From positions 1 through 47,220 of the forward strand of contig JAFEFZ010000311.1 in NCBI GenBank assembly GCA_018240325.1: DNA of 47,220 nt, written 5' to 3'. Each line of letters begins with the position of its first letter. The first letter of the stretch is position 1. Positions 1 to 47,220 of the stretch are shown piece after piece. The notes beneath the pieces are model-generated. The model had not been told where the DNA came from. It worked only from the letters and a program-made list of their open reading frames with translations, and ran no database searches. The DNA is from Pseudomonadota bacterium (GTDB lineage: Bacteria; Pseudomonadota; Gammaproteobacteria; Burkholderiales; Burkholderiaceae_C). A program made the translations under genes and the position numbers.

Positions 1-568
1 CCGGATCGGGCAGCGGGGGCGCACGCCAGCGCGCATCGTCGATCGCGATGTCGAGCGCGCGCGCCATGTACAGCGCCGCCTCGTGGTGCATGTCCTCGTG
101 CAGCAGCGCGAGGCGAAAGAAGTACAGCGCGTCGTCGCCGTCGCCGGCCGCGCGCAGCCGCGCGAGGGTGGCGTCGAGCTGGCGCGCCAGGTCGGCGCGT
201 GTGGCCGCGGCGTCGGGCAGCGGCAGCTGCCAGCGGCTGTCGTGCGCCACCCGGCTCGAGTTGTAGAGCGCGTCGGCGCCGGCGCGCAGCGGTGCGCGCC
301 GCGCGGCGTCCGGGTCGGCGCGCGGCCCGAGCTCGAGCTGCGGGTTGCGCGCGATCCAGTACTCCTGGAACCAGCCGATGTGCCCCAGCTCCCACAGCGG
401 CGGGTTGAGTTCAGCGCGCAGCGGCACCTGCAGGCCCGGCAGCGCGCGCTCGTAGGCCGCGAAGGCGGCGAGCGTGTCGGCGCGGCTCGCGCGCAGCGCA
501 TCGGCCAGCGCCTGCGGCGGCCCGCGACGGGCGTCGAGTGCCGGGCGCTGTACGCTCGCGTCGTGCAT
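1..568 (-). CDS. senA: SenA-type selenoneine synthase (EgtB family), 5' part only
   Basis: This is the N-terminal 189 codons of a leftward gene cut by the window edge. The ATG is at 568-566. The translated part is a DinB-like/EgtB N-terminal domain: PPLWELGHIGWFQEYW (about residues 55-70) supplies the first metal histidine, and HEDMHHEA (about residues 160-167) gives the HxxxH(x)E iron-binding set seen in EgtB and SenA. EgtB and SenA are non-haem iron enzymes that attach sulfur or selenium to the imidazole of trimethylhistidine. The call of SenA rather than EgtB rests on context: the gene is head to head with senB and senC homologues. The C-terminal FGE-sulfatase-like domain that would carry specificity residues lies outside the window, so ergothioneine synthase is the main alternative. 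Confidence 0.85.
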   Translation of the reverse strand, partial: MHDASVQRPALDARRGPPQALADALRASRADTLAAFAAYERALPGLQVPLRAELNPPLWELGHIGWFQEYWIARNPQLELGPRADPDAARRAPLRAGADALYNSSRVAHDSRWQLPLPDAAATRADLARQLDATLARLRAAGDGDDALYFFRLALLHEDMHHEAALYMARALDIAIDDARWRAPPLPDP

Positions 569-1543
569 CGTGAACCCCTGGTCATCGTGACGCCGGCGCT
601 GGCCGCGGCCAACAACGGCAACTGGCACACCGCGCGGCGCTGGGCGCGGCTGCTCGCGCCAGCTTACCGCGTCGCCGTCACCGACTGCTGGAGCGGCGGC
701 GCCGAGACCTTGATGATCGCGCTGCACGCGCGCCGCTCGGCCGCGTCGGTGGCCGCCTGGCGCGCCGCGCATCCGGGCCGGCCGCTGCTGCTGGTGCTGA
801 CCGGCACCGACCTGTATCGCGACATCGCCACCGATGCCGACGCGCAGCGCTCGCTCGTGCTGGCCGATGCGCTGGTGGTGCTCAACGAGCTGGGCGCGCG
901 GCAACTGCCCGAGGCCTTGCGCGCCAAGGCGCAGGTGGTGCTGCAGTCGAGCCCGGCGCGTGCGCCGGCGGCGCGCACCCCGCGCCACCTGCGCGCGCTG
1001 ATGGTCGGCCACCTGCGCGCCGAGAAGGACCCGCAGACCTACTGGCGCGCGGCGCAACGGCTCGCGCAGCGGCGCGACATCCGGCTCGACCACATCGGCG
1101 CCGCGCTCGACCCGGCGCTCGGCGCGCAAGCCGCGGCGCTGGCCGCACGGCAGCCGCAGTTCCGCTGGCTCGGTGGCCAGCCGCACGCGGCGGTGCGCCG
1201 GCGCATCCAGCACGCGCACGTGCTGGTGCACCCGAGCCGGATGGAAGGCGGCGCGCAGGTCGTGATCGAGGCGATCCGCAGCGGCACGCCGGTGCTCGCG
1301 TCGCGCATCGACGGCAACCTCGGGCTGCTCGGCAGCGGTTACGAAGGCGTGTTCGCGCCCGGCGACGATGCGGCCTTGGCTGCCCTGCTCGCACGCGCGC
1401 GCGACGAAGCCGATATGCTGCCGCGGCTGGCCGCGCAGCTGGCCCTACGGTCGCACCTGTTCGATCCCGCGGCCGAGCAGGCCGCGCTGCACCGGATCAT
1501 CGGCGCGCTGCGGGCGCGCCACCTCGACCGAAGCCCCCGATGA
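563..1543 (+). CDS. senB: SenB-type selenosugar synthase (glycosyltransferase-like)
   Basis: The product is a 326-residue GT4-like protein. It opens with a short beta strand (LVIVTPALAAANNGNW). It continues through LHARRSAASV and LTGTDLYRDI, and ends in the GT4-type EGGAQVVIEAI...GTPVLASRIDGNLGLLG block at about residues 230-265. This pattern matches the family now known to be SenB, which makes a selenosugar from selenophosphate and a UDP-sugar. The GTG at 563 is chosen because it is the closest in-frame start that keeps the first beta strand. The frame is open for a long way upstream, but that part is antisense to senA. No good ribosome binding site is visible. The stop overlaps the senC start by ATGA, so the two are probably translationally coupled. 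The start overlaps the senA start by six bases on the other strand, which is unusual. Function is by family match and context. Confidence 0.88.
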   Translation: MHREPLVIVTPALAAANNGNWHTARRWARLLAPAYRVAVTDCWSGGAETLMIALHARRSAASVAAWRAAHPGRPLLLVLTGTDLYRDIATDADAQRSLVLADALVVLNELGARQLPEALRAKAQVVLQSSPARAPAARTPRHLRALMVGHLRAEKDPQTYWRAAQRLAQRRDIRLDHIGAALDPALGAQAAALAARQPQFRWLGGQPHAAVRRRIQHAHVLVHPSRMEGGAQVVIEAIRSGTPVLASRIDGNLGLLGSGYEGVFAPGDDAALAALLARARDEADMLPRLAAQLALRSHLFDPAAEQAALHRIIGALRARHLDRSPR

Positions 1544-2613
1544 ACGCACCGAATTCCCCTGCCGCGGCGGCCGAGCCGCGCCTGACCTCGCTGTCGCACG
1601 GCGGCGGCTGCGGCTGCAAGATCGCCCCGGGCCTGCTGTCCGAGATCCTGAAGGGCAGCGCGGCGCTGCCGGCGCCGGCCGAGCTGCTGGTGGGCATAGC
1701 CACCGCCGACGACGCTGCCGTCTACCGGCTCAACGACGAGCAGGCGCTGGTCGCGACCACCGACTTCTTCATGCCGATCGTCGACGACCCCTTCGACTTC
1801 GGCTGCATCGCCGCGACCAATGCGATCAGCGACGTCTACGCGATGGGCGGCCGGCCCATCCTCGCGCTCGCGCTGGTGGGCATGCCGATCAATGTGCTGT
1901 CCACCGCCACGATCGGCCGCATCCTCGAAGGCGGCGCGAGCGTGTGCCGCGCCGCCGGCATCCCGATCGCCGGCGGCCACACGATCGATTCGGTCGAGGC
2001 GATCTACGGGCTGGTCGCGCTCGGCCTCGTGCACCCGAAGCGGGTCAAGCGCAACGCCGACGCGCAACCCGGCGACCTGCTGCTGCTGGGCAAGCCGCTG
2101 GGCGTGGGCGTGATGAGCGCGGCGCTGAAGAAGGGCGCGCTCGACGCCGCCGGCTATGCCCGGATGGTCGCGACGACCACGCAGCTCAACACCCCCGGCC
2201 CGGATCTGGCGGCGCTGCCCGGCGTGCACGCGCTCACCGACGTCACCGGCTTCGGCCTGGCGGGGCACGCGCTCGAGATGGCGCGCGGCTCGGGCTGCAC
2301 GGTGCAGATCGACTGGCGCGCGGTGCCGCTGCTGGCCGGCGTGCGCGACCTGGCCGCGCACGGCTTCGTCACCGGCGCGTCGGGCCGCAACTGGGCCGCC
2401 TACGGCCACGACGTGGCGCTGCCCGACGCCTTCGAGCCGCAAGACCGCGCGCTGCTGTGCGACCCGCAGACCAGCGGCGGGCTGCTGGTGTCGTGCGAGC
2501 CGGGCGCGCTCGACGCGGTGCAGGCCGTCTTCGGCCGCCACGGCTTCGGCGCGGCCGCGGTCGTCGGGCGCGTGCTGGCGGCACAGGGCCGGCCGCTGCA
2601 GGTGCTGGGCTGA
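1540..2613 (+). CDS. senC: SelD/SenC-type selenophosphate synthase
   Basis: The product is a 357-residue selenide, water dikinase, which makes selenophosphate from selenide and ATP. The N-terminal loop SHGGGCGCKIAPG carries the catalytic Cys24 and Lys27, equal to Cys17/Lys20 of the E. coli enzyme. The first active residue is Cys, not selenocysteine. The metal/ATP-binding aspartates are visible in TADDAAVYRLND, the following TTDFFMPIVDDPFDFG, and NAISDVYAMGG. The C-terminal half keeps DVTGFGLAGHA and DPQTSGGLL. The length is normal for SelD. The gene overlaps senB by four bases, which points to selenosugar synthesis as its main client. It could equally supply SelU or SelA if those exist elsewhere in the genome. 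Confidence 0.93.
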   Translation: MNAPNSPAAAAEPRLTSLSHGGGCGCKIAPGLLSEILKGSAALPAPAELLVGIATADDAAVYRLNDEQALVATTDFFMPIVDDPFDFGCIAATNAISDVYAMGGRPILALALVGMPINVLSTATIGRILEGGASVCRAAGIPIAGGHTIDSVEAIYGLVALGLVHPKRVKRNADAQPGDLLLLGKPLGVGVMSAALKKGALDAAGYARMVATTTQLNTPGPDLAALPGVHALTDVTGFGLAGHALEMARGSGCTVQIDWRAVPLLAGVRDLAAHGFVTGASGRNWAAYGHDVALPDAFEPQDRALLCDPQTSGGLLVSCEPGALDAVQAVFGRHGFGAAAVVGRVLAAQGRPLQVLG

Positions 2614-5073
2614 ATGAGCAGCGGCGCGAACATGCCGCCGCAGCACACGACAACAGGCGCGGCGCCGGCCGACCCATCAGCCGATCCATCGGCCGACCCC
2701 GCAGCCGCCCCATCGGCCGGCGCGCACGACGGTGCACGCGATCCAGGCTCGAACGCTTCGCCCGCGGTTGACGCCGCCGCTGCGGCCGGGCTGACGACGG
2801 CGCAGGCGCAGCAGGCGCTGGCGCAGTTCGGCGCCAACGAGATCGCCGACGTGCGCGACAGCCTCGCCAAGCGTGCGTTGGCCAAGCTGTGGGCGCCGGT
2901 GCCGTGGATGCTCGAGGCGGCCGTCGTGCTGCAGCTCGCGCTCGGCAAGTTCGTCGAGGCGGCGATCATCGCCGCACTCGTCGCCTTCAACGCGGCGGTG
3001 GCGCTGGCGCAAGAGGGGCGCGCGCGCACCGCGCTCGCGGCGCTGAAGTCGCGGCTGGCGCTGAACGCAACGGTGCGCCGCGACGGCGCCTGGTGCACGC
3101 TGCCGGCCAAGGAACTGGTGCCCGGCGACCGGGTGAAGCTGTCGCTCGGCGCCGTGGTGCCGGCGGACGTGCAGCTCGTCGCCGGCGCGGTGCTGGTCGA
3201 CCAGTCGATGCTGACCGGCGAATCGCTGCCGGTGGAAGCCGGCGCCGGCGCGAGCACCTGGGCGGGCGCGCTGGTGCGCCGCGGTGAGGCCGAGGCGCTG
3301 GTCACCGCCACCGGCGCGCGCACGCGCTTCGGCCGCAGCGCCGAGCTGGTGCGCAGCGCGCACGCGCAGGGCTCGCAGCAGCAGGCGGTGCTGCGCGTGG
3401 TGCGCAACCTCGCGCTGTTCAACGGCACGGTGATCGCGCTGCTGGCCGCGCACGCGTGGGGCCAGGGCCTGCCGCTGCGCGCGATCGAGCCGCTGGTGCT
3501 GACCGCGCTGCTGGCGTCGATCCCGGTGTCGCTGCCGGCCACCTTCACGATGGCGGCGGCGCTGGCCGCGCACGTGCTGGCCGACCGCGGCGTGCTGGCC
3601 ACGCGGCTGTCGGCGCTGGACGAGGCCGGCAGCATCGACCTGCTGTGCTCCGACAAGACCGGCACGCTGACGCGCAACGAGCTGCGCGTCGTCGCCGCGC
3701 GGCCCTGCGCCGGCTTCGACGAAGCGGGGCTGCTGGCGCTGGCCGCGCTCGCCAGCTCCGACGCCGGCGCCGACCCGGTGGACGCGGCGATCCGCGCCGC
3801 CGCGGGGCCGCTGCCGCCGCTCGCCCGGCGGCTCGCGTACCAGCCCTTCGACCCGGCGACCAAGCGCGCCGAGGCGCGCGTGCAGGGCGCCGACGGCCGC
3901 GAGCAGCGCATCATGAAAGGCGCTTTCGCGGTGATCGCCGATGCGGCCGGCGCCGATGGCGCGCAGCGCCGCGAGGCCGACGCGCTCGAGGCCCAGGGCC
4001 ATCGCGTGCTCGCGGTCGCCGTCGCCGACGACGCGGGCGCACGCATCGCCGGACTGCTCGCGCTCAGCGACCCGCCGCGCGACGATGCGGCCGCGCTGAT
4101 CCGCCATCTCGGCGAGCGCGGCGTGCGCGTGATGATGGTCACCGGCGACGCCCCCACCACCGCGGCCGCGGTGGCGCGCACGCTGGGCATCCGCGGCGAG
4201 GTGTGCGCGCCGGGCGCGCACGCGGCCGCGGGCGCCGATTGCGCGGTGCTGGCCGGCGTGCTGCCGCAGGACAAGTACGAGCTGGTGCGCGCGCTGCAGC
4301 AAGCCGGCCACAAGGTGGGCATGTGCGGCGACGGCGCCAACGACGCGCCCGCGCTGCGCCAGGCGCACATGGGCATCGCGGTGGCGCAGGCGACCGACGT
4401 GGCCAAGGCCGCCGCCGGCCTGGTGCTGACCACACCGGGCCTGGCCGGCGTCGTCGACGCGATCGAGGAAGGCCGGCGTGCGTTCCGGCGGGTGCAGACC
4501 TACACGCTCAACTCGATCATCAAGAAGGTCGCCACGGTGCTGTTCATCGCCGCCGGCTTCGTGCTGACCGGGCAGCCGATCCTGACGCCGCTGCAGATGA
4601 TCGTGCTGCTGGTGGTGGGCGACCTGCTGTCGATGGCACTGACCACCGACCGCGCAACGCCCGCGCGCCGGCCCAACGTCTGGCGCATCGGCCGGCTCAC
4701 CGCGGTGGGCGTCGTCGTCGGGCTCGGGCAGCTCGCGTTCGCGGTGGGCGTGCTGGCGATCGGCGCATTCCGGTTGCAGCTGTCGCCCGGGGCGCTGACG
4801 ACGCTGGCCTTCCTGACCCTGGTGTTCGCGGGCCAGGCGACGATCTACGCGATCCGCGTGCGCGGGCGGCTGTGGGAGGCGGCGCCGGGCGGCTGGCTCG
4901 TCGCGGCGACGATTGCCGACCTGGGGATCGGCATCGCCGTGGCGCTGAGCGGCGTGCTCTCGGCGCCGTTGCCCGGCAGCGTCGTCGCCGCGCTGCTGGC
5001 GGCGTCGGTCGCGCTCGTCTTCGTGCTCGACGGCCTGCGCCGCGCCGCCTTCGCGCGCCTGGCGGTGGCGTAG
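2614..5073 (+). CDS. P-type H+-ATPase (plasma-membrane, type IIIA-like)
   Basis: The product is an 819-residue P-type ATPase. Its layout is a disordered Ala/Pro/Ser-rich N-terminus (about 1-58), the cation-ATPase N-domain (59-100), and two helices. Then come the actuator domain with TGES (201-204), the PVSLP motif in the next helix pair (304-308), phosphorylation site DKTGTLT with Asp347, nucleotide-binding KGAF (435-438), hinge GDGANDAPAL (572-581) and a C-terminal helix bundle. There is no metal-binding CxxC or CPx motif, so it is not a heavy-metal pump. The pattern resembles the fungal/plant proton pumps and their bacterial homologues, and Asp670 in VVGDLLSMALTTDR sits where those pumps have their proton-carrying Asp. 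Substrate H+ is therefore likely but not proven. The ATG follows the senC stop directly (TGAATG), so the gene is probably cotranscribed with senBC. Confidence 0.85.
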   Translation: MSSGANMPPQHTTTGAAPADPSADPSADPAAAPSAGAHDGARDPGSNASPAVDAAAAAGLTTAQAQQALAQFGANEIADVRDSLAKRALAKLWAPVPWMLEAAVVLQLALGKFVEAAIIAALVAFNAAVALAQEGRARTALAALKSRLALNATVRRDGAWCTLPAKELVPGDRVKLSLGAVVPADVQLVAGAVLVDQSMLTGESLPVEAGAGASTWAGALVRRGEAEALVTATGARTRFGRSAELVRSAHAQGSQQQAVLRVVRNLALFNGTVIALLAAHAWGQGLPLRAIEPLVLTALLASIPVSLPATFTMAAALAAHVLADRGVLATRLSALDEAGSIDLLCSDKTGTLTRNELRVVAARPCAGFDEAGLLALAALASSDAGADPVDAAIRAAAGPLPPLARRLAYQPFDPATKRAEARVQGADGREQRIMKGAFAVIADAAGADGAQRREADALEAQGHRVLAVAVADDAGARIAGLLALSDPPRDDAAALIRHLGERGVRVMMVTGDAPTTAAAVARTLGIRGEVCAPGAHAAAGADCAVLAGVLPQDKYELVRALQQAGHKVGMCGDGANDAPALRQAHMGIAVAQATDVAKAAAGLVLTTPGLAGVVDAIEEGRRAFRRVQTYTLNSIIKKVATVLFIAAGFVLTGQPILTPLQMIVLLVVGDLLSMALTTDRATPARRPNVWRIGRLTAVGVVVGLGQLAFAVGVLAIGAFRLQLSPGALTTLAFLTLVFAGQATIYAIRVRGRLWEAAPGGWLVAATIADLGIGIAVALSGVLSAPLPGSVVAALLAASVALVFVLDGLRRAAFARLAVA
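2669..2716. repeat. Imperfect 12-bp tandem array inside the P-type ATPase N-terminus
   Basis: There are four adjacent 12-bp units (2669-2680, 2681-2692, 2693-2704, 2705-2716) of the form CCGAyCCATCGG with a few changes. They encode an Asp-Pro-Ser-Ala-like repeat in the disordered N-terminal tail. The unit is a multiple of three, so copy-number change keeps the frame. Confidence 0.8.
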
Positions 5074-5103
5074 CGCCGCGCGGGCCGCACGCGCCGATCG
5101 GGT

Positions 5104-6065
5104 TCACCGGCCCGGCGGCGCACTGACGATCCACGCCGACGCGGCGCCGATGCCGGCGAACTGCGCGGCGATCAGCGCTTCGCCCTGCTCGAGCATGAAG
5201 GCGCGCAAGGCCTCGGCGGCCGGCGCCAGCGGCTTGCCGCCGACGTTGACGATGTGCCAGCGGCGCAGCAGCGGCAGCCCTTCGATGTCGAGCACCGCGA
5301 GCTTGCCCGCGGCGATCTCGAGGCCGCAGGTGTGCAGCGACAGGAAGGCCACGCCCATGTCGGCGATCACCGCCTGCTTGATCGTCTCGTTGCTCGCCAT
5401 CTCCATCACCCGCGGCGGCGCCAGGCGCTGCTCGCGGAAGAACTCCTCCATCGCCGCGCGCGTGCCCGAGCCCGGCTCGCGGACGATGAACTCCGCGTCG
5501 GCCAGCGCCGCCGGCGGGATCCGGCGCCTGTGCGCCAGCGGATGCTCGGGCGAGGCGATGATCGCGTGCGGATGGAGCGCGAAGGATTCGGCGCGCGTGT
5601 CCAGTTCGCGCGGCGGCCGGCCCATCACCGCCAGGTCGACCTCGTTGTCGTGCAGCCGGCGCACCAGCTGCTCGCGGTTGCCGACCGACAGGCTCATCTG
5701 CACGCCGCGGTGCCCGGCGCGAAAGCGCGCCAGCAGCCGCGGCACGAAGTACTTCGCGGTGCTGACCATGCCGATCGTGATCCGGCCGGTCTCGCCGCCG
5801 CGCAGCCGGGCGAGCGCGTCTTCGGCCTCCTTCAGCGTGGCCAGGATCCTGCGCGCATAGACGAGGAAGTACTCGCCGCTGGTCGTCAGCGTCAGCGCCC
5901 GGGCGCTGCGGTCGAACAGCGGCAGGCCGACGGCGCCTTCCAGCTCCTTGATCTGCATGGTGACGGCGGGCGGCGTCAGGTGCAATTCCTCGGCCGCCCT
6001 GGCAAAGCTCAGGTGGCGCGCCGCTGCACAGAACGAGCGCAGTTGCCGGATCGTGACCGCACGCA

Positions 6066-6066
<1 letters not shown>
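5104..6066 (-). CDS. cbbR: CbbR, LysR-type regulator of the Calvin-cycle operon
   Basis: The product is a 320-residue LysR-family regulator. The N-terminal winged helix-turn-helix covers about residues 5-65 (LRSFCAAARHLSFARAAEEL, then LTPPAVTMQIKELEG and GLPLFDRSARALTLT). The rest is a two-lobed effector-binding domain with the YFVPRLLARF strand typical of CbbR. The gene is divergent from cbbL with a 100-bp spacer, the standard cbbR position. CbbR activates cbb transcription in response to metabolites such as RuBP or NADPH in relatives. The ATG is at 6066-6064, and a TNA-N7-TNA site begins at this start codon, which suggests autorepression. The gene is convergent with the P-type ATPase, 30 bp away. 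Confidence 0.93.
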
Positions 6067-7651
<1,585 letters not shown>

Positions 7652-7701
7652 CCCGAAGGCCCGCCGCCCACCGCCTGCTGGCAACCCCAACTGCCGCACC
7701 C

Positions 7702-7724
7702 CGGCCCCGGCCTGCGCCGGGCCG
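7702..7724 (+). promoter_or_regulatory. Stem-loop between cbbL and cbbS
   Basis: CGGCC (7702-7706) and CGGC (7708-7711), with one bulged C between them, pair with GCCG (7716-7719) and GGCCG (7720-7724) around a CTGC loop. The hairpin ends just before the cbbS ribosome binding site GAGGAGA (7727-7733). There is no T-run, so it is more likely an mRNA-processing or expression-balancing hairpin than a terminator. This is inferred from position only. Confidence 0.45.
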
Positions 7725-7740
7725 ACGAGGAGACCCCGCG

Positions 7741-8181
7741 ATGATGACCAACCCCACCGGCCGCGTGACCCAGGGCCAGTTCAGCTTCCTGCCCGATCTG
7801 AGCGACGACGAGATCCGGATGCAGATCGACTACGGCCTGCGCAAGGGCCATGCGTGGAGCGTCGAATACACCGACGACCCGCACCCGCGCAACACCTACT
7901 GGGAGATGTTCGGCATGCCGATGTTCGACCTGCGCGACGCCGCCGGCGTGATGCTGGAGCTGGCGCAGTGCCGCCGGACCTTCCCCGACCACTACATCCG
8001 GCTGATGGCCTTCGACTCGACCCGCGGCGTCGAGTCGATCGCGATGAGCTTCATCGTCAACCGGCCCAAGTCCGAGCCCGGCTTCGGCCTGGTGCGGCAG
8101 GAGGCCGAAGGCCGCAACATCCGCTGCACGGTGCACGCCTACGCCACCGACCGCCCCGAGGGCGAGCGCTTCGGCAGCTGA
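7741..8181 (+). CDS. cbbS: RuBisCO small subunit, form IC
   Basis: The product is a 146-residue small subunit that caps the L8 core of RuBisCO. It shows the red-type signatures: [18 protein letters not shown] at the start, [12 protein letters not shown] in the middle, and a long C-terminal extension ([12 protein letters not shown] onward) that forms the beta hairpins in the central pore of red-type enzymes. Two ATGs are in tandem at 7741 and 7744; the first has a strong GAGGAGA seven bases upstream. The reading frame is open far upstream through cbbL, but only the part from 7741 is real. It sits 89 bp after cbbL, with a hairpin in between. Confidence 0.97.
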
Positions 8182-8252
8182 GGCCGGCACCCCGCGACAC
8201 CGCAGCCCCGGCCGAAGGCGACGCACGACGGGCACCACCCGGAGCCGATCCG

Positions 8253-9218
8253 ATGAGCACCCCGCTGTACTCGATCCCCGGCAGCCCGGCGCCGGCTGCC
8301 GCGCCGCCGCCCGCGCCGCCCGACCCGATCGGCGCCGCCCGCACCGTCAACGAGGTGCTGGCCGGCAGCCGGATCGAGGCGGTGATGGACGAGCTCGACC
8401 GCGACCTGGTCGGCCTGGCGCCGGTCAAGAGCCGCATCCGCGACATCGCCGCGCTGCTGGTCGTCGACAAGCTGCGCGCCAACCTCGGCCTGGTGCCGGC
8501 AGGCCGCACGCCGGCGCCGAGCCTGCACATGTGCTTCACCGGCAACCCGGGCACCGGCAAGACCACGGTGGCACTGCGGATCGCGCAGATCCTGCACCGG
8601 CTCGGCTACGTGCGCCAGGGCCATGTGGTCAGCGTCACCCGCGACGACCTGGTCGGCCAGTACATCGGCCACACCGCGCCCAAGACGCGCGAAGTGCTCA
8701 AGAAGGCGATGGGCGGCGTGCTGTTCATCGACGAGGCCTACTACCTGTACCGGCCGGAGAACGAGCGCGACTACGGCCAGGAGGCGATCGAGATCCTGCT
8801 GCAGGCGATGGAGAACCACCGCGACGACCTGGTCGTGATCCTGGCCGGCTACAAGGAGCGGATGGACACCTTCTTCAGGTCCAACCCGGGCATGAACTCG
8901 CGCATCGCGCACCACATCGACTTCCCCGACTACACGCCCGACGAGCTGCTGCAGATCGCCGAGCGCATGCTCGCCGGCCGGCAGTACCGTTTCGGCGAAG
9001 GGGCGCGCGCCGCCTTCGCGCAATACCTCGGGCGCCGGACGCGGCAGCCGCACTTCGCCAACGCCCGCAGCGTGCGCAACGCGCTCGACCGCGCGCGGCT
9101 GCGCGCCGCCTCGCGCCTGTTCGCCGACCGCGACCGGGTGCTGACCGAGGCCGAGCTGACGACGATCCTGCCGGCCGACATCCTCGCCAGCCGCGTGTTC
9201 GCGGCCGCCGCGCCCTGA
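8253..9218 (+). CDS. cbbX: CbbX, red-type RuBisCO activase (AAA+ ATPase)
   Basis: The product is a 321-residue AAA+ protein that removes inhibitory sugar phosphates from red-type RuBisCO by pulling on the large-subunit C-terminus. Residues 1-28 are a Pro/Ala-rich disordered lead. Walker A is GNPGTGKT (97-104), Walker B is [10 protein letters not shown] with Asp160/Glu161, and the pore loop region follows YIGHTAPKT. The Arg-finger and sensor-2 regions are in the C-terminal part. The ATG at 8253 has GGAG eight bases upstream. Its place directly after cbbS is the rule for form IC/ID operons and supports the RuBisCO type call. Confidence 0.96.
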
Positions 9219-9250
9219 ACCCCGCGTCCCGATCCACCCCCGAGGCCTCC

Positions 9251-10375
9251 ATGCCGCTGTCGAACCGCCCCACCCTGACGCAGTACCTGATCGAGCAGCG
9301 CCGCCGCTTTCCGCAGGCCAGCGGGACGATGAACGCGCTGATCCTCGACGTCTCGATCGCGGCCAAGGCGATCGCCCGCGCCGTCGCCTGCGGCGAGCTC
9401 GGCGACCCGGCGGCCCGGGAACTCGTCGCCGCCGCGCAATCGCATGCGCCGATCGAGGCCCCGGGCGAAGCCGCCCGGCCGCTGGACCTCGTCAGCAACG
9501 AGATCTTCCTGCGCACGGCCGAGTGGTCGGGGCACCTGGCCGGCATGGCCTCGGAGGAGATGGCGCAGCCCTACCGGATCCCGGCGCGCTATGCGCGCGG
9601 CAAGTACCTGCTGGCCTTCGACCCGCTCGACGGCTCGGGCAACCTCGACGTCAACGTGTCGGTGGGCAGCATCTTCTCGGTGCTGCGCGCGCCCGACGAA
9701 GCCGCCGCCGGCGGCCGCGAAGTCCGTGATGCCGACTTCCTGCAGCCGGGCACCGCCCAGGTCGCGGCCGGCTACGCGATCTACGGGCCGATGACGATGC
9801 TGGTGCTGACGGTCGGCAACGGCGTGGTCGGCTTCACGCTCGACCACGACCTGGGCGAGTTCAAGCTCACGCACCCCGACATCCGCGTGCCCGACGACGC
9901 GCAGGAGTTCGCGATCGACGCCAGCAACGCCCGCTTCTGGGAGCCGCCGGTGAAGCGCTACGTCGACGAATGCCTGGCCGGCCGCAGCGGGCTGCGCGCC
10001 AAGGACTTCAACATGCGCTGGATCGCCAGCCTGGTCGCCGAGGCGCACCGCATCCTGATGCGCGGCGGCGTGTTCCTGTACCCGAAGGACACCCGCAGCC
10101 CGGGCAGGCCCGGCCGGCTGCGGCTGCTGTACGAGGCCAACCCGATCGGCTTCATCCTCGAGCAGGCCGGCGGGCGCGCCAGCACCGGCCGCGAGCCGGT
10201 GCTGGGCGTGCGGCCGGCCGGGCTGCACCAGCGCATCGGGCTGGTGTTCGGATCGAAGCACGAGGTCGAACGCATCGAGCGCTACCACGCCGAGTACGAC
10301 GCCGGCACCGACCGGCCGTACGTGTCGCCGCTGTTCAGCGAACGCTCGCTGTTCCGGCCCGAGGCGCTGATCTGA
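9251..10375 (+). CDS. cbbF: Fructose-1,6-bisphosphatase class I (CbbF)
   Basis: The product is a 374-residue class I FBPase, likely acting on fructose-1,6- and sedoheptulose-1,7-bisphosphate in the Calvin cycle. It has the metal/phosphate motif DPLDGSGNLD (about 124-133), the upstream acidic SEE (101-103), and the substrate-binding segments NARFWEPP and KDFNMRWIASLVAEAHR. The C-terminal RLLYEANPIGFILEQAGG motif is complete. The ATG at 9251 is preceded only by a weak GAGG. It lies 32 bp after cbbX and 13 bp before the next gene. Whether a second chromosomal fbp exists cannot be seen here. Confidence 0.95.
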   Translation: MPLSNRPTLTQYLIEQRRRFPQASGTMNALILDVSIAAKAIARAVACGELGDPAARELVAAAQSHAPIEAPGEAARPLDLVSNEIFLRTAEWSGHLAGMASEEMAQPYRIPARYARGKYLLAFDPLDGSGNLDVNVSVGSIFSVLRAPDEAAAGGREVRDADFLQPGTAQVAAGYAIYGPMTMLVLTVGNGVVGFTLDHDLGEFKLTHPDIRVPDDAQEFAIDASNARFWEPPVKRYVDECLAGRSGLRAKDFNMRWIASLVAEAHRILMRGGVFLYPKDTRSPGRPGRLRLLYEANPIGFILEQAGGRASTGREPVLGVRPAGLHQRIGLVFGSKHEVERIERYHAEYDAGTDRPYVSPLFSERSLFRPEALI

Positions 10376-10388
10376 ACCGGAGGGCCCC

Positions 10389-11261
10389 GTGTCGAGACAG
10401 CACCCGATCATCGCCGTGACCGGCTCGTCCGGCGCCGGCACCACGACGGTGATGCAGAGTTTCCAGCACATCTTCCGCCGCGAAGGCCTGGCGGCGCAGA
10501 TCGTCGAAGGCGACTCGTTCCACCGCTTCGACCGCGCCGAGATGCGCGCGCGCATGAAGGAGGCCGAAGCGGGCGGCAACAAGCACTATTCGCACTTCGG
10601 CCCGTACTCGAACCTGCTCGAGGAGCTGGAGGCGCTGTTCCGCGGCTACGGCGCGAGCGGCCGCGGCCGCGTGCGCAAGTACGTGCACGACGAGCGCGAG
10701 GCGGCCGAGTACGGCGTCGCCCCGGGCTGCTTCACCGACTGGCAGGACATCGAGCCGGGCAGCGACCTGATGTTCTACGAAGGCCTGCACGGCGCCTACG
10801 TCGACGACCGGATCGACATCGCCGGCCACGTCGACCTGCTGGTCGGCGTGGTGCCGATCATCAACCTCGAGTGGATCCAGAAGCTGCACCGCGACAAGAA
10901 GCTGCGCGGCTACTCGCAGGAGGCGGTGGTCGACACCATCCTGCGGCGCATGCCCGACTACGTGAACCACATCTGCTCGCAGTTCACCCACACCCACGTC
11001 AACTTCCAGCGCGTGCCGGTGGTCGATACCTCCAACCCCTTCATCGCCCGCGACATCCCCAGCGCCGACGAGAGCCTGTGCGTGATCCGCTTCGCCGACC
11101 CGAAGGGCATCGACTTCCCGTACCTGCTGTCGATGCTCAGCGATTCGTGGATGACGCGGCCCAACAGCATCGTCTGCCCCGGCGGCAAGATGGGGCTGGC
11201 GATGCAGCTGATCTTCACGCCGATGATCCTGCGCCTGATGGACCTGAAGCGCCGCGGCTGA
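10389..11261 (+). CDS. cbbP: Phosphoribulokinase
   Basis: The product is a 290-residue bacterial (class I) phosphoribulokinase that makes ribulose-1,5-bisphosphate from ribulose-5-phosphate and ATP. The P-loop variant GSSGAGTT (12-19) is the usual one for this family. It is followed by EGDSFHRFDRAEM, the KHYSHFGPYSN segment, FYEGLHGAY with the catalytic acid region, and INLEWIQKLHRDK. The start is GTG, with GGAGGG at 10379-10384. The length is typical. It is the last gene of the cbb operon. The next gene, dnaE, is convergent, so the operon ends here without transketolase, GAPDH, PGK, aldolase or epimerase genes. Confidence 0.96.
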   Translation: MSRQHPIIAVTGSSGAGTTTVMQSFQHIFRREGLAAQIVEGDSFHRFDRAEMRARMKEAEAGGNKHYSHFGPYSNLLEELEALFRGYGASGRGRVRKYVHDEREAAEYGVAPGCFTDWQDIEPGSDLMFYEGLHGAYVDDRIDIAGHVDLLVGVVPIINLEWIQKLHRDKKLRGYSQEAVVDTILRRMPDYVNHICSQFTHTHVNFQRVPVVDTSNPFIARDIPSADESLCVIRFADPKGIDFPYLLSMLSDSWMTRPNSIVCPGGKMGLAMQLIFTPMILRLMDLKRRG

Positions 11262-11311
11262 CGCGCGCGCAGGCCGGGCCAGCAGCGACCGGCGCGCCCG
11301 GGCAGCCAGCC

Positions 11312-11365
11312 GGCGCAGCGGGCGCAGCGGGCGCAGCGGGCGCAGCGGGCGCAGCGGGCGCAGCG
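11312..11365. repeat. Six perfect copies of a 9-bp tandem repeat
   Basis: The unit GGCGCAGCG is repeated six times without change, in the 113-bp spacer between the convergent cbbP and dnaE stops. It is non-coding on both strands as annotated. The array is long enough to vary by slippage. No terminator hairpin with a T-run is visible in the spacer. Confidence 0.95.
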
Positions 11366-11374
11366 GCCGGCCGG

Positions 11375-14300
11375 CTACTGGTACACGACTTCGGCCTGCT
11401 CGTCCGCGGCGCAGCCGCGCCACAGCGCCAGTGCCTCGTCGCTGGGCCAGAAGCGCGCGTCGTCGCCCAGGTCGAGGTCGGCGCTGGCGCCTTCGCGCTC
11501 CAGGTGCAGCCGCACCGCCAGGCCCTGCGGCGACTCGCCCGGCGCAGCGGGCTGGCGGCGCGCGGGCCAGCGCTTCAGCACCTCGTCCAGCGGCGGCGGA
11601 TGGCCGTTCAGCAGCACCCGCAGCCAGCGGCCGAAGCGCGCGCGCGCGCCCGCCAGGTCCCACAGCTGCTGCACGTTCAGGCGCAGGCCGCCGTTGAAGC
11701 GGTCGAGTTGCACGCGGCCCTGCACGATCAGCAGCGCGTCTTCGTGCAGCAGGTCGCGGTGCGCGTCGATCAGCTCGTCGCCGACCACCGCCTCGATCGG
11801 CCCGCTGCCGTCGTCCAGCACGAAGATCAGCGCGCGGCCGCGCGCGCCGTTGACCAGCCGCGGCGCGCCCGCGATGCCGGCCACCCGCTGCGGCTCGCGC
11901 GAATCCTGCAGCGCGGCGATCGGGGTCGCGCCGATGCGGCGCACTTCGTCGGCATGCTGGTCGAACAGATGGCCCGACAGGTGAAAGCCGATCGCCGTCT
12001 TCTCCTGCGTCAGCCGCTCGCGCAGATCCCACGGCGCGGCCGCCACCAGCGCCGGCTCGTGGGTGGAAGCGGCGTGCGACACCTCGCCGTCGTGGCCGAA
12101 GTCGAACAGCCCGGCCTGCAGCGCGTGCGCCGCCTGGGCGTCGGCCCAGTCGAAGGCCAGGCCCACGCTGGCCAGCAGTGGCGCGCGCGCATCCGCGCCT
12201 TCGGCACGCGCGCCCGAAGGCGCAGCCGGCCCGGCGCGGCCGGCGTGCAGCGCGTCGAAGGCGCCGGCCTTGACCAGCGCCTCGACCACGCGCTTGTTCA
12301 CGCGCTGGCGGTCCACCCGCGCGCAGAAGTCGAACAGGCTGCGGAACGGCCCGCTGCCGGTGCCTTCGTGCTCGCCGGTGCCGTCGCGCGCGGCCGCGAT
12401 CGCCTCGATCGCCGCCTGGCCGGTGCCCTTGATCGCGCCCAGGCCGTAGCGCACGCAGTCGTCGGCCACCGGCTCGAAGCGCCACACGCCGCGGTTGATG
12501 TCGGGCGGCTCGAAGCGGATGCCGAACTGCTTCGCGTCGTCGAGCAGCACGCGCAGCTTGTCGGTGTCGTCCATCTCCACCGTCATGTTGGCGGCGTAGA
12601 ACTCGGCCGCGCAGTGCACCTTGACCCAGGCGGTGTGGTACGCGAGCACCGAGTACGCGGCGGCATGGCTCTTGTTGAAGCCGTAGCCGGCGAACTTCTC
12701 CATCAGGTCGAAGACCTCGTCGGCCTTGGCCTCGGCGATGCCCTGCGCCATCGCACCGGCGCGGAACTTCACGCGCTCCTTGGCCATCTCCTCGGGCTTC
12801 TTCTTGCCCATCGCGCGGCGCAGCAGGTCGGCGCCGCCGAGCGAATAGCCGCCCAGGATCTGCGCGGCCTGCATCACCTGCTCCTGGTACACGAAGATGC
12901 CGTAGGTCTCGGCCAGCACGGCCTCGAGCAGCGGGTGCGGGTAGGCCACCGGCTCGCGCCCGTTCTTGCGCGCGCAGAAGCTCGGGATGTTCTCCATCGG
13001 CCCCGGGCGGAACATCGCGTTCAGCGCGATCAGGTCCTCGATGCGCGTGGGCCGGGCTTCGCGCAGCATGTTCTGCATGCCGCGGCTTTCGAACTGGAAC
13101 ACCGCCTCGGTCTGCGCCTGCGCGAACAGCCGGTAGACCCGCGGGTCGTCCAGCGGCAGCGCGTCGTAGTCGAAGCCGCTCAGCTCGGGCCGGCGTGCGC
13201 GGATGAATTCCTTCGCCAGCTCGAGGATCGTCAGCGTCGCCAGCCCCAGGAAGTCGAACTTGACCAGGCCGATCGCCTCGACGTCGTCCTTGTCGAACTG
13301 GCTGACCGCGCTGCTGCTGCCCGGCTGCTGGTACAGCGGGCAGAAGTCGGTGATTTTCCCCGGTGCGATCAGCACGCCGCCGGCGTGCATGCCGACGTTG
13401 CGCACCAGGCCCTCGACGCGCGCGGCCAGCGCCAGCAGCTCCGCCACCTCTTCCTCGGCCGCCTCGCGCACCTCGAGCTCGGGCGCTTCCTTGCGCGCGT
13501 AGATCAGGCCGGGGTCGGGCTTGTCGGGCACGCGCGCCAGCGTGACCGTCTTGCCCGGCGGCGCCGGCACCAGCTTGGCGATCGCATCGACCTGGCCGTA
13601 GCCCATGCCGAGCACGCGGCCCACGTCGCGCAGTGCCGCCTTGGCCGCCATCGTGCCGAAGGTGGCGATCTGGCTGACCGCGTCGCGGCCGTACTTGGCC
13701 TTGACGTAGTCGATCACGCGCTCGCGGTTGGCCTGGCAGAAGTCGATGTCGAAGTCGGGCATCGACACCCGCTCGGGGTTCAGGAAGCGCTCGAACAGCA
13801 GGCCGTACTGCAGCGGGTCGAGCCCGGTGATCGACAGCGCCCAGGCCACCAGCGAGCCCGCGCCCGAGCCGCGCCCCGGGCCCACCGGGCAGCCGTTGGC
13901 CAGCGCCCACTGGATGAAGTCGCCGACGATCAGGAAGTAGCCGGGGAAGCCCATCTCCAGGATCGTCGCGATCTCGAAGTCGAGCCGCTCGGCATAGCGC
14001 GGCCGCTCGCGCTCGCGCTCGGCGGCGTCGGGGAAGCGCGCCCGCAACCGCTGCTCGAGCCCGTGTTGCGCCACCTGGCGGAAGTACTGCTCGAGCGTCA
14101 GCCCCTCGGGCACCGGGAACTGCGGCAGCTGCGCCTTGCCCAGCTCGAGCACCAGGTTGCAGCGGCGCGCGATCTGCACGCTGTTGGCCAGTGCCGACGG
14201 CACGTCGGCGAACAGCGCCTGCATCTCGGCTGCGGTCTTGAAGTGCTGCTCGTCGGTGAAACGCTTGATCCGCCGCGGGTTGGCCAGCGTCTCGCCCTCG

Positions 14301-14950
14301 GCGATGCACACCCGCGCCTCGTGCGCCTCGAAGTCGTCGCGCTGCAGGAACTGCACCGGATGCGTGGCCACCACCGGCAGCTGCAGCCGCGCGGCCAGCG
14401 CCACCGCGCGCCTGACATGCGGCTCGTGCACGGGTGCGCCGGCGCGCTGCAGCTCCAGGTAGAAGCGGCCGTCGAAGCAGGCCGCCAGGCGGCGCGCCAG
14501 GGCCTCGGCGCGCGCGCCGTCGCCGCCCAGCAGCGCCTGCCCGACCGCGCCGGCGTCGGCACCCGACAGCGCGATCAGCCCGCCGTTGAGCGCGTCGAGC
14601 CACGCCCACTTGATCCACGCCTGGGTGCGCTGCACGTTGGCGGTCCAGCCGCGCGTCAGCAGCTCGCACAGGTTCAGGTAGCCGCGCCGGTCCTGCGCCA
14701 GCACCAGCAGCCGGCTCGGGTGCTTGTCGGTGCCTTCGGGCTCGAGCCACAGGTCGGCACCGATGATCGGCTTGACGCCCTGGTCGCGGCAGGCCTTGTA
14801 GAACTGCACCGCGCCGAACAGGTTGTTCAGGTCGGTCAGCGCGAGCGCCGGCTGGCCGTCGGCGCGCGCCGCGCGCGCCGCCTCGGCGATGCGCAGCGTG
14901 CCGTCGACCACCGAGAACTCGCTGTGCAGCCGCAGATGGACGAAGGCCAT
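11375..14950 (-). CDS. dnaE: DNA polymerase III alpha subunit
   Basis: The product is the 1191-residue replicative polymerase subunit DnaE. The PHP domain starts at once (FVHLRLHSEFSVVDG). The polymerase domain carries PDFDIDF with Asp401 and Asp403, the same numbers as in E. coli. Further blocks include GRGSGAGSLVAWAL, KYGRDAVSQIATFGTMAAKAA, GVLIAPGKI, FRPGPMENIP and YQEQVMQAAQILGGY. The C-terminal part holds a helix-hairpin-helix and the OB-fold (RVAGIAGAPRLV). The ATG at 14950 begins the conserved MAFVHLR. There is no Shine-Dalgarno sequence; a TACAAT hexamer (14961-14956) lies five bases before the ATG, so the mRNA could be leaderless. It is convergent with cbbP. Confidence 0.97.
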   Translation of the reverse strand: MAFVHLRLHSEFSVVDGTLRIAEAARAARADGQPALALTDLNNLFGAVQFYKACRDQGVKPIIGADLWLEPEGTDKHPSRLLVLAQDRRGYLNLCELLTRGWTANVQRTQAWIKWAWLDALNGGLIALSGADAGAVGQALLGGDGARAEALARRLAACFDGRFYLELQRAGAPVHEPHVRRAVALAARLQLPVVATHPVQFLQRDDFEAHEARVCIAEGETLANPRRIKRFTDEQHFKTAAEMQALFADVPSALANSVQIARRCNLVLELGKAQLPQFPVPEGLTLEQYFRQVAQHGLEQRLRARFPDAAERERERPRYAERLDFEIATILEMGFPGYFLIVGDFIQWALANGCPVGPGRGSGAGSLVAWALSITGLDPLQYGLLFERFLNPERVSMPDFDIDFCQANRERVIDYVKAKYGRDAVSQIATFGTMAAKAALRDVGRVLGMGYGQVDAIAKLVPAPPGKTVTLARVPDKPDPGLIYARKEAPELEVREAAEEEVAELLALAARVEGLVRNVGMHAGGVLIAPGKITDFCPLYQQPGSSSAVSQFDKDDVEAIGLVKFDFLGLATLTILELAKEFIRARRPELSGFDYDALPLDDPRVYRLFAQAQTEAVFQFESRGMQNMLREARPTRIEDLIALNAMFRPGPMENIPSFCARKNGREPVAYPHPLLEAVLAETYGIFVYQEQVMQAAQILGGYSLGGADLLRRAMGKKKPEEMAKERVKFRAGAMAQGIAEAKADEVFDLMEKFAGYGFNKSHAAAYSVLAYHTAWVKVHCAAEFYAANMTVEMDDTDKLRVLLDDAKQFGIRFEPPDINRGVWRFEPVADDCVRYGLGAIKGTGQAAIEAIAAARDGTGEHEGTGSGPFRSLFDFCARVDRQRVNKRVVEALVKAGAFDALHAGRAGPAAPSGARAEGADARAPLLASVGLAFDWADAQAAHALQAGLFDFGHDGEVSHAASTHEPALVAAAPWDLRERLTQEKTAIGFHLSGHLFDQHADEVRRIGATPIAALQDSREPQRVAGIAGAPRLVNGARGRALIFVLDDGSGPIEAVVGDELIDAHRDLLHEDALLIVQGRVQLDRFNGGLRLNVQQLWDLAGARARFGRWLRVLLNGHPPPLDEVLKRWPARRQPAAPGESPQGLAVRLHLEREGASADLDLGDDARFWPSDEALALWRGCAADEQAEVVYQ

Positions 14951-15019
14951 GAGGCATTGTAGGCAGCGGCCCCGCGCGCCCCGGCTCGCCCGTGCCCGGG
15001 CAGGCTCCAGAATCGGCGC

Positions 15020-16009
15020 GTGACCGCGGCGCATGCCTCCACCCCCGCGCCCGCGCGCGCGGCCCCCGCGTTGACGGCGCTGGCGCTCAAGCTCGCCGGC
15101 GCGCTGCTGTTCCTGACGGCGCTGGCGATGTGGATGTCGCGCGCGCCCGACTGGCCGGTGGAGTCGCTGGTCGCACGCTGGGCGCCGCCGCCGTCGCAGT
15201 TCATCGACCTCGACGGCCAGCTCGTGCACCTGCGCGACGAAGGCCCGCGCGCCGACCCCGAGCCGCTGGTGCTGCTGCACGGCAGCGCCGGCAGCCTGCA
15301 CACCTGGGAAGGCTGGGCGCGCGCGCTGCGCGCCCGGCACCGCGTGATCACGCTGGACCTGCCCGGCTTCGGCCTGACCGGCGCGCGCACCGACGCCGAC
15401 TACCGCATCGACGCCGATGCCCGCTTCGTGCTCGCGCTGCTCGACCGGCTCGGCGTGCAGCGCTTCGTGCCCGGCGGCAACGGGCTCGGCGGCGAGGTCG
15501 CGGCGCGCATCGCGCGGCTGGCGCCCGAGCGCGCGGCCGGGTTGATCTTGGTGGCGCCGGCCGGCCTGGCCGGCGAACCGGCGCCGGCCCGGCTGGGTGC
15601 GATCGCCGCGCGCCTGCCGCTGCTGCCGCAACTGTTCGAGACCGTGCTGCCGCGCCCGCTGGTCGTGGCCGGGCTGCAGTACGCCTACGGCGACCCGGGC
15701 AGGATCGACGACGCGGTGGTCGACCGCTATTGGCAGCTGATGCTGCGCGACGGCAACCGCCGCGCGCTGGCGCAGCGCCTGGCGCAGGAAGAGCATGCCA
15801 CCGAGGCCGCGCGCATCGGCACGCCGGGGATGCCGACGCTGATCCTGTGGGGCGGGCGCGACCGGCTGATCGCGCCCGATGCGGGGCGCCGCCTGGCGGC
15901 GCAGATCGCGGGCAGCCGGCTCGTCGTCTTCGACGATCTCGGCCACCTGCCGCAGGAGGAAGACCCGGCGCGCAGCGCCGCTGCGGCGGCGGCCTTCCTG
16001 GCGCGCTGA
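15020..16009 (+). CDS. Membrane-anchored alpha/beta-hydrolase fold protein, nucleophile Ser replaced by Gly
   Basis: The product is a 329-residue protein with an N-terminal hydrophobic segment (about 17-40) that likely anchors it in the membrane, then an alpha/beta-hydrolase fold. The oxyanion strand is LVLLHGSAGS (83-92). The nucleophile elbow reads GGNGLGG (152-158), with Gly155 where relatives have the catalytic Ser of GNSLGG. The acid (LWGGRD, Asp281) and the base (DDLGHLP, His309) remain. By family it would be an esterase or meta-cleavage-type hydrolase, but without the nucleophile this activity is not expected; it may be a pseudoenzyme or use another mechanism. The start is GTG at 15020. 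The stop directly abuts the convergent doxX stop. No substrate is suggested. Confidence 0.75.
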   Translation: MTAAHASTPAPARAAPALTALALKLAGALLFLTALAMWMSRAPDWPVESLVARWAPPPSQFIDLDGQLVHLRDEGPRADPEPLVLLHGSAGSLHTWEGWARALRARHRVITLDLPGFGLTGARTDADYRIDADARFVLALLDRLGVQRFVPGGNGLGGEVAARIARLAPERAAGLILVAPAGLAGEPAPARLGAIAARLPLLPQLFETVLPRPLVVAGLQYAYGDPGRIDDAVVDRYWQLMLRDGNRRALAQRLAQEEHATEAARIGTPGMPTLILWGGRDRLIAPDAGRRLAAQIAGSRLVVFDDLGHLPQEEDPARSAAAAAAFLAR

Positions 16010-16417
16010 TCAGGCCGCGGCCGGGCGGCGTGCGTCCAGGCTGGCGCCGCCGGCGCCGAAGCCCACGAGCAGCAGCAGCCCGCCGGCAACCGCCAGGTTC
16101 TTCATGAACAGCAGCTGCTGGACCATCTGCTGCTCGGCCGGCGCGGCCCAGTAGGCGTGGAAGATCAGGCTCGCCAGCAGCGTGAACAGCGCCAGCGCGA
16201 GCGCAGCGACGCGTACCCGCCAGCCGATCACCAGCGCCACGCCGGCGCCCAGCTCGAGCGCCGCCGTCAGCACCGCCAGCACCATCGGCAGCGGCAGCCC
16301 CTTGCTGGCGATGTAGCCGGCGGTGCCGGCCAGGCCGGCGAACTTGGACACGCCGCCGAGGATGAACATCAGCGCCAGCAGGATGCGGGCGGCGAGGGCA
16401 ACGAGGTTTTGGGACAT
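16010..16417 (-). CDS. DoxX family inner-membrane protein
   Basis: The product is a 135-residue membrane protein of four predicted helices with the DoxX-family pattern: ARILLALMFILGGVSKFAG at the start, a second helix pair around LELGAGVALVIGWRVR, and a C-terminal LLFMKNLAVAGGLLLLV. DoxX proteins are associated with quinone or thiol redox and stress; the exact reaction is not known for most. The ATG at 16417 has AAAGGAAA about eight bases upstream. An open frame continues upstream through a tandem repeat that would add a Pro-Phe-Val repeat, but the Shine-Dalgarno sequence favours 16417. It lies downstream of the pirin gene on the same strand, so a pirin-doxX operon is likely. Confidence 0.85.
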   Translation of the reverse strand: MSQNLVALAARILLALMFILGGVSKFAGLAGTAGYIASKGLPLPMVLAVLTAALELGAGVALVIGWRVRVAALALALFTLLASLIFHAYWAAPAEQQMVQQLLFMKNLAVAGGLLLLVGFGAGGASLDARRPAAA

Positions 16418-16447
16418 GACGGGGTTTCCTTTCGGGGAGATGAAGGT

Positions 16448-16483
16448 TGGAACGAAGGGTGGAACGAAGGGTGGAACGAAGGG
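16448..16483. repeat. Three perfect 12-bp tandem repeats upstream of doxX
   Basis: TGGAACGAAGGG is repeated three times (16448-16459, 16460-16471, 16472-16483), with a partial unit on the right. It lies in the 161-bp spacer between the pirin gene and doxX. On the transcribed strand it reads CCCTTCGTTCCA three times, about 30 bases before the doxX start codon. Confidence 0.95.
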
Positions 16484-16578
16484 TGGGAAGGGGGATGGCG
16501 GTCGGGCACGCACGCAGGCCGTCGGCACGCGCCTCGGGCGCGGCCCGCGCAGCAGGCAGCGCCGTGGCCGCGCGCCGC

Positions 16579-17286
16579 TCAGCGCGCGAGGTCGAAGACC
16601 AGCACTTCGGCGTCGCGGCCGCCGTCCAGGTGCAGTTGCGTCTCGCCGTCGAGCCGGGCCGCGTCGCCGGCCTCGAGCGCGTGGCCGTTGACGCGCAGCG
16701 CGCCGCGCGCCACGTGCACATAGGCGAGGCGGCGCGGATCCAGATCGAGGCCGGCGGATTCGGCGCCGTCGAACAGCCCGGCACGGACTACCGCGTCGGC
16801 GTGGATCGTCAGTGCGCCGTCGCGGCCGTCTTCGGCGGCGATCAGCCGCAGCCGGCCGCGCTTGGCGTCATCGCTGAAATGCCGTTGCTCGTAGCCGGGC
16901 TCGATGCCGCGCCGGCGTGGCTCGATCCAGATCTGCAGGAAGTGGGTGACGGCGTCGGCCGCGTGGTTGAACTCACTGTGCAGCACGCCGCGCCCGGCGC
17001 TCATGCGCTGCACGTCGCCGGCACGGATCACGCCGGCGCGGCCGCGGCCGGTGTTGTCCTGGTGTGCGAGCGCACCGTCGAGCACGTAGCTGAGGATCTC
17101 CATGTCGCGGTGGCCGTGCGTGCCGAAGCCGCCGCCTGGGGCGATGCGGTCTTCGTTGATCACGCGCAGGTTGCCGAAGCCCATGTGCGCGGGGTCGTGG
17201 TAGTCGGCGAAGGAGAAGCTGTGGCGGCTGTCGAGCCAGCCGTGGTCGGCGTGGCCGCGGTCGGCCGAAAGGCGCAGGGTGATCAT
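16579..17286 (-). CDS. Pirin family protein (YhhW-like bicupin)
   Basis: The product is a 235-residue bicupin. The N-terminal cupin keeps the metal ligands of the YhhW pirins: THGHRDMEILSYV (His57, His59) and LHSEFNH (His103, Glu105). The second cupin (about 140-235) lacks a metal set. E. coli YhhW has quercetinase activity in vitro; the physiological substrate is unknown. The start is ATG at 17286. The divergent LysR gene and the downstream doxX form a common pirin/DoxX/LysR neighbourhood, so the gene is probably controlled by that regulator through the site in the spacer. Confidence 0.92.
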   Translation of the reverse strand: MITLRLSADRGHADHGWLDSRHSFSFADYHDPAHMGFGNLRVINEDRIAPGGGFGTHGHRDMEILSYVLDGALAHQDNTGRGRAGVIRAGDVQRMSAGRGVLHSEFNHAADAVTHFLQIWIEPRRRGIEPGYEQRHFSDDAKRGRLRLIAAEDGRDGALTIHADAVVRAGLFDGAESAGLDLDPRRLAYVHVARGALRVNGHALEAGDAARLDGETQLHLDGGRDAEVLVFDLAR

Positions 17287-17375
17287 GGGCAGGCGGGTCG
17301 CAACGGCATGCTGGGATGCCCGTCACTGTAGGCGCGCACCGGCGCCGGCGGGCCCGGCCGGCTTGCAGCGCAGCG

Positions 17376-17390
17376 TTCAAATAAGATGAA
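17376..17390. promoter_or_regulatory. LysR-type box between the pirin gene and the lysR gene
   Basis: TTCA-N7-TGAA is a perfect dyad containing T-N11-A (T377 and A389), the classical LysR binding pattern. It lies 24 bp before the regulator ATG in an AT-rich patch of the 128-bp divergent spacer. It overlaps TAAGAT (17382-17387), a possible -10 of the regulator, which fits autorepression. It is read by eye. Confidence 0.5.
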
Positions 17391-17414
17391 GCGCCCTGCC
17401 CGCCCCGAGCCTCG

Positions 17415-18407
17415 ATGCCGATGCCCAACGCCCACCAGGTGCTGACCCCCGACGCGCTCGCGATGATCGACGCGATCGCACGCACCGGCAGCTTCGCCGC
17501 GGCCGCGCGCGAGCTCGGCAAGGTGCCGTCGGCGCTGACCTACAGCGTGCGCCAGCTCGAGGAGGCGCTCGACGTGCTGCTGTTCGACCGGCGCTCGCGC
17601 CAGGCCAAGTTCACCGCCGCCGGGCAGGAGCTGCTCGGCGAGGGCCGCCGGCTGCTGGCCGAGACCGCGGCGGTGGCCAACCGGGTCAAGCGCGTGGCCG
17701 CCGGCTGGGAGACGCAGCTGAGCATCGCCGTGGACGACGTGATCTCGCGGCCGACGCTGCTCGAGCTGTGCGAGGCCTTCTTCGCGCTCGACCCGCAGGG
17801 CAAGGCCGGCGCTGCGGCCGGCGGCGGCCCGGGCACGCGGCTGCGGCTGGCCACCGAGGTGCTGGCCGGCACCTGGGAGGCGCTGGTCAGCGGCCGCGCC
17901 GACCTGGCGATCGGCGTCGGCCTGCACAGCCCGCCGGCGGGCGTGGCGGTCGAGCCGCTGGGCGAGCTGCGGCTGGTGTTCGCGGTCGCACCGCACCACC
18001 CGCTGGCCGAAGCGCCCGAGCCGCTCGGCGAAGTCGAGCTGCTGCGCTGGCGCGCGGTGGCGGTGGCCGATTCGGCGCAGCGGCTGGCGCCGATCACCGT
18101 GAACCTGCTGCCGGGGCAGGACGTGCTGACGGTGGCGTCGATGGCCGACAAGATCGACGCGCTGCAGCGCGGGCTGGGTTGCGGCTTCCTGCCCGAGCCG
18201 ATGGCACGCGCGGCGCTGCGCAGCGGCCGCCTGGTGGCGCGGCGCACGCAGCGCGCGGCCGGCGGCATCCGGCTCGGCTACGCGTGGCGCTGCGGCAGCG
18301 GCCGCCAGCGCGCGGCGCTGGGGCTGGCGCTGCAGTGGTGGCTGGGGCAGCTCGCCAGCCCCGCGACCCGCGTGGCGCTGCTCGAGCGCCACGGCACGAC
18401 CGGGTGA
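17415..18407 (+). CDS. LysR family transcriptional regulator
   Basis: The product is a 330-residue LysR regulator. The winged helix-turn-helix covers about residues 8-70 ([22 protein letters not shown], then [22 protein letters not shown]). The effector domain has an insertion-like Gly/Ala-rich stretch near residue 135 ([12 protein letters not shown]). ATGs at 17415 and 17421 are both possible; neither has a clear Shine-Dalgarno sequence. It is divergent from pirin-doxX and likely controls them. The effector is not recognisable. The next gene, gluQRS, is on the same strand but 88 bp away and unrelated in function. Confidence 0.92.
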
Positions 18408-18495
18408 GCACGCCGCGCCGCCGCCGAAGCGCTTGCGCCGCGGCCATGCCTTGCATGCCGGCCGCTTCGGCGCGTGCGGCACACAGGGCAGCCCG

Positions 18496-19395
18496 ATGAC
18501 CGCCGCCGTCGTCGGCCGCTTCGCACCGTCGCCGACCGGGCCGCTGCACGCCGGCTCGCTGGTCGCGGCGCTGGCGAGCTGGCTCGATGCGCGCGCGCTG
18601 CACGGCCGCTGGCTGCTGCGCATCGAGGACGTCGATGCGCCGCGCTGCCTGCCCGGCATGGACCGCGTGATCGTGCAGCAGCTGGCCGCGCTCGGCCTGT
18701 TGAGCGACGAGCCGCCGCTGCGGCAATCGACGCGCGGCGCAGCCTACCGGGCGGCGCTGGAGCGGCTGCTGGCCGCCGGCCTGGCCTACCCCTGCGGCTG
18801 CACCCGCCGCGACATCGAGCGCACGCTCGCCGCGGCCGGCCGGCCGCGCACGCGCTTCGAAGCCGCGGTCTACCCCGGCACCTGCCGCACCGGGTTGCAC
18901 GGGCGCGCGCCGCGCGCGATCCGGCTGCGCACCTGCCGCCAGGGCGCAGGCGGCGACATCGTGATCGACTGGCACGACCGCCGCCTGGGCGCGCAGCAGC
19001 AGAACGTCACGCGCGCAGTCGGCGACTTCGTGCTGAAGCGCGCCGACGGCCTGTGGGCCTACCAGCTGGCGGTGGTCGTCGACGACGCCGCGCAGGGCGT
19101 CACCCACGTGGTGCGCGGCGAGGACCTGGCCGACAACACGCCGCGCCAGATCCTGCTGCAACGCGCGCTCGCTCTGCCCACGCCCTTCTACCTGCACACG
19201 CCGCTGGTGCTGGGGCGCGACGGCCACAAGCTGTCCAAGCAGAACGGCGCCGCGCCGCTGGACCTGGCCGAACCGGTGCGCGCGCTCCAGGCCGCGGCCG
19301 CGGTGCTGGGCCTGCCGCCGATCGCGGCACCCACGCCGGCAGCGTGGCTGCAGCAGGCGGTGCCCGCGTGGGCTGGCATCATGCGCGGCCCGTGA
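18496..19395 (+). CDS. gluQRS: Glutamyl-Q tRNA(Asp) synthetase
   Basis: The product is a 299-residue truncated GluRS paralogue that activates glutamate and transfers it to the queuosine base at position 34 of tRNA(Asp). The Rossmann fold opens with [20 protein letters not shown], holding the HIGH-like HAGS. The zinc site is formed by [11 protein letters not shown] and YPGTC, and the KMSKS-like loop is HKLSKQNGA. The anticodon-binding half of GluRS is absent, as expected. The ATG at 18496 is chosen because it begins the conserved [10 protein letters not shown]. It implies that this organism makes queuosine. Confidence 0.95.
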
Positions 19396-19414
19396 ACTGC
19401 CCAGGAGCCCTTCG

Positions 19415-19771
19415 ATGCCCACCCTGCCCTCCGGCCTGCAATACGAAGACACGATCGACGGCAGCGGCGCACCAGCCGCCGCCGGCCACCACGTCAGCGT
19501 GCACTACACCGGCTGGCTGCACGACGCAGCCGCCGCGGATCAGCGCGGCCGCAAGTTCGATTCCAGCAAGGACCGCGGCCAGCCCTTCGCCTTCCCGCTC
19601 GGCGCCGGCCACGTGATCCGCGGCTGGGACGAAGGCGTGCAGGGCATGAAGGTCGGCGGCACGCGCGTGCTGACGATCCCGCCCGATCTGGGCTACGGCG
19701 CGCGCGGCGCCGGCGGCGTGATCCCGCCGAACGCGACGCTCGTGTTCGAGGTGGAGCTGCTGGGCGTGTAA
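19415..19771 (+). CDS. FKBP-type peptidyl-prolyl cis-trans isomerase
   Basis: The product is a single-domain 118-residue FKBP that catalyses prolyl cis-trans isomerisation. FKBP signatures are in order: [66 protein letters not shown] and [14 protein letters not shown]. There is no signal peptide, so it is cytoplasmic. AGGAG (19402-19406) precedes the ATG. It is 19 bp after gluQRS on the same strand and may be cotranscribed. It is convergent with rhlE. Confidence 0.95.
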
Positions 19772-19852
19772 GCCGGCAGCCGCGCGGCCTATGCGGGCCC
19801 CGCAGCGGTGCGCCGACGCGGCCGGCAGCTGCCGGCCGCAGGCAGCCACGCG

Positions 19853-21223
19853 TCAGCGCCCGCGCGGCCCCGGCTTCGCGAAGCTCTTGCCCGCAGGTTT
19901 GAAGCCCGGCCGGCCGTCGGGCCGCGGCCCGAAGCCGCGCCCCGCGGGCCGGGCGCCCGGGCGGGCCGCCCAATCGCCTTGCGGCGAAGCGCCCGGGCGC
20001 CCGCCGCGCCGGTCGCCGGGGCGATCACCACCGCGGCCCGGCGGCCGCGGCGCGGCGTCGAAGCTGCGCTTGGGCTCGAGGCCGCCGATCGTCGCCGCCG
20101 GGATGCGCTGCGTGGTGAAGCGCTGGATGCGCTGGATCATGCCGGCGTCGCGGCGCTCGGCCAGCGTCACCGCCAGCCCGCTGCGGCCGGCGCGGCCGGT
20201 GCGGCCGATGCGGTGCACGTAGTCCTCGGCCTTCATCGGCAGGCCGTAGTTGATCACGTGGCTGATCGTGGGCACGTCGATGCCACGCGCCGCCACGTCG
20301 GTGGCCACCAGCACGCGCAACTGGCGCGAGCGCAAGCCCTGCAGCACGCGGTTGCGCCGGCCCTGCGGCATGCCGCCGTGCAGCGCCGCCACCGCGTGGC
20401 CCATGTCGGCCAGGCGCTCGGCGAGCCAGTCGGCGTCGCGCTGCGTGCTCGTGAACACCAGCGCCTGCTCGACGCTGCGCTCGGTCAGGATGTGGTCGAG
20501 CAGCGCGTTCTTGTGCGCCGGGTCGTCGGCCCAGTGCAGCCGCTGCTCGATGTCGGCGTGGGTGTCGGTGTGCGATGCGACGTCGATGCGCTGCGGCTCG
20601 CGCAGCAGCGAGCGCGCCAGCCGGCCGGCCTCGCCGGCGAAGGTGGCGCTGAACATCAGCGTCTGGCGCTGCGGCGGCAGCGCCGCGGCGATGTGGTGGA
20701 TGTCGTCGATGAAGCCCATGTCGAGCATGCGGTCGGCTTCGTCGAGCACCAGCAGCTCGACGCCGGCCAGCAGCGCCTGGCCGCTGGCCATGTGGTCCAT
20801 CAGCCGGCCGGGGGTGGCGATCAGCACGTCGAGCGCACCGCGCAGCGCGCGCAGCTGCGCGCCGTAGGGGACGCCGCCGACGACGGTCGCGACGTTCAGC
20901 CCGCGCACGTGGCGGCCATAGTCGGAGAAGGCGCGTGCCACCTGCTGCGCCAGCTCGCGCGTGGGCGCGAGCACCAGCACCCGCGGGCCGGCACCGCGCG
21001 CTCGCGGGCCGCGGCTTTGCTCGCGCGCGCGCAGCACGCGCATCAGCGCCGGCAGCGCGAAGCTCGCCGTCTTGCCGCTGCCGGTGCTGCTGGCGACCAT
21101 CAGGTCGCGGCCCTCGAGGGCCGGCGGAATGGCGCGCGCCTGTACCTCGGTGGCGGCGGTGTAGCCGGCCGTGGCCAACGCCTGCGTCAGGGCCTCGTGC
21201 AGGCCCAGGGAATCGAAACTCAT
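19853..21223 (-). CDS. rhlE: DEAD-box RNA helicase, RhlE type
   Basis: The product is a 456-residue ATP-dependent RNA helicase. The Q motif lies at the N-terminus (FDSLGL...GYTAATEVQARAIP). Motif I is ASSTGSGKT (44-52), motif II is DEAD (161-164), motif III is SAT (192-194), and motif VI is HRIGRTGRAGR. Residues from about 375 to the end form a disordered Gly/Arg/Pro-rich tail that probably binds RNA. RhlE-type helicases act in ribosome assembly and RNA decay. The ATG at 21223 has a weak AGAGGAA upstream. The upstream gene orn is on the same strand but is separated by 223 bp with a terminator-like hairpin, so rhlE probably has its own promoter. Confidence 0.93.
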   Translation of the reverse strand: MSFDSLGLHEALTQALATAGYTAATEVQARAIPPALEGRDLMVASSTGSGKTASFALPALMRVLRAREQSRGPRARGAGPRVLVLAPTRELAQQVARAFSDYGRHVRGLNVATVVGGVPYGAQLRALRGALDVLIATPGRLMDHMASGQALLAGVELLVLDEADRMLDMGFIDDIHHIAAALPPQRQTLMFSATFAGEAGRLARSLLREPQRIDVASHTDTHADIEQRLHWADDPAHKNALLDHILTERSVEQALVFTSTQRDADWLAERLADMGHAVAALHGGMPQGRRNRVLQGLRSRQLRVLVATDVAARGIDVPTISHVINYGLPMKAEDYVHRIGRTGRAGRSGLAVTLAERRDAGMIQRIQRFTTQRIPAATIGGLEPKRSFDAAPRPPGRGGDRPGDRRGGRPGASPQGDWAARPGARPAGRGFGPRPDGRPGFKPAGKSFAKPGPRGR

Positions 21224-21364
21224 CGTCGTCTTTCGGTCAAGAGGAAGGTGTCGCGCGCGCCTGCGGATGCGAAAGGCGCGGTCGGCGACGGCATCGCCGC
21301 CAACCGAAGAAACGCGAGCGCCCGAACCGGACGACGAGAGAGCAGGTCAGTGGGGATGAACGAA

Positions 21365-21386
21365 ACGGCGCCCCGAGGGACGCCGT
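21365..21386 (-). terminator. Probable intrinsic terminator of orn
   Basis: Read leftward, ACGGCG-mismatch-CCC pairs with GGG-mismatch-CGCCGT around a short loop. It is followed directly by TTTCGTT. It lies 61 bp after the orn stop and 142 bp before the rhlE start. The T-run is short, so efficiency is uncertain. Confidence 0.5.
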
Positions 21387-21446
21387 GGCGCGCATTGTAA
21401 CCGAGAATGCGGGTTTACCCGCTGGCGATGCGGGCCGGGCTTCGCG

Positions 21447-22007
21447 TCAGGCCGCCAGCAGCGTCGCGCGGTAGTGCAGCAGCTCGTCGATCGACTCGTG
21501 CACGTCGGCCAGTGCGGTGTGCGCCTGCACCTTCTTGAAGCCCTCGAGCGCGGCCGGCTTCCAGCGCCGCGCCAGCTCCTTGAGCGTGCTGACGTCGAGG
21601 TTGCGGTAGTGGAAATAGGCCTCGAGCGCCGGCATCGTGCGCGCCAGGAAGCGCCGGTCCTGGCAGATGCTGTTGCCGCACATCGGGCTCTTGCCCTTGG
21701 GCACCCAGCGCTGCAGGAAGGCGATCACCTCGGCCTGCGCGGCGGCCTCGTCGATCGCCGACGCGCGCACGCGCTCGATCAACCCGCTCTTGCCGTGGGT
21801 GCCCTTGTTCCACGCGTCCATCGCGTCGAGCACCGCGTCGCTCTGGTGGATCGCCAGCACCGGGCCCTCGATGCGGCGCTCGAGTTGCGCGTCGGTCACC
21901 ACCACGGCCACCTCGATGATCCGGTCGGTCTCGGGGTTCAGCCCGGTCATCTCGAGGTCGATCCAGATCAGGTTGTGGTCGTCGGGGCTCAACGGGGTGT
22001 CGGTCAT
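21447..22007 (-). CDS. orn: Oligoribonuclease
   Basis: The product is a 186-residue 3'-5' exonuclease of the DEDDh family that degrades 2-5 nt RNAs and pGpG at the end of RNA decay. Exo I is [11 protein letters not shown], exo II is around [11 protein letters not shown], and exo III is [14 protein letters not shown] with the catalytic His. The ATG at 22007 begins [14 protein letters not shown] at 22019 would add four residues and is less likely. It is divergent from the Ste24-like protease gene, the usual Burkholderiales neighbour. Confidence 0.95.
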
Positions 22008-22040
22008 CGCGGCTCGCACTCGAAAACAGGACGGCAGGGC

Positions 22041-22067
22041 TTGCAGATTCTCGCCGACGCCTACACT
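22041..22067 (+). promoter_or_regulatory. Possible promoter of the Ste24 protease gene
   Basis: TTGCAG (22041-22046), N15, TACACT (22062-22067) lies in the 83-bp divergent spacer with orn, 23 bp before the ATG. The spacer is shorter than the ideal 17 bp. Confidence 0.35.
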
Positions 22068-22090
22068 TTCGCGTTGCCCGAGCCTGATTG

Positions 22091-23362
22091 ATGACCCCCG
22101 ACGCGATTACTGCCGCCTTCGTCGCCGCGCTGCTGCTGGCGCTGGCCACCCGCTTCTGGCTGGCCACGCGCCAGATGCGCCATGTCGCCGCGCACCGCGG
22201 TGCGGTGCCCGCCCCCTTCGCCGGCACGGTGACGCTGGCCGCGCACCAGCGCGCCGCCGACTACACGCTCGCCAAGGGCCGCTTCGGCCTGCTCAGCGCC
22301 GCGTTCGCGGCGGCGGTGCTGGTGGGCTGGACGCTGCTCGGCGGGCTCGATGCGCTCAACCAGTGGGTGCTGGCCGCGGTGCAGCCGCGCCTGGGCGATC
22401 TCGGCTACCAGCTCGCGCTGCTGGCCGCCTTCGCGTTGATCGGCGCCGCGCTGGATCTGCCCTTCGAGTGGTGGGACACCTTCCGCCTGGAGCAGCGCTT
22501 CGGCTTCAACCGCATGACGCCGAAGCTCTTTGTCGCCGACCTGCTGAAGAACACCGTGGTCGCGGCGGTGATCGGGCTGCCGCTGGCCGCGCTGGTGCTG
22601 TGGCTGATGGCGCGCGCCGGCGCCTGGTGGTGGCTGTGGGCCTGGGGCGTGTGGATGGGCTTCAACCTGCTGCTGCTGGTGATCTACCCGACGCTGATCG
22701 CGCCGCTGTTCAACAAGTTCGAGCCGCTGGCCGACGAAGGCCTGCGCGCACGCGTGCAGGCGCTGATGCAGCGCTGCGGCTTCGCCGCCAAGGGCCTGTT
22801 CGTGATGGACGGCAGCCGGCGCTCGGCTCACGCCAACGCCTACTTCACCGGGCTGGGCGCGGCCAAGCGGGTGGTGTTCTTCGACACGCTGCTCGCGCGG
22901 CTGTCGCCGGCCGAGGTCGAGGCGGTGCTCGCGCACGAGCTCGGCCACTACCGCCACCGCCACGTGCTCAAGCGCATCGCCGGGCTGTTCGCCTTCAGCG
23001 GCGCGGCGCTGGCGCTGCTGGGCTGGCTCGCGGGTTCCAGTGCGTTCTACCAGGGCCTGGGCGTGCAGCCCAACCTCGACGCGCCCAACGACGCGCTGGC
23101 GCTGCTGCTGTTCGCGCTGGCGCTGCCGCCCTTCGGCTTCTTCGCGGCGCCGCTGATCGCGCACTTCTCGCGCCGCCACGAGTTCGAGGCCGACGCCTAC
23201 GCCTGCGCCAAGGCCAGCGGCGCCGACCTGGCGAGCGCGCTGCTGAAGCTGCACGAAGACAACGCGACCACGCTGACGCCCGACCCGGTGTACGTGCGCT
23301 TCTACTACTCGCACCCGCCCGCGGCCGAGCGCCTGGCGGCGCTGGCACCGGCGGCCGCTTGA
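22091..23362 (+). CDS. M48 family (Ste24/HtpX-like) integral membrane zinc protease
   Basis: The product is a 423-residue membrane protease of the CAAX protease 1/Ste24 type. It has several N-terminal transmembrane helices, an N-terminal Ste24-like segment with [16 protein letters not shown], the zinc motif HELGH (282-286) and a third ligand Glu in [11 protein letters not shown]. Bacterial homologues are membrane quality-control proteases; CAAX processing is not expected in bacteria. The start ATG at 22091 is preceded directly by an in-frame TTG that is probably unused. The stop overlaps the rsgA start as TTGA. Confidence 0.93.
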
Positions 23363-24255
23363 CGCCGGGCGCCGCGCGCGTGGTGGCGGCCCACGGCCGC
23401 CACGTGCTGATCGAGACCGCCGACCGCAGGCGCCTGCACGGCCACCTGCGCGGGCGCCGCGCCGACATCGTGGTCGGCGACCGGGTGCGCTGGCAGTGCG
23501 CCGGCGACGAGGCGGTGATCGAGGCCGTCGAGCCGCGGCGCAACCTGCTGATGCGGCAGGACGCGTGGCGCAGCAAGAGCTTCGCCGCCAACCTCGACCA
23601 GGTGCTGGTGCTGGTGGCCGGCGAGCCGCCGTTCTCCGAATCGCAGCTGGCGCGCGCGCTGGTGGCGGCTGCCGACGCCGGCATCGCCGCAATCGTCGGG
23701 CTGAACAAGACCGACAGGCCGGCCGCCGCCGACGCGCGCGCGCGCCTCGCGCCCTACCGCGCGATGGGCGTGACGGTGCTGGAGTTCGCGGCCAAGGCCG
23801 AGCCGCAGGCGGCGCGCGCGCTGCTGCTGCCGCGGCTGCAGGGACGCAGCACGCTGCTGCTCGGGCCCAGCGGCGCGGGCAAGAGCACCTTGATCAACCT
23901 GCTGGTGCCCGACGCCGGCGCGCAGGTGGGCGAGATCTCGACCGCGCTCAACGCCGGCCGGCACACGACGACCAGCACGCTGTGGTACTGGCTCGGGCCG
24001 GGCCACGACAGCGCGCTGATCGACTCGCCGGGCTTCCAGCAGTTCGGGCTGCACCACCTGGAGCCGACGCGGCTGGCCGCGCTGATGCCCGACCTGGCGG
24101 CGCACCTGGGCGGCTGCCGCTTCCACGACTGCAGCCACCGCCGCGAGCCCGACTGCGCGGTGCGCGCCGCCGTCGATGCCGGGCAGATCGCGCCCACGCG
24201 CCATCGCCTGTACCTGGAGCTGCTCGACGAGCTGCAGCAGCCCGCCCGGCGCTGA
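23359..24255 (+). CDS. rsgA: Ribosome small-subunit-dependent GTPase RsgA
   Basis: The product is a 298-residue circularly permuted GTPase that checks 30S maturation. The N-terminal OB-fold is followed by G4 NKTD (116-119), then G1 GPSGAGKST (169-177), the RHTTT switch and G3 DSPG (222-225). The C-terminal zinc site is Cys253-x4-Cys258-x-His260-x5-Cys266. The start taken is the TTG at 23359, which overlaps the protease stop (TTGA) and suggests translational coupling. It leaves the expected short N-terminus ([14 protein letters not shown]). A GTG nearby downstream is a possible alternative. Pairing with the M48 gene is common in this order. Confidence 0.93.
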   Translation: MTPGAARVVAAHGRHVLIETADRRRLHGHLRGRRADIVVGDRVRWQCAGDEAVIEAVEPRRNLLMRQDAWRSKSFAANLDQVLVLVAGEPPFSESQLARALVAAADAGIAAIVGLNKTDRPAAADARARLAPYRAMGVTVLEFAAKAEPQAARALLLPRLQGRSTLLLGPSGAGKSTLINLLVPDAGAQVGEISTALNAGRHTTTSTLWYWLGPGHDSALIDSPGFQQFGLHHLEPTRLAALMPDLAAHLGGCRFHDCSHRREPDCAVRAAVDAGQIAPTRHRLYLELLDELQQPARR

Positions 24256-24266
24256 TCCGGCGCCCC

Positions 24267-25256
24267 TCAGCCCAGCACGTTGGCCAGCGTCAGCAGCGCC
24301 AGCAGCAGCATCCACAGCACCACCGAGCGCCACACCAGGCCGACCAGGCTTTGCAGGTGCGCGGTCTGCAGCGGCACGCCCGGCGTGGAACCACCAGAGT
24401 CCGACACGTCGGCATCGGGGCCGCCGCTGAAGCTGCGCGAGCGGTCGGGCGTGATGCCCGGGGCCGCGTCGCCGCCGAGCTGCACGCCGACCGCACCGGC
24501 GGCCGCGGCGAGGATCACGCCCTCGTTGGCGTGCCGCCACAGCCCGGCGTCGCTGCGCCACACGTTGATCGCTTCCTCGAAGTTGCCGACCACCGCGAAG
24601 CCGAATGCGGTCAGGCGCGCCGGCACCTGGTCGATGCGCGCAAAGGCAGCGCGCCCGGCGTCGAGCAGCCGGTCGTTGGCCGGCGCGTCGAGCGCGCGCT
24701 GGCGGTAGCTCCAGTAGCGCACGGCGAATTCGGCCATCCGGTACAGCACCGCGCCGGCCGGGCCGAGCCCGATCGCGGCCCCGGCCACGAACCAGAAGAA
24801 CACGCCGAACACATGGCGATGCGCGGCCAGCAGCGCATGCTCGACCACGTGGCGCAGCACCTCCGTGCGCGGCAGCTCGCTCGCATCCAGGTGCAGCCAC
24901 TCGCCAAGCAGCCGGCGCGATTCGTCTTCGTCGCCGCGCTCGAGCGCCTGGCGGATGTCGGTGAAATAGTGGCTGAACTGGCGAAAGCCGAGGGTCACGT
25001 ACAGCACCGCGATGTCGGCCGCCAGCCCGAGCAGCACGTTGGTCTGCACCAGCAGCCGCCATACGACGAAGACCGCCAGCGCCGGCACGATCACCGCCAC
25101 CGCCCAGACCACCCAGGCATGGCGGTTGCTGCCGGCGTCGAAGGTGCGCCCGGCCCAGCCCACCCAGGCCTTCAGCCGCTCGTGCACCCAGTTGTCGCGC
25201 GGCAGCGGCTTGAGCTGCTCGACCAGCAGCGCCAACAGCACGGCAAAGAAGCTCAT
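24267..25256 (-). CDS. CobD/CbiB family membrane protein
   Basis: The product is a 329-residue membrane protein of the CobD/CbiB family, whose founding member makes adenosylcobinamide from adenosylcobyrate. It opens with SFFAVLLALLVEQLKPLP, has helices at about 50-75 and 80-100, a soluble loop (about 100-145), and further helices, ending in WRSVVLWMLLLALLTLANVLG. No other cobalamin gene is nearby, and this subgroup is widespread in betaproteobacteria without a cob cluster, so its role may differ. The ATG at 25256 starts the conserved MSFFAVLL; upstream ATGs at 25283 and 25265 are less likely. It is convergent with rsgA, 11 bp apart. Confidence 0.8.
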   Translation of the reverse strand: MSFFAVLLALLVEQLKPLPRDNWVHERLKAWVGWAGRTFDAGSNRHAWVVWAVAVIVPALAVFVVWRLLVQTNVLLGLAADIAVLYVTLGFRQFSHYFTDIRQALERGDEDESRRLLGEWLHLDASELPRTEVLRHVVEHALLAAHRHVFGVFFWFVAGAAIGLGPAGAVLYRMAEFAVRYWSYRQRALDAPANDRLLDAGRAAFARIDQVPARLTAFGFAVVGNFEEAINVWRSDAGLWRHANEGVILAAAAGAVGVQLGGDAAPGITPDRSRSFSGGPDADVSDSGGSTPGVPLQTAHLQSLVGLVWRSVVLWMLLLALLTLANVLG

Positions 25257-25385
25257 CGCCGGCATGATAGCCAGCGAGGGCACGCTCGATCGATGGCGGA
25301 GCGCAGCACGAGGCCCTTCGGCCAGCGCCCGCGGCGTGGGGCGCGCGGCCGGACCCGCGCCGGGCCGGGCCGAACCCGGAGGGGT

Positions 25386-26081
25386 TCAGGCGCGCAGGAA
25401 GGCGTAGAGGTTGCGCAGCATCGCCGCGGTCGCGCCCCAGATGAAGTAGTGGTGCAGCCGGCCGTCGCCGCCGACGGCGTCCCACGGCATCGACAGGAAT
25501 TCGCGCTGCCGGCCCTGCCACTCGAAACGGTGATGGCAGTGGTTGGCCGGCGTCATCAGGAAGTGCAGCGGCACCTCGAAGGCTTCGGCGACTTCGTGCG
25601 CGTCGAGCCTGAGCTGAAACGGCGGCTGCACCAGCGCGACCACCGGCGTGACCACGTAGTCGGTGATCGTGGTGTAGGTGGGCAGCGCACCGATCACGTC
25701 GACCGCCGTGCGCGCCAGGCCGATCTCTTCTTCCGTCTCGCGCAGCGCGGCCGCCACGGCGTCGGCATCGTCGGGTTCGGCGCGCCCGCCTGGAAAGCTG
25801 ATCTGCCCGGCATGGTCGCGCAAGTGTTCGGTGCGGCGGGTCAGCAGCACCTGCAGGCCCTGCGGCCGTTGCACCAGCGGCACCAGCACCGAGGCCGGCG
25901 CCAGCTTGCGCCCGAAAGGCGTGGTGTCGCCGGCAAACTCCGGCGCGAAGGCGGGCGGCGCCGCAAAGCGCCGGCGCAGCGGCTCCGCTTCGAGCCGATC
26001 GGCATCGACCGCGGGCAGGTGCGCGTCAGTGCAGACCACCGGGAATGCTCGTGGATCGGCGATGCGGGGCGGGCGCGTCAT
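25386..26081 (-). CDS. Nudix hydrolase, CoA pyrophosphatase type
   Basis: The product is a 231-residue Nudix protein. The CoA-pyrophosphatase signature LLTRRTEHLRDHAGQISF and the following PGG lie just before the Nudix box, whose catalytic part is RETEEEIGL (114-122). This is the family that splits CoA and acyl-CoA into phosphopantetheine and 3',5'-ADP (YeaB/NudL type). The first Glu of the generic box is replaced by Asp, as in other NudL proteins. It lies 129 bp upstream of the CobD-like gene on the same strand. Behind its start is the repeat-bearing spacer. Confidence 0.88.
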   Translation of the reverse strand: MTRPPRIADPRAFPVVCTDAHLPAVDADRLEAEPLRRRFAAPPAFAPEFAGDTTPFGRKLAPASVLVPLVQRPQGLQVLLTRRTEHLRDHAGQISFPGGRAEPDDADAVAAALRETEEEIGLARTAVDVIGALPTYTTITDYVVTPVVALVQPPFQLRLDAHEVAEAFEVPLHFLMTPANHCHHRFEWQGRQREFLSMPWDAVGGDGRLHHYFIWGATAAMLRNLYAFLRA

Positions 26082-26386
26082 GGTGTGGAGCTTACGCGCC
26101 GCGATTCAGGTTTGCAGGCATGGGCGATTGCCGCATTGGTGCCGGTGCGCCGCTTGTGCATTGCGTGCCGCCGGTGCCGATGCTTCCCGCCATTGTCCGC
26201 ACGCGGCTGGCGCCGCGTATCGCCTGTGCCGCTGCATGGGGCTCCAGTCGGCACACGGCTGGCGCCGTGTGCCGCTTGCGCCACTGCATCGGGCTTTTGT
26301 CGGCACACGGCTGGCGCCGTGTGCCGACAAAGCTCGCTTCGCGCTGCGCGCGACCTGCGGCCCACGGGCCGCCGGCTGACCTTCGG
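26082..26386. other. 305-bp spacer between rplS and the Nudix gene
   Basis: No gene is supported here. The right half holds a three-copy array of a 52-bp repeat with internal palindromes, described separately. A further hairpin lies at 26357-26372 (GCGGCCC, two-base loop, GGGCCGC). Another lies at 26376-26390 (CTGACC, TTC, GGTCAG), which contains the rplS stop codon. The left third is low-complexity GTGCCG/GCATTG-rich sequence that looks like decayed repeat copies. Confidence 0.7.
26195..26331. repeat. Tandem 52-bp repeats with an internal palindrome (REP/BIME-like)
   Basis: Three units are spaced exactly 52 bp apart (anchors at 26195, 26247, 26299). Each holds a dyad around a TGGC loop. Copy 1 (26197-26222) is diverged, copy 2 (26249-26274) has an 11-bp perfect stem CGGCACACGGC, and copy 3 (26296-26331) has a 16-bp perfect stem TTTGTCGGCACACGGC. 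The linkers are also similar (CTGCAT/CGGG between copies). It lies downstream of rplS, where a strong stem could end or protect the operon transcript. Confidence 0.85.
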
Positions 26387-26740
26387 TCAGGCGAGCTTTT
26401 CCTTGATGCGGGCGGATTTGCCGCTGCGTTGGCGCAGGTAGTACAGCTTCGCGCGGCGCACATCGCCGCGTCGCTTGATCTCGATGCCGGCAATGATCGG
26501 GCTGTACAGCTGGAAGGTCCGCTCCACTCCGCTGCCGCCCGACACCTTGCGCACGATGAAGCTGCTGTTCAGGCCGCGGTTGCGCTTGGCGATGACCACG
26601 CCTTCGAAGGCCTGCACGCGCTTGCGCGTGCCCTCGACGACATTGACGCTGACGATCACGGTGTCGCCGGGGGCGAAGGCGGGCAGCGTCTTGCCCAGCC
26701 GCGCGATCTCTTCCTGCTCGAGGGTGGCGATGAGGTCCAT
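26387..26740 (-). CDS. rplS: 50S ribosomal protein L19
   Basis: The product is a 117-residue L19, found at the 30S-50S interface. The sequence is typical throughout: [38 protein letters not shown], and [20 protein letters not shown], then [19 protein letters not shown]. It is the last gene of the rpsP-rimM-trmD-rplS operon, 110 bp after trmD. A TATAAT (26854-26849 on this strand) overlapping the trmD stop could give an extra internal promoter. The stop codon falls inside a small hairpin. Confidence 0.98.
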
Positions 26741-26850
26741 CGGGGTCTCCAGGCGATCATGCCGGCGCGTTCAGGCCCTGTGGCGGCGCAGCCAGGCTGC
26801 TGACAGCCCTGCGCGCCGTGGTTGCCCGGCAGAGGATCGAAAACCGAAAA

Positions 26851-27606
26851 TTATAACGCGAGGGTACGCAGCCAGCGTTCGTCGGCCGCGTCGAGCCGCC
26901 CGGCGGCGCGCGCCGCGGCGATCAGGTCGGGCCGGCGCCGCGCGGTCAGCGCCAGTGCCTGCTCGCGCCGCCAGCGTGCCAGCTCGGCATGGTGGCCCGA
27001 CAGCAGCACCGCCGGCACCTCGGCCGGCGCGCCGCCGGGCTCGGCCTCGAGCCGCTCGGGCCGGCTGTACTGCGGCCCTTCGAGCAGGCCGTCGGCAAAG
27101 CTGTCGTGCTCGGCCGATCCCGGCGTCAGCACGCCGGGCTGCAGCCGCGCGATCGCGTCGAGCAGCACCAGCGCCGGCAGCTCGCCGCCCGACAGCACGT
27201 AGTCGCCCAGGCTCACTTCGAGCGTCACGTGGCGGTCGATCACGCGTTGATCCACCCCCTCGTAGCGCCCGCACAGCAGCACCGCGCCGGCGCCGCCGGC
27301 GAGCTCGCGCACAAGCGCCTGGTCCAGCCGCTGCCCGGCCGGGCTGAACAGCAGCACCGGCGCGGCGTCGCCGCGCGCGGCACGCACCGCAGCGAGCGCG
27401 CGCAGCAGCGGCTCGGCCAGCAGCACCATGCCGGGGCCGCCGCCAAAGGGGCGATCGTCGACGCGGCGGTACGCGTCTGCGGCGAAGTCGCGCAGCTGCC
27501 ACCGATGCAGCTCGATCAGGCCCTGGTCGAAGGCGCGGCGCGTGACGCCGTGCTTCGGCCAGGCGTCGAAGAGTTCGGGGAACAGCGTGATCGCGTCGAA
27601 GCGCAT
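26851..27606 (-). CDS. trmD: tRNA (guanine37-N1)-methyltransferase
   Basis: The product is a 251-residue SPOUT methyltransferase that makes m1G37 in tRNAs reading CNN codons, preventing frameshifts. Typical segments are [16 protein letters not shown] at the start, [26 protein letters not shown] and [14 protein letters not shown] in the knot, and PGSAEHDSF with [11 protein letters not shown] in the linker. The ATG is at 27606. It lies 14 bp after rimM in the conserved order. Confidence 0.97.
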
Positions 27607-27620
27607 CGCGGCAGGCGCGT

Positions 27621-28211
27621 TCAGTAGTCCAGGCCCCAGTCGACGACGATCCGGCGGCCCGCCAGATCCACCTGGTCGACATAGGCGGCGACGAACGGAA
27701 TCAGCCGCCGCGGCGGCAGCGCCGCGGCGCCTGCGGCGCGCGCCGGCTGCACGCACAGCACGCAGTGCGCACCGTTGTCGATCAGGTCGACGACTTCGCC
27801 CAAGGGCTCGCCGCTGCGGTTGGACACGGCCAGCCCGATCAGGTCGATCCAGTAGTACTCGTCGGCAGCGGGCGTGGGGAAGCTGCTGCGCGACACGAAG
27901 ATGCGCGCGCCGCGCAGGCCCTCGGCGGCGCTGCGGTCGTCGATGCCGCGGATGCCGGCGACGATCTCGCCGCCGTGCGGCCGCGCCTCGGTGATGCGCA
28001 GCAGTTCAGGCAAGGGCGCGGCCGGGCGGCGGCCGTCGGCCGGCGGTTTCAGGTACCAGCGCTTCGACGAGAACAGCGCACGCGGGTCGGCGGCATGCGG
28101 CTGGACGCGGATCCAGCCCTTGATGCCCCAGGCATCGGTGATGCGGCCGACTTCGACGGCATCCGCCGGAAAGCCGGCGTCGGGCGGGCCGGCGCTCGAT
28201 GCGGCGCTCAC
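27621..28211 (-). CDS. rimM: Ribosome maturation factor RimM
   Basis: The product is a 196-residue 16S rRNA processing factor that binds S19 during 30S assembly. The N-terminal RimM domain opens with [19 protein letters not shown], and the C-terminal PRC-barrel follows ([29 protein letters not shown] in part, then [13 protein letters not shown]). The start is the GTG at 28211, since no ATG lies close to the conserved VGRI. The frame is open upstream into rpsP, antisense-free but out of phase with it. It sits 22 bp after rpsP. Confidence 0.94.
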
Positions 28212-28233
28212 CGGCCCGGCACCGCAGCGCGCC

Positions 28234-28485
28234 TCAGGCGGCGGCGCGCCTGGCCTGGTCGACCAGGCGGGTGACGGTGGGCGACAGTTGCGCGCCGGTG
28301 CCCGCCCAGTAGCCGATGCGGTCGAGCGCGATGCGCAGCGGCTGCTCGCCGCCGGCGGCCATCGGGTTGTAGAAGCCGACGCGCTCGATGAAGCGGCCGT
28401 CGCGCCGCTCGCGCGAATCGGCGACGACGATGTTGTAGAAGGGGCGCTTCTTCGCGCCGCCGCGGGCCAGTCGGATGACGACCAT
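28234..28485 (-). CDS. rpsP: 30S ribosomal protein S16
   Basis: The product is an 83-residue S16, starting [20 protein letters not shown] and continuing [20 protein letters not shown], as in all betaproteobacteria. AGAGGAA lies about nine bases before the ATG at 28485. It is the first gene of the rpsP-rimM-trmD-rplS operon, with a leader of about 130 bases from the TATAAT box to the start. Confidence 0.98.
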
Positions 28486-28626
28486 GTCGTGGGTTCCTCT
28501 GCGAATGCGTCGGGGTTGCCGGTTTCGGACAGCGGCACCCGCGATGGGAATGCCTGGGTTGCGATGCCCGCGCGCACCGGGCTCGATGCCGGGCTTGGGC
28601 GTGCTGCAACGTATTGCGAACCGGCG

Positions 28627-28632
28627 ATTATA
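28627..28632 (-). promoter_or_regulatory. -10 box of the rpsP operon
   Basis: A perfect TATAAT read leftward in the context GTTTATAATCGCC, in the 251-bp spacer between rpsP and the divergent TM2 gene. There is no clear -35 at 17 bp. The same ATAATC-GCC context is seen at other promoters in this window. Confidence 0.6.
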
Positions 28633-28688
28633 AACTGCGCCGCCCCGGCTCCACGCCAGTCCCACTCCAGCCCAGACCTGCGCCCGAG

Positions 28689-28739
28689 CCCCACCGCAGG
28701 CCCCCACCGCAGTCCCCAGCCGCAGGCCCCAGCCGCATG
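28689..28739. repeat. Four imperfect 12-13-bp repeats running into the TM2 start codon
   Basis: Units of the type CCCCA(C/G)CCGCAGG at 28689-28700, 28701-28713, 28714-28726 and 28727-28739. The last unit ends in the ATG of the TM2 gene. The unit length is not a multiple of three, which argues that the region is leader, not coding. Confidence 0.7.
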
Positions 28740-29243
28740 CCCGACGACCCCCCGCTGCCGATGCGGCCGAACCCGGCCGGCACGCCGCGCTACCGCTCCA
28801 AGACCGTCGCCACCTGGCTGGCGGTGCTCGGCGGTGCGCTCGGCGCCCACCGCTTCTACCTGCGCGGCTGGCGCGACCCGGCCGGCTGGCTCTACTGGCC
28901 GCCCGCGCTGCTCGGCCTGCTCGGCGTGCAGCGCATGCGCGCCTTCGGCCAGGACGACCGCGTGGCCTCGTGGCTGATCCCGCTGCTCGGTCTAACGCTG
29001 TCGGCGGCGATGCTGTCGGCGATCGTGCACGGGCTGACGCCCGACGCCGCCTGGGACGCCCGCCACAATCCCGGCCAGCCGCCGCGCCGCACCGGCTGGC
29101 TGCCGGTGCTCGGCGTGATCGCCGCCTTGCTGATCGGCGCGACCGCGCTGCTGAGTACGGTCGCCTTCAGCGTGCAGCGCTTCTTCGAATGGCAGCTGGC
29201 GGACGCGCCCGCGCAGCGCAGCAGTTCCCGGTTGCCGCCGTAG
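28737..29243 (+). CDS. TM2 domain-containing membrane protein
   Basis: The product is a 168-residue protein with a Pro-rich cytoplasmic lead (1-20), then a TM2 domain: [35 protein letters not shown]. Two further helices lie at about 82-102 and 122-142. The role of TM2 proteins in bacteria is unknown. No Shine-Dalgarno sequence precedes the ATG at 28737, which sits at the end of a short tandem repeat. The frame is open up to 28614 (TTG), but the added part is only repeat-derived Pro/Gln/Ala. It is divergent from rpsP. Confidence 0.8.
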
Positions 29244-29339
29244 CCTCGCAGCCTGCGGCCGAGGAATGCAGCCCCGCTGCCGGGCAGCTCGGCCGCCACG
29301 CACGGCGGCGCTGGCCGCCGCCCGGCCCTCGGGGCAGGC

Positions 29340-30995
29340 CTACTCCACCTGCGGCGCCAGATCCGCAGGCGACGCCGGCGCGCCGGCTTCGGCAGGCCGC
29401 TTGCGCCGCCTGCGTCGGCGGCGGGTCGAGGGCGGCGTCTCGCCCTCGGCCGCGGCGTCGGTCTCGGCCCCGGCCGCACCATCGGCCGCACCATCGGCCG
29501 CACCATCGGCCGCACCATCGGCAGCACCACCGGCGGCGGCGCCGGCCGCAGCCGCCGGCACGGCGCCCCGGTCCGCGGACTGGGCCGCGGCCTGCGCCGG
29601 AACCTGCGTCGAGGCCGGTGCCGCCCGGCGCCGCGGCGGCGGCCGCACCGCCTGCAGCAGCGCGACGCGGTCGTCGTCGCTGCCCAGCGCGAAGTCCTCC
29701 CACCAGTCGGCGAGCTCGGCTTCGACTTCCGCAGCATCGGCGCGCAGGCGCAGGAAGTCGTAGGCGGCGCGGAAGCGCGGCTGCTCGATCAGCGCACGCG
29801 GGCCGTTGCCGCTGCGGCGCTCGAAGCGCGGCTGCATCAGCCAGATCTCGCGCATGTCGGCGGCGAGCTTGCCGCGGCCGGAGATGTCGCCGATGCGCGC
29901 GTCGAACACGGCGTCGATCGCCTGCTGCAGCGCCGGCACCGGCGGCTCGCCGTCGGCGCGCAGCCGGCTCCAGCGCGCCTGCACTTCGGGCCACAGCAGG
30001 CTGCTGAGCAGGAAGCTCGGCACCACCGACAGGCCTTCGCCGACACGCCGGTCGGTGTCGGCCAGCGCCAGCTGCACGAAGCGGCCCGGCTCGCCGGTCG
30101 CGGGGTCGAGCGCCGCGTCGAGCACCGGGAAGATGCCGCGCTCCAGCCCGAGCGCGCGCAGCGAGCGCAGGCTCTTCAGCGCATGGCCGGTCTGCAGCAG
30201 CTTGACCATTTCGTCGAACAGCCGCGACGCCGGCACGTTGGCCAGCAGCGCCGACAGCTCGCGGATCGGCGCCTCGGTCGCCGGGTCGACGCCGAAGCCG
30301 AGCTTGGCGGCGAAGCGCACCACCCGCAGGATGCGCACCGGATCCTCGCGGTAGCGCGCGGCCGGGTCGCCGATCATGCGCAGCACGCGCGCGCGCGCGT
30401 CGTCCAGGCCGTGGTGGTAGTCGACGACGAGCTGGGCGCTCGGGTCGTAGTACAGCGCATTGATCGTGAAGTCGCGCCGCGCCGCATCCTCGATCTGCGG
30501 CCCGAACACGTTGTCGCGCAGCACGCGCCCGCTGGCATCGACCACGTGCGTCTTGCCCGACAGCTCGTGCTTGGCGGTCTTCTCGTTGCCGCTGACCTGC
30601 TCGGCCGCGGCGGTGTCGAGCAGCGCGCGGAAGGTCGACACCTCGATCACCTCGTGGTCGCGGCCGCGGCCGTAGACCACGTGCACGATGCGAAAGCGCC
30701 GGCCGATGATGAACGCGCGGCGGAACAGCGCCTTGACCTGCTCGGGCGTGGCGTCGGTGGCGACGTCGAAGTCTTTCGGCCGCACGCCGAGCAGCAGGTC
30801 GCGCACCGCGCCGCCGACGATGTAGGCCTGGTGGCCGGCCTCCTGCAGCGTGCGCACCACGCGCAGCGCACGCTCGTCGACGAGCGCCGGGTCGATGCCG
30901 TGGCCGGCCTGCGGCACTTCGACGCGCGCGCCCAGGGTGGGCACAGGCGGGCTTTCGCCCTTGCCGAGCAGGCGTTTGATGAATTTGCGGATCAT
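29340..30995 (-). CDS. pcnB: Poly(A) polymerase I
   Basis: The product is a 551-residue class II nucleotidyltransferase that adds 3' poly(A) tails to RNA and so promotes decay. The start MIRKFIKRLLGKGE is standard. The head domain has YIVGGAVRDLLLG and the catalytic DFDVAT aspartates, then RRDFTINALYYD and RYREDPVRILRVVRFAAKLG. The C-terminal tail (about 475-551) is unusual: an Ala-Ala-Asp-Gly repeat array, then an Arg/Lys-rich stretch (TRRRRRRRKRP) likely to bind RNA. The ATG at 30995 overlaps the stop of the HAD gene by ATGA. No folK follows, unlike many relatives. Confidence 0.96.
   Translation of the reverse strand: MIRKFIKRLLGKGESPPVPTLGARVEVPQAGHGIDPALVDERALRVVRTLQEAGHQAYIVGGAVRDLLLGVRPKDFDVATDATPEQVKALFRRAFIIGRRFRIVHVVYGRGRDHEVIEVSTFRALLDTAAAEQVSGNEKTAKHELSGKTHVVDASGRVLRDNVFGPQIEDAARRDFTINALYYDPSAQLVVDYHHGLDDARARVLRMIGDPAARYREDPVRILRVVRFAAKLGFGVDPATEAPIRELSALLANVPASRLFDEMVKLLQTGHALKSLRSLRALGLERGIFPVLDAALDPATGEPGRFVQLALADTDRRVGEGLSVVPSFLLSSLLWPEVQARWSRLRADGEPPVPALQQAIDAVFDARIGDISGRGKLAADMREIWLMQPRFERRSGNGPRALIEQPRFRAAYDFLRLRADAAEVEAELADWWEDFALGSDDDRVALLQAVRPPPRRRAAPASTQVPAQAAAQSADRGAVPAAAAGAAAGGAADGAADGAADGAADGAAGAETDAAAEGETPPSTRRRRRRRKRPAEAGAPASPADLAPQVE
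29472..29531. repeat. 12-bp tandem repeats encoding (Ala-Asp-Gly-Ala)n in PcnB
   Basis: GGCCGCACCATC is repeated four times perfectly (29472-29519) with one degenerate copy after it (29520-29531). On the coding strand it gives an AADG-type repeat in the disordered PcnB tail. Copy changes keep the frame. Confidence 0.95.
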
Positions 30996-31660
30996 GCGAA
31001 CAGATTCAGGATCGGCCAGCCGCGCTCGCGCGCGATGCGCTCGAGCGCCGGTGCCGGGTTGGTCGCCACCGGGTGGCTGACCTGCTCGAGCAGCGCCAGG
31101 TCGTTGGTGGAATCGCTGTAGAAGCTGATGCGCTCGAAATCCTCGAAGCGCTGCCCCTGCTGATGCAGCCACTGCGCCACGCGCTGCACCTTGCCTTCGC
31201 GGTAGGCCGGCACGCCGTGGATCTCGCCGGTCACGCGGCCCTGCGCGTCGCGCTGCAGCTCGGTGGCGATCAGCGTGTCGATGCCGAACAGCCGCGCGAT
31301 CGGCCGGGTGACGAACTCGTTGGTCGCCGTCACCAGCGCCAGCCGATCGCCGGCGTCCGCATGGCGCGCGACCAGCGCGCGCGCGCGTGTGTCGATCGAC
31401 GGCGCGATCACCTCGGCCACGAAGCGCGCGCTGGCCGCCGCCTGCTCCTCGGCGCCGCGCGCGCGCCACGGCGCGGTGGCGAAGCGCACATAGGCGGCGA
31501 TGTCCAGCGCCTCTTCCAGGTACTGCGCATAGAAGGCATCGTTGCCGCGGCGGAATTCCTCGCCATCGGCCCAGCCCAGGCGCACCAGGAATTCGCCGAA
31601 GGCATGGTCGGAGTCGATCGGCAGCAGCGTGCCGTCCAGGTCGAACAGCGCGAGCTTCAT
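30992..31660 (-). CDS. HAD-IB phosphatase (SerB-like)
   Basis: The product is a 222-residue HAD hydrolase. Motif I is LFDLDGTLL (Asp7, Asp9), motif II is around LVTATNEFVT, motif III is the Lys in YREGKVQRV, and motif IV is FYSDSTNDLALL. It belongs to the HAD-IB group with phosphoserine phosphatase; this subgroup sits next to hda and pcnB in Burkholderiales, and its substrate is not established. It overlaps both neighbours by ATGA (31657-31660 and 30992-30995), so the three are translationally coupled. Confidence 0.9.
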   Translation of the reverse strand: MKLALFDLDGTLLPIDSDHAFGEFLVRLGWADGEEFRRGNDAFYAQYLEEALDIAAYVRFATAPWRARGAEEQAAASARFVAEVIAPSIDTRARALVARHADAGDRLALVTATNEFVTRPIARLFGIDTLIATELQRDAQGRVTGEIHGVPAYREGKVQRVAQWLHQQGQRFEDFERISFYSDSTNDLALLEQVSHPVATNPAPALERIARERGWPILNLFA

Positions 31661-32343
31661 CGCGGCTGCGGCACGCCGGCCGGCTCCTCGTCGAGCATCG
31701 TGCGCAGCAGCGGCAGCGTGACCGCGCGCTGGCGCGCCAGCGCGAAGCGGTCGAGCCGGTCCAGCAGCCGCATCAGGCTGCCCAGGTCGCGCGCCTGACG
31801 GGTCAGCAGCCACGCCATCACCTCATCGGTCAGGAAGATGCCGCGGCGGTCGGCTTCGCGCCGCACGATGGCGCGCGCCTCGGGTTCGGCCGGCGGCTGC
31901 AGCGCGAACACATGGCCCCAGCCCAGGCGGGTGCGCAGATCGTCGCGCAGCGCCAGGTCCACCGGCGGTACGCGCCCGGCAGCCGCCCAGCGCTGGCCCT
32001 GTTCGGCGCAGCCGACGAACAGCGCGAACGCGGCGTGCTGCTGTGCGGCATCGAGCTGGTCGCAGCCGTCCAGCACGATCAGCGAGCATCCTTCTTGCGC
32101 CGGCCAGGGCGCGGGCCGGCCGGCATCGACGAAGCCGGCGCGCCCGCCCTGCGCCTGATGCGCATGGACCAGCGCGCGCAGCAGGTGGGTCTTGCCGCTG
32201 CCGCTCGGGCCCCACAGGTACACCGGCGGCGCGGCCGGCCCGAGCGCGCGCAGGTGCTCGACAGCGGCAACATTGGCGCCGGGCACGAAGGACTCGAAGG
32301 TGGGCGTTGCCTCGGGACCGATGGCCAGCGGGATCTGCTTCAT
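31657..32343 (-). CDS. hda: DnaA regulatory inactivator Hda
   Basis: The product is a 228-residue AAA+ protein similar to DnaA domain III. It acts with the beta clamp to trigger ATP hydrolysis by DnaA after initiation. The N-terminal KQIPLAI fits the clamp-binding motif of Hda. Walker A is intact (WGPSGSGKT, about 44-52), and Walker B is LIVLDGCDQ. There is no DNA-binding domain IV, which separates it from DnaA. The start is ATG at 32343. It is the first gene of hda-HAD-pcnB, 91 bp after the SirB1 gene. The purM and AI-2E genes that often precede hda in relatives are absent. Confidence 0.92.
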   Translation of the reverse strand: MKQIPLAIGPEATPTFESFVPGANVAAVEHLRALGPAAPPVYLWGPSGSGKTHLLRALVHAHQAQGGRAGFVDAGRPAPWPAQEGCSLIVLDGCDQLDAAQQHAAFALFVGCAEQGQRWAAAGRVPPVDLALRDDLRTRLGWGHVFALQPPAEPEARAIVRREADRRGIFLTDEVMAWLLTRQARDLGSLMRLLDRLDRFALARQRAVTLPLLRTMLDEEPAGVPQPR

Positions 32344-32434
32344 CGAACGGAGTGGCCGCGCACCATGGCCGCCATTTTAGGCGGGCGCCCTCGGATCGCC
32401 GGCGCGCGCATCCGGCACCGACGCCCGCGCCGCT

Positions 32435-33295
32435 TCAAGCCGGCGCACCGCCGCCGAGCGCCTGCAGCCGTGCGCGCAGCGCGGCCGCGTCGGCGGCCTC
32501 GGGCTGGTGCTCGACATAGGCGCGCAGGTCGGCCGCCGCGGCCTCGGCCAGGCCGAGTTCGGCGCGCGCGAGGCCGCGGTCGCGCCGCTCGCCCCAGGCA
32601 TCGGGCAGCAGCACCACCAGGCGCTCGCACACCGCGAGCAGCCGGTGCTGGTCGCCCGTGCCGCGGTGGATCTCCTTCAGGTTGCGCAGCAGCCGCGCGA
32701 GCACCTCGCGCGGCGGCGCCGGCTGCAGGTACAGCGCCAGCGGCAGGTCGAACGCGCCGCCCGGGCCGCGCGAGCGCCGATACGGCACCAGGCGCTCTTC
32801 CAGATCCTCGCGCGACAGTGATTGCCCGTTGACCGGATCGATCACCACTTCGCCGCGGCTCGAGCGCAGCTTGACCAGGAAGTGGCCGGGAAAGGACACG
32901 CCGTGCAGCTGCAGGCCGATCTGCGACCCGAACTCCTGGTACAGCAGCGCCAGCGTGATCGGGATGCCGCGCCGCGACGTCAACACCTCGTGCAGGCAGC
33001 TGTTGCGCGGATCGTAGTAGTCGTTGACGTTGCCGGCAAAGCCGAGGTCGCCATAGAACCAGCGGTTCAGGCAGCGCAGCTTGTGCAGCGGCGGCGCATC
33101 GGCCGGCACGCGCCGCTTCAGCCGCACGGCCAGCGCATCGATCTGCGCCAGCACTTCCTGCGTGTCGAGATCGGGCTCGTCGTCCTGCGCCACCGCGATC
33201 GCAGCCTCGAGCAGCGCGAAGCTCGCATCCTCGGCCACCAGCGCGGCGAAATACTGCAGCGGCGTCGGGGCATCGAAGCGCAGCGTCAGCGCCAT
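32435..33295 (-). CDS. SirB1 family protein (transglutaminase-like plus TPR)
   Basis: The product is a 286-residue protein. The transglutaminase-like core holds NDYYDPRNSCLHEVLTSRRG with the family Cys, and SFPGHFLVKL with the His. The C-terminal quarter is TPR-like (LLAVCERLVVLLPDA...ELGLAEAAAADLRAYVE). The biochemical role of SirB1 proteins is not established. It follows murJ on the same strand, 86 bp away, a common arrangement in this order. Confidence 0.88.
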   Translation of the reverse strand: MALTLRFDAPTPLQYFAALVAEDASFALLEAAIAVAQDDEPDLDTQEVLAQIDALAVRLKRRVPADAPPLHKLRCLNRWFYGDLGFAGNVNDYYDPRNSCLHEVLTSRRGIPITLALLYQEFGSQIGLQLHGVSFPGHFLVKLRSSRGEVVIDPVNGQSLSREDLEERLVPYRRSRGPGGAFDLPLALYLQPAPPREVLARLLRNLKEIHRGTGDQHRLLAVCERLVVLLPDAWGERRDRGLARAELGLAEAAAADLRAYVEHQPEAADAAALRARLQALGGGAPA

Positions 33296-33381
33296 CGCCC
33301 CGCCCTGCCCGCGTGCGCCCTACGCCGCTGTGTCATGCGACGCAGTGTATAGGCTGCGTCGCAGGCTTCAGGCGCGAGGCT

Positions 33382-34938
<1,557 letters not shown>

Positions 34939-35002
34939 CGCGTGCGTGCTCGTCGCGTGCGTGACGCGCGCGGGACGCAGCGGGCCGGCGGCGGGGCGCG
35001 CG

Positions 35003-35008
35003 ATTATA
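35003..35008 (-). promoter_or_regulatory. -10 box of murJ
   Basis: A perfect TATAAT read leftward, 65 bases before the murJ ATG, in the divergent murJ-rpsT spacer. There is no good -35. Confidence 0.55.
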
Positions 35009-35052
35009 GGCAGCGGCCTCCAGGCCCGCGCCGCAGCGGCCGGCCCGGGTGC

Positions 35053-35058
35053 TATACT
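35053..35058 (+). promoter_or_regulatory. -10 box of rpsT
   Basis: TATACT in the context GCTATACTCGCCGG, 39 bases before the rpsT ATG and 45 bp from the divergent murJ -10. There is no consensus -35. The position and context fit a strong ribosomal-protein promoter. Confidence 0.6.
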
Positions 35059-35096
35059 CGCCGGCTTTTCGGCACCCGACCAATCCGCACCGCAGC

Positions 35097-35399
35097 ATGG
35101 CCACCTCGTCCAAAGCCAAGAAGAAGACCGTCCGCATCGCCTCGGGCCGCAAGCGCACGCGCCAGAACGTGAAGCTCAACGCGGCGAACACGGCGCTGCG
35201 CACGCGCTTTCGCACGGTGATCAAGAACGTGCAGAAGGCGGTCGCCGCCGGCGACAAGGCCAAGGCGGCCGAGCTGTTCAAGACGGCGCAGCCGGTGATC
35301 GATTCGGTCGCCGACAAGGGGCTGTTCCACAAGAACAAGGCGGCGCGACACAAGAGCCGTCTGTCGGCCAAGGTCAAGGCCCTCGCCACCGCTGCCTGA
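35097..35399 (+). CDS. rpsT: 30S ribosomal protein S20
   Basis: The product is a 100-residue S20. It is rich in Lys/Ala: [50 protein letters not shown]. It binds 16S rRNA at the 30S body. The ATG at 35097 gives the conserved [10 protein letters not shown] start; no strong Shine-Dalgarno sequence is visible. It is monocistronic, with its own -10 and a clear intrinsic terminator. Confidence 0.98.
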
Positions 35400-35432
35400 A
35401 GCGCACGAAGCGAAGCCAGCCCCCCGCCGACG

Positions 35433-35465
35433 AAGAGCCTGCCGAAGTGCAGGCTCTTTGCTTTT
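35433..35465 (+). terminator. Intrinsic terminator of rpsT
   Basis: A 10-bp perfect stem AAGAGCCTGC (35433-35442) and GCAGGCTCTT (35449-35458) with a six-base loop, followed by TGCTTTT. It lies 34 bp after the rpsT stop and is the clearest rho-independent terminator in the window. Confidence 0.9.
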
Positions 35466-35519
35466 GGGCACGGCCCAGCCCAGCGACAAGCCCCGGCGAG
35501 CGATCCGACCCCCCACTCG

Positions 35520-35525
35520 TAGAAT
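35520..35525 (+). promoter_or_regulatory. -10 box of argD-argF
   Basis: TAGAAT followed by CCGCGG, 39 bases before the argD ATG and after the rpsT terminator. The same TAGAATC(C/G)GCG pattern is found before pepP. There is no clear -35. Confidence 0.5.
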
Positions 35526-35564
35526 CCGCGGCCTTCGCCGCCGCATCAGCCTGAAGGAGTGCCG

Positions 35565-36767
35565 ATGAACGCCCCCGACCGCCCCGCCGCGATGCCGCAC
35601 GTGATGAACACCTACGGCCGCCTGCCGGTCGCGCTGACGCACGGCCGCGGCTGCTGGGTCTGGGACACGCACGGCCGCAAGTACCTCGACGGGCTCGGCG
35701 GCATCGCGGTCAACACGCTCGGCCACGCGCACCCGAAGCTGGTGCCGGCGCTGCAGGAGCAGATCGGCCGGCTGATCCACAGCTCCAACTACTACGAGGT
35801 GCCGCTGCAGGAGCAGTTGGCCGAACGGCTGTGCGCGATTTCGGGCCTGACCAAGGTCTTCTTCTGCTCCACCGGCCTCGAGGCCAACGAGGCGGCGCTG
35901 AAGATCGCGCGCAAGGCCGGCCACGACCGCGGCATCGAGCGCCCCGAGATCGTGGTCTACGACAACGCGTTCCACGGCCGCTCGATCGCCACGCTGTCGG
36001 CCACCGCCAACCCCAAGGTGCAGGCCGGCTTCGGCCCGCTGGTCGAGGGCTTCGTGCGCGTGCCGCTGAACGACCTGGCGGCGCTCGAGCGCGTCGCCGC
36101 CGAGCGGCCGAACGTGGTCGCGGTCTTCCTCGAGACGATCCAGGGCGAAGGCGGCATCAACCCGGCGCGCTGGGAATACCTGCAGGGCGTGCGCCGCCTG
36201 TGCGATGCCCGGGGCTGGCTGCTGATGCTCGACGAGGTGCAGTGCGGGCTGGGCCGCACCGGCAAGTGGTTCGCGCACCAGTGGGCGGGCATCGTGCCCG
36301 ACGTGATGCCGCTGGCCAAGGGCCTGGGCTCGGGCGTGCCGGTGGGCGCGGTGGTGGTGGGCCCGAAGGCCGACGTGCTCGGCCCCGGCAACCACGGCAG
36401 CACCTTCGGCGGCAACCCGCTGGCGATGCGCGCCGGCGTCGAGACGCTGCGCATCATGGTCGAGGAAGGCCTGCTCGACAACGCGGCGCGCGTGGGCGGG
36501 CTGCTGAAGGCGGGCCTGGAGCGCGAGCTCGCCGGCGTCGAGGGCGTGGTCGAGATCCGCGGGCAGGGCCTGATGCTCGGCATCGAGCTGGACCGCCCCT
36601 GCGGCGTGCTGCTGCAGCGCGCGGCCGACGCCGGGCTGATGATCAGCGTCACCGCCGACCGGGTGGTGCGCCTGGTGCCGCCGCTGATCCTGTCGGCCGA
36701 CGAGGCGGCGCAGATCGTCGCGATCCTGTGCCCGTTGATCCGCGCCTTCCTGGCCGAGGCGCAATGA
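35565..36767 (+). CDS. argD: Acetylornithine aminotransferase
   Basis: The product is a 400-residue class III PLP aminotransferase that makes N-acetylornithine in arginine synthesis. The motifs are CSTGLEANEAALKIARK (PLP phosphate), LMLDEVQCGLGRTGKWF with the PLP Asp223, and LAKGLGSGVPVGA with Lys252. AAGGAG (35554-35559) precedes the ATG at 35565. Its overlap with argF (ATGA) supports an arginine role rather than a general omega-aminotransferase. Confidence 0.94.
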   Translation: MNAPDRPAAMPHVMNTYGRLPVALTHGRGCWVWDTHGRKYLDGLGGIAVNTLGHAHPKLVPALQEQIGRLIHSSNYYEVPLQEQLAERLCAISGLTKVFFCSTGLEANEAALKIARKAGHDRGIERPEIVVYDNAFHGRSIATLSATANPKVQAGFGPLVEGFVRVPLNDLAALERVAAERPNVVAVFLETIQGEGGINPARWEYLQGVRRLCDARGWLLMLDEVQCGLGRTGKWFAHQWAGIVPDVMPLAKGLGSGVPVGAVVVGPKADVLGPGNHGSTFGGNPLAMRAGVETLRIMVEEGLLDNAARVGGLLKAGLERELAGVEGVVEIRGQGLMLGIELDRPCGVLLQRAADAGLMISVTADRVVRLVPPLILSADEAAQIVAILCPLIRAFLAEAQ

Positions 36768-37726
36768 AGCCGGGCGCGCCGCCGATGAAGCACTACCTGC
36801 AGTTCAAGGACCTGCGCGCCGAGGAGTACGCGTACCTGTTCGAGCGCACGCGCATCATCAAGCGGCGCTTCAAGAACTACGAGCGCTACCAGCCGCTGGC
36901 CGACCGCACGCTGGCGATGATCTTCGAGAAGGCGAGCACGCGCACGCGCGTGAGCTTCGAGGCCGGCATGTACCAGATGGGCGGCTCGGTGGTGCACCTG
37001 ACCACCGGCGACAGCCAGCTCGGCCGCGCCGAGCCGATCGCCGACAGCGCGCGCGTGATCAGCCGCATGTGCGACCTGGTGATGATCCGCACCTTCGAGC
37101 AGGAGCGCATCACCGCCTTCGCCGCGCACTCGCGCGTGCCGGTGATCAACGGGCTGACCAACGAGTACCACCCGTGCCAGATCCTGGCCGACCTGTACAC
37201 CTACATCGAGCACCGCGGCCCGGGCGGCGTCGGCGCCGGCGCCGTCGAGTGCCTGCGCGGCAAGGTGGTCGCCTGGGTCGGCGACGGCAACAACATGGCC
37301 CACACCTGGCTGCAGGCGGCCGAGATCCTGGGCTTCACGGTGCACGTCAGCACGCCCGGCGGCTACGAGGTCGACCCGGCGGTGGCCGGCGTGTCCGACC
37401 GCTCTTGCTGGCGGGTCTTCCGCGACCCGATGGACGCCTGCCGCGGCGCCGACCTGGTGACCACCGACGTGTGGACCAGCATGGGCTACGAGGCCGAGAA
37501 CGAGGAGCGCCGCCGCGCCTTCGCCGACTGGTGCGTCGACGCCGAGATGATGGCCGCCGCCAGGCCCGATGCGCTGTTCATGCACTGCCTGCCGGCGCAC
37601 CGCGGCGAGGAAGTCGCCGCCGAGGTCATCGACGGGCCGCAGTCGGTGGTCTGGGACGAGGCCGAGAACCGGCTGCACGTGCAGAAGGCGCTGATGGAGT
37701 ACCTGCTGCTCGGCCGCATCGGCTGA
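36764..37726 (+). CDS. argF: Ornithine carbamoyltransferase
   Basis: The product is a 320-residue anabolic OTCase that makes citrulline from ornithine and carbamoyl phosphate. Carbamoyl-phosphate binding is EKASTRTR (58-62 for STRTR), followed by MYQMGGSVVHLTTGDSQLG. Ornithine binding uses the HPCQ motif, WVGDGNNMAHTW, and MHCLPAHRGEEV near the end. The start at 36764 overlaps the argD stop (ATGA); an ATG at 36785 (MKHYLQFKD) gives the usual homologue N-terminus and may be the true start. It is the last arg gene; argG is not next to it here. Confidence 0.95.
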   Translation: MKPGAPPMKHYLQFKDLRAEEYAYLFERTRIIKRRFKNYERYQPLADRTLAMIFEKASTRTRVSFEAGMYQMGGSVVHLTTGDSQLGRAEPIADSARVISRMCDLVMIRTFEQERITAFAAHSRVPVINGLTNEYHPCQILADLYTYIEHRGPGGVGAGAVECLRGKVVAWVGDGNNMAHTWLQAAEILGFTVHVSTPGGYEVDPAVAGVSDRSCWRVFRDPMDACRGADLVTTDVWTSMGYEAENEERRRAFADWCVDAEMMAAARPDALFMHCLPAHRGEEVAAEVIDGPQSVVWDEAENRLHVQKALMEYLLLGRIG

Positions 37727-37783
37727 AGCGCGCCCGACGCTGCACGCCACGCATCAGCCGGGCATCGGGCCAGCCGCCGCTCC

Positions 37784-38419
37784 ATGCCGCGCCTGTGGGA
37801 CATCTCGCCGCCGGTGCACGCCGGTTCGCCGGTGTTCCCCGGCGACGCGCGCTACGCGCAGGCCTGGAGCGCGCGCATCGGCCCGGGCTGCCCGGTCAAC
37901 GTCGCGACGCTGACGCTGTCGCCGCACACCGGCGCGCATGCCGATGCGCCGCTGCACTACGACGACGCCGGCGCCGCGATCGGCTCGGTCGATCTCGCGC
38001 CCTACATCGGCGGCTGCCGCGTGATCCACGCGATCGGCTGCGGGCCGCTGGTGCAGTGGGCGCAGCTCGAGCCGCACCTGGACGGCGTGCCGCCGCGCGT
38101 GCTGGTGCGCACCTACGCACGCCAGCCCACGGGCTGGGACCCGGCGCTCGCCGCGTTCGCGCCGCAGGCGCTCGAGCGCCTGGCCGACCTGGGCGTGACG
38201 CTGATCGGCATCGACACCGCCAGCATCGACCCGGCCGACAGCAAGGCGCTGCCCAGCCACCAGGTGGCGCGCCGCCGGGGCCTGCGCGTGCTCGAGAACC
38301 TGCTGCTCGACGACGTGCCCGCAGGCGACTACGAGCTGATCGCGCTGCCGCTGAAGCTGATGGCGGCCGACGCCAGCCCGGTGCGCGCGGTGCTGCGCGA
38401 GCTGCCGCATCCGGCCTGA
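37784..38419 (+). CDS. kynB: Kynurenine formamidase (arylformamidase)
   Basis: The product is a 211-residue cyclase-family metal hydrolase that converts N-formylkynurenine to kynurenine and formate. It has [18 protein letters not shown] at the start and the metal/active-site motif [12 protein letters not shown] (His48, His52, Asp54, His58). [15 protein letters not shown] follows. Length and sequence match bacterial KynB. It lies 57 bp after argF and 114 bp before kynA on the same strand. Confidence 0.95.
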
Positions 38420-38533
38420 AGGCCGCAGCGCCCCGCGCGGCGCATCGCGGGCTCGCCGGGCTCGCCTGTCGGCGGCGGTTGCTGCAAGATGCGCCACCGC
38501 GCCGCGCGCGCTCCGAGCCGAAGGCCCCCGCAC

Positions 38534-39382
38534 ATGAACGACCCCCAGCGCCCCGAAAGCATCGTCCGCGAAGAAGGCGCCAAGCTCGACTTCGCGCGCG
38601 ACATGAGCTATGGCGACTACCTGCACCTCGACCAGGTGCTCAGCGCGCAGCACCCGCTGTCGCCGGGCCACGACGAGATGCTGTTCATCGTGCAGCACCA
38701 GACCAGCGAGCTGTGGATGAAGCTGATGCTGCACGAGCTGCGCGCGGCCACCGGCTGCATCGCACGCGACGCGCTCGCGCCGGCCTTCAAGATGCTCGCG
38801 CGCGTCAGCCGCATCATGGAGCAGCTGGTGCACGCGTGGGACGTGCTGGCGACGATGACGCCGCCCGAATACAGCGCGATCCGGCCGTACCTGGCCAGCT
38901 CCAGCGGCTTCCAGAGCTGGCAGTACCGCTGCATCGAGTTCAGCCTGGGCAACAAGAACGCGGCAATGCTGCAGCCCCACGCGCACCGCCCCGACCTGCT
39001 CGCGCACGTCGACGCCGCGTACCGCGCACCCAGCCTGTACGACGAGTCGCTGCGCCTGCTCGCGCGCCGCGGCCTGGCGGTGCCGGCCACGCACACCGCG
39101 CGCGACTGGACGCTGCCCTACGCGGCCAGCGACGAAGTCGAGGCCGCATGGCTCACGGTCTACCGCGACCCCGATCATCACTGGGACCTGTACCAGCTCG
39201 GCGAGGAACTGACCGACCTGGAAGACGCGTTCCGCCTCTGGCGCTTCCGGCACGTGACCACGGTCGAGCGCATCATCGGCTTCAAGCGCGGCACCGGCGG
39301 CACCAGCGGTGTCGGCTACCTGCGCAAGATGCTCGACGTGGTGCTGTTCCCCGAGATCTGGAAGCTGCGCACCGACCTGTGA
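38534..39382 (+). CDS. kynA: Tryptophan 2,3-dioxygenase
   Basis: The product is a 282-residue haem dioxygenase that opens the indole ring of tryptophan to N-formylkynurenine. Active-site residues fall at the same numbers as in the Xanthomonas enzyme: His55 ([11 protein letters not shown]), Tyr113, Arg117 (IRPYL) and the axial haem ligand His240 ([13 protein letters not shown]). The GTGGTSG loop is complete. The ATG at 38534 has no strong Shine-Dalgarno sequence. With kynB it would give kynurenine; kynU (kynureninase), often between or beside these genes, is absent here. Confidence 0.97.
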
Positions 39383-39416
39383 ACCCGGGCGCCGCGGCCT
39401 GCGGCTGCGGCGTTGC

Positions 39417-40559
39417 CTATGGCTGCGGCGCCGCGAGCGCCGCATCGAGCGCACGCTCGAAGCTGCGCACGGTGCGCGCCGGGTTCTTGAGCTTGTCCAG
39501 CCCGAACAGGCCGATGCGGAAGGTCCGGAAATCCGGCCCTTCGTCGCAGGCCAGCGGCACGCCGGCGGCGATCTGCAAGCCCTGCGCGGCAAAGGCCTGG
39601 GTGTTCTGGAAGTCGGCGCGGTCGGTGTGGCTGACGATCACGCACGGCGCCTGGAAGCCCGGCGCGGCCACGCTCTTGATGCCGCGCGCCTCGAGCAGCG
39701 CGCGCACTTCGGCGCCGATCGCCTGCTGCGCCGCGCGCGCCGCGTCGAAGCCGAAGGCCGCGGTCTCCTGCACCGCGTCGCGCAGCTGCGCCAGCCCGTC
39801 GGTGGGCAGCGTCGCGTGGTAGGGCGCATTGCCCTGCTCGTGCGCTTCCATGATCGCCAGCCACTTCTTCAGGTCGAGCGAGAAGCTGCTGCTGCGGGTG
39901 GCGTCGATGCGCGCGCGCGCCTGCTCGCCCAGCATCACCAGCCCGGCGCAGGGGGTCGAGCTCCAGCCCTTCTGCGGCGCGCTGATCAGGATGTCGACGC
40001 CGGTGGCCTTCATGTCCACCCACATCGCGCCCGAGGCGACGCAGTCGAGCACGAACAGCCCGCCGTGCGCGTGCACCGCGTCGGCCACTGCGCGCAGGTA
40101 GTCGTCGGGCAGGATCATGCCGGCCGAAGTCTCGACGTGCGGCGCGAACACCACCGCCGGCCGGTTGGTGCAGATCGCATCGACCACTTCGGTGATCGGC
40201 GCCGGCGCGAACGCCGCCTGCGCGCCCGGCGCCGCCGGGCGCGCCTTGCACACCGTGGCCGCGGCGGTGATCGCGCCGGTCTCGAAGATCTGGCTCCAGC
40301 GGTAGCTGAACCAGCCGTTGCGCACCACCAGCACCGGCTGGCCGGTGGCGAACTGGCGCGCCACCGCCTCCATGCCATAGCTGCCGCTGCCCGGCACCAC
40401 GATCGCGCTGCGCGCGCCGTAGGCCTGCTTCAGCCCCGCCGACAGCTCCTGCATCACGCGCTGGAAGCGCCGCGCCATGTGGTTGAGGGCGCGGTCGGTA
40501 TAGACCACCGAGTATTCGAGCAGGCCGTCGGGGTCGACGTCGGGCAGCAGGCCGGGCAT
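39417..40559 (-). CDS. Class V aminotransferase (alanine-glyoxylate/serine-pyruvate type)
   Basis: The product is a 380-residue fold-type I PLP enzyme. PGSGSYGMEAVARQF binds the cofactor phosphate, FVLDCVASGAMWVD supplies the PLP Asp, and SAPQKGWSS holds the Schiff-base Lys197. The length and C-terminus (RTFRIGLFGLDKL) fit the AGXT-like aminotransferases that use alanine or serine with glyoxylate or pyruvate. It is not kynureninase, which has a different pattern. It is convergent with kynA, 34 bp apart. A photorespiration-like glyoxylate role would make sense in a RuBisCO-bearing cell, but that is inference. Confidence 0.88.
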   Translation of the reverse strand: MPGLLPDVDPDGLLEYSVVYTDRALNHMARRFQRVMQELSAGLKQAYGARSAIVVPGSGSYGMEAVARQFATGQPVLVVRNGWFSYRWSQIFETGAITAAATVCKARPAAPGAQAAFAPAPITEVVDAICTNRPAVVFAPHVETSAGMILPDDYLRAVADAVHAHGGLFVLDCVASGAMWVDMKATGVDILISAPQKGWSSTPCAGLVMLGEQARARIDATRSSSFSLDLKKWLAIMEAHEQGNAPYHATLPTDGLAQLRDAVQETAAFGFDAARAAQQAIGAEVRALLEARGIKSVAAPGFQAPCVIVSHTDRADFQNTQAFAAQGLQIAAGVPLACDEGPDFRTFRIGLFGLDKLKNPARTVRSFERALDAALAAPQP

Positions 40560-40698
40560 GGGGCAACTCCGTGTGGGGGCAGATTCAGGGCCGCCAGCCT
40601 AGCAGCAGCGGCCCGCGCCTGCCGGGGCGGACTGCACGCCATCGCCGGCGGCGTGGCCGCACCCCCCGTTCGCGGGAGCCGCGCGCGGACCCGGCTCC

Positions 40699-40704
40699 TA
40701 GAAT
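40699..40704 (+). promoter_or_regulatory. -10 box of pepP
   Basis: TAGAAT followed by CGGCGC, 33 bases before the ATG of the aminopeptidase gene, in the 178-bp divergent spacer with the class V aminotransferase. There is no good -35. Confidence 0.5.
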
Positions 40705-40737
40705 CGGCGCCCTCGCCGCAGGCTGGAGCCCCTGTCG

Positions 40738-42552
40738 ATGGATATCCGCACCTCCCCGCAGCGCCTGCGCCTGGCGCGGCTGCGCGAACAGATGGCCCAC
40801 GACGGCGTCGACGCGCTGCTGGTGCCCAGCAGCGACCCGCACCTGTCCGAGTACCTGCCCGCGCGCTGGCAGGGCCGCGAATGGCTGTCGGGCTTCACCG
40901 GGTCGATGGGCACGCTGGTGGTGGCGCGCGACCGCGCCGCGCTGTTCGCCGACAGCCGCTACTGGGTGCAGGCCGAGCGCGAGCTCGCCGGCAGCGGCAT
41001 CGAGCTCGAGCGCATCGCCAGCGCCGCCTCGAGCGCGCACCTGGACTGGATCGTGCAGCAGGTGGCGCGCGGCGGCACCGTGGCGGTAGACGGCCAGGTG
41101 CTCGGCCTGGCCGCCGCGCAGGCGCTGCGCGCGCGCTGCGAGTCCGCCGGGCTGCTGCTGCGCACCGACGCCGACCTGCTGCAGCCGGTGTGGCCCGATC
41201 GGCCGGCGCTGCCCGCGGCGCCGGTGGTGGCGCACCGCGCGCCGCAGGCGCCGCAGGCGCGCGCCGACAAGCTGGCCGCGGTGCGCGCGGCGATGGCGCG
41301 CCACGGCGCGACCCGGCACTTCGTGTCCACCGTCGACGACATCGCCTGGATCACCAACCTGCGCGGCAGCGACGTCGCCTACAACCCGGTGTTCCTCGCG
41401 CACCTGCTGATCGGCCCGGACCGGGCGCAGCTGTTCGTCGGCGCCGGCAAGGTGCCCGAAGCGCTGCGCGCCGAGCTGGCCGCCGACGGCATCATGGTCG
41501 AGCCCTACGAGCAGGCGGCCGCCGCGCTCGGCAGACTGGGCGAGGAAGACCTGCTGCTGATCGACCCGAAGCGCGTGACGCTGGGCTTTCGCGAATGCGT
41601 GCCGCCCGGCTGCCGCGTGGTCGAGGCGATCAACCCGAGCACGCTGCTCAAGAGCCGCAAGAGCGCCGAGGAAGCGGCGTTCGTGCGCGCGGCGATGGCC
41701 GAGGACGGCGCCGCGATGTGCATCTTCTACGCCGAATTCGAGGCGTCGCTGGCGCGCGGCGAGCGCTGGACCGAACTGACCATCGACGAGCGGCTGAGCG
41801 CCGCGCGCGCCGCGCGCCCGGGCTTCGTCGGCCTGTCGTTCCCGACGATCGCCGCCTGGCGCGCCAACGGCGCGATGCCGCACTACCGCGCGACGCCCGA
41901 GTCGCACGCGGCGATCGAAGGCGACGGCCTGCTGCTGATCGACTCGGGCGCGCAGTACCTGGGCGGCACCACCGACATCACGCGGGTGTGGGCGATCGGC
42001 GAGGCCAGCGCCGCGGTGCGGCGCGACTGCACGCTCGTGCTCGCGGGCATGCTCGGGCTGAGCCGCACGCGCTTCCCGCGCGGCACGCTCGCGCCCATGC
42101 TCGATGCGATCGCGCGCGCGCCGCTGTGGGCGCAGGGCTTGGATTACGGCCACGGCACCGGCCACGGCGTCGGCTACTTCCTGAACGTGCACGAAGGCCC
42201 GCAATCGATCAGCCGCACGATGCCCGATGCCAACATGGCGATGGAGCCCGGCATGATCACCTCGATCGAGCCCGGCGTGTACCGCCCCGGCCAGTGGGGC
42301 GTGCGCATCGAGAACCTGGTGCTCAACGTGCCCGCCGCGCCGACCGCCGACGCGGACACCTTCGGCGAATTCCTCGAGTTCGAGACGCTGACGCTGTGCC
42401 CGATCGACACCCGCTGCCTCGACCGCAGCCTGCTGCGCGCCGACGAGATCGACTGGCTGAACGCCTACCACGCGACGGTGCGCGCGCGCCTGGCGCCGCT
42501 GCTGGCCGGCGCGGCGCTGGCCTGGCTCGAGCGGCGCTGCGCGCCGATCTGA
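40738..42552 (+). CDS. pepP: Xaa-Pro aminopeptidase (M24B)
   Basis: The product is a 604-residue M24B metallopeptidase of the long (three-domain) type that removes N-terminal residues before proline. Two creatinase-like N-terminal domains (about 10-150 and 175-330) precede the pita-bread catalytic domain. The dimetal ligands are all present: Asp402 (LIDSGAQY), Asp413 (TTDITR), His476 (GHGTGHGVG), Glu511 (SIEPG) and Glu525 (RIENL). There is no signal peptide, so it is cytoplasmic. The ATG is at 40738. The next gene follows after 18 bp on the same strand. Confidence 0.94.
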   Translation: MDIRTSPQRLRLARLREQMAHDGVDALLVPSSDPHLSEYLPARWQGREWLSGFTGSMGTLVVARDRAALFADSRYWVQAERELAGSGIELERIASAASSAHLDWIVQQVARGGTVAVDGQVLGLAAAQALRARCESAGLLLRTDADLLQPVWPDRPALPAAPVVAHRAPQAPQARADKLAAVRAAMARHGATRHFVSTVDDIAWITNLRGSDVAYNPVFLAHLLIGPDRAQLFVGAGKVPEALRAELAADGIMVEPYEQAAAALGRLGEEDLLLIDPKRVTLGFRECVPPGCRVVEAINPSTLLKSRKSAEEAAFVRAAMAEDGAAMCIFYAEFEASLARGERWTELTIDERLSAARAARPGFVGLSFPTIAAWRANGAMPHYRATPESHAAIEGDGLLLIDSGAQYLGGTTDITRVWAIGEASAAVRRDCTLVLAGMLGLSRTRFPRGTLAPMLDAIARAPLWAQGLDYGHGTGHGVGYFLNVHEGPQSISRTMPDANMAMEPGMITSIEPGVYRPGQWGVRIENLVLNVPAAPTADADTFGEFLEFETLTLCPIDTRCLDRSLLRADEIDWLNAYHATVRARLAPLLAGAALAWLERRCAPI

Positions 42553-42570
42553 AGGCCGGGGAGGCAGCCC

Positions 42571-43494
42571 GTGGCCGCCGCGCTCGGCATCGACCTGGGC
42601 GGCACCAAGATCGAGGCGCTGCTGCTGGCGGGCGACGGGCAGGCGCGCTGGCAGCAGCGCGTCGCCACACCCCAGGGCGACTACGCGGCCACGGTCGAGG
42701 CGGTCGCCCGCCTGGCCGAGCAGGCGCGCGCCGCGGCCGGCGGCGCCTGCACGATCGGCGTGGGCGCGCCCGGCAGCGTGCTGCCCGACGGGCGCATCAA
42801 GAACGCGAATTCGCAGTGCCTGAACGGCCGCACGCTGCAGGCCGACCTGCAGGCCCGCCTCGGGCAGCCGGTGCGCATCGCCAACGACGCCGACTGCCTG
42901 GCCCTGTCGGAGGCCACCGACGGCGCCGGCGCCGGTGCCGCAGTGGTGTTCGCCGTGATCCTGGGTACCGGCTGCGGCGCCGGCATCGCAGTGCACGGCC
43001 GCGTGCTCGCCGGCCCGAACGGGCTGGCCGGCGAATGGGGCCACAACCCGCTGCCCTGGGCCGATATGCAGCGCGATCCGCTGCTCGACTGCTGGTGCGG
43101 GCAGCGCGGCTGCAACGAGACGCTGCTCAGCGGCCCGGGGCTGGCGCGCGACCACCATCGAACCACCGGCGATGCGCGCAGCGCCGAACAGATCGCCGCC
43201 GCAGCCGCAGCGGGTGACGCCGACTGCGCGGCGACGCTGGCGCGCCACGCCGGCCGGCTGGCGCGCGCGCTGGCCGCGGTGATCAACCTGCTCGACCCCG
43301 ACGTGATCGTGCTCGCCGGCGGCGTGTCGCGAATCGCGTCGCTGTACACGCAGGTGCCGCAGGCCTGGGGGCGCTGGGTGTTCAGCGGCGGCGTGCGCGA
43401 CACGGTACGCACGCGGCTCGTGCCCAGCCGGCACGGCGATGCGTCGGGCGTGCGCGGCGCCGCGTGGTTGGGGCGTACGGCGGCCAGACGCTGA
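42571..43494 (+). CDS. ROK family sugar kinase (fructokinase/Mak type)
   Basis: The product is a 307-residue ROK kinase. The ATP phosphate motif GIDLGGTKIEALLL is at the N-terminus. GRTLQADLQARLG and NDADCLALSE carry the catalytic Asp. The ROK zinc site is formed by EWGHNPLPW and CWCGQRGCNETLLSG. It is closest in pattern to Mak, which phosphorylates fructose and mannose. The start is GTG at 42571. It is probably cotranscribed with pepP, without an evident functional link. Confidence 0.9.
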   Translation: MAAALGIDLGGTKIEALLLAGDGQARWQQRVATPQGDYAATVEAVARLAEQARAAAGGACTIGVGAPGSVLPDGRIKNANSQCLNGRTLQADLQARLGQPVRIANDADCLALSEATDGAGAGAAVVFAVILGTGCGAGIAVHGRVLAGPNGLAGEWGHNPLPWADMQRDPLLDCWCGQRGCNETLLSGPGLARDHHRTTGDARSAEQIAAAAAAGDADCAATLARHAGRLARALAAVINLLDPDVIVLAGGVSRIASLYTQVPQAWGRWVFSGGVRDTVRTRLVPSRHGDASGVRGAAWLGRTAARR

Positions 43495-43533
43495 AGCGCG
43501 CGTTGCCGGGGCCGATCGCTTCGGTGCACACGC

Positions 43534-43595
43534 CATCGGCGTGCCACGCCGATGCGCGGGCGCAGCGCAGGCGAGTCCCGGCCGCCACGGCCGGG
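43534..43595. other. Two strong hairpins in the spacer after the ROK kinase
   Basis: CATCGGCGTG (43534-43543) is exactly complementary to CACGCCGATG (43545-43554). CCCGGCC (43577-43583) pairs with GGCCGGG (43589-43595) around a five-base loop. Neither has a T-run. They lie 40-100 bp after the kinase stop and may end or protect its transcript. The rest of the 248-bp spacer shows no gene, and no convincing sigma-54 site was seen before the PEP-CTERM gene. Confidence 0.45.
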
Positions 43596-43742
43596 CTGCG
43601 GCGGTTACGGGTGCAAGCGCCGCGGCGTGCGGTCGATCACGAAGGCACCGCGCCGCACCCCCGGGCCGCGGCGATGCGCGGGCGCTGCGGCCTTCGAACA
43701 ATGGCAGCCATCGATCCACCGATGCCATCGAAAGGCCACGCG

Positions 43743-44528
43743 ATGAAACTGCACCTGAGCTCCGTCCTGCTCGCCGCCGTTGCCGGCACCGCCTTTGCCG
43801 CAGGGCCGGCGCCGGCCAGCACCACGCTCACCGGCACGGTGCGCGATTTCATCCCCGGCGCGCTGGTGCCGGGCAGCTCGAACCCCGACTTCGAATCGGG
43901 CATCGGCGGCGTCGTCACCGGCATGGTGGCCGGCACGCTCGCCGGCAATGCGCCCACGCCGCTCGCCTTCGGTGCGCCGGGCTACATCAGCTCGGCGGCT
44001 TCCTTTGCCGAATGGTTCGGCAGCGCCGCACCGAGCAAGGCGCACGCGATCACGCTGACCGAAACCGCACCGGGTTCGGGCATCTACAGCTACTCGAGCA
44101 ACAGCTTCTTCCCGATCGACGGAGAACTGCTCGGCAACCAGGGCCGCGCGCACAACTACCACTTCACCTACCAGATCGCCGCGACCTTCGGCTACCAGCC
44201 GGGCACCGGCCAGAGCTTCACCTTCACCGGCGACGACGACGTGTGGGTGTTCTTCGACAAGCAGCTCGGCATCGACCTGGGGGGCGTGCACGGCGCGGCC
44301 AGCCGCACGGTCAACCTCGACACGCTGTTCGGGCCGGGCAAGGCCGCGGGCAACTACGCCTTCGACTTCTTCTTTGCCGAGCGCCACACGACCGAGTCGA
44401 ACCTGGGCATCCAGACTTCGCTGCAGCTCGTGCCCAACGCGCAGGTGCCCGAACCTGCCACCTACGCGCTGATGGCGCTGGGCCTGGCGGGCGTGGGCGC
44501 GTTCTCGAGGCGCCGCAAGGCCGGCTGA
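43743..44528 (+). CDS. Secreted fibro-slime domain protein with PEP-CTERM anchor
   Basis: The product is a 261-residue exported protein. Residues 1-20 are a signal peptide (hydrophobic LSSVLLAAVAGTAFAA, cut after AFA or FAA). The middle (about 28-230) is a fibro-slime (PA14-like) domain: TVRDFIPG at the start, then FTGDDDVWVFFDKQLGIDLG (161-180), a probable calcium/ligand loop, and NYAFDFFFAERHTTESN. The C-terminus is a classical PEP-CTERM signal: VPEPATYAL, a hydrophobic helix, then RRRKAG, the substrate of an exosortase. It is therefore likely a matrix or surface glycoprotein. AAAGG precedes the ATG. No exosortase gene is in the window. Confidence 0.92.
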   Translation: MKLHLSSVLLAAVAGTAFAAGPAPASTTLTGTVRDFIPGALVPGSSNPDFESGIGGVVTGMVAGTLAGNAPTPLAFGAPGYISSAASFAEWFGSAAPSKAHAITLTETAPGSGIYSYSSNSFFPIDGELLGNQGRAHNYHFTYQIAATFGYQPGTGQSFTFTGDDDVWVFFDKQLGIDLGGVHGAASRTVNLDTLFGPGKAAGNYAFDFFFAERHTTESNLGIQTSLQLVPNAQVPEPATYALMALGLAGVGAFSRRRKAG

Positions 44529-44601
44529 GCACGCGCGCGCCGCGCCGCCGCGATCCGCTCCCCGGGGCCGGTGCGCACGCGGATCGCGCCAGCGGTGCGG
44601 C

Positions 44602-47220
44602 TCAACCGGTGCGCATCGTCTTCGCGTCCAGCGCCTCGCGCAGCGTGTCGGCGCTGTCGACCAGGTGCGCGCGCGTGGCGGCATCGAAGGCACCGCCGCG
44701 GGCGAGCGTCTTGTCGATCTGCGCCAGCAACTGCCTCGCATGGGCGCGCAGCAGGCTGCGCGCGTCGGCGCGCGTGCCCGGGCCCGGACGCAGCAGCGCG
44801 CCTGCGATCCGGTTCACGTGCTCGCGCTGCAGCTCGCGCCGCAGCGGCGCGATCGGCCTGGCCGCGGCCAGCTCGCTCCAGATGTCGTGGTTCAGCCGCG
44901 CGTACAGCTCGTCCAGGCGGAAGGCTTGCGCGGGCTGGTCGAGCTTGCCGACGTTGTCGAGGATGCGCGCGGCCACCACGTCGCTCATCAGCTGCGCGAG
45001 CACCGTGCGCTGCAGGTCGAGCAGGCGCTGCGGCACCGGGTAGTCGGTGGGCACCGCCGGCGATTCGAGGCGCTCGGCGAAATCCGGCACCAGCCGGCGT
45101 TGCAGCGCCGGGCTCACGGACAGGCCGTCGGGCGCGAACAGGTGGCGCGCGATCAGGTCCAGCGCCTGGCGCTGCAGCGGTGCCGGCGCCGGCAGCAGCG
45201 GCTCGCGCCCGCTGCCCGCGTGGTCGCGCAACGTGCGCATGCCGCCGATCTGGCGCGCGAGCACGCCGCTGACGCGGCCCACGTCGCCGATCGCGAAGGC
45301 GAGCGAGCGGCGCAGCACCGCATAGCTGTCGTCGGGCAGCAGCACGCGCGTCTCCTGGCGGCGGAACAGGTCGCGCGCGATCGCCAGCCGCTTGGCCGCG
45401 TAGGCGAGCGGGTCGGCACCCAGGTCGAGCTGGATCGTCTCCGGGTCGATGCCGAGCGCGGCGTCCTCGTCGCTGCCGAAGGCCAGCAGCGGCTCGGCAC
45501 TGCGCGCGGCGATGCGCTGCAGCTCGGCCGCCTCGTCGGCCGGCGCGATCGGCTTGTACGCGTACTCGATCGCCCAGTAGTCGTAGGGCCCGAGCACCGT
45601 CTGGAACGCGGCACCGCCCGGTTGGCCGGGGCGCGGCAGGTTGATCGCGTTGTATTCCATCACCGAGCCGGAGATGCCGTGCACGCGCGTGAAGGCGGCG
45701 TCGGCCAGTTGCGCTTCGGTGTACACGCGCGACGCGCGGAAGTTGTGGCGCAGCCCGAGCGCGTGGCCGACTTCGTGCATCACCGTGTCCTTCACGTAGT
45801 CGCGCACGAAGGCTTCGGCCGTGTCCGGATCGGCCTGCAGCGGCGCGGCGGCGTCGAGCAGGTCGAGCGCGTAGCCCAGTTGCTCGGTCATCAGGTCGGC
45901 ATGGCGGCAGGCTTCGGTGCCCGCGCCCGCGCCGCCGACCGCCGCGGCGAAGCCGGCGCTGCCGGCCAGCGTCTGGTTGCGCAGGCTGCGCTGCGCGCGC
46001 GTCGAATGGCTCTCGACGACGATGTCGGCATCGAAGATCTCGCCGCTGCGCGGGTCCACGTGCTTGGGCCCGAGCGCGCCGAAGCCGACCTCGGCCGACA
46101 CCAGCCAGCGCACCGATGCATGGCCGGCGTCGAGCGTGCTCCAGTCGGCATCGTCGCTCTGCTGGCGCACGACGATCGCGTCCTTGATGCCGATGCGCTC
46201 GAAAGCCTTGTTCCACTCCAGGATCGCTTCGGCCACCACGTCGCGGTACTTCAGCGGCACGTTGCGGTCGATCCAGAAGGTGATCGGCTTGACCGGCTCC
46301 GACAGCGCGGCCTGCGGATCGCGCTTGTCCAGGCGCCAGCGCTCGACCACGCGCTTGCGCGGCGTGCGTGCCAGGTCGTCGCTGAAGTCGAGCACGCTCT
46401 GGGTCGTCAGGCCGATGCGCGCGTCGGCCTGGCGGGCGGCCATCGGCTGCGCCGGCAGCGCGACCAGCGAAAAGTGCTGGCCGACGAACAGGCTGCGGGT
46501 GTCAGGCAGGTAGCGGGGCCAGCTCGGCTGCGGCATGCCCGGCGGCGCGCCCGGCACCGGCGCGGCGATGCCCGCCGCCGCATAGTGGTGCTGGGTCTCG
46601 ACCTCGAGCGACTGCGCGCTGCCGCGCACCGTGGTGATCACGCTGTTGCGCGGATCGAGCACGTAGCCCTGGCGCCAGGTGCGCTGCAGCAGCATGCCGA
46701 TGCCCAGCAGGTCGGACAGGAAGATGCCGTTGGCTTCGACCAGCACGCTGCCGCTTTCGGGGTGCGGCTGGCTGGCCACCGGCGCGCTGCCCAGCAGGCT
46801 CGGCGAATACGACGCCGCCACCGCGCGCGCCTCGGGCGTGCCCGGCGCCGCCACCGCGTCGGTGTTGCGCGCCAGCAGCCGCACGGTGTGGTGCACGCGG
46901 CTGAACTCCACCAGTTGCGGGCCGCCGGCGCCGTTGACCGGGTAGGCCATCAGCCCGCCGAGCACCGGCGGCTGGCCCAGCCCGGTGGCCAGCTTGGGCG
47001 ACAGCAGCAGCGGCTTGCCGAAGTCTGCCGGCGCCAGCTCGAGCCACAGCCGGTCGTCGCGCTGCCAGGCGGTGATCGGGCCTGCGATGCGCCTGGCGCC
47101 GTTGATCACCGTGGCAAAGGGCGGCGCGCCGGGCGCAGCCGCCGGGCGGGGCGCGCCGGCCTGGTCGGCCGCACCGGCGCCGGGCGCGGCTGCGCCTGCA
47201 GCCGCCGCCGCAGCGGCGGC
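44602..47220 (-). CDS. Large zinc-dependent metalloprotease, N-terminus outside the window
   Basis: The last 872 codons of a leftward gene are present; its start lies beyond the right edge, since the frame stays open to 47220 through an Ala-rich linker. The chain matches the DUF5117/DUF4953 zinc metalloprotease family. The conserved RDDRLWLEL and NGIFLSDLLGIG segments come early. Then come SEPVKPITFWIDRNVP and a KYRDVVAEAILEWNKAFERIG block, followed by the metzincin-like zinc motif HEVGHALGLRH (codons at 45748-45780) and a downstream SVMEYNAINLP with the Met-turn. Substrates are unknown; homologues are usually exported. It is convergent with the PEP-CTERM gene, with 73 bp between the stops. 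Confidence 0.88.
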   Translation of the reverse strand, partial: AAAAAAAAGAAAPGAGAADQAGAPRPAAAPGAPPFATVINGARRIAGPITAWQRDDRLWLELAPADFGKPLLLSPKLATGLGQPPVLGGLMAYPVNGAGGPQLVEFSRVHHTVRLLARNTDAVAAPGTPEARAVAASYSPSLLGSAPVASQPHPESGSVLVEANGIFLSDLLGIGMLLQRTWRQGYVLDPRNSVITTVRGSAQSLEVETQHHYAAAGIAAPVPGAPPGMPQPSWPRYLPDTRSLFVGQHFSLVALPAQPMAARQADARIGLTTQSVLDFSDDLARTPRKRVVERWRLDKRDPQAALSEPVKPITFWIDRNVPLKYRDVVAEAILEWNKAFERIGIKDAIVVRQQSDDADWSTLDAGHASVRWLVSAEVGFGALGPKHVDPRSGEIFDADIVVESHSTRAQRSLRNQTLAGSAGFAAAVGGAGAGTEACRHADLMTEQLGYALDLLDAAAPLQADPDTAEAFVRDYVKDTVMHEVGHALGLRHNFRASRVYTEAQLADAAFTRVHGISGSVMEYNAINLPRPGQPGGAAFQTVLGPYDYWAIEYAYKPIAPADEAAELQRIAARSAEPLLAFGSDEDAALGIDPETIQLDLGADPLAYAAKRLAIARDLFRRQETRVLLPDDSYAVLRRSLAFAIGDVGRVSGVLARQIGGMRTLRDHAGSGREPLLPAPAPLQRQALDLIARHLFAPDGLSVSPALQRRLVPDFAERLESPAVPTDYPVPQRLLDLQRTVLAQLMSDVVAARILDNVGKLDQPAQAFRLDELYARLNHDIWSELAAARPIAPLRRELQREHVNRIAGALLRPGPGTRADARSLLRAHARQLLAQIDKTLARGGAFDAATRAHLVDSADTLREALDAKTMRTG

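Follow-up and report, generated by a model that had tools for sequence, protein, structure and literature searches.

The window, a 47,220-nucleotide stretch from a bacterium of the Burkholderiaceae_C that corresponds to contig C235 from its base 1 in the draft assembly G000, very probably begins with a sen cluster of the known type, for the biosynthesis of selenoneine. The analysis established which genes are present, what lies next to them and which key residues their products keep, and the reactions and the product, selenoneine, would be those of the characterised homologues. A preliminary description of this DNA had proposed that an EgtB-like protein, a SenB-type glycosyltransferase and a SelD homologue are clustered at 1..2613 and make selenoneine through a selenosugar. 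All three genes are present there, and the scores of SenA, SenB, SelD and EgtD together with the grouping of SenA support the proposal, with selenoneine, a selenium antioxidant, as the predicted product. The sen cluster itself is ordinary and well supported; the less ordinary points are a SenC that is probably shared with tRNA modification and a SenA-like paralogue without the iron site. The features are listed below, with contigs other than the window named by their handles.

1..568, minus strand: senA, N-terminal 189 codons of a putative selenoneine synthase, truncated at the end of the contig (frame, C248 overlap, SenA score)
C248 1-1053 (L004): remainder of senA, with the counterpart of the overlap; 350 residues to the stop
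C248 1060-2250: egtD, convergent with senA (EgtD model over cut-off)
563..568: GTGCAT, head-to-head start overlap of senB (GTG 563-565, plus strand) and senA (ATG 568-566, minus strand)
563..1543, plus strand: senB, putative selenosugar synthase (Se-glycosyltransferase; TIGR04348, 430.6 bits, cut-off 300)
1540..1543, plus strand: ATGA, shared by the senB stop and the senC start, read directly in the sequence
1540..2613, plus strand, from an ATG: senC, putative selenophosphate synthetase of the SelD family (NF002098, 529.4 bits, cut-off 299)
2614..5073, plus strand: P-type ATPase open reading frame, a neighbour outside the pathway (TIGR01647, 568 bits, below the cut-off of 615.5)
C223 28632-29552 and C209 826-1731: two SelU genes (over cut-off)
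C186 14431-15654 (L005 4432-5658): SenA-like paralogue (SenA model, 353.4 bits, below the cut-off of 420)

Assembly of senA and arrangement of the cluster

The senA gene starts with an ATG at position 568 and reads downward on the minus strand off the contig end; because base 1 of the window is base 1 of C235, only the N-terminal part lies in the window. Contig C248 starts within senA and overlaps the window end by 400 bp. The two copies differ at 12 of these bases, of which 9 are third codon positions, as would be expected where strain variation has interrupted an assembly. Neither piece is interrupted and the two agree in frame across the overlap; because senA is divided between two contigs with these differences, the full-length protein is not available in one piece. 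The link between C235 and C248 is supported by relatives that have the same gene order, egtD> <senA senB> senC>, on single stretches (e.g., the Rubrivivax-type loci L012, L016, L025, L030, L048 and L051). Within the same genome, a search with the Pfam FGE-sulfatase domain matched C248 and C186 only. The assembly is a draft of 4.18 Mb in 321 contigs (98.78% complete, 1.87% contaminated), and all absences of genes reported here for this genome are therefore provisional.

The GTG at 563 is the only in-frame start of senB found upstream of the conserved N-terminal motif. At its other end senB overlaps senC by ATGA, as the preliminary description had stated, and the same overlap occurs in 29 of the 50 senB loci read, the copy of the window (L060) included. 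This is the very feature by which the sen cluster was originally discovered, in a search for genes that overlap selD (PMC9814287). In addition, senA is divergent from senB and the two starts overlap by 6 bp, neither of which the preliminary description had stated; if these starts are right, there is no intergenic space between the genes. We read 51 loci (L010-L060, of which L060 is the copy of the window itself). In 38 distinct loci a senA motif in divergent orientation lies at most 1.2 kb from the senB motif; the others are 2 duplicates and 11 loci without such a motif. With starts chosen by position only, a choice was possible for both genes in 37 of the 38, and the best-ranked pairs lie -22 to +42 bp apart; the identical six-base overlap is possible in 8 loci, two of which require a start that is not best-ranked. 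Given these distances, the promoters of senA and senB probably lie partly within the partner gene.

Identity of the proteins

Families were assigned with NCBIfam models (release 20.0) and their curated cut-offs. The C248 piece of SenA alone reached 482.7 bits with the SenA model NF041186 (cut-off 420), compared with 213 bits, below the cut-off of 360, for the EgtB model TIGR03440. The part in the window scored 183.1 bits with SenA and 32.5 with EgtB, below the whole-protein cut-offs because it is half a protein. EgtD scored 354.3 bits (cut-off 290.9). Among solved structures, the C248 piece matched SenA (8k5i/8ryz) with 410 bits, OvsA (8ux5) with 110.8 and EgtB (4x8b) with 106.4. SenB matched four distinct SenB chain sequences with 325-343 bits (8jjq/8fbx, 343), and the next structure, 3c4q, annotated as predicted glycosyltransferases, followed with 24 bits.

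A tree was built from 80 proteins, 78 of them different. The N-terminal senA piece of the window and its copy, L060, were left out, and an earlier step had removed matches of less than 500 bases. SenA of this genome falls inside a 26-row SenA clade that includes PDB 8ryz (support 99/97), apart from EgtB. A fully supported branch has 15 of the 16 EgtB rows on one side; the remaining row, 4x8b, has a long branch whose position is uncertain. SenA as a whole does not form one clade, since the SenA-like paralogue branches inside it. The preliminary description had raised grouping with sulfur-specific EgtB as the outcome that would speak against it; by scores, structures and tree alike, the protein groups with SenA. 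Its remark that these genes are still annotated as EgtB, glycosyltransferase and selenide water dikinase is outdated for SenA and SenB, which NCBIfam 20.0 names by function, and still applies to SenC, which is named SelD.

Active-site residues

In a multiple alignment, the three histidines aligned to the iron-binding histidines of EgtB are kept in 43 of 43 SenA rows, including our protein. Where EgtB has Arg87, 40 of the 43 SenA rows, again including our protein, have His; among the 16 EgtB rows, 15 have Arg and one has a gap. A tyrosine that aligns pairwise to EgtB Tyr377, whose role is treated in PMC10903977, is kept, but this is less clear in the multiple alignment, where the EgtB rows show V or L in that SenA column and have the following tyrosine aligned instead.

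For SenB, all four of the residues N20, T23, K158 and E231, which matter by mutagenesis according to PMC10891094, are kept. The residues at 157 and 235 are V and H in the crystallised SenB and E and Q here, and the sugar preference may therefore differ from that of the crystallised enzymes. The EGGAHV motif reads EGGAQV here. An unusual active site was considered and rejected, as Glu157 occurs in 51 of 51 SenB rows and Gln235 in 23 of 51; these rows are biased towards relatives of our SenB, because the scan patterns were derived from it, and contain at least two near-copy pairs (L017/L054 and L015/L058).

Alternative explanations

One alternative is that the EgtB-like protein is a sulfur-type EgtB, that the cluster leads to ergothioneine and that senC is merely a neighbouring selD that serves tRNA selenouridine. 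The adjoining EgtD would fit such a pathway, the presence of SelU means that SelD is needed anyway, and another genome of the set (G031) has selD, egtD and egtB on one contig with no SenB over cut-off. However, the C248 piece fails the EgtB cut-off and exceeds that of SenA, and its placement in the tree is with SenA, so that scores and tree largely refute this explanation. The gene is, moreover, adjacent to senB, and SenB has, to our knowledge, no role in ergothioneine synthesis. We regard the ergothioneine explanation as very improbable.

It has equally little to recommend it that SenB uses another sugar donor, or that a selenosugar is itself the product and senA is decaying, with the contig break reflecting a damaged gene. 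Such a reading could draw on the two differences from the crystallised SenB, V157E and H235Q, and on the contig end that splits senA. Yet neither SenA piece is interrupted and the two agree in frame where they overlap, the active-site residues of SenA are kept, and the two SenB residues are ordinary among these relatives, given the frequencies above. Selenoneine biosynthesis by a sen cluster is by far the most probable explanation for the locus.

Comparison with known systems

The sen cluster (SenA, SenB, SenC) of Variovorax paradoxus DSM 30034 was reportedly described by Kayrouz et al. in 2022. Its three families are the same as those found here, with SenA matching 8k5i and 8ryz and SenB matching 8jjq and 8fbx. 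In our draft genome egtD is convergent with senA, and no EgtB was found over cut-off. The ergothioneine pathway of EgtB and EgtD has the EgtD step in common with the sen pathway; the SenA and EgtB families share the histidines and can be aligned across both domains seen in SenA, DinB_2 and FGE-sulfatase. According to the cited papers, ergothioneine synthesis employs EgtB and a thiol donor, in contrast to SenA and a selenosugar in the sen pathway.

The mechanism that we propose is the published pathway of V. paradoxus (PMC9814287, PMC10891094 and PMC10702425), carried over by homology. SenC would convert selenide to selenophosphate, from which SenB would form a selenosugar with a UDP-sugar, UDP-GlcNAc being the donor favoured by the V. 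paradoxus enzyme. EgtD would convert histidine to hercynine, and SenA, an iron enzyme, would join the selenosugar oxidatively to hercynine to give a selenoxide that would break down to selenoneine. Hercynine from EgtD would be directed to selenoneine rather than to ergothioneine, because no EgtB over cut-off was found in the draft genome. Engineering of SenC is a subject of PMC11929427.

Variation was also seen among the other sen loci. Loci without senA were considered as a separate kind, which we rejected, as L011 has a SenA over cut-off (493.8 bits) about 2 kb downstream of senC. In four Azohydromonas loci (L024, L029, L045 and L047) no senA was found within the flanks of about 6 kb that were covered; these loci have egtD near senB-senC, and the sugar-binding motif of their SenB has EGAA or EGAP in place of EGGA. 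In L021 (6994-9291) the gene after senB is not a plain senC but encodes a 765-aa protein in which a pyridine nucleotide-disulfide oxidoreductase domain is fused to SelD; in G039 a SelD match falls within an open frame of 851 aa, at a distance of about 1.3 kb from senB.

Neighbours downstream of senC

The ATG of the P-type ATPase directly follows the senC stop. In the stretch up to 11261 it is followed by genes that we take to be a LysR-type regulator on the minus strand, the RuBisCO large and probably the small subunit, and further on by CbbX-like, fructose bisphosphatase-like and phosphoribulokinase-like genes, presumably a Calvin-cycle cluster. We considered whether the ATPase or the RuBisCO gene is conserved beside sen and dropped the idea: no match to the ATPase or cbbL occurred in the other loci compared, the Rubrivivax-type loci among them, within flanks of at most 6 kb that extend only a few hundred bases past senC in L049-L059 (L051 included). 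Matches to cbbR in L029, L036 and L045 were weak (26-32% identity) and were read as other LysR-type genes.

Selenium and hercynine genes in the genus

We searched 61 genomes, comprising 37 of the genus (our own included) and 24 from elsewhere in the order. Our draft genome has a single SelD over cut-off, which is SenC; a second match of 51 bits lies below the cut-off of 125. There are two SelU (tRNA 2-selenouridine synthase) genes over cut-off, a number found only here and in G016 among the 61 genomes. SelA gave no match in the draft genome, and neither SelB (best 188 bits, cut-off 242) nor EgtB was found over cut-off in it. Its one EgtD is next to senA. The preliminary description had suggested looking for EgtD and for SelA, SelB and SelU. 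Controls over cut-off were obtained for the SelD search, E. coli among them, and for the SelU search, where E. coli was the single control over cut-off; the SelA search matched four control genomes including E. coli, one of the four over cut-off.

With one SelD, two SelU, no SelA match and no SelB over cut-off, selenium in this organism would go to selenoneine and tRNA selenouridine and not to selenocysteine, as judged from the gene content of the draft genome. As the sole SelD found, SenC would supply SelU as well, so that the selenium for tRNA modification probably also comes from SenC. In the titles and abstract openings searched, we found no description of a SenC shared with SelU.

The sen cluster is common in the genus: SenB was over cut-off in 30 of the 61 genomes and in 22 of the 37 in the genus; in G010 and G035 SenB matched only in part, at contig ends, and stayed below cut-off. 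All 22 of these genus genomes have EgtD over cut-off and at least one SelD. The only SelD adjoins senB in 18 of them, G007 and G028 have two SelD that each adjoin their own senB, and the sole SelD of G016 and G017 lies elsewhere. SelU was found in 21 of the 22 and was not found in G004, which is 79% complete. Where a single SelD stands beside senB and the genome has SelU, we infer that it serves both. Outside the genus the arrangement varies, and in G041, G048 and G050 the single SelD lies beside SelU and away from senB.

According to coordinates, selD, egtD and egtB lie on one contig stretch without senB alongside in G031 (C113) and G017 (C21), and so do selD and egtD in G013 (C116). All three stretches may be sen clusters that lost senA and senB but retained the only SelD.

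The pathway is common in the genus, to which the locus adds a candidate selenoneine producer, identified from its genes. It also suggests that SenC is not dedicated to selenoneine in these bacteria, since it is the only selenophosphate synthetase found. Loss of senC is predicted to remove both selenoneine and tRNA selenouridine, and loss of senB selenoneine only.

A SenA-like paralogue without the iron site

Matches to the SenA-like paralogue on C186 with at least 51% identity, some of them partial, occur in 34 of the 37 genus genomes, our own included, and a 104-residue fragment in G034 brings the total to 35 of 37. Several of the genus genomes that carry it have no SenB over cut-off. Residues and neighbours were compared in loci from 20 other genomes and in our own copy. 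The second histidine of HxxxH is missing in all 21, the first is kept in 19 (our own copy lacks it) and the upstream histidine is kept in 11. The group branches within SenA, and its nearest kin are L022 and L027 (support 100/99), intact SenA proteins that adjoin senB. Between the copies of our genome and G022, dN/dS was 0.29 (Nei-Gojobori script), so the paralogue looks like a maintained gene.

Gene calling in the paralogue and sen loci was crude (GC3-based), with neighbours clustered and domains taken from one example per regulator; on this basis, a response-regulator/histidine-kinase protein is near the paralogue in 17 of the 21 loci and a LuxR-type response regulator in 15. Four of the 21 loci have, instead of the regulators, a gene that we take to be folE2 (folE2-like), which in our genome is next to the paralogue. 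We found no description of a SenA-like paralogue, or of EgtB as a pseudoenzyme, in the titles and abstract openings searched.

Tentatively, and with slightly less than even confidence, we propose that a duplicated SenA gave rise to a conserved protein without the iron site, alongside a SenC that is the single SelD for both selenoneine and tRNA selenouridine. The paralogue is perhaps a repurposed SenA fold that senses a ligand or acts as a scaffold in two-component signalling, a role that is a guess from its neighbours. Its missing iron site calls for caution when genes are annotated from their resemblance to SenA or EgtB, and it is possibly a new signalling protein; if so, a repurposed SenA fold has been retained even in genomes without SenB.
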